A stretch of 64,000 nt of DNA from Erythrobasidium yunnanense (lineage: Eukaryota > Basidiomycota > Cystobasidiomycetes > Erythrobasidiales > Erythrobasidiaceae), in assembly GCA_001600175.1 (NCBI GenBank), contig BCJC01000001.1:4139652-4203651 (forward strand). The letters are read 5' to 3'. The position numbers and the translations under genes were made by a program. The notes beneath the pieces were generated by a model. The model was not told the DNA's origin. It did not search any database and worked only from the letters and a program-made list of their open reading frames with translations. Below, piece after piece: positions 1 through 64,000 of this stretch; position 1 is the first letter of the stretch; the number at the start of each line of letters is the position of its first letter.

Positions 1-958
1 CGCCGTAGAGACCTTTGGTCGTGATGTACGAGTATATAGGTGCTCTCTGATGCTTCCTTATACCTGATTCTGCCGACATGCCGTAGCCTAGTGGACCAGC
101 CGCAATGGCCATCTGTATTGATGAAGGCGTTAGTCGGGGTTGCGGAATGTTGAAAGGTGCCTACCTCAGCGCCCAATGTCACTTTATGGGACATGAAGCC
201 TTTCACTGCTGCATCTGTATTGAGGATAAGGACCGAGTTGTACACATCCAGTCCGAAACTGAAGCCGAGGGACAGATTGTTCGGGCAAATAAAGCTGGGC
301 TGGGTCCAGGCTGCAGATTTTACAATCTGATCAGCGCTCAAATTGCTTGGAAACGAGCAGGATTGACGTACATCCATCGGACTTGCGAATAACGATGAGC
401 CCTCCTCCACCGGAACCCCCAAGAGGGGGTTGAGCTGTTCTCATAGCTGTAAAGATAACGATGCCTTTTGCGTTCTGGCCAAAATACATCTTTTCAGCCT
501 TGCTCCGTACAAAACGGCTAATCCAAGCGTACCTTGATGACAGACGGAGGGATCTTGCGGAACACTCTATGTTTCCGTGGCTTCTCTTTTTTGCCTGTAG
601 TCGTACTACTGCTTGGCGCCGATTTCTCGTCTGGCTCCTCTAGAGTAGGTAGGCCTTGCGTGCAGAACAGCCTTAGAATCTTCGTACATTTCTCCAGTTC
701 CAGCGGCCAGTCGCCCGTAACAGGCCAGAAGCCTGCAAATATGTTTCTTTAGCTCGAGAGTACGTCAAGAGTGCCAGTCATGGAAGGTATTGACACACTT
801 TCGACACCGGCTTTGGCAGCCAGACGATTAGCATGCTTGCCAGCCCAGTCGCTAGCGACTGTTATTCTATCAATGCTCTTGTTGGCCAATCTCTTCCAGC
901 TCCTGTCGTTCTTGAAGACATTTGAGCTCTGTATGTTTGGGTCAGTCGGGGTGGACAT
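1..958 (-). CDS. SYLF-domain (Ysc84/SH3YL1-like) protein, 3' end outside the window
   Basis: SYLF domains bind phosphoinositides and, in Ysc84, actin, at endocytic membranes; the role here is inferred from family only. The start codon is at 958. Exons that keep frame are 958-799, 732-533, 474-372, 310-165 and 112 to beyond position 1, with 52-66 nt introns. Visible SYLF landmarks are FWP after the first junction, a region reading NAKGIVIFTAMR, a GGSGGGG loop, SDGSW-QPSFI, and VLILNTDAAVKGF followed by VTLGAEMAIAAGPLG. The C-terminal exons lie off the left edge. It is a close paralogue of the gene at 1561-2887, with all visible introns at the same positions. Confidence 0.85.
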
Positions 959-1560
959 AGATGGGCCTTATCGAGAGGTGGTTGAGAGTGAATCAGACGC
1001 TCAGAGGGACGAGATGGATGGTTCGTAAGAGGAAGAGAACAGATGTCAACCCGTCATCGCCTTGTGCTCTACGCTGTGCAAAGCGTATCGGCGAAGGAAG
1101 AGAAGCGGACTCGGACGTCGTGGGCACCCCGAACTTGGCAGATGACAGCCATACCAGTAGCTCCAAAGGTCTTGGTGTCCTTGCGTGCGACTGGCTTTCA
1201 TCGTTCCCTACAGGCTGAACACCAGTTCCAGACTTGCAATTCTGCACGGCGGGGCAAGATAGGTATTGTCGTAGCTGCTCAAAAGATGCTGCCTGTAGGT
1301 GGACAAGTAACAATGATGAGAACGTCCGCCTTTGCTGCTTCCTCTGTCTAACTACTCGTGGTCACGTGTTATGAAGCTGCAGACTCTGTGCCCAGTCAGT
1401 CAGGAACTATGAAGTGTCTGGCTCAAGGCTACAGCACAGAATGACGAAGACAGGAGCGGTTGCAGGGCGATCCTTGCCTGATTTCGGGGATGTTGGAGTG
1501 CTACACAGGAAGGGTTAGTGATACATAGGCATCCCGAATATAGGTATATCCTTCGGTGGA
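959..1560. other. intergenic: 5' side of the first SYLF gene, 3' side of the second
   Basis: About 600 bases. Open frames on both strands are short, lack family motifs and do not join into a spliced frame. I take it as the promoter of the upstream-facing SYLF gene plus the 3' flank of its neighbour. Confidence 0.5.
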
Positions 1561-2887
1561 TTATATAGGCCTTTCCAACCGTACCGGAGGAGCAGGAGGG
1601 CCTGTTCCTGCAGCCTCTTGCTCCAGAGGGACAGCTGAAACTGCTTCCTGACCATGCGTTTGCGCGACTTCCGTAACCTTCTCGTCACTGTCATATTCTA
1701 ATGCAGAGCCTTGAGCCACGCCCGTTTCCGCTTCGTGCAGAGCTCGGCGAAGTGCAACCGTCCCAGGTAATGGCTGTACTCTGCCTTCAAAAATATCTGC
1801 AGGCTTGACGTCCCTCATGCTATTTATGACAGGGCATCAGTCAATATATCGAAGGCAAAGGTGCGTCTATAAGCTTACTTGTACGCTATCGCATTCTCGT
1901 CCGGCCGGTGTACGAAGAGCTGACCAACAACAGAGATGCCAGCGTATAGACCCTTTGTAGTGATGTATGAGAATATAGGCGCCCTTTCGTCCACTTTGAC
2001 GCCAGATTCTGCCGACATGCCATATCCTAATGGTCCGGTCGCGATGGCCATCTGCAGCATAAGCTTGTCAATTACGGTAGTTCAGACAGGTGTAGGACTG
2101 AAGAGACATACTTCAGCGCCTACGGTCACTTTGTACGACATGAAGCCTTGTACCGCAGCGTCTGTATTGAGAATAAGGACGGCATTGTAGACGTCCAAGC
2201 CGAAGCTGAAGCCCGCAGAAAGATTGTTCGGGTAGATGAAGCTTGGCTCAGACCATGCTGTAAGCGTATCAAAGGGTGAGTACTCGTATACTCGACGGAC
2301 AAATGCGACGGACATCCATCTGGCTTCCGAAGCAGGACAACGCCGCCTCCTCCAGATCCTCCGAATGGAGCAGTGGACGTTCTCATAGCTGTGAAGATAA
2401 CTATCCCTTTTGCGTTCTGTGTTTGAGAGAGTCAATCGTCTGTCCCACGAACATCGCTGAAATGGGGAAGCACCTTGATGACGCTTGGAGGGATCTTGCG
2501 GTAGACTTTATGTTTCTGCTGCTCTGATTTCTTGCCCTTACTTGCGTTCAGGCTGCCCGAGGTTGATGTCTCATTCGACTCCACCACAGTCGGCAGGCCT
2601 TTCGTACAGAACACTCTGAGAATCTTCTCGCATTTCTCAAGCTCCAGAGGATGATCTCCCGTCGTAGGCCAGAAGCCTGTACCCAAACCATATCAGCCAA
2701 CATGTTGCTTCTTGTTTCGACGTGACCCACGTTCTACGCCAGCTTTAGTTCCCAGGCGATTAGCATGACCGCCAGCCCAGTCGCTGGCTATGGTCACTTT
2801 GTCGATGCCTTTATTAGCCCATCTCTTCCACGACTTGTCGCTCGCAAAGATATTCGAGCTGAAAGCCTGTTTGCTTGGATCACTCAT
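1561..2887 (-). CDS. SYLF-domain (Ysc84/SH3YL1-like) protein, complete
   Basis: A complete six-exon gene: 2887-2731, 2676-2474, 2416-2314, 2257-2112, 2051-1879 and 1819-1561, giving 346 residues. The N-terminus holds a conserved segment (SDWAGGHANRLGTKAGVE) and then FWPTTGD. The SYLF core shows KIPPSVIKNAKGIVIF, a GGSGGGG loop, KPDGSWSEPSFI, VLILNTDAAVQGFMSYKVTVG and the closing YITTKGLYAGISVVG. The tail after the domain (about 85 residues) is acidic and proline-rich with no SH3 domain, unlike yeast Ysc84. It probably acts at membranes in endocytosis or actin patches (inference from family). It is tandem with the paralogue at 1-958. Confidence 0.9.
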
Positions 2888-3192
2888 AAATGATCCTCTT
2901 CGGGTGTGAGCTTTAAGAGACCAGGTAGAGAAGAGTACGTCGAAGCAGAAGATGTGCTGCTATCATCCTCCGCAAGATTTTGTATTTCATGTCGTTTCAC
3001 TGTTTCCGTGCGCTCCGGACGTTGCGGACATAGCTAGATAGGGAAGAAATTGCAGGAATTCAACGTAATCATTTCGCGTGAAAGTAGCACTGCTACAAAG
3101 CTATTGGGCGACAGAACGTATTGTTGCCTGGTTTTCATGCTCCAACCTCATCTCACCCTCTCTCATTGTACTTACTCTGACTCAGTCTCCTG
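2888..3192. other. intergenic
   Basis: About 300 bases between the SYLF start at 2887 and the stop of the F-box-like gene at 3193. Nothing coding was recognised; it presumably holds the SYLF promoter. Confidence 0.5.
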
Positions 3193-4457
3193 TTACAGAT
3201 ACCGCTCGATACATTCGATGTTCCTCCTATCACAAGTTTGCCTGAGCACGGTTGGCTCGATGACTTCCATGCCTTCGCTATCTGTCTCCACGTACACTCT
3301 CGTAAGGTTTGGCAAGATCGTAGGGTTGTCATTAAGGCACGCAGCCAAAATATTCTTCGCCTCTTCGTCTGGTAACAGGAGTCGAAGGGATCGAAGAGAA
3401 GGTGGGAGATGGGCGTATCGCGTCTCGGTCGCCCGCTGCAAGTGAAGATACTCCAGTTTAGGCGTAAGTGTTGCCAGCGTGTCGTCGCCATAGAGTGTCG
3501 CGTATCTGAGGTTGCCCTCGTCTTCCTTTCCATCATCACTATCCTCGCTGATGGCGCCTTGACTGTCATATCCATCATCGGAATCATCCTCGTCCTCGTC
3601 TAAGTCTCTCAGCTGGGCTGGCCTAAGGCCTTCTAGACTTCTCAGATATTTTCCTTGCAGCCCAAGTATGGCCCGAACGAGCTTCGATGACAGATTGGGA
3701 TCGAGGTCCAGTTGAGTAAGGCGACATGTACATTTGCTGATAAGGCATGTTATGAAAGGTGTCAAGTCGTCGCAGAAGAGCAATCCACCTTCATCTGGCA
3801 TATAGAGGCCGAGTTTGGATAGCTTTGGAAAGGTAGCGTCTGAATTCGCTAATAGCCTGAAGCCCTTCTTGCTTCTATCGCCGACTCCTGCAATCATGAG
3901 GCACTCAAGAGTTTCGGCTGCTTTTAGAATTAACTGGATCCATCGTCCGGCTGTGCTTTCCGTAGACCAGTCACGGCAGTCGATGTCCAAATGTCGAAGA
4001 CGATGAAACTGAAGAGCGAGCCATAGAGATGGCCGGAACTCGTTCGTACTGACGCTAAGCTCCACCGGAGCAATATGCTGCAGTACCGACAGTGTGTATT
4101 TGACATCCTCCGCTGGGAAGAACTTCCAGCTTCGTATGTAGACGAGTTTAAAGTCTCTACAGAAGGGAGTCTCAGAGAGCAGGTGTTTGCCGAGAGATGA
4201 TGTTGCAGCTTCTAGTGGTTCTATCACGAAGGTGGTACAGTCGTATAAGGTCGCGCGAAGGCCTGGATAAAGCCGCTTCGACAGGGTGAGGTAGTCTGTA
4301 GAGGATGCCATTCACAACCAGCCCCAGCACCTAGAGTTAGTGGTGGATCCGCAGCTGACCTACCTATCGCCCGCTCCCGAGGAACTGATGGCCAGACATA
4401 CTGGAATATTTCGCGGTGCATGTCACTGCCCAATCGCTCGAGCGTACACTCTGCCAT
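3193..4457 (-). CDS. F-box-like protein with leucine-rich-repeat-type body
   Basis: Two exons, 4457-4364 and 4295-3193, joined by a 68-nt intron, encode 398 residues. After splicing the N-terminus reads as an F-box-like helix set: LERLGSDMHREIFQYV, then IDYLTLSKRLYPGL and LYDCTTFVI. The start at 4457 places this motif at the N-terminus as usual; an upstream in-frame ATG at 4520 is possible. The body has irregular leucine-rich segments (for example FHRLRHLDIDC and LTQLDLDPNL) typical of fungal F-box proteins that present substrates to SCF ubiquitin ligases. A strongly acidic stretch (DEDEDDSDDGYD and following) lies around residue 265. The specific substrate cannot be told. A second gene of similar layout is at 24186-25993. 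Confidence 0.75.
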
Positions 4458-5686
4458 CTTATGCGAAGTTGGGATCCAGTCGAATGAGAACAGGTGTAGG
4501 AAACCAAGAAGGGATTTCATCTCGAATCCTTGATGGGCGAGCTTTGGTTGCTTGGGCGACTATCTCGGAGGGCTCATGCGTATGACAGATTCCAAATGCA
4601 AAGAGAGCGTCATACGGGAACAGGTATCGGAAGCGTGTTGATGTGTGCTGTGTGTGTCTGCATTGCTGTCCGCAGAATGATCATCGGTAGCGAAGGCAGG
4701 CGCTGTGAACATAGGCCAGGCTGGTGTAGAAAGATGTCCAGAGGCTTGACATCTATCTGTATAATGGTCACGTTAGGGTACTTGTCAGGGCGGAAGTCAC
4801 TTCTCGCTATACGTACGCTTCTTGCGTTTAATTCTCTTGGGAAATAGAGTTTGGTGCCTGGGCCTGGGCGAACAACAAAGCAAGGTCACAAAGTTTGAGC
4901 AGATCATTTGCAATTTGGCAGTGTAAACATTGATCAGCAGAGCAGACAATGATGCGCGCTTGGCTACGTCAAGCCAGCTGCTCTGGCCCGTGTAAACGAG
5001 CCAAAAGAGAGAGAGTTTGCATCGGTTTCGCGAGATGGTAAATCGACCTCAAAGGCATAGCGTCTGTCTTGCATCTGTATCATCCTGTATTACCTCGTAA
5101 CAGCGGAAGACCGAGACTTCCAAGCCGTAGAAAGTCGACGAGCCTTTTCCCTCAGTGCTCCAAGGTCAGCAGACCGCTCGCTATCGAAGCTGGATCGCCA
5201 GCAGCTTTTCTTATCTTTCTTCAAATTCATACAGGCTGCTGGTAGTGCTCTCTGCAACTTGCTCTAGCATCCGACATCAGAGCTGGCAGCTACAAGCTGA
5301 GCCCTGCGCGTGACGTCGAGCCAGTCGAGGTGGGATGAGAAGTCAGCTTTTGAAGAAAGTCGCAGAAACAAGGCTGATCCATTGCTTATCTGATCAAGCT
5401 GTCAGACTTAGCTATCCACACTCCTTTACACCCACGCTCGTTCAAAAACATCGAAAAAGTGTAAGCCAAGAACCGGTTGCCCAGCTCTTGCAAAGCGACC
5501 CTTTGAAAAGAAAGCTGACCTTCGTTCAGATCGATTCTGAGATAGCTCTTTTATCTACACCGGGTACATCTCCAATCACAGGCTGGTCCTACGCTGTTTG
5601 AACGACATCCGTCACCCCGTGCGCAGCAATCAGTGCTGGCTGTCAAGCGCCAAACACGCTCAACGGCTGTCGCCAAACACGCCTGA
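4458..5686. other. intergenic: divergent promoters of the F-box-like and Rab-like genes
   Basis: About 1.2 kb. It contains only short open frames (one of 88 codons at 5335-5601 would be an upstream ORF in the Rab leader). No RNA gene or repeat was recognised. The genes on either side point outward, so both promoters should lie here. Confidence 0.5.
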
Positions 5687-8107
5687 ATGAAGTATTCCAT
5701 CACATCTGGCAATATGGCAGCAATCACCGCTACTCCGCTGGTCCAGTCGCCATCCGCGCAGTCAAGCGCCAGCAGTTCGAGCAGTCTTGCGACGCTCAGC
5801 AGTCCCGGTAGCGCGACGAGCGCGAGCAGCAGTAGCAGCATTGCAACCATCAATACTTTGGAACTATCTTCATCATCCTCCGACGAGAGCAGCAACGAGA
5901 CGGCCATTGGATCGACCAGAACGACATCGACGCGTCGACCAAAAAGCAGCAGCAGCAGCAAGAAGGAAAGATCGCATTTCCCACGACACACGCTGCTTGA
6001 CTACGACAATGATTATCGCGGGACAACAATGCGCGACATCGCTGAGGAGAGCACCAGCCCAAATGCAGGACCAAGCTCAGATCAGCATTTTGTTGGAAAT
6101 CGTCAGCATCTCGTTCGCAGTCATACTGTGGATAGCGTACCTAGGATAGGTCTGCATCAACTTGCAGAAGAAGAAGGAACATCTGCAACTTCGATATCTC
6201 AGTCTGGCTTGAATCAGCACCACCCTCCGGCAGTTCGGGCTCGAGCCCATTCATCACGAAACCTATCCTCTCTTGGATCCTCCGCTGTTGACAGTACTCC
6301 TGAGAGTGTGTATCCATACACATCCCAGCTACCCGTCTCGTCTGGCTCATCACGACGCGCGGCTGGACTTGGCAGCAGAAACATCAGTCGCAGTCCTCCA
6401 CTATCAAACGACATTCTACCATCACAATCTGCCTCTTATTTTGAGACATCGCCTAATCGCATACCTCCAGCACAGCAAGGCTGTCCATCCTCCGACTCTG
6501 AGGCCAGCAGACACCTGGCCAGACTGTCTTTGTCTGCTACAAACCCGGACCTGAGCCGGCGACAAAAGAGTAGCACGACGAGTGAAGTAGGAGGAGCAGA
6601 TCTCACTGGTGGACGCAACAACTCTGGCAGCATAGACGCAAGTCAGCGCTATCGCAAAACATCCCTAGGCAACGCGTTCAATCCGACTTCGAGGCATCAT
6701 CAAGCTTCTATACCTCGGTCGCAGTCGCAGTATCCTCATCAACCTCCTCATAAACGCACACTATCAGAATTTTCATCTGCTGGCTCAACAATGCCTGCTC
6801 CTCTACTTCATAGCCACACCGTCCCCAGCGGCGTGCCTACTTTCACGAACAGTAGTGCATCGACAAGTCGGCGGCCTACTTCGCTGGTGGATCCTTACTC
6901 GTATTCTGCTTCTTCAGCAGAGGTGAATAACCCAAATATCTCGCCAAATCGGGCCACGCGACAGGCGTACAATCCGTCTGGAACGTCAGATACCCTCTTG
7001 TCAGCGGAGAGACAGTCGCCGCAACAAGGCGGTTCATCTGCATCTGGCTCGGGATACGGCAACTCAGCAGCTGGTACGAGATATGAGACGGAACGCGAAG
7101 CTGCTCGGTCGAATCAATTGGAAGCGAAGATAGTGCTGCTAGGCAGACAAGGCGTAGGAAAGACTGTAAGCGTATACTTGCATTTCAGGCCAGAGGAAAT
7201 GCTGATAATGCTGCTGTCTACAGTCACTCGTGCATCGGTATATGACCGGACAGTTCTCCTCTTCTCTTCCGACTACTATTGGCGCTTCTTTCCTTGTCAA
7301 GAAACTCGTCATGGATGGCGTCAAAGTGCGATTGCAAATCTGGGACACAGCGGGACAAGAGCGATTCAGAAGCATGGTAGGTCGAGCAAACACGCTACCA
7401 CCTGCATACATAAGCTAACAAGGCTGTCTTTTCAGGCACCGATGTACTATCGCGGCGCACATGCTGCTATTCTGGTCTACGACATTACTTCGGAAGACTC
7501 GCTGGCAGACGTTCGAGTCTGGCTAGACGAACTCCGCCGCAATATGAGCAGTGACCTCATCGTCCAGATAGTCGGCAACAAAGTCGACGCAGCTCATCAT
7601 CGGAAAGTGGATCTTGAAGCTGCAAAACTCCTGATCGAGAAATGGCTAGTGGAGGACGACCCGGCAGCGAAAGGAAGAACGGCTTCTGAGACGCTCAGCC
7701 CTACAAGGGAGTCATCTCGTGCAGGTGGTCTGCCTTCATTCGGTCTTTCGCGGTCAAACTCCAATCGCTCGCGAGCGGGCACAATGCCTTCATCCTCTTC
7801 CGTGAATACACTTTCTCCCGCTTCCTCCTCCTTACTCCGCATAAACTTCGCTGCATCCTCACAAAACCCTCAAGCCAACCAACCTGATCTCCCAGCTTTC
7901 AAAGACATCGGCATCTCGGAAGTTTCAGCAAAAGCAGACTTCGATGAGAGCATCGAAGATCTGTTCTTGACTATCACGTCGAAGCTGGTGGAGAGAAAAG
8001 TCCAGATTGAGCATGATAGAGTATTGAGGAGTAAAGACTCTATCATGATTACGAAGGAAGGAGATAGCAAGGTGCAGGACGCGACGAGGATATGGGGGTG
8101 CTGCTAA
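5687..8107 (+). CDS. Rab-family small GTPase with long serine-rich N-terminal extension and an insert before G5
   Basis: Three exons, 5687-7165, 7224-7376 and 7436-8107, encode 767 residues. Both introns (58 and 59 nt) are also open in frame, so an unspliced reading gives a false 806-residue protein; splicing restores the GTPase. Residues 1-480 are low-complexity, serine-rich and presumably disordered. The G domain follows: P-loop GRQGVGKT, then SLVHRYMTGQFSSSLPTTIG (switch I), [20 protein letters not shown] (G3/switch II), GNKVD (G4) and SEVSAK (G5). Around 85 serine-rich residues are inserted between G4 and G5. The C-terminus WGCC is a double-cysteine geranylgeranylation signal, so the protein should be membrane-tethered. 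The APMYYRGA segment resembles the Rab5/Ypt5 group of endosomal Rabs, but exact subfamily is uncertain. Confidence 0.88.
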   Translation: [806 protein letters not shown]

Positions 8108-9263
8108 TAAAGGCTTGCATGGCCATCTGACATGGGATGGATCAGCGCGGACAGGATGATCCAGTTATGCAGTTCAGGGAGCCAACGGTACTCTACATTT
8201 CCGAGTACGCACGTAAGAGCCTGCCAAGGGGCGAACCTACACGCAACTGCGTACTATGGACGTTTACGAAATCAGTTACGTGAGACTTTTATGATGCTGG
8301 CAGTTAGGGCCGAAGTAGTATCTGTATCGATTCTCTGTCCATGTTGATGTTCTTATTAGGCTTTTTCACGTACTTGCAACGATCATGGGTTTCTCTTACC
8401 CGCGAGAGTCCAATTCTCTCCGTGTCGTTTCCTCACCCGTATACTCGTTCTACCAAGCACCCCTCCCCGCTCCCTCCTCACTTCCTCTCCCGCTACAGCG
8501 CTTACAACTCTGGCACTCGCACGCAACTGCTTGGCTTCCTGCTAGTGAGGACCAAAGAGAGCGACCTAGAAGGCAGCTTGACTGAGTCATGGCAAGAGAC
8601 CTATGTGAAGGGCTATAACAGATGTCATGGCTCGAAGAAGAACGGCGACGATTTTGTCATACCGTACAGCCTTTCTGCCCGGAAGCCCGCAGGGAAAAAC
8701 CTCGTATTTTCCCCTAAAGTTCTGAAGCGCATCAATATCACTGCAATCTACCATGCTGCGCATGTGCGAGTCAATCAAGGTCCGTGTGAGATCAGCTACA
8801 ATCACGAGTGATTGCGTCTATGAGATGGATATCGATGGGTGCAGATGGGAGGATACCTCAAAGCAGCTCGCCCTGTACCGCAAGAACTGAGACTCGAGCT
8901 GAGCTGACAAGCATCTTGTATTGGTGATCCCCTGCCGTTGTGCTTTCCGAGTTATGAGATTGAGATGAAAATCATGAAGTTTTGTGACAGTCGACTTCCG
9001 CAGATCCTAGAGAGGACGAACAAGAGAGACATCCTTGACGCTAGAAGCAGAGATATCGGAGGAATTGCTGCATGCAGTTTCTACCAAAGTTACGATTTCC
9101 ATGGAGGTCAGGCAGCAATCTGGCAGGGCCTCGATCTGTGTGGAAGCAGGAACTACGTTGTAAACGCGTTGGAGAGCTCGTAACGTCAACATTCGTCCCG
9201 CTTGATGTTGTACTTCATCCAAGCCTTGCACCCTTCGCTCTTGCTCCTCCCAAAACTTCGACC
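8108..9263. other. intergenic, with one doubtful 156-codon open frame
   Basis: About 1.15 kb between the Rab-like stop and the Prp19-like start. A plus-strand frame at 8341-8811 is open for 156 codons but has no recognisable motif and no support from splicing, so I do not call it. A minus-strand frame at 9007-9393 is antisense to the U-box exons. The rest is taken as 3' flank and promoter. Confidence 0.4.
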
Positions 9264-10069
9264 ATGTTTTGCGCAAGTAAGCAGCGGGAAACGCTACGAG
9301 AGTGATACAAACGAAAGTACTGACTATATGACGCCTCGGTACAGTTTCTGGCACGGCGCCCCTCCATCCTGTCATTTCTGTAAAATCTGGCAACGTCTAC
9401 GAAAAGGAGCTGATTCTGCAGTACCTTAAGTGAGCAGAAGCGATGGCGTAATGTCTACATGTACACATACTGATTGCGATATCGCTGCAGAAACAACGAC
9501 TCGAAAGACCCCATCACTGGCGAAATCCTATCCGAGGACGACCTTATTGCTGTGAAGACCTGTAAGTGATTACTTACAACGCACATCTATACATCTACAC
9601 ACTCCGAACGATGAACACATACAATAAAAGCTAGGACTAGAAGGCTGATTCTGAAGGTCGGCCTTCAAACCGTCGACCCTGTGATGCTTTATTACTTATC
9701 TACATTATCTGACCACCCCTACCTCTCTCATCAGTCATACAAGCATACGTAGACACATATGCTGATTGTTCGGTCTGTTTCCTCCCTTTAGCTCCTTCTG
9801 CGCCTGCACCTCCACCGCGGCCGCCCAATCTCACATCAGTTCCTGCGCTGCTGCACGTTCTGCAGAACGAATGGGACACAGTCATGCTCGAGACACTGTC
9901 GCTTCGCAAGCAGAACGCTCAGCTGCGACAAGAGCTTAGCCATTCGCTATACAAGGAAGACGCAACTATGCGCGTATTGGCACGAACGATCAGGGAAAGA
10001 GATGAGGCAAGAGATGCACTGGCGAACATCCAGCAGACGCTGGCGGCCGACGGGACAGCAGACGAGTAG
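9264..10069 (+). CDS. Prp19-like U-box protein lacking WD40 repeats
   Basis: Four exons, 9264-9276, 9345-9429, 9491-9561 and 9792-10069, encode about 148 residues. The spliced start MFCAISG and the U-box (HPVISVKSGNVYEKELI, then DPITGEILSEDDLIAVKT) match Prp19, the spliceosomal E3 ubiquitin ligase. Next come a proline stretch and the Prp19 tetramerisation coiled coil (VPALLHVLQNEWDTVMLETL, RQELSHSLYKEDATMRVLAR). A stop follows at 10067-10069, where full Prp19 (about 500 residues) would continue into a WD40 domain. The neighbour on the opposite strand begins 200 bases later and no WD40-like sequence is seen downstream. The first exon carries only 13 coding bases. Intron 3 (230 nt) is unusually long, and a donor-like GTAGGG overlaps the stop. 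Confidence 0.85.
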
Positions 10070-10268
10070 GGAAGTGTGGCCGGAGGAGAGTTAGTGTCCA
10101 TGGCCAAAGTGTTGTATGCTGTATCTACGGCTTGTATACCGCCAAACAATGACAGTGTATATCTACACAGCACAAAGATATAGTAGGCCAACGAAGCCAG
10201 CCAGTCACTGCCGTCTATCTGACCAATGCTAGCGAGACACGCCTCGACGAAAATACCTTGTCTGTTGC

Positions 10269-11992
10269 TCAACTCCTCTGACCCTCTTCGTACTGCTTGA
10301 TAAGAGCTTTTGCGTAGTCATTGCCGTTCGGCGTCCGCACAACTGTATGAATATGGAACTTGGCAGGCTTATTGTTTGTGAGGAAGATGCCACAATGGAA
10401 GTCGAATTCGACGATAATGACAGGGGAGTGGATGCGATAGTAGTAGGGGTCTTCATCACTGAAGCCGCCAAACCAGACGAAGTAAGCTAGTAATGCAGAT
10501 AGTATAGTCAGCAGCTCATCGTCAGACGCGAGCGAGTGCGGCTCACTTTCGTCAATATGCTGCTCCACCTGCTTTAGCTTAGCTGCAAGAGGACCTTCCG
10601 GCAGATATTCTATAAAGTGCTTTACGCTTTCCACGACCTCCTTCTTCTGTTCCGCCGTGAAGTCTTTGACAGCTGCACCTTCGAATGGTATCACACGGTT
10701 GTCTCTAAATGCACCGGCGACGTGCCTTTCGTCGAAGGGATTCCAGCGATCTTCCGGTAGATGATCACCGTGCATCTGATGGACGAGAGCAGGTCAGAAA
10801 GCTGGAATGGGGTCATAAAGGGTTTCACCTACATTTGGGAATAGTTGGGCCTGTTTCTGCAGCTCGGGCGATAGCTGCTGCATCAGCTTCAAGCCAGACA
10901 CTTCCTCTCCTCGGAACAGGGTAAGTCCCTTGTGTTTGCCTTCATCGATGACATCTGGTTCTGCTCCAAAGAAGGTAGGAGATATCGTCATCTGACGCCC
11001 AACAAAGGCGATGTTCAGGCAGAGATGGTGCCCATATAGATTGAATCCCCATGGTGCGGTTTCAGAAGGCGTGCCAAAGATATTCCTGAAGTTCGCGAGA
11101 ATTAGTTTAGCACAAGATGGAGCCGTAAAGGGACTGACAGGTTATAGCTGTATTCGTTCATGATAGACTCGCCGCCAACCAGCTGTCCGAGAAACTCGTT
11201 GGTCCTGCTTGAGCGTTCAGCCATTGATTGAGGACAAGCCTAGCTTATACTACCCACCACATACATCCTTTCGCTTTCTCGTAGCCTTGCTTGCTCATAC
11301 TTGCTTCTAGAAGAGCCATTGCTGCGTTCTGAACTTCCGGCGATGCTTCATCCAAGCGAAGTCCATGTTGCTGTAACAGCTTGATAATCAGCTTATCTGT
11401 CTGATAATTATACGTGGTATGCTCACATTGGCATAGAATTCAGCTGTTTCAAGAGATTAGCATACTTTCTGTATCCCTGTCGCTGATACTTACGATTCGC
11501 CCACCGCCTCCAAACGTCCGAGTCGAGTTCCCTGGATATGACTTGCCGTTGCTCTTGACTGAGCTTTGCGAGAAGTGATTCGGCGGCCGCTGTAGCTTCT
11601 TTGACCGGAGCTCCTTGATCTTCGAGCTTATACAGCCCTTCGCGTAACTTTCCATCGCTTGTCACGCCATAGTATGGTTCTTCAACCTTCTCCTTCCACA
11701 TCTCCATCAGCTTTGCAAGTCCAGGATTGCCGGCTTGTCTTCTGAACCTGTTTATGGGACCATTACGCGTGTAAGATTATAAGGATTTCTCGCTGGATTA
11801 GGCCAGAAAGCGTTCGCACCATGTGTACTTGTCTAGATTGGGCCATTCCGAGTAATCTTTATGCACATCTGCGACACCGCGATGATCCGGCGTAGGGATT
11901 ACTGCAGACTCGCGTTAGTATCGCAGCCGGCATCCCAGAACAAGGCCAATATACCCGCCTGATCTGAAGCTGATATTTGCTGTATCTGCCAT
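10269..11992 (-). CDS. DUF3500-domain protein
   Basis: A multi-exon gene of roughly 450 residues. Supported segments in order: IPTPDHRGVADVHKDYSEW; FRRQAGNPGLAKLMEMW; LSQEQRQVISRELDS-DVWRRWANPEFYANQHGLRLDE (two splice joins); QGYEKAKGCM joined to TNEFLGQLVGGESIMNEYSY; IFGTPSETAPWGFNLYGHH; NIAFVGRQMTISPTFFGAEP; and the C-terminal exon 10775-10269 ending HTVVRTPNGNDYAKALI. These match the DUF3500 family, whose activity is not established to my knowledge. The last junctions are clear; the first exon (ATG at 11992) joins the second only through an unusual site, possibly a GC-AG intron, so the true start is less sure. It is divergent from the FAH-family gene across 186 bases. Confidence 0.85.
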
Positions 11993-12178
11993 GTTGGTAT
12001 GCTTCTGACTTTGCGAAGAAGGTCAGAAAGCGGCTCTTGTACCGTGCCGTCTTGCCGGAAGCGAGTTGTCCGATGGGTCCGAAGAGTTCGAGAGATCTAA
12101 CTTGTTGTCTTCTAACGCTTTTGCATGCTCAATACTGGTCTACGTCGTCTGATCCATCAAGCAAAGCGCAACCGAAAC
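11993..12178. promoter_or_regulatory. shared divergent promoter, DUF3500 / FAH-family genes
   Basis: A 186-base gap between two outward-facing starts. No specific factor site is claimed. If the FAH gene starts at 12125 instead of 12179, the gap is only 132 bases. Confidence 0.5.
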
Positions 12179-13485
12179 ATGTCATCCTGGTCGAGACTGA
12201 TCCGCTTTGAAGCTGAAGAAGACGGCAAGATCTACCAGGGAGAGCCCGTTCTGCCGCAAGATAGATTTGTCGATATTGGCAAAGAATATGCAGGCTTGAA
12301 AGCTAAACTGCTGCAAGGCGACATCTATGGCGAAAACAGCCTGAGCGAAGAGACAAAGACCGTCAAGAAGCTCCTTTCACCCGTCTCGAAGCAGCAGATT
12401 AATTTGATAAGATGTATGGGCCTCAATTACATCAAACATAGTAGGCTGCGACCGTATCTGTGGTCCCCGAAGCCCATGCTGACCTGACGACTTGGGTTGC
12501 AGTCGAGGAAGGACATATGGCTGGCAAGGTGAAACTACCGCTGCTTGCACTGAGGAAGGCTCAAGGACTGACACGTCGCGTGCCTGCAGGTGCCAGAATG
12601 GCCGACCGAATTCATCAAAGGTCGCTCTGCGCTCGCAAACCCAGACGAGCCTACTTTCATTCCCAAGCAGGCGCAAGATAGTATGGATCTTGAAGCAGAG
12701 GTATGCTGTGAGTTCCTTGATCCAGCCAAAGCACTCGCTGACCTTTCGATCCAGTTATGCCTGGTTATTGGAAAGACCGGACGTGACATTCCGAAAGAGG
12801 AAGCTTACGAATATGTCGTAGGTCGTGTTAACATATTTCGCGGGCACTGGATGCTGACATTGACTTTTTCAGCTGGGCTTCACCGTCAGTATTCTACCTC
12901 TCGCGGCAGCGACTGAGCTTCGACCGCCCCATCGCTGCTGGCAAAATGCATACTGACATACTCAACTTTGACAGTGCGGTAACGATGTTTCGTGGCGGAG
13001 GGCACAGCAGAAGTTCCCTTACAGTGGCTCTCAGTACGTCCAGGCGCATGTCCAAGAATGCCTCTACTGACTTGCTCTCGTCAGATGGTGTTTCGGAAAA
13101 GGCCTGGATACATTCGCGCCGCTTGGTCCTGTTCTTGTCTCGCCCAAGATCATCGATCCGGACAACCTCAAGATCGCTTCCCGCCTGAATGGCAAGGATT
13201 TCCAAGAGGACTCGACGAAATACATGATGCACTCTGCAGCTGCGATCATTGCGCACTTCTCTATTGGCACGACCCTCGAGGCCGGGGATGTCATTATGAC
13301 CGGTACACCACAAGGTGAACAAATAACAAAGCATCCGATATGTCAGAATATGATAAGCTAATCATTATTACTAGGTGTCGGATACGCCAGAAGTCCTCCT
13401 GTCTGGCTAAAGCATGGCGATCAAGTCGAAATTGAGATTGAGAACATCGGCACGCTGCGCCATACAATCGAGTACGAGCAATGAT
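12179..13485 (+). CDS. fumarylacetoacetate hydrolase family protein (acylpyruvase-like)
   Basis: At least seven exons reconstruct a FAH-fold enzyme of about 330 residues. Landmarks after splicing: GLNYIKHIEEGHMAG, VPEWPTEFIKGRSALA, the metal-binding acidic pair in DLEAELCLVIGKTGRDI, LGFTCGNDVSWRRAQ, QWCFGKGLDTFAPLGPVLVS, AGDVIMTGTPQGVGYA and the closing TLRHTIEYEQ. The family cleaves C-C bonds of acylpyruvates or decarboxylates oxaloacetate; the substrate here is not decided. The first exon runs 12179-12440; the stop is at 13483-13485. An in-frame ATG at 12125 would add 18 residues (MLNTGLRRLIHQAKRNRN) resembling a mitochondrial presequence, so dual cytosolic/mitochondrial products are possible. 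Confidence 0.88.
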
Positions 13486-13927
13486 TGCTCAACTACACCC
13501 TATCGGTATGCATCATAAAGGGACGCTGTAGATAGACATCTACTACATTGGCAGTACTTCGCTCAGCAGGCATATACAGTAAGACAGTCCAGGCCAATTT
13601 GTTCGGTCAGGGAGCGCACCCACTCCCGCTATGGCTGACTGTTCTCTCACGCTAAGCTTGGCGCACATGGCAGATGGAGAGCACAGATGCAACCTTTGTC
13701 TCAGGCTCAGATGATTTCGGGGCAGATCCGAATGCAAATCGCGCTACTGACATGCTTGTAGGAAGCTGACCATCAAGCCTTCTTTCATTCCCTCTCATCT
13801 CCTCCTGCAATCTTTCCCCAGTATACACGACCCCGCTCCTTCATCCTCACACTCGTTTACTCCTCATCCTGCCTGCTTCATCTATCTCATAACCCACTAC
13901 AATCCTGCTACGCTTCCACAGAACACT
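13486..13927. other. intergenic: promoter side of the first SnoaL-like gene
   Basis: About 440 bases. The last 180 bases before the start at 13928 are pyrimidine-rich (CT tracts), as common in fungal core promoters. No coding signal was seen. Confidence 0.5.
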
Positions 13928-14465
13928 ATGAGGCTCTTCAGCTTTGCCAGCTTCTTCTTGCTTGGAAGCGTCCTCTCAGTCATAGCCGATCCGAATACCG
14001 CAGGCTGTCCTCCCTCGACAATCGGATGCTTCTCGCAAAAGCAACTCACAGACGCTATGCAAGACTTCGGAGAGACATTCTTCTACAAGCGAGACGTAGC
14101 TGGCGCCTTCAACAAATACGTCGCTGCAAAGGTGATCGTGCACGATCAAGACCTGCCAGACGGACGAGATGCAGTGACGCGATCAGTTTCTGATCTCTTT
14201 AACAATCCAAGAACAGCCTTCGAAGTAAGTTTTTTCTGAAGAAGAAGCAGATCGACCAAAGCAGCTGCTGATTCCGTTCTATCAGGTCAAGAAGGTTGTG
14301 GCCAACAAGGAATACGCCCTGGTCTTGGTCGACGCTGTATTCGCAGGTGGAGCTAAGCAGCTATTGTGGGCGCTCTTCAGAGTGGAAGGATTTTGCGTGA
14401 TGGAGATTTGGGACATATGGCAGGCGCAGAAGAAGGAGACGGTATCTTTGCATCCTTATTTCTAG
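13928..14465 (+). CDS. secreted SnoaL/NTF2-like protein, array copy 1
   Basis: Two exons, 13928-14224 and 14286-14465, encode 158 residues. A signal peptide (SFASFFLLGSVLSVIA) is followed by a small NTF2-like domain: ETFFYKRDVAGAFNKYVA, VIVHDQDLPDGRDAV, and the C-terminal FRVEGFCVMEIWD. It matches COG4922-type SnoaL-like proteins, annotated as putative aldol-condensation enzymes or cyclases; activity is not shown. This copy differs from the other three: it lacks their first intron, has an extra N-terminal cysteine (GCPPSTIGC), and has Ile where they have His in EHWD. It is the most diverged of the four. Confidence 0.85.
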
Positions 14466-14885
14466 TACTGTTGGCGCGTCTAGGATCGGTATATCCTGTA
14501 GTCTGCATTCATTAGTCGTTGTTCGACTGCTCAGCTTGGGCGTAATCTACTTTCCTGCAATCCTTCTCTTATTGCAGAGACGACTTGAAGGTATGCAGAT
14601 TGCTTGAAGATCAATTGAGGACTCCGACTGGGTGCCTTCCGCTGCTCATTACGGTCGCGTGTCGGATCTGTCGTAGATCTGCCGACGCGTTCCTTGTTTG
14701 ATGGCTCGGAAGGCACCCGCAGCCTTCGCGCTTTACCGTTCGCTCTTGGCAAGCCTCTGAGACTGTTCTCGCTGTCTGCTTTTTCACTTCCTGCTCCTGC
14801 TCCTCTTCCTTGCCTTCATCCTCATATCATCGCCTCTGCTCTTCCAGCTTCACACTCCCTCACTCACATTCTTTCCCTTTCCAAT
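14466..14885. other. spacer between SnoaL-like copies 1 and 2
   Basis: About 420 bases with no supported gene. Pyrimidine-rich sequence (CT/CCT tracts) precedes the ATG of copy 2. Confidence 0.5.
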
Positions 14886-15465
14886 ATGAAGCTCACAGTC
14901 GCCTTCGTCTCCCTCCTAGCTGCTACAGTAGAAGTTGTATCTGCTGCAAAGTGTCCGGCTGGCACGAAAGCTAAGATCACCGAAGGAGAGCTTTGGAATA
15001 ATATGTGGGATTTCGCAACCATGTGAGGCATACATGAGAAGAAGGTCAGATTGGCAGCTGAGTTTGTTGCATCGTAGATTCTACTACCAGAAGGATTTGA
15101 AGACGGCCGCCAAAAAGTACATCGCGGAGGATTATATCCAGCACAACGAAGGGTTGGCAGACGGTAGAAAGGCTGTCATAGATGGGTTTGGTCCCCTAGT
15201 CGCCGATCCGAAGACAGCGTTCACGGTGAGCATGTTGTTGCAGCTCTTCCCAGCTGTGTACGCATACTGATGCGTGTATCATCAGATCCGACAGCTGCTC
15301 TTGTTCGATCAGCACATGCTGATCCAGGCGGAAGCATCTTTTGCAGGAGGACCAAAGATGGTAGTCTACGACCTGTACAGATTACAGGGTAACTGTATAG
15401 TCGAGCATTGGGACGTTATGATGGAGCAGAAGAAGAAGACTGTGTCGAACCATCCGTACTTCTAG
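14886..15465 (+). CDS. secreted SnoaL/NTF2-like protein, array copy 2
   Basis: Three exons, 14886-15022, 15078-15225 and 15286-15465, encode 154 residues. A signal peptide (MKLTVAFVSLLAATVEVVSA) precedes AAKCPAG. The SnoaL-like domain has FYYQKDLKTAAKKYIAEDYI, QHNEGLADGRKAV, and DLYRLQGNCIVEHWDVMMEQ. Two cysteines, one just after the signal peptide and one in GNC, are conserved in copies 2-4 and could form a disulfide. Exon lengths (137, 148, 180) are identical to copies 3 and 4, showing recent tandem duplication. Confidence 0.88.
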
Positions 15466-16035
15466 CCACCATATCTTCATAGTCAGAGCTGCATATTTCG
15501 ATTCTCGGCAGTACCCTTGGTAGCCATTCGTCTACTCGATAGTCATTTCCTGTTATGAATAGAGGATGTATCTCGACTTCACAGTTTCCCTATGCAAGTA
15601 TGCATCCTATTGACATGTCTCGCACGTCAGGCCTGCACCTGGTTGACAGGTTGACTTCCGTCACCAATGCGTCGACGGAATCTTTGACTTGTGTGGAAGG
15701 TCGTGATTGTGCACATAGGCTGCTTCTGTATGTGTGGGAATCCGAATCTGCGGAGCTTTCTGGAACTTGGTCATTCTGCACAGATCTCCAGGGAGTACGG
15801 GATGGGACAAGAAGGCTGCTATTGCGATTCTAGGACTAATGTCTCGGACAGGAGCCATTTTTTTCCCTGGCCGGAGAATTGCCGTTCTGTTCCATATTTG
15901 TCGTCCACTCGATCCACTTAGCTCGAGAGAGGAAACTTGAAATGAGCTTGTAACTCCCCCGACCTTTCTGCTTCCTTTCCATACCTGCTCACTTACCTAT
16001 CCACAAGCTTTCCCAAACACATTCCTTTATATACC
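15466..16035. other. spacer between SnoaL-like copies 2 and 3
   Basis: About 570 bases. Short open frames on both strands lack motifs. A TATA-like TTTATATACC lies just before the ATG of copy 3. Confidence 0.5.
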
Positions 16036-16613
16036 ATGAAGCTTGCTGCCCCTTTCCTCGCTCTTGTAGTTTGCGCTGGCCAGCTGGCGCTCGCTGCCAA
16101 TTGTCCGGCCTTCACGAAGACGAATGTAACTCCTGGCGAGCTGACCTCCAGCGCGTGGGACTTTGCGACTCTGTAAGGCCACCTACCAAGAAAAGTCAGC
16201 AAGGCAGCTGATCGGCAGTGCGTGGCAGGTTCTACTCACAGAAGAACCTCAAGGGTGCTGTCGAGAAGTATATCGCCACAGATTACATCCAGCACAATGA
16301 TGGGCTGCTCGATGGCAGGCAGACCTTGCTGGACAGTTTCACCGCCCTGTGGGCGAACCCTAAGACGTCGTTCTCGGTTGGTATTGCCTTGTGTGGTAAG
16401 TCGAGAATTGAACTGATTCTTGCCGTATTACAGGTCAAGCAGCTTCTTGCTTACGACCAGTACATATTCGTTATGGCAGAGGCTTCTTTTGCAGGTGGTC
16501 CCAAGACCGTCGTCTACGATTTGTACCGGGTCCAGGGCAACTGCATTGTGGAGCACTGGGATGCCTTGATGGAGGAGAAAGCGAACACCGTCTCGAAGCA
16601 TCCATACTTCTAG
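16036..16613 (+). CDS. secreted SnoaL/NTF2-like protein, array copy 3
   Basis: Three exons, 16036-16172, 16229-16376 and 16434-16613, encode 154 residues. A signal peptide (APFLALVVCAGQLALAA) is followed by NCPAFTKTNVTPGE. The domain reads FYSQKNLKGAVEKYIATDYI, QHNDGLLDGRQTL and DLYRVQGNCIVEHWDALMEE. It is closest to copy 4 (FY-QKNLKGAVEKY-ATDYIQHNDGLLDGRQTLLD shared). The second intron uses a GTTGGT donor, weaker than the neighbours. Confidence 0.88.
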
Positions 16614-17103
16614 CTTGAGCTGGCCTTTCCTGTATTGTCAGCAATATTTTATCTGCATGTGGAGGCTTTCTGGAGATATGGTCGCATGGTACGCTCGATA
16701 CCAGGATGTATTCAGTAGGGAGGATGCTCCTCCGAAGCCGTAGGTACGATGCATCTGTCAAATTTCGCCTGAAGCTGTGACGTTAATGTTGTGCACAATG
16801 CATGGAATGCAGCGTGTTACAGGTCTGCGGTATCTGAGAGGTGTGGACTGAAGCCGCAACGTGACTAAGCCTGCGGTAATGGGACCAGAGACGTGTGCTT
16901 TTCTGTTGCGGAGTCAGCCCACCTTTGCGGATGCGGATGCGGATCCGAGTGAGCGGAAAGCTGCCGCCAGTTGTCATCTTTGTCATGGGCTGACTGATGT
17001 GAGAGAGTAGAAATGGTTCGCATATCTCCAGTCTTGTGCTTTCTTTCCTTATCCACTGAATCATCACTCATCAGCACTCAATCACCTTCACTACTTACAT
17101 ATC
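16614..17103. other. spacer between SnoaL-like copies 3 and 4
   Basis: About 490 bases with no supported gene; presumed terminator of copy 3 and promoter of copy 4. Confidence 0.5.
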
Positions 17104-17682
17104 ATGAAGCTTTCAGCATCCATTCTTGCGCTTGGTGCTTGCGCAGGCCAGCTAGTACTGGCTGCCAGATGCCCTGCTACCACAGAGGCGAACGTCACTC
17201 AAGGCGAGTTTAATGCTAGTGCCCGTGACTTTGCGAATCTGTAAGGCCCACGAGGCGACATGGTCAGACGGGCGGCTTAAGTTCGTGACTTGCAGGTTCT
17301 ACACACAGAAGAATCTCAAGGGCGCTGTTGAGAAGTACGTCGCTACCGACTACATCCAGCATAACGACGGGCTGCTCGATGGCAGGCAGACCTTGCTCGA
17401 CAATTTCACCGGATTGTGGGCGGATCCCAAGACATGGTTTTGTGTAAGGGCATCGAGTTCAGTGTACAATGGGGAGCGGGATGCTGATTGACACGCCCAC
17501 AGATCAAGCAGCTGCATACTTTCGATCAGCACATCTTGGTGATGTCGGAAGGCTGTTTTGGAGGCGGTCCCACGACAGTATTCTGGGATCTATACCGGGT
17601 TCAGGGCAACTGCATCGTTGAGCACTGGGATGTCTTGATGGAGAAGAAGGCGAACACGATCTCAAAGCATCCGTATTTCTAG
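17104..17682 (+). CDS. secreted SnoaL/NTF2-like protein, array copy 4
   Basis: Three exons, 17104-17240, 17296-17443 and 17503-17682, encode 154 residues. A signal peptide (SASILALGACAGQLVLAA) precedes RCPATTEANVTQGE, which carries an N-glycosylation sequon. The domain reads FYTQKNLKGAVEKYVATDYI, QHNDGLLDGRQTL and DLYRVQGNCIVEHWDVLMEK. It differs from copy 3 near the middle (GCFGGGPTTVFW against ASFAGGPKTVVY), a region lining the pocket in SnoaL folds, which hints at altered ligand preference (inference). Confidence 0.88.
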
Positions 17683-17869
17683 GCAAGCGCGATAGCCGTT
17701 GCGTTCATCCTCCAGCGAGTTCGAGGGCGCCGATGCTGAATACACGTCTGCGGGTAGCGTCGTTGTGATAACTACCTAAGCTTGATCTGCTAGTCAGTCA
17801 ACCGTTCTTGAGTTTCGAATCTGCTTTCTCGGCGAGAACTTTGCGTCTTCTCATTCAAGATACAACGCC

Positions 17870-18734
17870 ATGTCTTGGTTGTTCGGAAGCAGTAGTAGCA
17901 GCAGCAGCTCGGCTTCGTCTACAGCGCCAGCCAGAGCAGAGGTATCAGCAGCAGCCCAGGCAGAGGAAGAGGCGAAATGTCCAGTTGACCATTCCACGCG
18001 AGCTCGATGGATCCAGCAGAATGAGAGCGGCAGTCCTCATCCATTTGCAGGGTCAGCGTCAACTTCAGTGGGAACAGCAGCGAAGGCAGCTTCAGCTCGT
18101 CCAGCAGTTCTATCGAACGAAAGAGAAACGTCGACGATTCCGCGCCATCTCGAAGGCAGTAGCGGGGCTGATAGTAAAAACTGGGTGTACCCATCGCCGT
18201 CTCAGTTCTTTACTGCACTTCAGCGCAAAAATCGCAACCCAAATGCTCAAGATATGGACACGGTCGTTCCTATTCACAACGCTGTGAACGAGCGGACATG
18301 GCATGAAGTTCTCAAGTGGGAAGCTGAAGCGAATGATGGTAAGACTGACAAAGTCGAGCTGGTCAGCTTCAAGGGGAGGCCGCAGGATAGGACTCCGAGA
18401 GCCTGGTGGAAAGTCCTGCTTGGGTAAGCTTTTCCTTTCGACAGACAAGTGTTCATTCTCCTCTAACACTATCTTCGACAGATATCAAGCACCCTTCGAC
18501 AGACATGACTGGATCATCAGCCGCAACGGCCAGAAGATCAGATACGTTATCGATTTCTACACGGGACGTGGAGCTAGTGCTGCTCTGCCTGCGGGTGTTC
18601 CACCTCAGCTAGCCTTCTACCTCGATGTCAGGCCGGCTATCGATAACTTCGAAAGCGTCAAGATGCGCGTGCGAAGAAGTCTGAACAAGCTCTTTGGCTT
18701 GCAAGCGGGCGTGCAGCAGGACAGGCAGAGATAA
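17870..18734 (+). CDS. CYC3: holocytochrome c synthase (cytochrome c heme lyase)
   Basis: Two exons, 17870-18423 and 18482-18734, encode 268 residues. HCCS attaches heme covalently to apocytochrome c (or c1) in the mitochondrial intermembrane space. The start [10 protein letters not shown] is followed by a serine/alanine-rich stretch, then KCPVDH, the CP heme-regulatory motif of the family. Conserved HCCS segments are [74 protein letters not shown] and VIDFYTGR. Whether it serves cytochrome c, c1 or both cannot be told. It converges on the SCYL2-like gene with 80 bases between stops. Confidence 0.92.
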
Positions 18735-18814
18735 TAATTGCTTGTAGCGGTTACTTCTATAACAACTATCACCAAGATACTGTCTGGTACAAAGAGGACA
18801 TCGATGTTCAACCG

Positions 18815-21800
18815 CTACCGCATCGGATCCAGATCACCCCAATCGCCAAACGGATTCTCCTTCTTGGTGGGCTGAAGAATACTGGATGCACCCCAGCTTG
18901 GTGGTGGTGCAGGAGTGGCTGCCTGCGCCGGCGAGCTCCACTGCATTGCAGGCTGTAATGGCTGCTGCGACATGCCGGAAGCATTCGCCCGCACTGGCGC
19001 AGTGTTCCATTGTATAGGAGGCGGAATCTGGCTGGAAGATGTCTGTGACGTTGAGACTGCTGAATGGTAGGTGGAAGAAGAGGCTAGCGATGATGAAGTA
19101 GGCTGGAGAGGCTGCATGTAGTTGACAGCAGGCGCAACGGCGTTCGTTGCTGCGACAGGATATGAAGGGGAAGCGTAGCTATTCGTGGAAGCAGATTGCA
19201 TGGTGCTACCGATGTTATAGCTTGGTCCGCTTATGGACGGTCGCGCCATGAACTGGCTAGCGGAGATAGGCGGTGGAAGAGTTGCAATGGACGGTGTATG
19301 GCTATATGTTGGCGTAGACGGTCCCGATACATCTGGAGTTACTGCCATTCCGCTGCGCGCTTGATATGCAGATGCGGATATCGGTCTTGCCCCTAGCATT
19401 GCGGCTGCTTTCGTGCTCTGTGTCGGTGCCACATGTCCATTCTGACGCACTGCAGTGCGAGAGGATGAGCCAGCCATGGGCGCTGAAAGGCCTGGAGACA
19501 TTGAGGCGGAAGATCGGGCAGGCGAAGAGATGCCCAAGTTGTCGAACTGGATTCCCAAGGTTGCGAACTCATCAGTCCTACATCTAATAACATTGCGCGC
19601 TAGACACGTACCTGCGCAAATCCATCGCCTGCGCCGAACGGATCTGGGGTCTTTGATTCTGCACTCCCTGTGCTGGACGGACCGCGCACCAGCGATGCGA
19701 AGTCGACCTCGCCATTGCCATTAGCGTCGAGCGTACTTGCCCGTCTATGATTGGCGTTGGTGTCTTCTAGCCTTTTAATCTCGGCCAGATGCCTCGAATG
19801 CTCTTCCTCAACTCGCGTCCCTAGCTGCCTGATGACAGTCATGAATCGCCGGAACTGCTCCGCAGAGAGCAAAGGCGTGATGCTCATCGCCCACAATTGG
19901 GGCAAGACCAGAGTGGCGATAGCTTGGATATCGCACTTCATGCCTATCTGCTCATGGACTGCCAGTGTCGCAATCATTACACTAGGCTCTTTCGTCTTAA
20001 TCCGCGCAAGAAGAGGAACTAGATTCTCGGTAAGCGTAAATTTGTCTAGGATAGGTACCAAGGATTTGAAGCAGACCAGGGTGGTGACTTTGACTGCTAA
20101 GGACGTGGTTTTCGAGAATACAGAAGTGATCTTGGGCAGGAACTGCGACTTGACGGTGGTGTACTGATAGTACGGACCGCAAGTCAGTAAAGACATGTGA
20201 ATTGTTTTGCAAAGTCTGCTCACATCAAGCGCTTCCGAAAGGGTCGGTATGACCTTGAGAGCCTTCTCAAGGACAGGTGGAATGTCTGACTCTAGAGCAT
20301 TGTACACGAGCGGCAGCACTTCCTCTCGGAAGACTGCGGCGTTACATTTCTTGTGGAACAAGGTGAGATTGTCCAGCAGCGCAAGCATGGCTTGAGGCGG
20401 ATCCTTCATTGCAAAGAGTGGCTTTATCGCAGGCAGTATGCTTTCGGAAAATTCGTCCTGGGAAAATTTCTTTCAGTAACGATGCAAAATATCGAATATC
20501 AGCTAGGTCTCACTGTGCTCATCTTGTCCCCGATGAAGAATATACATGGTAGCAGGAAGGGCACCAGCATGTTCTTACGCGTTTCTTCTAGCAAGCTAGG
20601 CAGTATTTTCCGCTTGGTCACCTTGTCGCTAAATTGCGGTAGAACCTTCAGGAGGCCCTTCAAGAAGGACGCCTTGATAGACTAACGTTAGCTGCAGTCT
20701 ACGCTCTCGCGTGCGCGGACCAACCTGTTCCTCCCTCGGTTTCGCTGCGAAATTGTCACGATCCAAGAAACGCAGGGTCGACACCAGGATGGACGAGAAA
20801 TACCGCGAAGATTGGAATGCCACAGCTGAGAGTCTGCCTGATGGATACCGCGTGACTAGCTGAGAAAGGACGTCTGCAGGATGCGATAGAATCAGCCGAA
20901 GTGGGTATGAATGTGCTCTTTCTTCCCACCTTGTACTTCATCGCCCAGCCGATGCCAGCTGGCTTGTATCGATGCGAGCGTATCCATATTGTCCCGCAGG
21001 TTCTGCAGATTCCCCCGAGTCTTGAAAGGCGGGCCAGCTTTGGTGTGTATCCTGCATGTCGTATTAAATAAAGACACGCATAAGATTGCTTCGAGGTTTC
21101 TCTCACGCTGATATGATGCAGCCTAGGGCATACATGTCGTTCGATGGCGCAAGTACCTCGTCCAGCGCATATTCCGGTGCAAGGTAGTCGAAGTCTTTCT
21201 GAGCCGCGTGGGGTAATGAGCGATCGTACTGCGGAAACTCCCAGCGTCCGGCTTCTCCAGTCGGAGAGGTTAGATATGTACATAGACCAAAGCCCGACAG
21301 CTTCCAGTCTCCCTAGGGTAGGAGGATGGTCAGCAAGGTGATCAGAGGCGCATATAATCTACGCATACCTTTGCGTTGACTATGATCGCGTCTGGCGTGA
21401 GGTTCGAGTGCACGAGCTTCGCTGATTCGTGTAGGAATTGAAGCGCTTTGCCTATCTGCAGCAGGCCTTTCTGGATTTCCGTTTCGTCTAACTCGTCTGA
21501 GGCATTGGATGTAGTGCTACCTCGCCGGAAGCGAGAATTGCTGCCGGAATCGTGTATAGCCTGAGTGAGCGAGGACGTGACCTGCTCGGTCGCAAAGATC
21601 ATTTGCGTTCTGGCGGCATAACAGTCAGGTCTCTTATCTATAGCTTAGATGTCATGCATACCTAGTCTCTTCAAGCGGTTCGACAACCTCGAGAACGCAT
21701 GGGTGCCTCAGACGCGATAGCATAGAAACCTGATGATTCAGGGCGATATGAGCGCTGTGCTTGTGTCCTCTTGTTGCAAACACACACCTCCTTCTTCAAT

Positions 21801-22039
21801 ACTTCGACTGTAGTAGCCAAGCTCTTGCTGCCGCCGCGAGCTTTGCCAGATCCCATCAAGCTGGATTTATCGAAAGTCCATACGCTGATGACTTTTCCAT
21901 TCTTCGACGTAGCCTTCTGAATCGTCCATAGTCCAATGACTGCCCTTCCAGCGCCGCCATCTGCTATCGTATAGGCTTTGGAAAGGGAGCTCCCGCCTAG
22001 AAGCGCCTGAGCGCTCGAGAAGAGGGCGGCGGCCGCCAT
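18815..22039 (-). CDS. SCYL2/SCY1-like pseudokinase
   Basis: A gene with about ten short introns starts at 22039 and ends at 18815. The kinase-like domain begins AVIGLWTIQKATSKNGK and continues VSMLSRLRHPCVLEVVEPLEET and QIGKALQFLHESAKLVHSNL. The catalytic HRD aspartate is replaced (VHSNLTPDAI) and DFG is degenerate (KLSGFGL), so it should be inactive, as in the SCY1-like family. HEAT-type repeats follow (FLKGLLKVLPQFS; LLDNLTLFHKKCNAAVFREE). The C-terminal tail is serine/proline/glutamine-rich, with a DPFGAGD box and the final NPFGDWGDLDP. SCYL2 homologues act with clathrin and AP complexes at the trans-Golgi and endosome. Family is clear; SCYL2 rather than SCYL1 is favoured by the tail. Confidence 0.88.
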
Positions 22040-23127
22040 GCTCGAATGCTATTAGGACAATTACGACTACGACTGGTCCTCTTTCCTAGTCGCAGCGCTC
22101 TGCTCTGGCGTGCCTTTTCGGATCAATGCCTTCGAGCAAGCAGACGCGTCCGTGTCATCAGAGCTTGGCACAGCAGCGCCAGTAATGGGGAAGCAGTCTG
22201 GTCCGGGGCTTGTAGCTTTGCTAAAGGTCAAGGGCAGAGATTGACTGAGAGTCGATCGATGCCAGTAGAACGGGCGGTATAGAAGGTACATCACTTAATA
22301 CCCTACAGACAGTCATGGAACAGCTAACATCGCTGTATGAGTGATACTGTGCATCAAGGTTCCTGTCCTTTCTTCGTGGCTTGAAACCTCTCCGCTCTGT
22401 TGGATGGTGCTTCGTCTTATTTCCATCCGGTCGAAACACAGGTCCGGCATCCTTCCTCTTTATCGTCATGTTGGCATTCCTTTTACAATATATCAACACA
22501 TCCGTCAATGCAAATCTGCAACGCATGCCACTGCTCCGAGGGTCCGCTCTTGTATCGTCTATCGGGCCAAACCCCTCCGAGTCTTACTGAGCGTAATCAC
22601 GTCGACATTCCATGGCCAGCCTGATAGATCCAACTAAGCGTACTCGTTTGTGTCCAATGTCGCCGAGACGTGGCATCCGAACATAGTACAATCGCACAGT
22701 GGCTCCGATCAACGATTAAAGCAATCTACCGTACCCATCTCTCGACAGCACATCAGCGATAACATGTCGCGCCGGACAGGTTGGTTAGGCGGCCAAACAT
22801 TGCGGTAGCCGGCAAGCAGTGTAGGCGACCTCTTGCTAGCAGACGGTAGACACACGCGCAAGACATGAACAAGTGTCCTACAATGTGGTGAAGGGGACTC
22901 TTCCCTTTCCCTACATTAGACACAGCATGCAGCTCCCACCCTACAAAACCCTGCTCGCTTGCTCTCACGCAGTTTGGCTCCTGATTGAGCTGATACAGAC
23001 ATTGTCCGTACTGCAAGACCGTCAACTGTCCCACACGTAAGGTGCGTACAAGCCGACCCGCCTAACACAGGCTGCTGTTCAAGCCAGGTGACCAGTATTG
23101 TTCTCCTCAGCTCGCAAGACCAAAACC
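22040..23127. other. intergenic, 1.1 kb
   Basis: Divergent promoter region between the SCYL2-like start at 22039 and the next ATG at 23128. Several overlapping plus-strand open frames occur at 22341-22637 in three phases, but none has motifs, a clean start or splice support. No RNA gene was recognised. Confidence 0.45.
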
Positions 23128-23980
23128 ATGCCTGCTTCCGGGAAACAAAGTCTAGCAGCTCTGGCTGCCCTTCAACTCTTTAAGCATCTGAGGATGGCGG
23201 CTGTGGAAGAGGGTTATCACAAACATGCGGAGTTTGACGGTGGGCGAGGGCTGCCAATGAACGCGAAACACTTCCTTATTGACGGAGCTTTGCTTTGCAG
23301 TGACAAGATTTGGAAGAATGACTGACCACCGCAAGAGAACTCTGCTTAAAGCCTTGCTGGAACAATTCAAAGATGATGATCCTGATAGAGAACTCTCAGG
23401 GGACCATTTGTTCGTCATCGAACGCTATCTGGACAAGTTTCTGAACCTTCCCGTTCATGAGCAGGCTGTCATTTTGATGAAAGCGGAAGTCGTAGAACGT
23501 GAAAGGGAGATAGTTAACCCACAATTAGAAAACCTAGCTTCCGGGGACAGACTTAGGCAAGACAATGCTTTTCGAGATTGGCGCGATTATCGAAGGAAGT
23601 ATCCAAGACCTCACTACGGACATCGAGAGCCAACAAGGAGCTGGGATACTGAGGTAGCTCGTCTGGAGCAGAGTTCCCGCATGCCGCCCTCAAGAGTTGG
23701 CATGTACAGGCTCCCTTCAATCCATGAAGCCGCGCGTCAAGGCAAGCAATCCGAGACGAAGGTGAAGTTTGGTGCCGCGATGGAGATCGTCGAGCCTCGT
23801 CATTCTTCGAGTGGACGGTACGGAAGATACGACTCCAGTAGCTTACCGTCATCGTCATCGTCATCGTCGTCGTTGGACGAGCCGCTTTATCGACATCGAA
23901 ACAGGTATGGGTCGACTCGCTCGAGCCACAGAGCAAGAGTGCCACCAAGTCGTAGGACCAGAACATCGAGATACCGCTGA
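23128..23980 (+). CDS. hypothetical protein, helical N-terminus and Ser/Arg-rich tail
   Basis: Two exons, 23128-23239 and 23301-23980, encode 263 residues. The splice joins AEFD to VTRFGRMTDHRK with a 61-nt intron. I do not recognise the family. The N-terminal half is charged and helix-prone (LLKALLEQFKDDDPDREL, IERYLDKFLNLPVHEQAVI), like small regulatory helical bundles. The C-terminal part is rich in Arg, Tyr and Ser, with a run of serines encoded by tcatcg repeats near 23850, and ends in Arg-rich sequence that could bind nucleic acid or act as a nuclear signal. No signal peptide or membrane segment is seen. Confidence 0.65.
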
Positions 23981-24185
23981 TGTCTGGCTTGTTGCTGTCC
24001 CGGAAAGACGCGAGTCTTGTACACAACTATGTGTATTAGTCTGCTGTCAACGTCCCTGCTTTCCTGATCTCCATGAAATGCCGGGATTGTGGACCGCGCC
24101 GCAAGACGGATTGGCGATCATGTTGCGCATGAGCGTATGTATGTATGCGCGCAACAACATTCATTGGACTCCTCACCTTCATACG

Positions 24186-25993
24186 CTAGTCTAAGCTCTC
24201 ATTATCATTAGCGTCCGACTGATACAGCTCTTCACTCTCATCCGAATCTTCGTCGTCCTCCCATGCATTGAAGTCTCCCTCATCCCCATCCTCATCGTCC
24301 ATCTCGGAGATATCGTCTAGTGCCTCTTCGTCCGAGTAGTATTCATCGTCCGAGTCCGGCTCGTTGATGACCAGCGTGATGCCGTTCTCGAAGCAGACCA
24401 ATTCAAGGCTCTCGATCGTAGCATCAGAGGTCTCTGCCCACTCCGCTGCCAAGACCAGCTCCTTCAGCGCCGGAAAGCCTGCGGTGTCACCGCTCTTATT
24501 GGTTTCGATCATCTGCAGCAGGTCCTTCGCTTCCATAGACTGCAGTTCTCCGAGTTCGATGCGCGTCAATTGAGGGCAGATTGCGAATCGCTGTATGTAG
24601 CTGACTCCGAGGTCGACGTTGTCGATCGCGAGCTCCCGCAAGCTTGGAAGCTCCAATGGCGGTCCTGTATTCATGATGAAGTCGGGTTCCGGAGGCGTCA
24701 TCACCAAGTTGAGACCCTTTAGGCTGCTTGCATGCCGCTGAATTAGCTTCTCCAGGCCAACTTCGGATATAAGCTGGCAGCTGTCGTCGATAGCGTCAGC
24801 TTGGGTTACCGATACCAGGACCCATATGACTTACTCTTCTAGACTGATGACTTGGAGCTTCGATTGCCAATCGGCTGCTGCCCAGTCATCGTCCACAGCT
24901 AGCACATCATCGAATTGGATGCATTGTAGATGCTGCATGCTGGCGACTATATCGCCTAGCTTGGGCGTGTCGGTCGACCCTTGCTCGCCAACACCAGAGA
25001 GCTCGATCTCCCAAAGGTTCGGTAAACGAGCCAGAAGTGCGCAGATAGTCGCCGCCGGTATACTTCCCTCCATAGCATCCGACGTTATGTGCAGTGAAGT
25101 GAGGTGCTTTCCCCGCTCCGCAATATCCTCCTGTATGGATTTCCCAAGCGCCCCATACGGGCGCGCAGCCGTTGTTTCCCAGAACTTGTCCATGTATTCT
25201 CTGATAGGTTGATCGTACCTAGGTAAGTCGATGTCGATCTCCACGAGATTCGTAAGGTTGCTGAGTATTGTGGAAGCCAGGAAATAACGGTAGCGGGGCT
25301 CGAATTCTTCCGTATCTTCTGCGTCCTCCCACGAGATTGCCGTGAACTCCTGATTCTCGGTGACCGAGATGCGGACCCAGAACTAGCGAAGAGAGATCAG
25401 TCAATTGTAGGAGGCAGTGTTTTATTGGAGTCTGACCCACCCTCTTGACAAACTGGCCATACTTCGGCATTATAGTCTTCCAATACCTTTCCAAGGTGCG
25501 GTTCGGCCGATCTTCGAAGTCCAGATCTGCGTAGAACTTGGGAAGAGCGAGTTCTCTGAGATCTTTCGACACCAGTGTGAGCTGCTTGATAGCTAAGATA
25601 GGCGAATTGGAAGACTCCCGCTTTGGCGATTTGCTGGAAGGAACAGGATAATCATGTACCTCGCCGCAACCGTCACAGACGTCTGCTGCTGCTTGCCGGC
25701 TGGGTGCATCGTCTTCCTCTTCCTCTTCAGATTCCGTCTCCCACCCAGCATCGTCTGACCAAGCTGCGCTGTCTTTCTCTTTCCCTTTACTGTTCGGCCC
25801 GTAAGCTCGTTCTAGCAGTGTTGCAGTCTCGCTTTCCAGGATTTCTGCATCGTTCTCTTCGCACTTTGCTGGAAGAAGGTCCACACGCGTCAGAGGTAGA
25901 ATCTACCTCAGGCAATGGGTACTCACCGATGATACGCTCTATAACTTCAACAGGTAAAGAGCTGAAGCTTGCCTTTGCCTTGGCTGTCGCCAT
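24186..25993 (-). CDS. F-box-like protein with acidic regions
   Basis: Four exons starting at 25993. The F-box-like N-terminus is FSSLPVEVIERIIAKCEEND (across the first intron), later followed by ILAIKQLTLVSKDLRELALP, the second half of an F-box, separated by an unusual acidic insert of about 90 residues (WETESEEEEEDDAPSR and a CDGCGEVHDY knuckle). The body carries leucine-rich segments (LPNLWEIELSGVG, LPSLRELAIDNVDLG, CPQLTRIELGELQ), typical of substrate-binding LRRs. The C-terminus is extremely acidic (about 70 residues of Asp/Glu/Ser). It is probably an SCF adaptor with unknown substrate. Layout recalls the gene at 3193-4457. Confidence 0.75.
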
Positions 25994-26181
25994 GTCTGGA
26001 AGTTATAAGCCGAAAGTCGCTTTCTTGATGACGAGAGCTTGTTCCGCTCAGAATAAGGCAGTATCGCAATAAGGTGATACAGATGCTACGTAGATGGTCT
26101 CGACTTTGAGTTCTTGGGGCTACTTGATTCTTGATACTGATCTTGCTTTTCTGCCTATCGAATTGTTCTCGCTTCCAACGT
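25994..26181. promoter_or_regulatory. shared divergent promoter, F-box-like / methyltransferase genes
   Basis: A 188-base gap between two outward-facing start codons at 25993 and 26182. No particular element is claimed. Confidence 0.5.
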
Positions 26182-27285
26182 ATGCCAGATGGATACCGAA
26201 GCGACAGCAGCGACAATGAAGAGCGCCTGCTAAGTCTTGGACCCTTGAATGATGTCGACGCAAGCCAGCAGCCAGCGCGATACGCAGACCTCGGAGATTT
26301 CAGCTTCTTGACGCGCAAGTTACGGATCGATACTGATGCCGGGCCAGGTGTGCTCTTGAAGAGATGTCCCGATGCTAATCCAAGAAATGCTGATGCCTGT
26401 TTTCCAGGTTGTGGTGGTGTAAGCCAAGAAGCGCCAGAAGATCAGACGTGATGTCGAGCTGACCGTTTTCACATTGATCAAGCATCTGTGGCCTTCTGCA
26501 GGTGCTCTTCCTTCTCTCTTACTCTTCCCATCTCCCGTATGCTGAAGCTCAGGCCACCTAGTCGTTCTGTCGCGGTATCTCCAACATATAGTCACGACAG
26601 ATCCAACAAGATGGCAAGGCAAGATTGCCATCGAGCTCGGAGCTGGTACTGGAGTAGTTGCATGTGCTCTTGGGCTCATGCAAGTGTCCGGCCTGGAGAT
26701 ATACTCGACCGACCTGGCAGAGTTGCTACCTCTGGCCGAGCATAATGTCGAGTTGAATGGTCTGGAAGCCAATGTACACGTCAAGGAGCTGTACTGGTGA
26801 GTGACTCATGAGACGCAAGCTGTGCTAGGCTGACGCACAAGTCACAGGGGAAAACCGCTGCCCGAAGATGTACCGCAGCAGCCTGATCTCTTACTTCTAG
26901 CTGATTGCATTTACGTAAGTCGTACTTAATATACCTGAGCATGGCTGAAGCTGCCATTCAGCTTGAGATCACCTTTCCTTGGCTCGTCGAGACAATGTGT
27001 ATGCTCACAAACGAGAAGACCGAGATACTACTCTGCTACAAGAAGCGGAGGAAGGCGGACAAGCGCTTCTTCGTCATGCTCAAGAAGCATTTCGAGTTTG
27101 ACAATGTGAGTAGCTTGAATGCTTAGGGCGTAGTTTGTGGAGACCGCTGAGTGAAGATGTTCCAGGTGGAGGATGATCCGTACCGACACACATATGAACG
27201 GGAAGGTCTACATCTCTATCGAGTCAGACGCAAGCCGATCAAGCAGAGCAAGCAGCGTTCCAACAACAAGCAAGAGACTGCATGA
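26182..27285 (+). CDS. protein lysine methyltransferase, family 16 (METTL21/Efm-like)
   Basis: Seven exons: 26182-26347, 26408-26418 (11 nt), 26483-26501 (19 nt), 26553-26796, then three more to the stop at 27283-27285. Splicing the two microexons builds GPGCGGHLWPSAGHLV, the family's conserved G-x-W-P-(S/A)-(A/G) entry motif, which confirms them. SAM-binding motif I is IELGAGTGVVACALG; motif post-I is YSTDLAELLPLAEHNVELNG; the family signature D-x-x-Y appears as LLLADCIY. The C-terminus is basic. Family 16 members methylate lysines on translation factors, chaperones or ribosomal proteins; the substrate is unknown. It ends 37 bases from the convergent ABC1-like gene. Confidence 0.88.
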
Positions 27286-27322
27286 ACTGCCTATTTAGCC
27301 CACAACTGGCTTATCATCCTAT

Positions 27323-29506
27323 CTATCCAGAGAAGGCCGTCTCATCTAGATCCATTCCGAACTCTTCTTTCGCCATCTGTGATACTTGTTGTTGCAACAA
27401 ATCCTCGAATCCTTCTTCTTTCCCGTAAACAAGCTTGACCCACGCTTGTCTGACTTTGCTGAGCAAGAACCCGATATCGATAACCACTAGTACGATCTTG
27501 AAAGTCCATAGTTTCCGCTTCTCATCTAGCCATGTCCGCAAAGCACTTCGATTCTGTAGCTGAAGAGTCCGCTTGGTCAAGTCGTCAAGCTGATTGTCGG
27601 CATCAAGAGGATTCGTTGTCCGCAGACCGACAGAGGCCCAGTCTACAGTACGCGTCAGCGATATCTCTATGCCCAAATCCTAAAGAAAGCTTACGAGCCA
27701 GAATGTTTATGCGGTTGGTAGGACTGCCGAGACCTTGATTTACAGCTTGAATCATACGCATAGATCGCGTCAAGAATATCTGGCATCATAAATACAGCGT
27801 TAGCTAGTCTTGCTTACCGAGCCGGACGCATTTCTTACGAGCTCTCTCGGTATCAATGCTTCGTTTTCCAGCATTGTTCTTAAGCGTTCCTTCAGCTCTT
27901 CTTGCGCTTGATGCGCGCTCTTCTTATGCGCATTCTTCTCAGCTTCTATCTGTTCAGGCGTCTTATGCTCCTTCTTGACAGTTGTCGGCCTCAACAGCGT
28001 AGCTGATGCGAAGAGATTGCTGTTCGCTATACCCCACGACTTGGCTATCCGATCTATCGTATCCACGTCTATCACGAATAGTGCTCTCCAGAGCTCGCTG
28101 TATTGTCTCCTAAAAGATGGAGACAGATCGACATAAAGGCCATGATCGATGATGACTATTTGCGGCTGGCTCTTGTTCGCTGGATTCGGTCGCACAAGGA
28201 CATTTCCAGGATGTGGATCACAGTGTACATGACCCCATGAGAAGATCATCGCTGAGAACGCATGCGCCATAGCGTCCATGACTGTCTTGACTTTGAAGCC
28301 CATCTCTTCGATCTTCTCCCTGTCGCTGATCTTATGTGCGCCAGCTACGAAGTCTGCTGTCATTATACGTGCAGAAGTCACGTCCCAGTGCACACGGGGT
28401 ACAAAGACTTTGTTCCGTAAGGCGGGTTCGTTGGCGAGATGCGCGGCTGTCCGTTCTGAGTTGCGAGCTTCGTTGATGAAGTCTGTTTCCCGTCGAATCT
28501 GCTTGGCGACATAAGGTGCTACGAAGTAGCATGGTATCGCGAATGCCCATTCGTAAATATAGAGCATGACGCTAGTTGATCGTCAGCACCTTTCGAATCA
28601 TCGTAAAGGCGGCACCACTCACTGATACGCAGCCATATCGTACTCGATCTGCGTTGCGATCGCGGGCTTCTGCACCTTTACAGCTACTTCCCTCAATTCC
28701 TCCTTGCCCGTCTTGGGGTCCTTGACTCTCAACTTCGCTTTATGCACCTGTGCAATGCTAGCACTTGCAATGGGGACTTCATCGAAAGTCTCGAACAGAT
28801 CTAAGGGTTTCTTGCCATCGAATTCTTGCCTGAACACTTTCTCGACTTCTGCATATGGCACGACAGGCGCAGCATCGAAAATAGTTGCGAAAGCTTCGCG
28901 ATACGGCTTTGGTAGGATGGCAGCTTGTATGCCGATAGATTGCCCAAGCTTGATGAAGAGGCCTGACGAAGCGGTTTCAATAAGCGATCTTACGAAAAAG
29001 CTGGATTGGGAACTCACCTCCATTCGCTACGCAAACGTGGTTTAGGCGCTTTGCGACACGCTCATGTAAGGCATCTATCGATTCTTGATCTTTTCCAGGT
29101 GCGAAATTGAGCTTGAAATCTGCCAAGATTAGGCATCTGGTATGAACAGGGTCAGCATTTATCGTTCTTCTGTGTTTGTTTGAGATTGTGCATACGCATA
29201 AAAAGCACAACGAGCCGTCCTTGTCAGAGCAGCTGCGTTAAATTCGCGATCCGCGACGTATATCAATCCGCCAGCAGCAATGACACCAGCGAATCTTCTC
29301 CATCGTTTCTTTGCTTTTCCAGGTTTTACAGTACTGGCTGTATTGTTTTCAATGTGTACAGAGGTGCTTTGGTGTCGTTTTATGGTCCCCGATGCATGAC
29401 GATTGACCCTGGATCGACTGAAAGTGTTGCTGAAGGACTGGGAAAAGTGTGAAGGACTACGCAGTAAGGAGAGTCTTGCAGGTAGGCACACTTGGCAGAA
29501 AGCCAT
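27323..29506 (-). CDS. ABC1/ADCK-family atypical kinase, mitochondrial (MCP2/ADCK1-like)
   Basis: A multi-exon gene from the ATG at 29506. The N-terminus is basic and Ser/Arg-rich (mitochondrial presequence) and is followed by a single hydrophobic segment (RFAGVIAAGGLIYVADREF). ABC1 hallmarks follow: the inhibitory KxGQ motif in GGLFIKLGQSIGIQAAILP, VPIASASIAQVHKAKL, VAVKVQKPAI with the lysine, HCDPHPGNVLVRP, and IDHGLYVDLSP in the DFG position. IDHGLY is typical of the ADCK1/ADCK5/Mcp2 branch rather than Coq8. That branch is linked to mitochondrial membrane and lipid homeostasis. A further hydrophobic segment lies near the C-terminus (IVLVVIDIGFLLSKV). Confidence 0.88.
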
Positions 29507-29797
29507 CAAACAGCACTTGCGACTAATATCGAGATTAGCACAAGAGAAAGATCGGAGAGCGAATGATAGTAGGATTGTAAGTTGCGAGATCGCCCAATAA
29601 GTTTGTTCTACATGGAATACATGCTATTAGGAGCTAAGCTCGTTATGAAGGGGAAAGATATAAAACAGTAGGCTACAGAGTTTGGCCGGTCTTGTTAATG
29701 TCCGGTGGTACAGGATTCTTTGGATTGACCAACGCTTCCGAGTTGCTCGTAATCTCCTAAGCCAAGCTTCCTCTAATCCATCCATGGCTTTCCAAGC

Positions 29798-30501
29798 CTA
29801 CTTAGGATGACCATAGCCTTGAGGCGGCCCATAGCCTTGCTGAGGATAGCCCTGCGGCGGCCCATAGTTCGCAGGTGGTTGCCCCATAGGCTGCTGATAT
29901 CCAGGCTGCATGAACTGCTGTTGGTGTTGCTGGGGCATCTGACCAGGCGGCATAGGCTGGAAATTGCCGTTCTCTGCGGATACTCTGGCATCAGCGTGAG
30001 ATCTTTCGAGAGAATGTAGGGCATGTACGTGGGCAAGACCATTGGCAGATATTACAATGCCACAGGTGATCCGTCGAGTACGCTGTTCATCGCCAAATCA
30101 GCTGTCTTCTGCCAGCTGGGGAGCAAGAACATACGGATTATAGCTGTCCAACGTCGAATCAGCGAACTTCCAGCAAGGAATGGGGAGCAAACATGAGCTT
30201 ACGAATACAGAACAGACTAAACCAGTCTCGTTTCTGTGATACCCAAAAGTCAGCCTGGCTTGTGCCCCGAGTTCGCTTGCCCCGAACACACCTTTACTTG
30301 CTGGACAGCAGCGTTATGACATCTTGGACATACTCGTACGTCGCCGTTGCCTTCACCGGAAATCTTGGACTCGCAGCCGCAGAGGATGGGAAGACAGCTG
30401 TATCCAAAGCCAGAGAGGGAACGAGGCATCATCGTCAGAGAGCGGTAACAGGATAGACGTTCCATTAGGCATAGGACGCAGTAGGCGTACAAAAAGTCCA
30501 T
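29798..30501 (-). CDS. small zinc-ribbon protein with Gln/Pro/Gly/Tyr-rich tail
   Basis: Six exons, 30501-30491, 30397-30292, 30233-30203, 30143-30135 (9 nt), 30082-30029 and 29973-29798, encode 128 residues. Two CxxC pairs form a zinc ribbon: ESKISGEGNGDVRVCPRCHN and, after the microexon, PIIPYSTDHLWHCNICQWSC. KKRDWFSLFCIPIIPYS lies between. This is the fungal zinc-ribbon family starting MDFF; its function is unknown to me. The tail is built of PPQGYP/GYGPPQGYG-type repeats and ends GHPK; such tails can drive self-association. The 11-nt first exon and 9-nt fourth exon are supported by exact restoration of conserved motifs and frame. Confidence 0.82.
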
Positions 30502-30792
30502 GAATCAAGTGTGCAGAAAGGTGAATGAGGTAAGCGTACTGATGGAAAGAAGACAACCTGTTTGAGCCAAGAATCTCGACGTAACAAGTGGCAAGGACCG
30601 CTGGCTGTGCAATGCTTCTGACACGATGGCAGATGATGATGAAGTATACTTCACTTGCAATGGCAAAGCGTGCAGAGCTTCTAGTCATGATGGCTTCAGC
30701 GAAAGCCGGTCGGGTTACCTAATGCTGTACTGTATGATACACGAAGGGTTAAATCTAACCTTTCACTGTTTGGAGGAGTGTAGCACAAGCTT

Positions 30793-31530
30793 CTATAGAG
30801 CCATGGTCTTGAGCTGGAATCGGGCATCCGCAGGCTACAGTCAGCAAGACAGCTTTCGGCAAAGGTGAACGAGAAGCGAGGCGCACCTGCATGCCATGCC
30901 ACGTCTTGACTTCATCTTCTAATATTTTGTTAACCTTCTGATGCTGCTTGATTTTACTCAAGCCTTTGAAACTATCGCTTTCTATCGATATCGCGAAGAA
31001 GGTCCCGCAGCCGCCTTACTCCATCGAATCAGCCTGATTTCACAACATTGTACAGACTGGACGTGACTCACCAGATACATCCTGCACTGCTACAGCACCA
31101 CCTGGGAACTCCTTCTGCAGTTTCGCCAGAATCTCTTTCTCTTGTTCGCTCATCAGAGTATGCCCATCGTCCATAGCTTGCGCCTCTTCCTCTTGCTTCT
31201 GACTGACGCTCGCAGCGTCTCTCGATCCGGCATTTGTCCCATCTGAGCCTATGGGATGTCTGTAAATTGCACGACAAGTCAATCGGGGAATCGAAGCTTC
31301 AGAGCGTGGAGTGGGTCAGCATACGAGAGGGGATCATGTTGCTTGTCAGGAGAAGTCGTTGGCTGCGCATTCGCAGGAATTTGCGCGCTCTCAGAAGAAG
31401 TCGATGATGAAGTCGAAGCATAGCGCGGGGAACATGGTTGACGATAAACAGCTGGCTGGATAGCCCGCCTTGACAGGATTGTCCTTCTTGACGTCGAGCC
31501 TACAATGCTTCTGCAGAAAGATTGCATCAT
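30793..31530 (-). CDS. BOL3: BolA-like protein, mitochondrial (BolA3 type)
   Basis: Four exons. The N-terminal half is a mitochondrial presequence (MMQSFCRSIVGSTSRRTILS) and a low-complexity linker. The BolA domain follows: MSEQEKEILAKLQKEFPGG, VAVQDVSGGCGTFFAISIES and the signature IKQHQKVNKILEDEV-TWHGMQ. The likely last intron (52 nt with CTGAC branch site) leads to PADARFQLKTMAL and the stop at 30793-30795. Mitochondrial BolA3 works with glutaredoxin and Nfu1 to pass 4Fe-4S clusters to lipoate synthase and complex II. An upstream in-frame ATG at 31590 is possible; 31530 is chosen because it starts the presequence. The last exon is less certain than the rest. Confidence 0.85.
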
Positions 31531-31612
31531 TGTTTCGTTGTATGACCAAGAGCCAAAAGTGCTATTCGCTTCTTTCTCTCTTTCCAGCATCTCATCACTG
31601 TGGCAGTGAGCG
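31531..31612. promoter_or_regulatory. shared divergent promoter, BolA3-like / COX15
   Basis: Only 82 bases separate the two start codons, so the two mitochondrial cofactor genes must share control sequence. The gap is CT-rich on the plus strand. Confidence 0.55.
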
Positions 31613-33262
31613 ATGACTGCAAGATTCAGATTCTTTACGAGCTCAACAGCATCGCATATACTCAGCCATCAACCACCTCTGGCTCCTCGATTGAGGCTGC
31701 GATTTCCAGATTGCGCATGCTTGAACCAGAATCTGGCGACATCAGCGACATCAAGAAGGAGCTTTCAGACGTTACAGAGCAGATGTACACCTCTCAACAT
31801 GCCTACATCGAACAGCCTACGAAGATTAAGGCTTCCTAGCTCTTTCCGAAGCTTCCAATCGACATTCTCCGAATCCACATCTTCTTCTTCTTCTTCTTCA
31901 TCCTCCACGCTTCCTACACTCACTTCTCCATCCGTGTCCAATCACCTCTTCCTCATCTCGGGCCTGGTATTCAGTATCGTAGTAGTAGGCGGCCTGACAC
32001 GGCTCACAGAGTCTGGTCTAAGCATCACCGAATGGAATCTCGTCACTGGCACCTTACCTCCCCTAAACCAGGCGCAATGGATGTCTGAGTACGATAAATA
32101 CATGGTCACGCCCGAAGGGACCATGATGAATAAAGGCATGACACTGTCGGAATTCAAGCAGATATACGCATGGGAGTGGGGACATCGATTCCTGGGACGC
32201 ATGATTGGAATAGCACTTCTGGCGCCTATTCCGTACTTTATATACAAGCGGAAACTGTCGAGAAAGACGGGAGTATACCTTTTTGGAATAGCGACGCTAG
32301 TAGGAGGACAGGGTGCGCTCGGTTGGTACATGGTAAAATCGGGCTTGACGCATGAAGCTATACAAGCTAGAGATGGCGTTCCGAGAGTCTCGCAGTATCG
32401 GTTGGCTGCTCATCTAGGAATGGCGTTCCTCGTCTATGCACTAGCACTGAGACATGCGATCAGTATTAGGAGAGATTGGAACTTGGCGAAGCTCGGTAGA
32501 GGAATAGCGGGTGTGAAAGGCGTAGGAGAGTCGCTGCGAGCTCTGAGCACACCGCAAGCTACAAGATTACGCTATCTTGTGAATGGCTTGACTGGACTAG
32601 TCTTCTTCACAGCCATCTCAGGTGAGCTTCACGGCGTCTCTCTTTCTGGACACTTCCGCTAAAGCTGCATTAATCCTTCAGGCGCCTTCGTAGCTGGTCT
32701 CGATGCTGGACTGCTCTATAACACCTTCCCATACATGGGCGACGATCTCATACCACCCATCTCCGAACTCTATTCCCCACGCTATAGTCGCTCGTCCGAC
32801 CAAAGTGACTTATACATTCGCAACTCTCTAGAAAACCCCACGACTGTTCAATTCGATCATCGCGTATTAGCAACTACTACATTTACAGCTATCGTCTCTC
32901 TGTTCCTCTATGCTCGCAGACCTAGCATGGCATATCATGTGCCGCCGCAGACACTCAGATGGATCAAAAGTACAATGCACATGGCCTTCTTGCAAGTTGC
33001 ATTGGGTATCTCTACGCTCGTTTATTTGGTGCCGATACCGCTTGCTGCGGCGCATCAAGCTGGATCACTAGTACTGCTAAGCCTGTGCATAGCGGCGGGA
33101 GCTAGTCTAAAAAAACCTGGAAAAGCGGCTCAGAAATACTTGCAGGCGTTCAAGACGCCGGTAGCACAGCAGAGCAGAGTGTATACACCTCTCAGTATTC
33201 CTGCACGACAGCCAAACCCTGTACTGTCCGTAGATGCGAAAAGCACCCTCGCATCGTCATAG
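31613..33262 (+). CDS. COX15: heme A synthase COX15
   Basis: Two exons, 31613-32621 and 32682-33262, encode 529 residues. Cox15 oxidises heme O to heme A in the inner mitochondrial membrane for cytochrome oxidase. After a long Ser/Arg-rich leader, the family core shows [32 protein letters not shown] with a heme-ligating histidine, [40 protein letters not shown] and [13 protein letters not shown], i.e. four conserved histidine sites. About eight membrane segments are visible. The presequence is unusually long; an internal ATG at 31799 could be a second start. A different frame over 31600-31839 is also open (see findings). Confidence 0.93.
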
Positions 33263-33497
33263 TGCGATTCGCGCAGGATCACTTAGAGCATTGTTACAGT
33301 CGTTGTATCAGCATTGAGCATGAAGTAGCAAAGCACCCCACTTCCATACGTCAGTCTAGAGGTCGTCTTATGATATGATATGGAAATGCGCAGACATTGC
33401 AGCAGCATTTCGCAAGGCCGGATTAGAAGTACACCTATATGACTGAGAAGACCGGAAGTAAGGGTACATGACATGCTCGGAATGAGTAAATGCTGAT

Positions 33498-34378
33498 TTA
33501 AGCCTGTCCAGGTCTGGCTTCAGCAACCGTCTTGCCGGTCGTGACCTGGTATCCTGAGTCAGCGTGTGCACTAGCAGACAGAATGAAGATACTTACAGAC
33601 TGGCTGACGTCGATGGAGCCTGCTACACCGGTTGTCTTGCCTTGGATCTTGGAGTGGTAGTCCCGGATAGCTGCCTTGATGGCGTCCTCTGCCAACATCG
33701 AGCAGTGGAGTCTAAGTCCGCCAAGGTCAGCATAACGATTTCCCCCATCAGATGATGTTACACTCACTTAACGGGTGGTAGACTGAGCTCCTTCGCAATC
33801 TCTGTATTCCTAATCTTTCCCGCTTCTTCCAACGAGAGTCCCTTCACTCGTTCGGTCATGTAGCTGCTTGACGCAATAGCAGAACCACATCCGAACGTCT
33901 TGAAGCGTACGTCTGAAATGATGCCTTTGTCGTCTACTTTGATCTGAAGCTTCATAACATCTCCACAGGCGGGTGCGCCAACGAGCCCGGTCCCGACTTC
34001 GCCCATCTCTGCTTTGGGGAAAGACCCAACCTGCAGAGTCGTGCACGTTAGTAGATAGACGATGGCCATGTGTAGGCGATGCCCACATTTCTAGGCTTCT
34101 CGAAGTGGTCTGTCGAGATTGGAGTTTCCCGATGATTTCGCATGAAGAAAGGTCGTATATTCGAGCAGGACAAGCAGTAGGAAAGGCAGCATGAAGGAAC
34201 ACCATCAGCCGACATTGTCGCAAAGTGCCCTGTCGGTTCCCCGCGCACCAATGACATTCTGATGGTAGGCTCTGCTCTGAATCGCAGCAAAGGCTCGGGG
34301 AGCAGCAGTCGCCTGTCTGAAGCTGGCTGCGCTGGTTGACGCTTTGACGAAAGTATTGAATCCTGTACGTAGCGACAT
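33498..34378 (-). CDS. ISU1: iron-sulfur cluster scaffold protein ISU1/IscU
   Basis: Five exons from the ATG at 34378: 34378-34249, 34109-34087 (23 nt), 34030 onward, and two more to the stop at 33498. The presequence MSLRTGFNTFVKASTS is followed by AYHQNVIDHFEKPRNVGSFP, restored only when the 23-nt exon is spliced. The three cluster cysteines are present: APACGDVMKL, FKTFGCGSAIASSS and LHCSMLAEDAI. LPPVK, the Hsp70 (Ssq1) docking motif, is intact across the intron. It is the mitochondrial scaffold on which Nfs1-Isd11 builds 2Fe-2S clusters. It converges with COX15, with 235 bases between. Confidence 0.93.
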
Positions 34379-34685
34379 TGTAAAGGTAAAGAGCTTCGAG
34401 TTGTCTTGAAAGCAAGTAGAAGCAGCAGTCTCATCAGCTGGTCCAGGCCTTGTCCAGTGGCGAATTATCTAATCAGTGCATGACGAGGTACGCCGGCAGA
34501 TGCTCAGACAGAGAAGACATGAGTTGCATGCAATGCTTCAGAGTCCCAGAGTGATGTAGCTATCGCAGTTGCTCGTGTCGCAAGGGCCGACGTAAAGATT
34601 AGCCGAGAGACTGATGCAGGCGCGTGTAGAATCAAATCCTTCTGACGATAGCGTTGACCTGTCCGTGGTCTTTGAGCGTACAAGC
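34379..34685. other. intergenic: ISU1 promoter and TRP4 3' flank
   Basis: About 300 bases between the ISU1 start and the TRP4 stop. No gene seen. Confidence 0.5.
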
Positions 34686-35948
34686 CTACTCTCGCCCCGC
34701 CAGCCGGTCTTCCTCCTCCTCCTCATGCAGCGCAGCGTTCGCCAAATCCCTATACTGGCATAAAGCCTTCATCGCGCTCCCCGAGCTTATGCTTTCCCTC
34801 GCCATGACGACCCCTTCTTTCTCATCCTTCGCCTGTCCCGCAACTACGAGCAGAGCCGCTGCGTTCAGCACCACGAAGTTCTCGATTTGCGAGGTTTCCG
34901 GATCAAGCTTGTTTGAGAATAGGTCAAGAATGAGTTGTGCGTTCTCGTGTGGTTTCCCGCCGGCCACGCTCGATAGAGGATGTGATTTCAAACCGAATGT
35001 CTCCGGCGAGACAATGCGTTCTGTGATTTGGCCGTCTTGCAGCACCCAGACCTGCATCGTAATCCTTAGCTATGGATGAGCGTTCGGAGAGGGATTATAC
35101 TCACGTGTGACGTGCCTTCCGGGCTGATTTCATCCAGACCCTCATCTCCGTTGACCACCCAAGCTCTTTTCACTTTCAGCGTCCGCAATGCTTCTGCAAA
35201 GGGTAATCCTAGATAGCGCGAATGCACTCCTACGATCATATAGTCTGGCCTTGCAGGGTTAAGTAGCGGGCCAAGGATGTTGAAGATGGTGGGATGGCCC
35301 AACTGCCGTCTGATCGGCGCAACGAGGGCAAGAGCGGGATGACATAAAGGTGCGAATAGGAAGAGGAAAGGTTTGGAAAGACGGGAAGCTATACTTGGGA
35401 TGCGAGAAAGGGGAAGAGAGGTGATGGGGATGTCGAGCGCCAGAAGAACATCTGCGCTGCCTGAAGCTGAAGAAGATGCGCGAGCGCCGTGCTATAAATG
35501 AATCGGGAACACATCAGCCTATGTTCTGCGACTTTGACGAGAATAGGGGTCGAGAAGTACGGACTTTACAAATCTTGACGCCTGCTCCAGCAGCTACGAG
35601 TGCCGCTGTTGTCGACACGTTGAAAGTATCTTTACCATCTCCTCCCGTGCCCACCAGATCCGCCCAGCCCGTCTGTTCCAGCTCGACTCGAACAGCTCTT
35701 TCGCGCATGCTCTGCGCTGCAATAGACATCATTTCAGGTTTTCCCTCGAGGCCAGATGCGCGTAGAAGTGCTAAGAAAGCGCCAGTCTGATACTCTGTGC
35801 ATGAATCTGGATTGAAAAGGTGGTCGAAAGCCAGGCTGAGCTCAGAGGGCGTAAAGCTGCCAGGGTGATTCGCAAGCTTCCGTAACAATGGCTCCATCGT
35901 CTCGCTCGTCAGCTCATTGCTGAAACTTGACCGCCTGGACCGGGGCAT
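34686..35948 (-). CDS. TRP4: anthranilate phosphoribosyltransferase
   Basis: Three exons from the ATG at 35948 encode the second-step enzyme of tryptophan synthesis (anthranilate + PRPP). The N-terminal helices read LLRKLANHPGSFTPSELSLA and TGAFLALLRASGLEGKPEMM. The PRPP-binding loop is intact: DLVGTGGDGKDTFNVSTTAA. The KHGNR motif of bacterial enzymes reads KHGARASSSASGSAD, with Ala for Asn. RQLGHPTIFNILGPLLNPAR, VVNGDEGLDEISPEG and NAAALLVVAG follow. The C-terminus is acidic (HEEEEEDRLAGRE). It is divergent from a degenerate paralogue across 79 bases. The presence of the glycine loop makes this the functional copy by inference. Confidence 0.92.
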
Positions 35949-36027
35949 GTTTGGACGTTTATCGCGAAAGAGAGAGAAAAGCAAATGATATGACTTGACT
36001 TGCTTCTCTAACAATCCCTTGAAGATT
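35949..36027. promoter_or_regulatory. very short divergent promoter between TRP4 and its paralogue
   Basis: The gap between the two start codons is 79 bases. A Gcn4-type site was not clearly recognised. An in-frame ATG at 35995 for the plus-strand gene would shorten it further. Confidence 0.45.
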
Positions 36028-37359
36028 ATGGTCACTGGTGCTGCTAACGGGTCTACATTTGATGTCAATTCCTTCAAGCCTATATTATCCAAACTCTTGA
36101 AGCAGCCTGATGCCTTCAGTCCTGATGACCTAAAACTCGCCCTCCTCCATATCGCTTCTGGCAAGATTTCCCATGCTCAAACGGGCTCCTTCCTAGCTAC
36201 GCTCAAAGTCACAGACGTATGGCGCAAACCTGAACTCGTCCAAGTCCTGGTGCAAGAATTGAATGCTCTGGCTGGATCAGTTAGCGTGGGCAGCCAAGGT
36301 AACATCTGCGACTGGACCTTCACAGGAGAAAGCGGCCTGTCGGTACGTTATACACACGAATTATCGCGCCGAAAGTCTAGCTAAAGCGCGTTGACTAGGT
36401 CATCAATGTAGCCCTTCCAGCGGCCATAGTTGCTGCAGGAGCTGGCTGTAGAGTCGTAAAGGTCAGTCTATCCCATACTTCTACGCAAGTATAGCACTCT
36501 GACGCTCAAGCTTCAGCACGGCAACTCCTCCTCACCATGGCCTTCCACGCCCTCTTCAGGCGACATTCTCACAGCTCTTTCTGTTCCTACGACCACTCTT
36601 CCTCCCTTCTCACTCACCAAAGTAGCTTCTTCGCGGCACGTCCCCTTTCTCCACATCTTTACACCCCGCTACTCCCCTCAATTAGCAAGTATGACTCCCT
36701 TACGGCGGGAATTAGGCTTCGAGACCATCTTCCACTCGCTTGCATCCCTTATATCGCCTGCGAAACGTGACTATCTCGTCATTGGTGTGCATCAGGAATG
36801 GCTGGGACAGGTGTTTGCGGAGGGTTGCAAAACCCTTGGAGCGAAAAGAGCTTGGATAGTTCATGGCAAGAAGCACGGATTAGATGCTATCTCGCCGGAA
36901 GGAGAGACTATGGTGTGGGAATTGAAAGAGGATGGATCGATACAGCAAAACACCCTCACACCAGCAGATTTTGGTATCGAGGAATCGCCATTAGCAAAAG
37001 TTCAGCTGCCGTCCAATGGCTCAGAAGCACAGAACGCAGCTGCATCGAGTTACTTCAAGCACGCACGCATAATAGCATCCTCACTATCTCCACGAAGGAC
37101 ATCCAACAACGGACAGATAGTCACACCTTACGAGCCGGACGAGTATGGAACGACCCAATCTGTCGACACAAAGGCTATCGAGGATTTTGTGTGCATGAAT
37201 GCTGCTGCTCTGCTGGTGGTAGCTGGCAAGGCGGGTAATACGAAAGATGCGATGAAGCTCGCTAGAAAGAGCTTGAAGGATGGGAAGGCATACCATGCGC
37301 TGGAGGCATTGAGGGACGCGTCGGCGCTTGCTGTAGATGTAGACTCTATGGATGGATAG
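36028..37359 (+). CDS. anthranilate phosphoribosyltransferase-like protein lacking the PRPP-binding loop
   Basis: Three exons, 36028-36342, 36399-36461 and 36517-37359, encode 406 residues. It aligns along its whole length with TRP4: ILSKLLKQPDAFSPDDLKLA, QTGSFLATLKVTDVWRKPEL, INVALPAAIVAAGAGCRVVK, KHGNSSS, RRELGFETIFHSLASLISPA, VHGKKHGLDAISPEGETMVW and NAAALLVVAGKAG. Where active enzymes have GTGGDG, this one reads NICDWTFTGESGLS, so it should not bind PRPP normally. About 50 residues are inserted before the C-terminal helices (LPSNGSEAQNAAAS and following). Frame and splice sites are intact, so it looks like a kept pseudoenzyme or an enzyme with changed substrate rather than a decaying gene. 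Confidence 0.88.
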
Positions 37360-37541
37360 ATGTTGTACTCTCAATTAATGATGAACCATCTGGTACATTC
37401 AGACCGCTTCTTGCTCCAGACCACTTCAAGCGAACACGAACGAGTTGCACCCTGTATAACTCACCCAAATAGAACAGACTATCGGCGCCCATGCAACCTT
37501 AACACAAATCGCTGCGAATCTGCTAGAGAGACTCTAGCAAG

Positions 37542-40500
37542 ATGGTCAATTCGCGCCCTGCTTCGCCAATTCCTCCTCACGCTGAGAATTTAGCTAGTCA
37601 CCATCCTGAAGCTACTTCCACTGGTTCTGCTGCTCCCACATCCGCATTCTTGGCGCGAAGAGCTAGCAGTCCTGTCCACGGCCTCGCTAGATCAAGCAGT
37701 TTAGGAGCTCAGTCGCAGCGCGCACAAGGCGGTCCCTCTAGGCGTCAACGATCTATTCATATCAACATCAAACCTGATCCGACTCCCCCTAGCTCTGCTT
37801 TCGGCGTCAGTCTGGCAACATGGTTGCCTGGTTCTTCCACAAGCAACGAGTCTGGCAGTCCTCTAGCTGGTCCATATGCTGGTCATTCGTCACCTATCGC
37901 GATGAATGTATCTTCCTCTGCTTCGGCGATGGATCCCAAGCGCAGCTCGCATTCTAGAACCCATCCTAGTGCGAGCTCACACGCTTATTCAGAAGGAGAC
38001 GTGCATACTGCTGCGTTAGCGAGCCTGAGACATAAAGGAGATCGTAGACAGTCAAATGCGAACAGGTGGTCAACGCGATGGGCTGGCCTAGTACGCACTG
38101 CTTCGCATCGGATAGAACGAGACGGACTACGGAAAGCGATGTGGAGTCGAGGCAGACAGCTAGGAGGACCGTCATCATCCAGCAGTACCGGAAGCCCGGG
38201 CATGCTAAATGATGTATGGGACAGAATCAGGCGGATCCCCGAGATCCTGTGGGTGGAGAGCGAGGATTCGGTCACTTCATCGAGTCTTTGGCAGCAAGCG
38301 GGTCAAGCACAAGAAGGCGACTTGTCTTCTGATGATACCGAGAACCTGCTGGAAGACGAAGATGTTTCGATGTCGCCGCGGAAACGGCTTGAAGGCGCAC
38401 AACCCAAGAGACAAAGAAGACGACCTGCCGCATTCCTGCATGCCAAGCGCTCGCTGGATCGCTGGCGACGCTTTATGGGAGTCAGCAGACCTGCGTTCTT
38501 CTTGCTCCTATGTATGCTATTTCTCGGCGCTTGGGAGACGCTCCGCAGCAAAGATAGCAAAAGCACCAGTTTATACAAGGGTCCTGCGCTCTTAAAAGTG
38601 TATGCGAACGATCCGTTCCGGACGCTTCGGGATGCAGGCATCAAAATACCACAAGCTTCCGGCGACAACCGCCTGACCACTCAATCAAGCCTCGTCCCGG
38701 CTGCACCAAGTAAAGCACGGACAACGGCCATCGTACTGAGCTGGAAACGCCTCGATAACCTGGTAGTCATCCTGGCTCACCTGTGCAGTCATGCTGGCTC
38801 TGTCTTCGATAGTACGATCGTCTGGAACAACAACCCGGATATTCGCGTGTCTGCCGAGGTGAGTACTGATTAGTCCATATATCATCCGGTTATTGAGAGT
38901 GCTTCAGATGCTATCTCAAGCCAAATGTCCTAAAGGGCATCTGCGCATCTACAACTCACCTGGCAACCAGCTTTTCTTTGCTCGATTCCTGGCATGCTCG
39001 CTGGCAGACACTCCCTACGTGAGCTTATGGAAAATCTACCCTGCTATGCCGTGACTGATGATTCGGACTTTAGTGCTATTTCCAAGACGATGACTGGCTG
39101 GTTCCCTCTTTACCAGCTGTACACGCTCATTTTACGCGCAATCCTACTGGACCTGCCGTTGTTGCAACAGGCGATGAGTTCCCTATCAAGGAGGGTTGGG
39201 AGTGGTGCTTCTCCAGTACGCTTTCGTAATTCAAAGATTATCTAGACCATGCTGACAGATCTGAAGACTCTGAATATAGTCTTAACACGTGTTTCGCGTG
39301 GCTTGGGACTGGTGCTTTCGTTTCACAAGCGAAAGTACTACAAACGCTCGAAGCGATCTCAACCATCAGCGAACAATCCCCAAACGGCCGGAGTTCTCTA
39401 GGTCCACTGCGAAGTGACGAAGTTTCGATGTTCGACAACTACTTCACGACACTACAAAATGAGCCGCCCTATGTCATCACGAGTCGGATGCTACCGCTCC
39501 CTCAGCCTGTTGCTGTCGCTTTTACCGCAGGCGGTGAAGGCGATCGCAGGAATGAGATCTATATTGTAAGTGCCCGCCGTGGAAATGTCCAGCTCAATAG
39601 CTAAGTTATGGTTCAGCAACATGGCATCGATCGTCTCGCTTCTTCGTTGGGACTTGTGTTACATCCCCTCAAACAGGAACCCATCATGTACTCTCGCCGC
39701 GTAGACACGACGGCCTACCAGCAGACAATCGATCCGCAGACGCTTCAACCGGCAGCGAAACATACGTATCGGCACCATACTCGCTCAGCGGCTCATCTCA
39801 ACGACTTTCTCTTCATGACCAATGTTGCAAATCTGCCGCCTCCCGATTCAGTAACGTATCAGCCTCATGCGCTGCTGAACATCTCGCGGTGGGAGCAGAG
39901 CAAAGTCGCCTTGTGGCAGGAAGGGAAAAACTGGGCGGATAAGTGGCCATACTATGCTGCGGTCGACGGTGATGAGCACACGGCATGGCGAAGTCCTGAC
40001 GGTACGGCCACTCCCAGCAGAGCAAAGACGAAGGCTGATCTCTTCCGCATATAGCGATACGCGAAGGTGACTATATCGGTCTTGACATGCTACAACAGCT
40101 CGATGCGGACGTTCGTCGAGATATCACGATACACCTTCTTCTGGAATATGCCGAAGACGTTGCGGAGCATATAAACCTCGAGACATCCTCTGACGGCTCC
40201 ACTTGGGTAGGTCAGCTTGCACGACGAGCCTCCGGTAAATGGCTAAATGAGTCTCTCCCTAGTCTGCCATACCTAAGCAGTCGAAAATTTCCTGTCGCAT
40301 GGCAGGTCACCTTTCATCGCAGCCGAAACAGCCTTTCCCTTCGAGTTTCCTGACTTCAGATACTGCACGCAAGGCAATCGAAGCACATTCGGAACGAGCT
40401 AGCAGCTCCTGGATGACGAGCAAACGGCGCTTAAGAGCCTGCGAAGTGACCGTTAGTGCGTTAAGCGGCGCAGCTCGAAGGAAAGGCTGGCGTTTCATTC

Positions 40501-40562
40501 GCTTCCGCAGCAGTAGGAATCTGCAAGTAGGATGGGGTGTTTACGAAATATGGATATCGTAA
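37542..40562 (+). CDS. type II membrane glycosyltransferase with discoidin-like C-terminal domain
   Basis: A gene of about seven exons (first 37542-38858) encoding about 900 residues. The N-terminal 320 residues are Ser/Pro-rich and basic, i.e. cytosolic. A single membrane anchor follows (RPAFFLLLCMLFLGAW). The lumenal catalytic region begins ARTTAIVLSWKRLDNLVVIL and has CPKGHLRIYNSPGNQLFFAR, CYFQDDDWLVPSLPAV (a DDD metal-binding motif), GDEFPIKEGWEWCFS and LNTCFAWLGTGAFV. The C-terminus shows AVDGDEHTAWRSPDG joined to IREGDYIGLDMLQQL, and GWRFIRFRSSRNLQVGWGVY, which fits an F5/8-type C (discoidin) domain. It probably acts in the Golgi; donor and acceptor are unknown. The junctions after 40200 are less certain. 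Confidence 0.8.
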
Positions 40563-40954
40563 AGCGATTTGCGTTACAACAGCCCGAACGCACGCTGTTA
40601 TTGCTCTTATCGACTTCCCACAAAAAGTCTTTTCGGCGACAGGACTATCTTTGCCTCACTTCAGCCATACGAGTTGAACAAGGCTCAGCTTGTGCTTGAT
40701 TGCAGTGTCATCAGAGTGGACTGTTGGCTATATTTGGCACGCGATTACCTCCAGGCTCTGGCATAAGCTCTTCGACACGTCGACGCTCTTAGTTTCACTT
40801 TATCACCTACATCGACTCCTGGCGCCCACGAGCTCGAGCTTGTACCCTGTCCTGCGCTTGACATCGAGCCCCGCTTTTTGACAACCCGGAATCCGGGATG
40901 GGCACCAAGGTATAGGAAGAAACGTCGACCGCTGCGCTGCGCTCTTCGCTCACA
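40563..40954. other. intergenic
   Basis: About 390 bases between the glycosyltransferase stop and the next start. Short open frames only. Confidence 0.5.
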
Positions 40955-42079
40955 ATGACTACAACACGGTAGACTAGAAGGTGCGCAGAGTCTGTTTCAT
41001 CGGACGATGGAGAGACGAGGTCAGCTAATAAAAGGGCTTACACAGTAAGCTGTCTCAGCACAAATTGACTAGGGGCTCGTATGCAGCTTATGTGAGTCTC
41101 CAGAACCGTGAATATTTTGGCGGTGCAGCAGATCACCCACGACTGTCGAGAGCCTTCGGGGTACGCCGTGGTCAGCTTTGTTCTGTAAATCACTGCTGAC
41201 TTCGAGCCGATCATACCTTGCAGCTTAAATGTGGCAAGATAGTGAGACAGTTCATGCAGCGGAGCAAGGCAGATGCGCCATATCCTGAAGACCCGGACGA
41301 CTTATATATTCAGGCGACAATGGCATCAAAAAAGAACGACCAGCAAGTCATACCCGATGAAGATGGACTGAGCCGCTTCAGTTCAACGTCCTCTATGGCT
41401 CGAGAGGCTTTACAGGCGAGCAACCTCCGCCGCTTTCAATATCAGTTCAGCGATAGCCCCCGAGCTCCATACAACTGCCTGCACGTCTCGGCAGTGTGCC
41501 AATACATACTCGAGCTCGCCGCGGGGCGCTATCTGCAAGACAACCTTTTAAAGGAACTGGAAGCTTGTGATCGGGCTGGACCAGACGCCAGGCAGCTCGC
41601 AGTCAGAGAGTTGGTGGAAAGCTTCTTTCGTACGCTCACCAACAAGAGGCGTAGCAGAGAATTGGTGGAAGGCCATCGGAAAGGGAGGAAGAAGGGGCAT
41701 GAACAAGCATAGACACGCCAGCAATCGAGGGCGAAGAGTGACAAGCAACGAGGGTCTCACCAGCGGGGCTTCAATCTGCACATCCGTCAGTTCAAAGACG
41801 ATACTTTAATGAGTCAACGCAGGGCGTCCGGTGAATTTCGTCAGACATACGGGAACTGGGATCCGTGTATATTGTATGCGGCGCGCACAAAGATATATTC
41901 AGATGTATGAGCGCTACAGCAGACGAGGCGAGTATACGAGAGAAATGTTGTCAAGGGCACTTCATAGCTTGGAAAACTACGCTAGCGTGAATGAGTTCCG
42001 CATCTGCCCAGGTTGTTCAAGTCAGCTCAAGGACCTCCCCGTCGCAATTGCTCAGAATATCGAGCCACTCACAGCTTGA
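40955..42079 (+). CDS. hypothetical protein with C-terminal CxxC
   Basis: I do not recognise the family. Proposed exons are 40955-40968, 41046-41160, 41224 to about 41630, and 41821-42079. They keep one frame, giving HKLTRGSYAAYVSLQNREYF, GLKCGKIVRQFMQRSKADAP, VCQYILELAAGRYLQDNLLK and the last exon RPVNFVRHTGTGIRVYCMRR with ICPGCSSQLKDLP. The third donor is either the GTACGC near 41631 or a GTAGCA 20 bases on. The product is soluble, basic and partly helical. The 14-nt first exon is tentative. The stop at 42077-42079 overlaps the end of the opposite-strand small gene. Confidence 0.5.
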
Positions 42080-42230
42080 TATGCTGAACCTGGTTGTCCA
42101 GATCCGTGTATCTGTAGACGTTCGTGGGAACATAGTGAAGAATGTTGTTGCAGATTGAACAGATGCCCATACTGCCTGGACGGACGTATGTTGCGGTGTA
42201 TCCACGGTAATCTACGATCTTTGCTGGCAT
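42069..42230 (-). CDS. small CxxC protein (53 residues)
   Basis: A single open frame from the ATG at 42230 to the TGA at 42069-42071. It has MPAKIVDYRGYTATYVRPGS, then ICSICNNILHYVPTNVYRYT and DLDNQVQHIKL. One CxxC (half of a zinc site or a redox pair), many tyrosines, and a natural-looking composition support a real small protein, but I cannot name the family. A good donor (GTGAGT) overlaps the stop codon, so a short extra exon inside the opposite gene is possible. It overlaps the neighbouring stop by 11 bases, tail to tail. Confidence 0.5.
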   Translation of the reverse strand: MPAKIVDYRGYTATYVRPGSMGICSICNNILHYVPTNVYRYTDLDNQVQHIKL

Positions 42231-42708
42231 GGTGGTTTGCAGGTTTTAGTGTCGTCGAGCTCTGTTTAGTGAGATTCCTTGAGTAGCCGTATTGTTGGGT
42301 GAAGAGAAAGAAAGAGGTGAGGGTCGCAAGGCTGCTCTTCTTGTACTTTTCGACCACGAGCTTCAGTGAAGGGAAATGCACTCCGACTCCGTGCCGGTGC
42401 TACCTTTCGGTGGTCTTGAGAAACCCCTTTCAAATTTATGTTCCGTGATGCTGAGAAGTCCGTTTGTTCGGTCTGCCTCCCGGTACCATTGAACATCAGC
42501 AGAGAAGGGTAAGCTTGCGTGCTGACCGCAGCATGCTGAGCTCGCCAACGCTGACAAGGTGGAGCTTCAGTTGCAGCGGCCAAGACCGTAATCCGGTAAG
42601 TAGCTTCTGCGATCTGTTTTGAGCCGCACTTCGAACAGGATCGGGTGCTGCCGGAGCAGCGATGAATGTTGCAAAAGTAAGGTGTACGGCAATTGACACC
42701 GCAGTACT
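42231..42708. other. intergenic: promoter of the small CxxC gene, 3' flank of the dioxygenase
   Basis: About 480 bases. Overlapping minus-strand open frames are present (42266-42583 and others) but lack motifs. Confidence 0.45.
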
Positions 42709-44272
42709 TCAGTTATGACCAAACTTGCGCTGCAGCGTCCGTAGCCGTGACATGTAATCATCGCCAGCGATGTAGGCCCCGCACATCCGCCTTTCGCCCG
42801 TAAAGGCGCTTCTACCATGGAGTACGCGTTGATTGTCAAAGACTGTAACACGAGGCCTCAGCCGCGGTGCCAAGGACTTGAACCGGAAGAAGGCTTACTC
42901 ATTGGCGTTCCTGCTTCGAGCTGGAACCAGTATTGACTCTCTTTCGAACGCAAGATGCGCTCCCACTCTTGTGCAGCTCTATAGAAGCCTTCTACCTTGT
43001 CGACAGTGCTTCCATCGTCGAGCGTGACTATCCCTTGCCACGACTGCCCTTGTCCTACCGCAGCTCGATCGTCGGCGTTCCATCTTACGATCGCCAGATT
43101 ACCGTTGTCATCGTGCTCCAGGACTGGACGAGCTATGGCAGGTGTAATCAAGGTGTCTTCGCCGCCTGAGGCATGTGTTGGCAGCTTGACGGTCGATAGT
43201 AGCTGGTAATAAGCGGGAAAGGACTGCTTAAGTAGCTTTGCTGCCCTGAAGCCATCCGCTAGTATAGATTTTCCACCTTGATGCGATCCTGGTAGCGATA
43301 GAAGGTGGAACATCTGTAGACCGCATGGCTGCATTCCGGTTCGTCAGCTCCAATCTCGTTCTGCCAATCGAATACGCTTACATCCGAGAAGTATCTTCAA
43401 CAATATCTGTATCAGCAATGGATCCCATACAGATGAAGCGAAGCTCACGTCGTATCCGTGTGTGCGCCAAGCTCGATATTGGTATAAGCTGTATCCCCGT
43501 GAGCCAGGTCGGCTGTGAAGTCCCAAAACCCTCCATAATGTGTTTCACGGATGAAGGCTATTCGTCGTATCAGAGCTTCGGTCGCTTCTGGCGCTGGTGG
43601 GCAGCCTTTTACAAACGCAAAGCCGTAGATGTAGATGAGTCGCAGCCAGTCGTAAACCCCGCGCTCGTCGTTCATGACAGCTTCATAATCGACCGTAGGC
43701 GGAGAGGCAGCTACATTCTCTGCTGACCAGTATATCTTGGAGCCTAAGCTCGAAGCCGTATCTTGGCTCGCCCGTGATTTGCCCAATGCTGGCGCATATG
43801 CGTTCTGCTGTAGCCATGACCAAGGGAAGGACGAGATATGTTGTATCGAGCCTTCCGACCAGGAAACATCAAGCTTTGTCGAGCTCGCGTCCAGCTTTGT
43901 CGGAGTTATATCTAGAGGGATCTTTCAGGAAACAAGTAAGCTGGATGCTTTGGACCAGCCGGTTGGTATAGCATTACTTTGGTGGTATCGTAAAGCCGCT
44001 GTTTCGTGACTTCATGCCGGCAGGAAGGGCATTGACAGTGGTCTCGAAGGTAGACGTTATGACTGGCATAACAATGTCAGCTAGGCTTTCTGCATGATCT
44101 CAATGACCTACAACTTGGAAGACTCTCCATTCGGCCAGGATATGAGGACCGCATTGCCTTGCGCCTCGACTGACGGCTGAGCGCTACTGAAAGCTCTCCG
44201 GCCAACTGGATGGACAAGTCGTCGCTTGCTGACGGTGTGCAGGAAAGAACAAGAAGGAATGCGATGCGACAT
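42709..44272 (-). CDS. trimethyllysine dioxygenase (carnitine biosynthesis)
   Basis: Multi-exon; first exon 44272-44112, stop at 42709-42711. The enzyme hydroxylates N6-trimethyllysine with 2-oxoglutarate, Fe(II) and ascorbate in mitochondria. After the mitochondrial leader MSHRIPSCSFLHTVSKRR and LISWPNGESSKF, the zinc-binding module is NVYLRDHCQCPSCRH. The oxygenase domain has YTNIELGAHTDTTYFSDPCG (Fe-ligand His and Asp), GLQMFHLLSLPGSHQGGKSI, and VFDNQRVLHGRSAFTGERRM with the distal His. The segment TYFSD comes from a 13-nt microexon at 43394-43382, needed to keep frame. Gamma-butyrobetaine hydroxylase is a close relative; the N-terminal zinc module is found in both, so assignment within the pair is probable rather than certain. 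Confidence 0.87.
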
Positions 44273-44347
44273 ATTATCGATTGACCGGATAAGAAGCTGC
44301 TGATATGGTACAACAAAGACCCGCTAATAAACCCTGGCGACTGATCC

Positions 44348-46175
44348 CTACTTCTCGTTCGATGTTTCCCGGTGCTCATCAAAGCGAATGGGCGTCTGTA
44401 CCTGCGTTAATGTAGGGAGCTCCATCGGATTCGGACGGATCTGAACGAAGTCGTATCCCTGTTCCCCGATCTGATCCTCATCTATTCCAGCATATTCTCC
44501 ATTCTCTGAAACACGCAGAGATAGGCCTGGGATGAAGTCCATAATGATAACAATCGCCAGCGTGACCACGAACGAGTAGCTCAGGATGGTACCGCCCTCA
44601 GCAAGCTGTTTAGGTAGTTGTCGGAAGTTCTGGTTCTGCATCTAGAGTCAGCGCTGTACATGTAGTAACATATAGATCGGCTTACAATCCAGCCTCCCGC
44701 GATGGGGGCGGAGCCATCCCAAGACGAAATATCTCTGGAAGCGAAGATAGCAGTACAGATACTGCCAAGGAATCCTCCGACACCGTGGATGGCGAAGCAG
44801 TCCGTAGGATCGTCGGTACCGATATAGACCTTGATCCTCGTAGCGAAATTACACAGCGCTCCAGCTAAGAATCCGATCGCAAGCGCAGCTGGACTGCCAA
44901 TGAAGCCAGCTGCCGGCGTAACTGCAGCACATCCTGCGATGACACCTGAGCAGAAACCGATGGCTGACCACTTGTGGCCCAGACGCCAGTCTAGGCACAT
45001 CCAGGTGATGCCAGCTACGGATGCAGAAAGATTGGTATTGACGATGGCAGAGACGGCTTTGAGATTGGCAGACAAGGCGCTGCCTCCGTTGAATCTAGTC
45101 CACTTTCCCCGTCAGCTTGGTAAAATTATACGCAGCAGGCGAGACGTACCCCATCCAGCCAAACCATAGGAATACCGTCCCTAGAACTACGAAGGTCGTG
45201 TTCGCTGGACGATACGCTAATGCTGTAGTACCGAACCCTTTGCGCTTGCCTAGCCACAGAGCATAAGCTACAGAACCTGATCCTGCTGCCATGTGGACAG
45301 GTCTGGCGCATGCTTTCAGCTAAGTTCGGTGCACGCGAGTCACATCACATACCCGCCTCCAGCAAAGTCGAGCGCGCCAAGCTTGTGCAGCCAGCCATTG
45401 CTTGACCAGGTCCAGTGGGCAATTGGGCAGTAAACGAGGGTATTCCAAACCTGTAGAAAGCGGTCTAGTCAGTCTTTGATCAAGCTTCAAGTATTGTGCA
45501 CTTACGAATGTGAATACGAGAGCAGGTGCGATACGGCCGCGCTCAGACATTGCTCCCAAGAGAAGCATCGGTGTGACTGGTCATTGACCATCAGCTTTGT
45601 TACTGTCGGTACTTAGCGATATGTACTGACTGGCAGCAAACATGTTCTGGTAGATAGCGAAAGCGAGCGCTGGTATCCTATCGGAGCCCGGCGAGGGCTG
45701 GCCGTTGACATTGATGAATGCGAAATTCTTGAGATTGCCAATGAAAGGTCCACCGGATTCTGCATAGGTAAGGGAATAGCCCCAGAACCACCATTGGAAG
45801 CTGGACGAGCATAGTCAGCGGCTGTTCAATCAGGCTGGGGTCTGATTCACCTGGCCACAGCGTAGACTGCCAAACTGAGGAAGATGAAGGAAAGACTGTT
45901 CTTCCTCCGCAACAGCCCAGAGTAAAGATATCCGACACCCGGCAACTGGTGTTCTATCAGCACCCGAACGCTATCTCCAGTGATAAAGGTGTTCTCACCA
46001 TGATCATAACTAGAGCGGAGCTGGTAAGAACCCATGATCTGATAGCATCTGAAAGTCAGTAACTTCTTAGACTGATAAGGGATTTTACCTACACGTCTGC
46101 CGGGTTGTAAACATGTTGCACTTCGCCTTGCGTGTAGACAATGTCGAGGCTGTCCGCATAGGTCAGATTGACCAT
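44348..46175 (-). CDS. ammonium transporter (AMT/MEP family)
   Basis: Start at 46175 ([20 protein letters not shown]), stop at 44348. About eight exons give an 11-helix transporter. Conserved pore elements: [56 protein letters not shown] with the first pore histidine, [36 protein letters not shown] with the second pore histidine. The C-terminal cytosolic tail ends in a proline/threonine-rich stretch ([20 protein letters not shown]). The twin-histidine pair indicates a working ammonium channel/transporter; whether it also signals like Mep2 cannot be judged. Confidence 0.92.
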
Positions 46176-46755
46176 GACTGGAGCGAGAGAAGTATTGATA
46201 AGAAAGAGAAAGAGCAGTTGTAGACTCTCGTCCTGTTCTCAGCCTATTTCCGAGCAGCCAGAAGCTGGACGGCTCCGCTCCCGCGAGCAGATCAGGCCGG
46301 TTCTCTTCCGCAGACCTGCATTTATGGCGCGGAACAGCTGACATCTTCTTCGTGTGTAGATCTGTGTTTGTAACAGGTTCGTGCTGTTCAGGTTGAAGGT
46401 TAGTTCCAGCTTCGCAGTTTCGAAGCAGCGGCGGATGGTCAGGTATGGGCAGGGCTAGAGTCAGCGCGCAAGCTCGTAGGTAGGTTTGGAATCATTCAGG
46501 CATTGCAAAAAAGACGCGCGCGAGCTTCGAATGGAGTCTCTGTCAGATGTCGGGGCATCGAGGTCGACCATGCTGCTAGAATCTAGATAGAGGCGCTTTA
46601 AACTCGCCAAGGGATACGCTAGTTCAGTTCGTATGTTCCAATAAGGATAGCTGAGGGGGAGTGCTAATATCTTGCTAGACTTCATCTACGTTGTCCAGAT
46701 GTGACCTAGCTTGCTTCTGCTCGAATCGCTAGAAAGCAAAGAAAAGGACAAAATC
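46176..46755. other. intergenic: divergent promoters
   Basis: About 580 bases between the AMT start and the next plus-strand start. A 74-codon minus-strand frame at 46461-46685 has no motifs and is not called. Confidence 0.5.
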
Positions 46756-47325
46756 ATGTCCGCGATAGCTTCTACATCCACCTTGAAGGTCGTAGCAAGG
46801 TCAGCGAGCCTGGCCAGACCTGGGCGCTGCCTTTGTCGCCAATTTTCCTCTGGATTTCGTGCACAGTCTGAACAGCCAGAAAGGCCACAATCCAGGCGCG
46901 CATCGCGCAAGAAGGATTCTCGCATGGACTCTCTCGTCTCTCTCTACCAAAACTCCTCCTCCTTCCCACCTGTCACCGATCCTAAGGTATTCAATGCCTA
47001 TCTCGAGTATATCCTCATCGGGAACACGCACGCAGCAAAGCCCATGTCGAGTGCAGATCTGGAACGGACGCACAAGCACAAGCCGAGAGTAGCGCTGCCC
47101 GACAGATACGACAGGGATATGCCGCTCGGAAGACACGCACCACAGATACGAAAAGCAGGACAGCCTGCCGGTCCCCGTAGCAGAGAAATGAGAGTACTCG
47201 ACGTCCTTCACGGTACATACAATGGGTCGCAGCTGGGTAAAGATCTGGTCGAGGAGACATACGAGGCGAATGAGCTGGCGTCAGGTCCACCGAAGGAGCC
47301 CATCCTTGAGGAGACTTCAGCATAG
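46756..47325 (+). CDS. predicted mitochondrial protein, unknown function
   Basis: An intronless frame of 189 residues from the ATG at 46756 (MSAIASTSTLKVVARSASLA). The N-terminus is rich in Arg, Ser and Ala without acidic residues, a typical mitochondrial presequence. The body begins MDSLVSLYQNSSSFPPVTDP and continues VFNAYLEYILIGNTHAAKP and MRVLDVLHGTYNGSQLGKD, and ends EEPILEETSA-like acidic. I cannot name it; size, charge and presequence recall mitoribosomal or assembly proteins (inference). An earlier in-frame ATG at 46711 would add 15 residues. Confidence 0.65.
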   Translation: MSAIASTSTLKVVARSASLARPGRCLCRQFSSGFRAQSEQPERPQSRRASRKKDSRMDSLVSLYQNSSSFPPVTDPKVFNAYLEYILIGNTHAAKPMSSADLERTHKHKPRVALPDRYDRDMPLGRHAPQIRKAGQPAGPRSREMRVLDVLHGTYNGSQLGKDLVEETYEANELASGPPKEPILEETSA

Positions 47326-48025
47326 AGGAACCAGAAAGAACAGATCTACAACCGGCGGGAATGCTAGAAAGCATTGTGCAACCCCGCCAGCGACCTGGGC
47401 GCAAGAGAGAGGAAATCGCGACAGAAAGTAGGTCGCTTTGCCGGAGCCAGAATTGACGGGCTGCGGCTGATGTACTCCATACTTTAGCTGTCTTCTCTTC
47501 TGCTAGCACATTGGTCCATTCCTGCTCTTCGCTTCGGGCCGTCTACATGTCTCGCTCGTCGCGCCTAGCTTCCCTTGACACGCTCGTGCAACGTATTGCT
47601 CGCTCTTGTGTCACATGGGACTATGCTCCATGCGATCGGGGTTGTAGAAGCGCATCGGCTGCTTTCACCTTCTTGATAATGCAAAATCCGCTAGCACATT
47701 AGCAGGACTCGATTGGACCTTCTTGGGCTTGTCTCTTGCTTCGGTCTTTGAAGCGTTCTGGCTTGTCTATGAAGCCTTACTTGCAGACTACGGCACCATT
47801 TGTCATAGACCCCTAATTTCGATGATGCCTTTCTGACTTTGACTTGGCCGCTCTTTCTTTCTGGAACATTGGCATTATGGCTGAGTATACCTTTAGAGAT
47901 CGCACTTCCTGACGACTCCATCTATCATATCTCCGCCGTCTTACTCCTCTTGTCATTAATACCTCTTGAGACACGGTCTTATACAGGCCAAGAAAGTACT
48001 ACAGCATACAGCTTGGACTACCATC
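47326..48025. other. intergenic, 0.7 kb
   Basis: Between the mitochondrial protein and the chromate-type transporter. Short open frames in several phases (47511-47702, 47691-47921 minus, 47839-48051) have no motifs. It probably holds the transporter promoter and 5' leader. Confidence 0.45.
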
Positions 48026-49833
48026 ATGTCGAACAAGCGCGTCAAGCCTGAACTGCCACTGAAGAAGAGGCTGAAGGAGACCTTTACCAAAACATGGCAT
48101 CTTGGCTTTACGTCTTTTGGCGGGCCAAGTGTGCACTTTCAGATTGTAGGTACAGCATATCAACTTGGAGTTCAGGCTTGTTGATCGAGGGCTGATCAGT
48201 AGATACACTAGTTCTATAAGTACTATCTGCAGAAATGGAAATGGACAGACGAGCAGTCAGTACGTATCGAAGATACTATGCGCGTCTTCCGGCGGACCAG
48301 AGCCCTAACTCAGTACCGTCCTGACTGATTTGTCTGCAGTACCAGGAGATCTTCGCATTATGCCAGACTACACCTGGACCGGCGAGCACCAAGATGAACT
48401 ACTGCATAAATCTCGTCCGTAACGGGGTTCTTGCTGGATTGCTGTCACTGGCTCTCTGGTGGTACGTACAACAATACACGCTGTGTGACTACAGCACCGA
48501 TCCTGACGTTCTCTTATATGCTTCGACAGCCTGCCCGGACTTTTGGGCATGTACGGTTTGGCCCTAGGCATCGCTCAAGCAGGCGATACACTTCCTCTTC
48601 CCGTCTATGCTCTCATCACTGGTCTAAATGCGGCAACAGTGGGCATAATGGCTCTTGCGGCCGTCCAGCTCAGCGACAAAGCTATAACCGATCGATGGAC
48701 GCGCATCATGGTCTTTCTGGGAGGCGTAGCTGGTATACTATACTCTGCATTATGGTACTTTCCTACTATCTTCGGGGTTGCAGGCCTGGCTACTGCCATC
48801 TGGGATTGGGATGTTACACAGAATCTCTTTCGAAAAGCCAAGCGAGCATGGTTACAACGTAAGAGCCCACCTGAGCAGTCAGCAGACCGAGCGCAGGCCG
48901 GGCAAGTATCCGAAACTGCAGACGAATCTGGGACAGATGTGGAATTGCAAGACCTGACGAAGACCCAGTCAAACGGAGATATAGGCCGAGCGATTTCGAG
49001 ACAGTCCACCCAGGTCGTCTCGGACAGTATTGCCACTCCCATCTCTCTCCCTCCTCCCACTTCGACACCGGAGCCCAAGCCGGTACAAGACTCAGCTATC
49101 AAAGTCCGCTTCTCGTGGAAGATTGGCGTCGCGTTGCTGGTCTCTTGGCTGGTCATTCTGATAGTTGCGGTGGTACTACGCAACACCCTTCGGAACCCTC
49201 CTCGCGCTTTTGCTTTGTTCGCAAATCTTTACCTTGCTGGGTCGATAATCTTAGGAGGTTAGCATAGCCGACCAAAGAACTCAGCGAGCTTCGCTGAAGT
49301 TTGAAAACACAGGCGGACCCGTCGTTATTCCTCTGCTACGTGTGTATATCAGCACCGAATGGGTTGGCGAGCGAGATTTCCTCCTTGGTCTGGCCATCAT
49401 TCAAGCTTTCCCGGGCCCCAACTTCAATTTCGCAGCCTATCTAGGAGCACTCAGTCTGCGTGGTACGGGCACGAACATGATCTTCGGTGCCCTCATCGGG
49501 TTCATCGGTATTTTTACACCTGGCATAGCGGTTATCACAGGCTTGATGCCTTTGTGGAATGCCATCCGCAACAACAGATGGATCAAAAGTACTCTTCGTG
49601 GAATTAATGCTGCTGCCGTTGGATTGGTCTACAGCAGCGTGTACCGCTTGTTCCAGGTTGGTCTGGTCGATTCTAGCTCAAAAACTGGAAGACCGCTAGG
49701 CTCAGATCCTTGGTGGGTAGCGATAACGGCAGGAAGCTTTGTAGCTGGCAGATTCTTTGGCTTTGATGCCTTCTTGGCGATAGTCAGCGGAGGTGTGCTG
49801 GGCTTACTATGGTACGCAGTGACCCAGGTGTAG
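48026..49833 (+). CDS. chromate transporter (CHR family)
   Basis: Five exons, 48026-48145, 48212-48259, 48340-48461, 48530-49257 and 49313-49833, encode 512 residues. Two homologous membrane halves are visible, as usual for long CHR proteins: the first has LGFTSFGGPSVHFQ and CQTTPGPASTKMNYCINLVR; the second has LYLAGSIILGGGPVVIPLL and IIQAFPGPNFNFAAYLGALS. The FGGP/GGGP and PGP motifs line the anion path. A hydrophilic linker of about 100 residues (SADRAQAGQVSETADESGTD) joins the halves. CHR proteins export chromate or take up sulfate-like anions; direction and substrate in fungi are not settled. Confidence 0.9.
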
Positions 49834-50190
49834 GTGGGGTGCAGCAGTGATGTAGAGTAGGTAGTAAGTATAGACTGAACAGAGGGACCACAGGGAAAAG
49901 GATGTGGTTGTGCATATTTCCAGGCAGTTTCAGTCCAGCTGCAGTAGGAATGCAGGTTTACGCTAGATCCCAAGAAGATAAAGAGTCTAGAAGTGATGCT
50001 TCCATCTACCGTACGCTGCTCGCGTCGTTCGCTACCTTTGCAGAATTGTCTTGCTCCGATCAAAAGGTACTTTGCCCTCTCTTTCTCTCCCGACAAAAAG
50101 TCTTTCACCAGCAAAACCCTACCAGCGCCCGTTCACCGTTCTTTCAGCAGAACGGTCAACGTAGAAACAAGCAAGAAAACACCCCAAATC
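49834..50190. other. intergenic: eIF4A promoter and leader
   Basis: About 360 bases between the transporter stop and the eIF4A ATG. The last part is rich in CT and CA tracts, as in promoters of highly expressed fungal genes. Confidence 0.55.
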
Positions 50191-52007
50191 ATGGCTTCCA
50201 CAACGTAAGTCTCGTCTAGAAAATGCAGTGAAACGACGGCGAGGAAAATTTGGCAAAAAAACGCGAAACGGCGAATCCGCGATATCTAGCACATTGCAGG
50301 ACTATAGCTAGTATGCTTAAAGACGATATCGAAGAATATCAGGTCCTGCTGGGTCTGGCTGCTCGCGAAAATCGAGGTCCAAATTATGCAGTGGCTTCCC
50401 TTTCACAAGATTGTCGAACGCCTTTCAGAGCTCTTTTCCTCGCCGTCTAGCACTAGACACGCTGTATATGTGTAAAAGTGGTGCTGATGCTACGTATGAA
50501 CATTTTACAGCGCCGCAGCTCCTCCAGCTGCCTCTACTGCCGCTGCAGAAGGTGCTGCCACCGCAGCTCCTGATACTCAGGTTTCAGTCATGAACCCTGG
50601 TGACAGCGAGATCGAAAGCAACTGGGACCAGGTGTGTGTGCTTGTCCTTGCCGGCGAGATGTAGAAGCAGCCAGACAGAAGCTTATTCGATATTTTCAAA
50701 TTATTTCAGGTCGTAGACAACTTCGACGACATGCAGCTCAAGCCTGAGCTCCTCCGTGGTATCTACGCCTACGGTTTCGAGAAGCCCTCTGCCATCCAGC
50801 AGCGTGCCATCATGCCTGTCGTCAAAGGAAAGGACGTCGTGGCTCAGGCTCAATCTGGTACCGGAAAGACCGCTACCTTGTGAGGCAGACCATGCACTTA
50901 CAGCTATATAATGTACTGAACCTGCGGAACTAGCTCCGTCTCCATCCTTCAGTCCATCGATATCAACCTCAAGCAGGTTCAGGCTCTCGTCCTTGCCCCT
51001 ACCCGAGAGTTGGCTCAGCAGATTCACAAGGTCCTCGTCGCTCTTGGTGACTACATGAACGTCGAGTGCTTGGCCGCCGTCGGAGGTGCCGCCATCCGCG
51101 AGGCTATCACCAAGCTGCAAGAGGGTGTCCACGTCGTCGTCGGTACACCCGGACGTGTCTACGACATGATCAACAGACGCGCACTCAAGACCGACCACAT
51201 CAAGATCTTCTGCTTGGACGAGGCCGATGAGATGCTTTCCGCCGGTTTCCGTGACCAGATCTACGATGTCTTCCAGCTTCTACCACCCTCAACCCAAGTC
51301 GTCCTTCTTTCCGCTACTATGCCCCAGGAAGTACTCGAGGTTACTACGAAGTTCATGAGAGAGCCCATCCGCATTCTCGTCAAGAAGGAGGAGTTGACCC
51401 TCGAAGGTATCAAGCAGTTCTACGTTGCCGTAGAGAAGGAGGAGTGGAAGCTCGACACCCTTTCGGATCTATACGAGACAGTCACCATCACACAAGCCGT
51501 CATCTTCTGCAACACCCGCAGAAAGGTCGACTGGCTCACCGAGAAGCTCACTGCCCGCGAGTTCACCGTCTCTGCCATGCACGGAGATATGGACCAGCAG
51601 CAAAGAGAGCTCATCATGAGAGAGTTCAGATCTGGATCATCTCGTGTCCTCATCACAACCGATCTGCTCGCTCGAGGTATCGACGTTCAGCAAGTCTCCC
51701 TCGTTATCAACTACGATCTGCCCGCAAACAAGGAGAACTACATCCACAGAATCGGACGTGGAGGTCGATTCGGAAGGAAAGGTGTCGCCATCAACTTTGT
51801 CACGTAGGTCGCCGCTCCGTACAGTTATGGCTCCATGCTAACGTGAATGCTCTGCAGATCTGAGGACAATGTTACGCTGCGAGAAATCGAGAGGTACTAC
51901 TCTACACACGTTGAGGAGATGCCAATGAACGTCGCCGACTTGGTGAGCTTGCGATCTACCCCAGACTCTGCAGGACTGTCGCTAACCATCTATAATCACA
52001 GATCTAA
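50191..52007 (+). CDS. TIF1: ATP-dependent RNA helicase eIF4A
   Basis: Six exons, 50191-50204, 50511-50631, 50710-50879, 50934-51803, 51858-51942 and 52002-52007. eIF4A unwinds mRNA 5' leaders within eIF4F. All DEAD-box motifs are present: Q motif [24 protein letters not shown], Ia [61 protein letters not shown]. The first exon carries 14 coding bases and is followed by a 306-nt intron, the longest supported here; the last coding exon adds one residue and the stop. An Ala-rich N-terminal extension ([16 protein letters not shown]) is present. Codon use is strongly C-ending, a mark of high expression. Confidence 0.95.
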
Positions 52008-52483
52008 GCAATGGGAGAGCATATGTATATTGCTCACTACTGCCACCCAACTTGTCCTTCTAGTCAGTTCCGTGTGGGCTGCTCTTCCTCTTCACCTATC
52101 TCTAGCTTCCCATTCCTCCTTTTATAGAGTCTATCGGGCTGTCATTCCTACCCCCAAAAGCGCGGTTATTGCGTATGCTTGTTGAGTGACTGCCAATGCT
52201 CTGTATGTAATTTATCCTATACAAACTCCATATGGAACATCTTGCATCTAGCCTTGACGCGAGGATAAGCCGGCCTGACTGCCTCAGAGAGTATAGTCGC
52301 GACACTATAGTATTGTTCAGAAGAGCTGAGGCGCAATTCTCGATAGATTTGTCGAGCCTTTCACGCAGATCTTTGTGCCTTTCTTGACCATACAACCTAC
52401 ACCTATAACCAAGATGGTATAGAAGCTCACAGTGGCCTTAGGGCAGACCAAAGTACTGACGCTGCGACCTGTCCCAGCAAAAC
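52008..52483. other. intergenic
   Basis: About 480 bases. An ATG at 52414 could be a 3-base first coding exon spliced to 52478 (61-nt intron with a CTGAC branch site), which would add MQN in front of the next gene; the donor GTATAG is weak. Confidence 0.4.
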
Positions 52484-53345
52484 ATGGTGGATGAAGCTCG
52501 CAAGTACCTCGAGTCTGATGAGGGGAAAGCGTTTGAGAGCGGCCTTCAGCAAGAATTCGTCAAAGACAAGCAGAACACTGGCGTAATATCGCAAGACAAT
52601 GAGCAAGGCGATCTGACATCGACAGGCCGCGACAATGGAGGGCAGAGCCAGGACTCGACGAGCGGCATGAACACCGGTGAACCGAAATGCCCAGAACTTA
52701 TGCTCTTTTCGTATGCTGATTTGGTATGTGCGAACAGCTCCTTCAAGTAGACTGGATACGCATGAGAGTGCGTTGCTTCCGGCCTGGGATCCCAGACTTT
52801 CTCCACCCTGACATATCGATGTCATCGCAGACAACCAGTATGACGAGACGAGCGCCTACAACCAGGCTGGGCGAGAGCAGATGAATGACGATGGTCCATA
52901 CAATGCTGCCGACAGTGCGTCCCGAGCTTTCTATCTGCTGATTCTTCTGATTTCATGGCGCGTCTGTACCAGCTACATCCTCTGGAGGTTACGGCACCAA
53001 TGCAGGTGGAGAGTCAGTCTACCTCTTTTACAACCTCTCCATTGTTCTTGCTAATGCGATCCAACAGCTCTTTCTCTCCTCGGAACCAGAGTGCGTGGAA
53101 TCTGGCCTAAATCGGATCTTGCTCTGACTCTCTGGTGTCGCGGTACAGACGGCATGTTTGGCAACAGGCCAGGCCAGTTCAAGGACAATTCTGCATCCAC
53201 CAACAGCGCAAATGATCCTCAGGAGGCATACGACGACTCAGCCAACAATTCCGGTTACAATAGCTTGGATGAAAGCATGACCAAGCAGCCGCCTATCAAG
53301 CAGTCCGTACAAGGCTCAGACCCTGGAGACGAGATTGGCGCATAG
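52484..53345 (+). CDS. hydrophilic, Asn/Asp/Gly-rich disordered protein
   Basis: Several short exons keep one frame: MVDEARKYLESDEGKAFESG and GLQQEFVKDKQNTGVIS; DNQYDETSAYNQAGREQMND; TSSGGYGTNAGGE; DSFSPRNQNGMFGNRPGQFK; and a last exon ending KQSVQGSDPGDEIGA with stop at 53343-53345. There is a short helical N-terminus and a long polar, hydrophobic-poor remainder, similar to hydrophilins/LEA-like stress proteins. I do not recognise a family. Splice sites for the middle exons are standard GT-AG, but the junction near 52677 (154-nt intron) could hide another small exon. Confidence 0.6.
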
Positions 53346-53520
53346 GTTACCCCAAGTCAACACAGGATCGACAAGTCAGCTGTGACTTACATTGGCGAAT
53401 GTCTGCGAAGAGTTGCGGAACAGCTGCAGTGATGCCATACCGGTACCCTTGCAGACAAATATTGCAATCCATATGTATCATTAAGAATAGTCTAGCTACA
53501 AAACGTTGATCCCGAATCGC

Positions 53521-56500
53521 CTATTGATTAACAGCCAAGAGCGCATTAGCAGCTCTTCCTACGTCGTACTGATTATCCTCGAGCGCAGCGATGCTCTGCG
53601 ACCGCTCGAAGCCCATGGCTCGCAGCTCCTTGACTTGTGGAATATCTCCATCACTCTCTCTGCGCTGAGGCAGAGCAGGGGCTTGCAAGCCAGACTGAGG
53701 CTGTGACACAGGTGCTTCTTGCCTCTGCTCAGGGACCTGAGACTGCTGCGGAAGAGGAGGAGATCCAGGAGGTGGTGCGTAGATGTAAGAATCGTCCCTG
53801 GCAGGTGCAGCCGGCGACGAGGTGTTGACTGCAGGTGCCGTTGCCTGCGACACGAATGCATTGCTGCTAGGCTGAGCTGCAGAAGCAGCGGACGAGCTCG
53901 TGAAGAAATCGTCATCGAAGCCGGTTGGTGCGCTGCTTGGGACAGCCACAGGTGAACCAACGACCCTCATCTGAGGCTGTCCCGCTTGTTGCGGGATGCT
54001 AAATGCATCATCAAATGCGTCATCGAAGCCGCTTGATACTGGACCCGTGGATGTAGTAGAAGCACGTTGCGTTGCTTCGGTACCGGGATCGGTAGCTTTG
54101 CCAACACCATCACTGGTGATAGTATGACTGAAGGTCTGCTTATCGAAACCGAAGTCGTCATCGAAGTTGTCCTCAAAGCTGCCTCCGCTTCTAGCAGAGA
54201 TAGGTGCTGCCGCACTTGACGCCGGCTCAGACGAACTAGGTCCTCTCGAAGCACTGCATGAAAAGAAGATATCAGCGAGAACTCTCGGTAACAGAGACAA
54301 GGGCGGCCGCTTACGAAGATATGTCCTCGAAATCGTCAAAGTCATCCGGACGTTTCGTGTGCTCGGCCTCTTTCGCTATGGTCATACCAGTCTCTGCGAA
54401 GCCAGCTGAAGGAGCCTCTTGCTGAGTGACCACTGCGGTATCTGGTATAGCGCCGTGATCGGAAGACGGAGCTGCTTCGGACGCTGGAATGTGGCTAGTT
54501 GGAGCAGACGGCTGTGCAGGGCTATCGAAGGCATCGTCAAAGCCTGACGATGCGGGCGCAGACTGTTCTGCGGCTGTAGGAGCAGCAGCCTCCTCCAGAT
54601 GGCGCGCTTCAGCACCAGGGGAAAGCTGAGTATTTTCGAAAGTTGAGAACTGGGCCGGAGCAGCTCTAGGTGACGACATGCTATTCTCCTGCGAGAAGGG
54701 GACAGCGTCTTCGAAAGTATCCTCGTCGTCGCTTGGGTAGGCTCCAGGTAAGGGCTCTTCAGCCCTGCCTTTGCCCTTGTCCAGAGGTTTCTGGTAGATA
54801 TCGTCTCCTGCATTATCGCCTAGATAGGTAGCTCGGGAAGAAGAGAGCAGGTCTGACTGAGGTTCATCATCCTGAGTGGTTACATCAGCTGCCTTGTGGC
54901 GCTCTTCTTCGTCGTCGCTATCGGAGTCCGAGTCGTGTTGCTCGACATCGCGAATCGGTGCCAGGTCCTCCCCGCCATCACTGTAGTTATCATTGTCCGG
55001 AACCGATCGAGACTCGTAAGGTGCAGGAGCTAGACCGTGCATCGAGCTATTCTGCAACTCGCTATCGATAGGTCCTTCAGAAGAGCGGACCTCATCTGAG
55101 TTACCGAACGCTTCTCCAGCCGGTGCGGCCGAGATGAAAGGTGCAGTAGCAGTTGGCGAAGCCGCTCGCTCTTGCTCTACTGGCAATTCAGGCTCCGGCT
55201 GATTGGCTTGCAGCGATCGCTCAGCTGTGGTGGGAGAAGCTGCTCGCACAGGTGCGTTCTCAGGCTCGTCTTTGCCTGGTGCAGGCTGAGCGATGGGAGC
55301 AGGTGATTCTTCCGTAGTTTGGCCCACAGTGACGGGAACGGCGCCTTCTAGAGCCGAAGGTGCGGAAGTACCACGATCAAAATCCGCAAACGCATCATCG
55401 AAATCGACGTTCGGTCGGCTGGCTGTCGGTGCTTGAGGTGCAGCTGTGGTCGCGAAGGCCTGCTGCTGGCTAGCAGGAGCTCCAAAAGCATTATCGAAAT
55501 CGTCATCGAATCCAAAGCCACTCGACGTTGCGGCAGCCTGCTGAGGTGGTAGAGAAGCAGTAGAAGTCGACATGCCGAATGGATCTTGCTCCTCCTTATC
55601 GAAAGCATCAAAGTCGTCGGTTTGAGCTGTCTGCTGCTGCTGAGTAGCGGATACGGAGAAAGCATCATGCAGAGGCGAGGGTGCTCTAGCTGCGTAAGCT
55701 GCAGCAGGTACAGCGAGGCCGGCACCGATTGCTGCACCAGCCGCAACGCCGCCCATCCTATCGAAGGGGTTATTGGACCTCGCAGAAGTAATCGAGAGTG
55801 CCGGCGATGCCCTACTTTCCGGGAGTGGGACAGCTCTAGCCGAGTCGCTTGGTCTCGCAGGAAGTGCAGGGACAGGTGGAGGTGCTGATCTAGCTGCACG
55901 TTCTCGCTCTTCCTCCTGTATGTCCCTTTGGAGGTTCTCTTCTTCTCCCTCAGCTGTAGAGAGCTGTTTCTTACTCACTACGACCATTCCTTTCTGCTGT
56001 CTAGCCTCTTTCTTAAGCTTCTCAAGCTGTTCTCTCAGGCTTGCGACTTCCTCATTTGTAGACTTAAGCTTCTTAGTATATTCCCTGATCTCTTCTTTAT
56101 CTTTCAAGATACTTTGTTCAAGCTCTGCTTTCTGTTCTTTTAAGCCTGATAAGTCACTCTCTGCACGTATAGTCTCTTCTTTCAAGTTCTTGAGCTCTTC
56201 GGAGCCTTTACTGTGTCTAGCTTCCAGATTCGTCATGTTTGTGCTCTCTGTGTCGTAGGCGGCTTTAGCTTGCGAGAGCGAGACTTTCAACTCGTTGATC
56301 TGCTCTTCGATCTTGTTGACTTCAGCAGTCAACTTTGTTCGGTCGCCCCGAAGATTCGACACGCTTCGCTGAGTCTGGCTGACTTGGTTCTGCAGGTTAC
56401 CCAACTCGGCGGATCTCTCATCAAGCTGGGGAGGCTCTTCATCGACTGGCGTAGCGTCGAAGAAATCACGAGTAGTGGCATTCGTAGGCGGAGAAGCCAG

Positions 56501-58431
56501 TGCTGAGCGAGTTGTAGCTGGAACAGGAGGAGGTGCACTACGGACGGGTGTGGCTGATCTAGCTGAGGCGCCTGTCAACATTGGCTGAAGAGGTGCTGGA
56601 GAAGCGATGCGGGATCCTTGCTGACTGGCTGGCTGGAATTGACTGGCGGCAGGAGGAGCAGTTTGTGCGTTGAAAGCGGTCGCTCCGACTTGTTGTACAG
56701 GTGCAGGGAGGGACGAAGCGTCGTCGTCATCCATGAGCGAGAAGAGATCCCGCTGAACTTCGCTTTCTAGAACCGCCAACCCTTCATCAGCTTCATTGAT
56801 CGCCGAAGAGACGTAATAATATGACTCACGCTGGACCTGCTGCTGCTGACCGGAGCCTCTCCACTGATCTCTCAGACTAGGGGGTACGAAACTCTCCTCC
56901 AATCTTTCTGGCACAGCTTTTCCCGCAAGTGTATCCATGACCAATCTTCTAGCAAGCGCAAATTCTTCTTTATCGAGCTGTCCATCATTCTTTATATCCG
57001 AGAGATCCCAGATACTAGCTAGAACATCGCCTGATAGGCCAGATTGCATGAAGAATGGACCTGCGACATCTCCTGACAAGGAGCCACTGCGGGACGTGTC
57101 GAGCATTGCGAAGAAAGTGTCGGATTGGGATTTCTCCAGGGGAGTGATGGCCCATGCCGCTCCAGTGTTGCGGGACTGTGATTGACCAAGCGTGCTTGAG
57201 CGAGATGGAGGCTGCACGGATCCTGTGTTTTGAGCATAGATGGCTGCAGCGGCACCTGGTCCTACGGATCTGTTGTTGCCTCCTGTATACTGCGCTCGTA
57301 AGGGACTGCTCGGCGCTTGTATAGCAGCCACGCTAGGCGGTATACTACTACCCAATCCAGGTTTGTAAGCTCCTGCTTGAGCATATATACTATCTGGAAG
57401 CTCGTCTGGAAGACTGGACAAAGTGCCGTTCATCGTAGCTTGGATAAGCGTCATGGCTATCACGAAATCGCCTGCGTCGAGCACCCCTCGAGACTGTGTA
57501 TCTGCGAGGTTCCATATCTGGCCAAGCTTCTCGTCGGGAAGTCGCGACTTCTTTAATATCTCCGAAGCCTTGTCGCCTAGACACGTATACATTCATGTAA
57601 GCCGGTTCTAAAACTTTCGAAGATGACAATGACGCACCATCAAGCAAGCCTGCTACTGGTCCAGCATTGTAGAAAAGTCTTGTATATTTCGCTTTGTCCT
57701 CAGGCGAGACAGACAATCCTCCGCTAGGCTTCGGTACAGGTCGAGAGACTGCCGGCGATGGAGACGTAGGTGCAGGTGCGACAGGTGTTGAAGCTTGTCT
57801 CGTAGGAGTGCCTGGCGCCCTCGATGCTGCTGATGTGCCTGAAGGCTGGGTCGGCTGCTTTGCCAGGCCGGGTATCGTCACGCCCTGGAACCAGGGTAGT
57901 GGTCCGGCTGTAAGAACACTGTTTAGTATGAGATGCGTGGTGTGAAGACGGTGAGCGCGCTCACATCTATCTGCGAGCGACTTTGCTGGAGTCTGTCCGT
58001 TCTGGGCATGGCCGATCAATCTGCAAGCGGTGTAGAAGGCTTCTTTTGTGAGGAAGCCCGTATCTTCTGTATCTGAGAGTTGCCATATTTCTCCGAGGGT
58101 CTGCGACAGTACTTAGTCAACCCCGCCGGCTAATGCATTGCTGCGAACTCCAACGCACATGGCCTGGGAGCTGTGTCTTTTCGAAGAATACGATAGCGAT
58201 GTCTCCCGTGAGTACACCGAGCTGTTCTTTGTCTGCTAAATTGTATAGATGGTTGTATGCCTTGCGCTCGTCTGTACTGAGCGAGCTGGCTGTGGGTGGA
58301 GGAGCGGGATAATGACGAGAAGGTCAGCTTAAGCCGGCATTAATGGGACGTAAAGGCCAGCATTGTAATCTCCTTTGAATCTTGTTGATTGATATTCAAA
58401 GCTTTCAACGCTGCGACTTACCCGACACCAT
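53521..58431 (-). CDS. EDE1: Ede1/Eps15-like endocytic scaffold: EH domains, coiled coil, UBA
   Basis: Start at 58431, stop at 53521, about 1500 residues. EH domains: the first spans EERKAYNHLYNL-type sequence with QLGVLTGDIAIVFFEKTQLP; the second has KYTRLFYNAGPVAGLLDG and KLGQIWNLADTQSRGVLDAG; the third has FFAMLDTSRSGSLSGDVAGP and LASIWDLSDIKNDGQLDKEE. A long coiled coil follows (RGDRTKLTAEVNKIEEQINE and later LREQLEKLKKEARQQKG). The C-terminal half is disordered with many FDDAF-type repeats. The last 40 residues form a UBA domain (VKELRAMGFERSQSIAALED). Ede1 initiates clathrin-coated pits and recruits adaptors carrying NPF motifs; UBA binds ubiquitinated cargo. It is divergent from ADE8. 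Confidence 0.93.
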
Positions 58432-58553
58432 GCTGTATGCTTGACCGAATGCGTTAGCGGAGAAGAAGAGAGCCTTGCTTTCTGGCGAACTTCAAGGGGA
58501 AATCTACAAGGAAGGTCTAGACAATCTACATACTGGATTACGGACAGTCAACA
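58432..58553. promoter_or_regulatory. shared divergent promoter, EDE1 / ADE8
   Basis: A 122-base gap between two outward-facing starts. No specific site is claimed. Confidence 0.5.
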
Positions 58554-59239
58554 ATGGAGAGTAGACGGGTTGCAGTCCTGATATCTGGCTCAGGTAGCTA
58601 GCCTCTTGCAGAAAATAGGGGAAGCCTGCTCGACTGACGCCTGAACTGCTCGCAGGCTCCAACCTACAGGCTCTCATAGACGCACACATTCCCATCGTAT
58701 ATGTCCTGTCCAACCGCAAAGCTGCCTATGGCCTGGAGCGCGCTGCAAAAGCCAATATCCCAACAGAGGTCTTCTCGCTCGTCTCCCACAAGAAACAGCA
58801 TCCCAATACAACACGCGAAGAATACGATACAGAACTAGCGTCCAAAGTCCTGTCGAGCAAGCCAGATCTCGTAGTGCTTGCCGGGTTCATGCATATCCTA
58901 AGCGAAAATTTCCTGAATCCTTTCATCGAGAAGAATGTCAGGATCTTGAATCTACATCCTGCTCTACCCGGGGCGTTTGATGGTGCGAACGCCATTGGAA
59001 GAGCATGGGAGGCATTCCAGAAGGGAGAGATTGAAAAGACGGGCGTGATGGTGCATGAGGTAGTCAAAGAGGTGGATAGAGGTCAGCCTCTGATAGTTAG
59101 AGAGATCGAGTGCAGGAAGGATGAGAGCGAGAAGGAACTGGCAGCGAGAATACACGAAGTCGAACATGTCATTATCGTCGAAGCGACAAAACAGGCGCTG
59201 CAAGATCTGGACGACAAGGCGGCCACGAATACCGCATAG
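58554..59239 (+). CDS. ADE8: phosphoribosylglycinamide formyltransferase (GAR transformylase)
   Basis: Two exons, 58554-58593 and 58656-59239, encode 207 residues, standard for the monofunctional enzyme. It transfers formyl from 10-formyl-THF to GAR in purine synthesis. The intron splits the phosphate-binding loop, restored as VAVLISGSGSNLQALIDA. Catalytic residues are in VRILNLHPALPGAFDGANAI (Asn and His) and VMVHEVVKEVDRGQPLIV (Asp). LVVLAGFMHILSENFLNPF is the folate-site region. The intron placement within the glycine loop is a useful check on the gene model. Confidence 0.94.
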
Positions 59240-59738
59240 ATCATTCATCATCTCATGTTGATCCCCGCACCCTTTTCTCCTCCGCTGGCCTTTTCTTTCA
59301 TGCATTCCTGCCTGGACATGCTAGAACCCGAAGTCAACAGGGAGATACATACGCTGCACTCCCACCCAACCAGTAACAGCACAAAGCAGTCGTTAGTAAA
59401 GCAGCCAGGTCGCAAATGATCGCAGCGCCTGGACGCACGTCTGTGAGAGGGCTGGCGGTATTGCCGTCAAACGGCAGGCAGGCAGCCCGCAATCTGCGTC
59501 TCACAAACAGACAAGGTGCGAATGCTCCGGCTGCGAGGTATAGCTGGAGGCCCACCATTGGAGGCAGGCCAGAAGGATCATGCTAGGCAATCCACTCGAT
59601 GCCAAAGTAAAGCTGTAACGATGCATACTGTGTCATGTTATTGTACAATCGAAGATACACTGTCTCTAAAGATGTATGCTACGTCTTAGAATCGTCTTGG
59701 CCTGTATTATACATCTCCCGTCTCGCCCTCGGCAAACG
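59240..59738. other. intergenic
   Basis: About 500 bases between the ADE8 and GH114 stops. A 74-codon minus-strand frame at 59334-59558 with two hydrophobic stretches has no other support. Confidence 0.45.
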
Positions 59739-60883
59739 CTATACTTCTGTCTGATTCGTACAGATTTGCGTGATGTAGTGATAGCTGACGTCGAAAGAGC
59801 TGTATGCCAAAGCATAGAAGCCTTGCAAGATATCCTTACAGTCAATCTTCGTTTCATATCTATTTCAGCTATGCTCAGCCCTCCCATCACCTTCTATCTC
59901 ATGCTCAAGAGCCACTCACTCTACTTCAAAAGCAGCTTTTCCAGCTTCCACGAAAGGGCTATAAGTATCGCATTCATCGAAAGCTGAACATTGTTCAATG
60001 ATTGCGAAATCCGTCATGTTCACAATCGCAGGACGGTTCGTGATCATGTCTGGACCATTCTTCAGTGCGATTCCGAGACTCGCATTGTGCGCTGTCTCGG
60101 AGAGGAATGTCAAGTATGCGAATTGGTCGTCGACTGCGGAAAGACTGAGTTTCAGAGAGGACGAAGACAACGGAAGTGAAGACGTCTGAGGAACGTACTG
60201 GTCGTTTCGAAGCCTGGATTGTTGAGGTATGAATCGGTATTATCGGGCTCAATGCCATCGCAGCCTTTGGCCTGTATCGACAATGACGCTCAGATTGGCT
60301 TCAAGGATAGTGCTTGTCTCATCGTACCTGCGCCAGCGCGATGCGCTTCGTCATGATGTCTTGGATATTGGAGACACACGCCGGTGTATGTAGGTCTAGC
60401 CAGTATCTGTTACGGCGCTGTCAGCCCTTGCTGTTTTATGGTATAGACCATGCCCACTCACTCATTCCATCCATCCATCTTGCATTTACTTCCTTGATTA
60501 CAATAGCAAGCAGGCAGAAAGTCCCCCGCGTCCGGTCTGCCTTCCTCCCATGATCCCGCAGAGAAATAGCAAACGACTTTCTTGCCTCTTGCCTTATACT
60601 CCGCTAGTGTTGTATTGGTAGTATTGAATAGATCAATGTCGTAGATATCGCCGTCGACGGACACACCCGTATTTGAGAGCGGAGAGACAGGTATAGTATC
60701 GCCTTCAAGATCCCAGAGAAAGCTGGAGCCCGTCTTAGGTTGAAACCAGGTGATATTGGAGGAAGATGAGGATGGAAGAGATGCGGAAGATGTAGCGGTG
60801 CTCGAAGAAGTCAGGTCGATGGCTGCGGCATATGCATAGCCAGTCAACCCGAGAAGGAAGAAGCACGAAGTCTTAGGTAACAT
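59739..60883 (-). CDS. secreted GH114 endo-alpha-1,4-polygalactosaminidase-like protein, copy A
   Basis: Five exons from 60883 to the stop at 59739-59741. The signal peptide reads LPKTSCFFLLGLTGYAYA, followed by a Ser/Thr-rich linker. The GH114 barrel shows TWFQPKTGSSFLWDLEG, DIDLFNTTNTTLAEYKARGK, VVCYFSAGSWEEGRPDAGDF, YWLDLHTPACVSNIQDIM, KGCDGIEPDNTDSYLNN, LGIALKNGPDMITNRPAIV and the C-terminal DILQGFYALAYSSFDVSYHY. The EPDNTDSY acidic residues are at the expected catalytic strand. GH114 enzymes cleave galactosaminogalactan-type polymers of fungal walls and biofilms. It is the leftmost of three tandem copies. Confidence 0.88.
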
Positions 60884-61374
60884 GTCGAGTATTGAGTATT
60901 ATTTGTAGAGATTGAAGAGAGAAGACAGGTGGTCAGGGTCTAAAATGGAAGCTGAGGTCGTCGTCCCGCTTCAACTCGACAAGCACAGCACAGGCACCGC
61001 TACTTCATTCGAGTTTAATGATTAAAGCTAGCACGTTCTTTCTGCTGATCCACCGACAGTGCTATAGCTAGAAAGCCTTGAAGATCTGGAACAAATGCCC
61101 ATCGGGCCATGCTAGAATTGGAAGCTGTCAGAACTGCGGACCTGTCAATCACCGAGCTTATGTCAGCATAGGGCGGGTCTCTAGATCTCATCAAGCGTGT
61201 GCAGCTGTCGAAGGGATGAGGACCTGCGGAACTTCCTTGATGTACAAAGCACAGTCGACTGGAGCCAAGAGTCCAGTTGAGACAGTTTTCCTGTCTTTCG
61301 CTGGGAGGAAACACTACGATAATATGTAGATCGCATGTATAGGTCCGTTGCCTGCCGTCTAGTAGCCTATATCA
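60884..61374. other. intergenic: promoter of GH114 copy A
   Basis: About 490 bases with no supported gene; a 99-codon minus-strand frame at 61015-61314 has no motifs. If copy B ends at the conserved position (61502), the spacer is about 620 bases. Confidence 0.45.
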
Positions 61375-62669
61375 TCACATCGATATAATGACATTCCCTG
61401 GATCCCATAACGATACAATGCCAAAGCCCGCTTCTGGGCTGGGTATAGATGGACTGAGAAGGACTTGGTGTGCACTGGTTACCATCTCGAGCGCTGTGCT
61501 GCTAGTTCGCGCAGCTCCTAGTGATGTAGCGATAGTCCACGGCAGAAGAGCTGTATGCCATAGCATAGAAGCCTTTAAGAATCTTGTTGCAGTCGTAGAT
61601 GTTTCATATCTTCCACAATAACCCTACAATTAGCGAAGACTCTAATACGGAAAGTGTGAGCACTTACTCGACCTGGAAAGCAGCCTTGCCAGCTTTGATG
61701 AAAGCAGAGTACGAACCACACTCGTCATTCACTGCGCATTCTTCAATCAGCACAAAGTCTGTGATGTCGACAATGGCGGGCTTCTTTGCGATCATGTCTG
61801 CTCCGTTCTTTAACGCGATTGCAAGACCTGCATCGTGTGCGGTTTGCGTTAGGAATTCGAGGTATTCGAATTGGTCATCGACTGTCACAGAAAGATATAC
61901 ATTCTTAAGCTGTGGCGAAATGTCTCAAAAGAGGCGGACTTACTGGTCGTTGCCCAACCAGGTTCGTTCGTGTAAGAATCGGTGTTGTCGGGCTCGACGG
62001 CATCGCAGCCATTTGTCTGTCAGCGTATTGACCACGTTAGAGTCTGTTTAATCCGTCATCAGGGTAAGTCCACATGAGCTTACATGCGCTAGGGCGATAC
62101 GCTTGGCCATGATCCCCTTCACGTTATCCAGGCAGGAGGGGCTGTTCAGATCAAACCAGTACCTAACACGATATTCACTCAGCCATAGCCATAGCAATAG
62201 CTTCCTCGATAATGACGCACTCGGGCCATCTCTGCATCTTGCACTTGCTCCCTTTGTTGCGATAGCATTCAGGCGTGAAGTCACCCGAATCAGGTCGTTT
62301 ATCTTCCCAAGTACCAGCAGAGAAGTAGCATACGACTTTCTTGCCTCGCTTCTTGTACTCTGCAATCGTCTCGGGTGAAGTGTTAAAGAGATCGACATCA
62401 TAAGTATTCGCGTCAACTGCCAAGCCTGTGTCAGAAGTAGCTGATTCGGGTATATCTTGCTCGAGGGAGCACAGTAGACTGTCGCCAGGCTTGAAGCTCA
62501 ACCAGTCTCCGGTTGCGGCAGCACGGCGGGTAACTGTGACGGGGACAGTCTGGGCGGACGTGGTCAGCACAAGTCATCATAAGCGATAGAAGCAACTTAC
62601 AACTGTAGGGGCAGTATAGACGGCTGCAGGGATCGCGATGAGCAGGATCAGTGTGCACCGGCCAAGCAT
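61375..62669 (-). CDS. secreted GH114-like protein, copy B, frame-shifted C-terminus
   Basis: The ATG at 62669 opens a signal peptide (CTLILLIAIPAAVYTAPTV) split by an intron. The barrel shows GDWLSFKPGDSLLCSLEQDI, VVCYFSAGTWEDKRPDSGDF, YWFDLNSPSCLDNVKGIM, CDAVEPDNTDSY, LAIALKNGADMIAKKPAIVD and LIEECAVNDECGSYSAFIKA. In the last exon the sequence between the acceptor and the GFYAMAYSS segment is 36 nt, against 37 in copies A and C. The usual reading therefore loses the conserved C-terminus and runs on to a stop at 61375; the ancestral stop would be at 61502-61504. No alternative acceptor restores frame by eye. It is either a natural lesion or a sequence error. Confidence 0.75.
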
Positions 62670-63323
62670 GATTCACGGATCTTGTCGATGCTCCGGCAGG
62701 GAAAGAGCGCGGATAAAAGCAGGGAGAGTCTTAGTATGCACAGCTACTTCCCGACAGCAAAGCCGGCTGTCTTGCATGTTGGGAGTGGTCTTCGCCCGGA
62801 AGGCACAGCCATGTCAGAGCAGACAAAAGGGAAGTAGGGCAAAGTCCTGTGCATCATGGGATGAGAGATACGTGTGTCGAGTCGCTGTGCGTCTACGCCA
62901 TCTTTGCTCCAGCTTCCCTGGGATACCTATGTTCAGACGCATCACTTCCGACTCCCCCGCTTCAACTAGCGGGGCTGGGCAGGTAATCTGTGATAAAACC
63001 TTAGAAGTACTCACCCTAGTAGCTCTAGCAAGAAGACGACGCTTGAACATCAGCGATGCTCTCGTGCTATTTGCCTCAGACGCAGGCGCTGGAGTATTGG
63101 ACGAGAGGAGTCAGTAAGAGGGGACGATCCCAGACCTCGTGTATCAATGCAGATTTGTAGATCGCCTGGCATGCTATATGCCCTATTGATAATATGCCGC
63201 TTCCGCACAGCGGGCATGCGACGATGCGATGATACTATAGGTATGAAAGGGAAAGAAAAAGAGATCTGGGTACAGCGATAGCCTGTATAGCCTCGTTGCG
63301 TGTATAGGGTTGGTAGAAGACGC
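62670..63323. other. intergenic: promoter of GH114 copy B
   Basis: About 650 bases. A 159-codon plus-strand frame (62638-63117) crosses the start of copy B on the other strand and has no motif support. Confidence 0.45.
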
Positions 63324-64000
63324 TTAGTTGGCGCAGATCTTGGTGATGTAGCGATAGTCGACGCTGTATGAGCTATATGCGAGTGCGTAAAAGCCTTTGA
63401 GGATCTTGCTGCAATCGATCGACCTCTCATATCTGCCACACTGCATCAGCCTTTCTCTCCTCTTCTTTGCAGTCTCGACGCTGCCACTCACTCTACTTCG
63501 AAAGCCGCTTTACCAGCTTTGACATATGCGTTGTATGAGCCGCACTCATTATATGCAGAACATTCCTCAATGAGCACGAAATCCGTGATGTCGACGATCT
63601 TAGGTCTCTTAGCAATCATGTCGGGCCCATTCTTGAGTGCGATACCCAGGCCGGCGTTGTGCGCTGTCGTGGAGAGGAAGTGGAGGTAGGAGAACTGGTC
63701 GTTGACTGATCAAACAGAAGTCAGCTATATATGCATGTTTGACGATGAGGGTGTGAGTACGTACTGGTGGTCTTCCAGCCGGGCTTGTTGATGTACGAAT
63801 CGGTGTTGTCAGGCTCCACGGCGTCGCATCCTTTGGACTATGAGAGAGCACCGGCTTAAGGGAACTGTGCGCCTAAAGTGATAGGTCGAAGCTATGTACC
63901 TTCGCTAGAGCGATGCGCTTAGCCATGACGCTCTGAATATTGGATACGCAGGAGGGGGTATTTAGATCGAACCAGTATCTGGAGTCATCACGAAACTCTT
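63324..64000 (-). CDS. secreted GH114-like protein, copy C, 5' part outside the window
   Basis: C-terminal half of a third copy; stop at 63324-63326. Exons read from the right edge: part of an YWFDLNTPSC-type segment and MAKRIALAK, SKGCDAVEPDNTDSY, then WKTTNDQFSYLHFLSTTAHN-like sequence, LGIALKNGPDMIAKRPKIVD and FVLIEECSAYNECGSYNAYV, and the last exon DCSKILKGFYALAYSSYSVD with RYITKICAN. Catalytic EPDNTDSY and the closing CxN are intact, and the last exon has the full 37-nt spacing, unlike copy B. It looks functional as far as visible. Confidence 0.85.

Follow-up and report, generated by a model that had tools for sequence, protein, structure and literature searches.

A diverged paralogue of TRP4 without the PRPP and magnesium sites, probably a retained pseudoenzyme, beside TRP4 in Erythrobasidium yunnanense

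The window analyzed here is a 64,000-nucleotide stretch of the Erythrobasidium yunnanense genome (contig BCJC01000001.1). At positions 34686-37359, TRP4 (minus strand) and a second gene of the same family (PARA, plus strand) are divergently arranged, with start codons 79 bases apart. TRP4 encodes an anthranilate phosphoribosyltransferase (AnPRT); the protein encoded by PARA lacks the loop that binds PRPP. The question raised by this locus is what such a gene does next to TRP4: whether its product is still an enzyme, is a decaying duplicate, or has been kept for some other role.

The divergent pair and its origin

The gene models are collected in Table 1. All four predicted introns, two per gene, are of the GT..AG type and in phase 0. 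The codon boundary K/HG is split in both genes, TRP4 intron 1 being the equivalent of PARA intron 2; the private intron of PARA falls, in the model, within the sequence found in place of the PRPP loop. In BLASTP, the two proteins were 37% identical (55% positives, E 2e-78). A sequence-only reading of this DNA had described a divergent TRP4 pair, 79 bases apart and aligning over its length, in which one partner carries GTGGDG and the other lacks it but has KHGN, an open frame and good splice sites; the gene models and the alignment bore out both statements. Because the phase-0 intron at K/HG is shared, TRP4 and PARA must have arisen by duplication.

Table 1. Coordinates of the features of the TRP4/PARA locus, numbered from the first base of the window
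Feature	Position	Strand	Basis
TRP4, anthranilate phosphoribosyltransferase, 378 aa	34686..35948	-	ATG at 35948; homology, TIGR01245
TRP4 exons 1-3	35948-35565, 35491-35105, 35051-34686 (incl. stop)	-	predicted model
TRP4 intron 1, GTCCGT..TAG, at K/HG	35492..35564	-	predicted
TRP4 intron 2, GTGAGT..CAG, no PARA equivalent	35052..35104	-	predicted
Gap between both start codons, 79 bases	35949..36027	.	sequence
PARA, diverged Trp4 paralogue without PRPP/Mg site, 406 aa	36028..37359	+	ATG at 36028
PARA exons 1-3	36028-36342, 36399-36461, 36517-37359 (incl. stop)	+	predicted model
PARA intron 1, GTACGT..TAG, no TRP4 equivalent	36343..36398	+	predicted
PARA intron 2, GTCAGT..CAG, at K/HG	36462..36516	+	predicted
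PARA lengthened segment, 61 residues vs 29 in TRP4	36994..37176	+	alignment

Both 5' leaders must lie at least partly in the gap between the start codons, which probably also constitutes a promoter shared by the two genes. Neither a Gcn4-type site (TGACTC/GAGTCA) nor TATAAA or CCAAT/ATTGG occurs in these 79 bases; there is one near match, TGACTT, at 35991.

The match of PARA to PF00591 (149 bits, E 2.6e-43) is not due to chance. When the genome (20.9 Mb, 10 contigs) was searched with PF00591 and with PARA, the matches were exons of TRP4 and PARA, and no third PF00591 gene was found among the matches listed; such genome-wide counts are minimum values. The tryptophan pathway is also represented at a later step, by a PRAI domain on a second contig (C2), within an open frame of 859 aa. 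Trehalose-phosphate synthase pieces of this genome scored highest against 8fhw (736.6 bits, with the next match at 717.2), the Cryptococcus enzyme, a result that in itself is a weak pointer to Basidiomycota.

TRP4 and PARA were aligned with S. cerevisiae Trp4 (chain residues 54-378; PDB entries 7dsj, 7dsm, 7dsp and 7dsr) and with 32 bacterial TrpD proteins. The bacterial rows comprised the 30 best-scoring loci of 143 positive genomes (150 searched, from one phylum) plus two other loci, and are not a broad sample. In a maximum-likelihood tree of these 35 sequences, TRP4 and PARA were placed together, apart from yeast Trp4, with an ultrafast bootstrap value of 99; the three fungal proteins were grouped at the same value. 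The branch lengths were 1.18 for PARA, 0.55 for TRP4 (a 2.2-fold difference) and 1.63 for yeast Trp4. The duplication thus probably postdates the divergence from the yeast line; yeast Trp4 being the sole further fungal sequence in the tree, and a longer branch at that, no finer dating than this is supported.

Residues of the active site

Ligand residues were mapped from PMC9835598 and are given in M. tuberculosis numbering. TRP4 reads GTGGDG...NVST...KHGA where PARA reads FTGESG...NVAL...KHGN. The PRPP loop, GTGGD in TRP4, yeast Trp4 and all 32 bacterial TrpDs, is FTGES in PARA. The changes in PARA are G107F, G110E, D111S, S119A, T120L, R139S, S142P and E252A, and G109, N117, K135, H136, G137, N138, S143, R193 and D251 are retained, along with the family-consensus Ser at position 147; positions 142, 143 and 147 are uncertain because of a nearby two-residue insertion with prolines, in the beta2-alpha6 loop. 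Ser119 and Glu252 are described as the residues through which the protein coordinates the catalytic magnesium (PMC9835598). Both are Ala in PARA, and they are Ser and Glu in the 32 bacterial rows, TRP4 and yeast.

At six PRPP-loop or Mg/pyrophosphate positions, PARA departs from a residue that the 32 bacterial sequences, TRP4 and yeast Trp4 all share. PARA keeps 5 of the 11 PRPP/Mg positions, TRP4 all 11, and yeast Trp4 nine. TRP4, which keeps these positions, is 38% identical to yeast Trp4 over 301 columns; for PARA, which has neither the GTGGD loop nor either Mg ligand, the value is 28% over 304 columns. On the trpD model TIGR01245 (cut-off 199.05 bits), TRP4 scored 320.7 bits and PARA 185.8, and the PF02885 score of PARA (24.6 bits) was slightly below the cut-off of 26. 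Judged from its residues, TRP4 looks like a complete enzyme. Since the PRPP loop and both Mg ligands are lost, PARA should not make phosphoribosyl-anthranilate.

That PARA is still active as an AnPRT, the twins being redundant or used under different conditions, is very improbable. The yeast mutant trp4-S121A is reported to grow without tryptophan, with no dominant effect, despite there being no clear PRPP density in its crystal (PMC12750150); S121 is the equivalent of S119, and one lost Mg ligand is therefore no proof of inactivity. PARA, as its sequence reads, goes beyond S121A in that the second Mg ligand and the phosphate loop are also lost; the six changes at invariant positions and the score below the trpD cut-off likewise argue against activity.

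It is distinctly unlikely that PARA catalyzes an altered reaction, using another sugar phosphate or another base. Such an enzyme would rely on the retained K135, H136, N138, R193 and D251, among them the anthranilate-holding side chains (N138 and R193) and the first two residues of KHGN; the pyrophosphate-site residue N117 has also been retained. This reading has to contend with the Ala at both Mg-ligand positions, with the Phe and Glu at two of the GTGGD glycines, and with the insertion and its prolines in the beta2-alpha6 loop; on inspection of the sequence, no replacement motif stood out.

The KHGN motif had been given another meaning in the sequence-only reading: TRP4 has KHGA where bacterial enzymes have KHGN, PARA retains the Asn, and the two proteins could complement each other across a shared dimer. 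The residues are as described, but they mark no defect in TRP4. Yeast Trp4 reads KHGG, and is thus also without the Asn, and Gly is found in 3 of the 32 bacterial rows; KHGA is therefore within the variation of the family, and complementation would be unnecessary. It is also unlikely, because in the account of the family given in PMC9835598 each active site is located at the hinge that joins both domains of a single subunit, and the sites do not interact directly across the dimer. The solved AnPRTs are described there as homodimers joined via their helical domains, in which dimer formation contributes to stability and plays no direct role in catalysis; for the Sulfolobus enzyme, it is not directly needed for catalysis (PMC9835598). 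With the TRP4 site being complete as well, complementation was rejected.

Retention and fold of PARA

Targeted loss of ligand residues found no significant support in two tests and was not adopted. Of 45 universal positions (common to TRP4, yeast Trp4 and the bacterial rows), 14 are ligand positions, and 8 of these are unchanged in PARA, compared to 23 of the remaining 31 (Fisher p 0.21); in a wider set, the figures are 10 of 17 and 36 of 60, respectively (p 0.57). Resemblance to the bacterial TrpDs, expressed as a PARA/TRP4 ratio, was lowest at TRP4 residues 151-188 (0.58) and in beta1-beta2 (0.61); it was 0.77 in beta2-alpha6, 0.80 in the N-domain and 0.89-0.91 in the C-terminal half, figures that are descriptive and carry no significance test.

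A loss spread alike over catalytic and other conserved sites is in keeping with PARA being a duplicate that currently has no function, either inactivated not long ago or slowly decaying, as is its fast branch (1.18 vs 0.55). So, too, are the results of contig scans: no relatives of PARA (or of TRP4) were found in viral contigs, and the scan of prokaryote genome contigs with PARA returned two bacterial TrpDs and no fungal relative. A dying duplicate is nevertheless decidedly improbable, given the state of the gene. The frame of PARA is intact, with no stops in 406 codons, and its introns are regular. When the TRP4 coding sequence was allowed to drift neutrally to 40% protein identity, by substitutions only and with no indels, every one of 200 runs acquired stops (mean 9.9, minimum 4). 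Codon log-odds, with five of the window's open frames as background, were 0.117 per codon for PARA and 0.094 for TRP4 in frame, and were negative in the other five frames of PARA. Positions that are hydrophobic in the family are kept at 87 of 99 in PARA and at 91 of 99 in TRP4. Selection on PARA could have ended very recently. On these grounds, PARA is probably a retained pseudoenzyme, and the sequence-only reading of a long-retained one holds up as far as a retained Trp4 paralogue with an intact frame, lost sites and the look of a pseudoenzyme.

A unique insert of 50 residues had also been claimed for PARA. There is indeed a longer segment, of a different size: between the anchors PL and IE[DN]F, PARA has 61 residues, TRP4 29, yeast Trp4 31 and the bacterial TrpDs 25-29 (32 of 32), a net gain of 32 over TRP4. 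At least 13 frame-keeping GT..AG pairs are present in this segment (e.g. 37000-37116, 117 bases, with the donor GTTCAG), and an unspliced intron was considered. In its true frame, the insert has codon log-odds of 0.176 per codon, the two alternative frames giving 0.007 and -0.233, and the removal of 37000-37116 would also delete KHARIIASSLS, which looks similar to the NAQLILDLFS helix of TRP4. Because of the coding-like frame and this resemblance, the intron was set aside and the segment was provisionally kept as coding.

Structure models were made for two exons of PARA. The model of exon 3 has a mean pLDDT of 55, with 145 of 280 residues below 50; blocks 91-160 and 221-250 reach 71-92, and the lengthened segment is mostly of low confidence. 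The fold matches of this model (best 50 listed) were all AnPRT entries, the best with an E of 2.1e-11 and a TM of ca. 0.5, at rmsd values of 4.4-8.5 A; the model is poor. Exon 1 was modeled as four helices (mean pLDDT 68), and its fold search yielded no significant match (best E 2.7, for an unrelated protein; the AnPRT entry 1vqu was third, with an E of 4.0). Taken with the PF00591 and PF02885 scores, the models indicate that PARA keeps the AnPRT family fold, i.e. an N-terminal helical domain and an alpha/beta domain.

Possible roles of PARA

Our leading reading, held tentatively and at somewhat less than an even chance, is that PARA is a selected pseudoenzyme derived from TRP4 and most likely acts on or with Trp4. 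TRP4 would have been duplicated locally, in inverted orientation, within the fungal line once this had separated from budding yeast; PARA would have kept the fold, lost the 5'-phosphate loop for PRPP and both protein ligands of Mg, and been kept by selection as a protein. It would be made alongside Trp4 from the shared promoter, would pair with Trp4 via the N-terminal helical domain, stabilizing or tuning it, and might possibly still bind anthranilate. By analogy with the systems discussed below, a regulatory or stabilizing partner of Trp4 is the favored role, and the divergent arrangement suggests joint expression of the two genes. Sequence identity of the twins in the N-domain, the dimer-forming part of AnPRTs, is 34%, a value that lends heterodimers no specific support.

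In a more specific proposal, which we consider unlikely, PARA would be an anthranilate-binding subunit (N138 and R193 kept, PRPP binding lost) that pairs via the helical domain and sets the activity of Trp4 by the level of anthranilate. If this were true, PARA would be a fungal counterpart, in tryptophan synthesis, of the trypanosomatid prozymes.

It is possible, though doubtful, that PARA is instead a pseudoenzyme or neofunctionalized protein outside tryptophan synthesis, e.g. in nucleic-acid or protein binding like YbiB. The bacterial TrpD2/YbiB proteins, according to PMC9835598 and PMC10123104, have an AnPRT-like fold without the PRPP motif, which is also missing from PARA, and are not AnPRTs; nuclear localization has been reported for yeast Trp4 (PMC12750150), and the lengthened segment of PARA may be counted on the same side. 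Nucleic-acid binding of the TrpD2 kind, through basic grooves, would fit less well with the composition of PARA (predicted pI 6.84; 37 K+R and 38 D+E), and the short gap shared with TRP4 hints at co-regulation. On the models NF005635 and NF006564, which we take to be those covering TrpD2, PARA scored 43.7 and 40.9 bits, far under the cut-offs of 287 and 257 and far from its score on the trpD model. TrpD2 proteins are less than 20% identical to AnPRT, whereas PARA averages 29% to the 32 bacterial TrpDs and is thus much nearer to AnPRT proper. An assignment of PARA to TrpD2 was rejected on these grounds; PARA derives from Trp4, and its loss of the motif is an independent, fungal one.

The reading of PARA as a selected partner of Trp4 has precedents. 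TSB-like of eudicots is described as another non-catalytic paralogue from the tryptophan pathway that was kept for a regulatory role (PMC12727527); its ancestor is tryptophan synthase beta and its target the alpha subunit, and its role has been established by experiment, whereas that of PARA is inferred. In trypanosomatids, the AdoMetDC prozyme and the dead paralogue of deoxyhypusine synthase are likewise dead copies beside an active enzyme (PMC5201418, PMC3663545). The E. yunnanense genome has TRP4 with a complete site and PARA with a broken one, a pairing of apparent activity and inactivity as read from sequence. In the trypanosomatid cases, the heteromer and the activation are proven, and the enzymes are described as inactive or weak alone; TRP4, in contrast, looks fully equipped.

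If PARA does act on Trp4, it would add a layer of control to the fungal tryptophan pathway, and the AnPRT fold would then have given rise to a non-AnPRT protein twice independently, here and in bacterial TrpD2. No report of such a fungal protein was found among the listed titles and abstract openings from the open-licence PMC literature; it is quite possible that PARA is already annotated elsewhere as a second TRP4.

Three further features of the window were recorded. Just downstream of TRP4, at 33764-34090 on the minus strand, lies an exon with a NifU_N match (E 6.8e-32), belonging to an iron-sulphur scaffold gene. On the other side, PARA is adjoined by a long open frame at 37527-38873 (plus strand) with no Pfam match up to an E of 0.001. 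The open frame at 48507-49262 (plus strand) has a weak chromate-transporter match, at 27.8 bits against a cut-off of 28.6.
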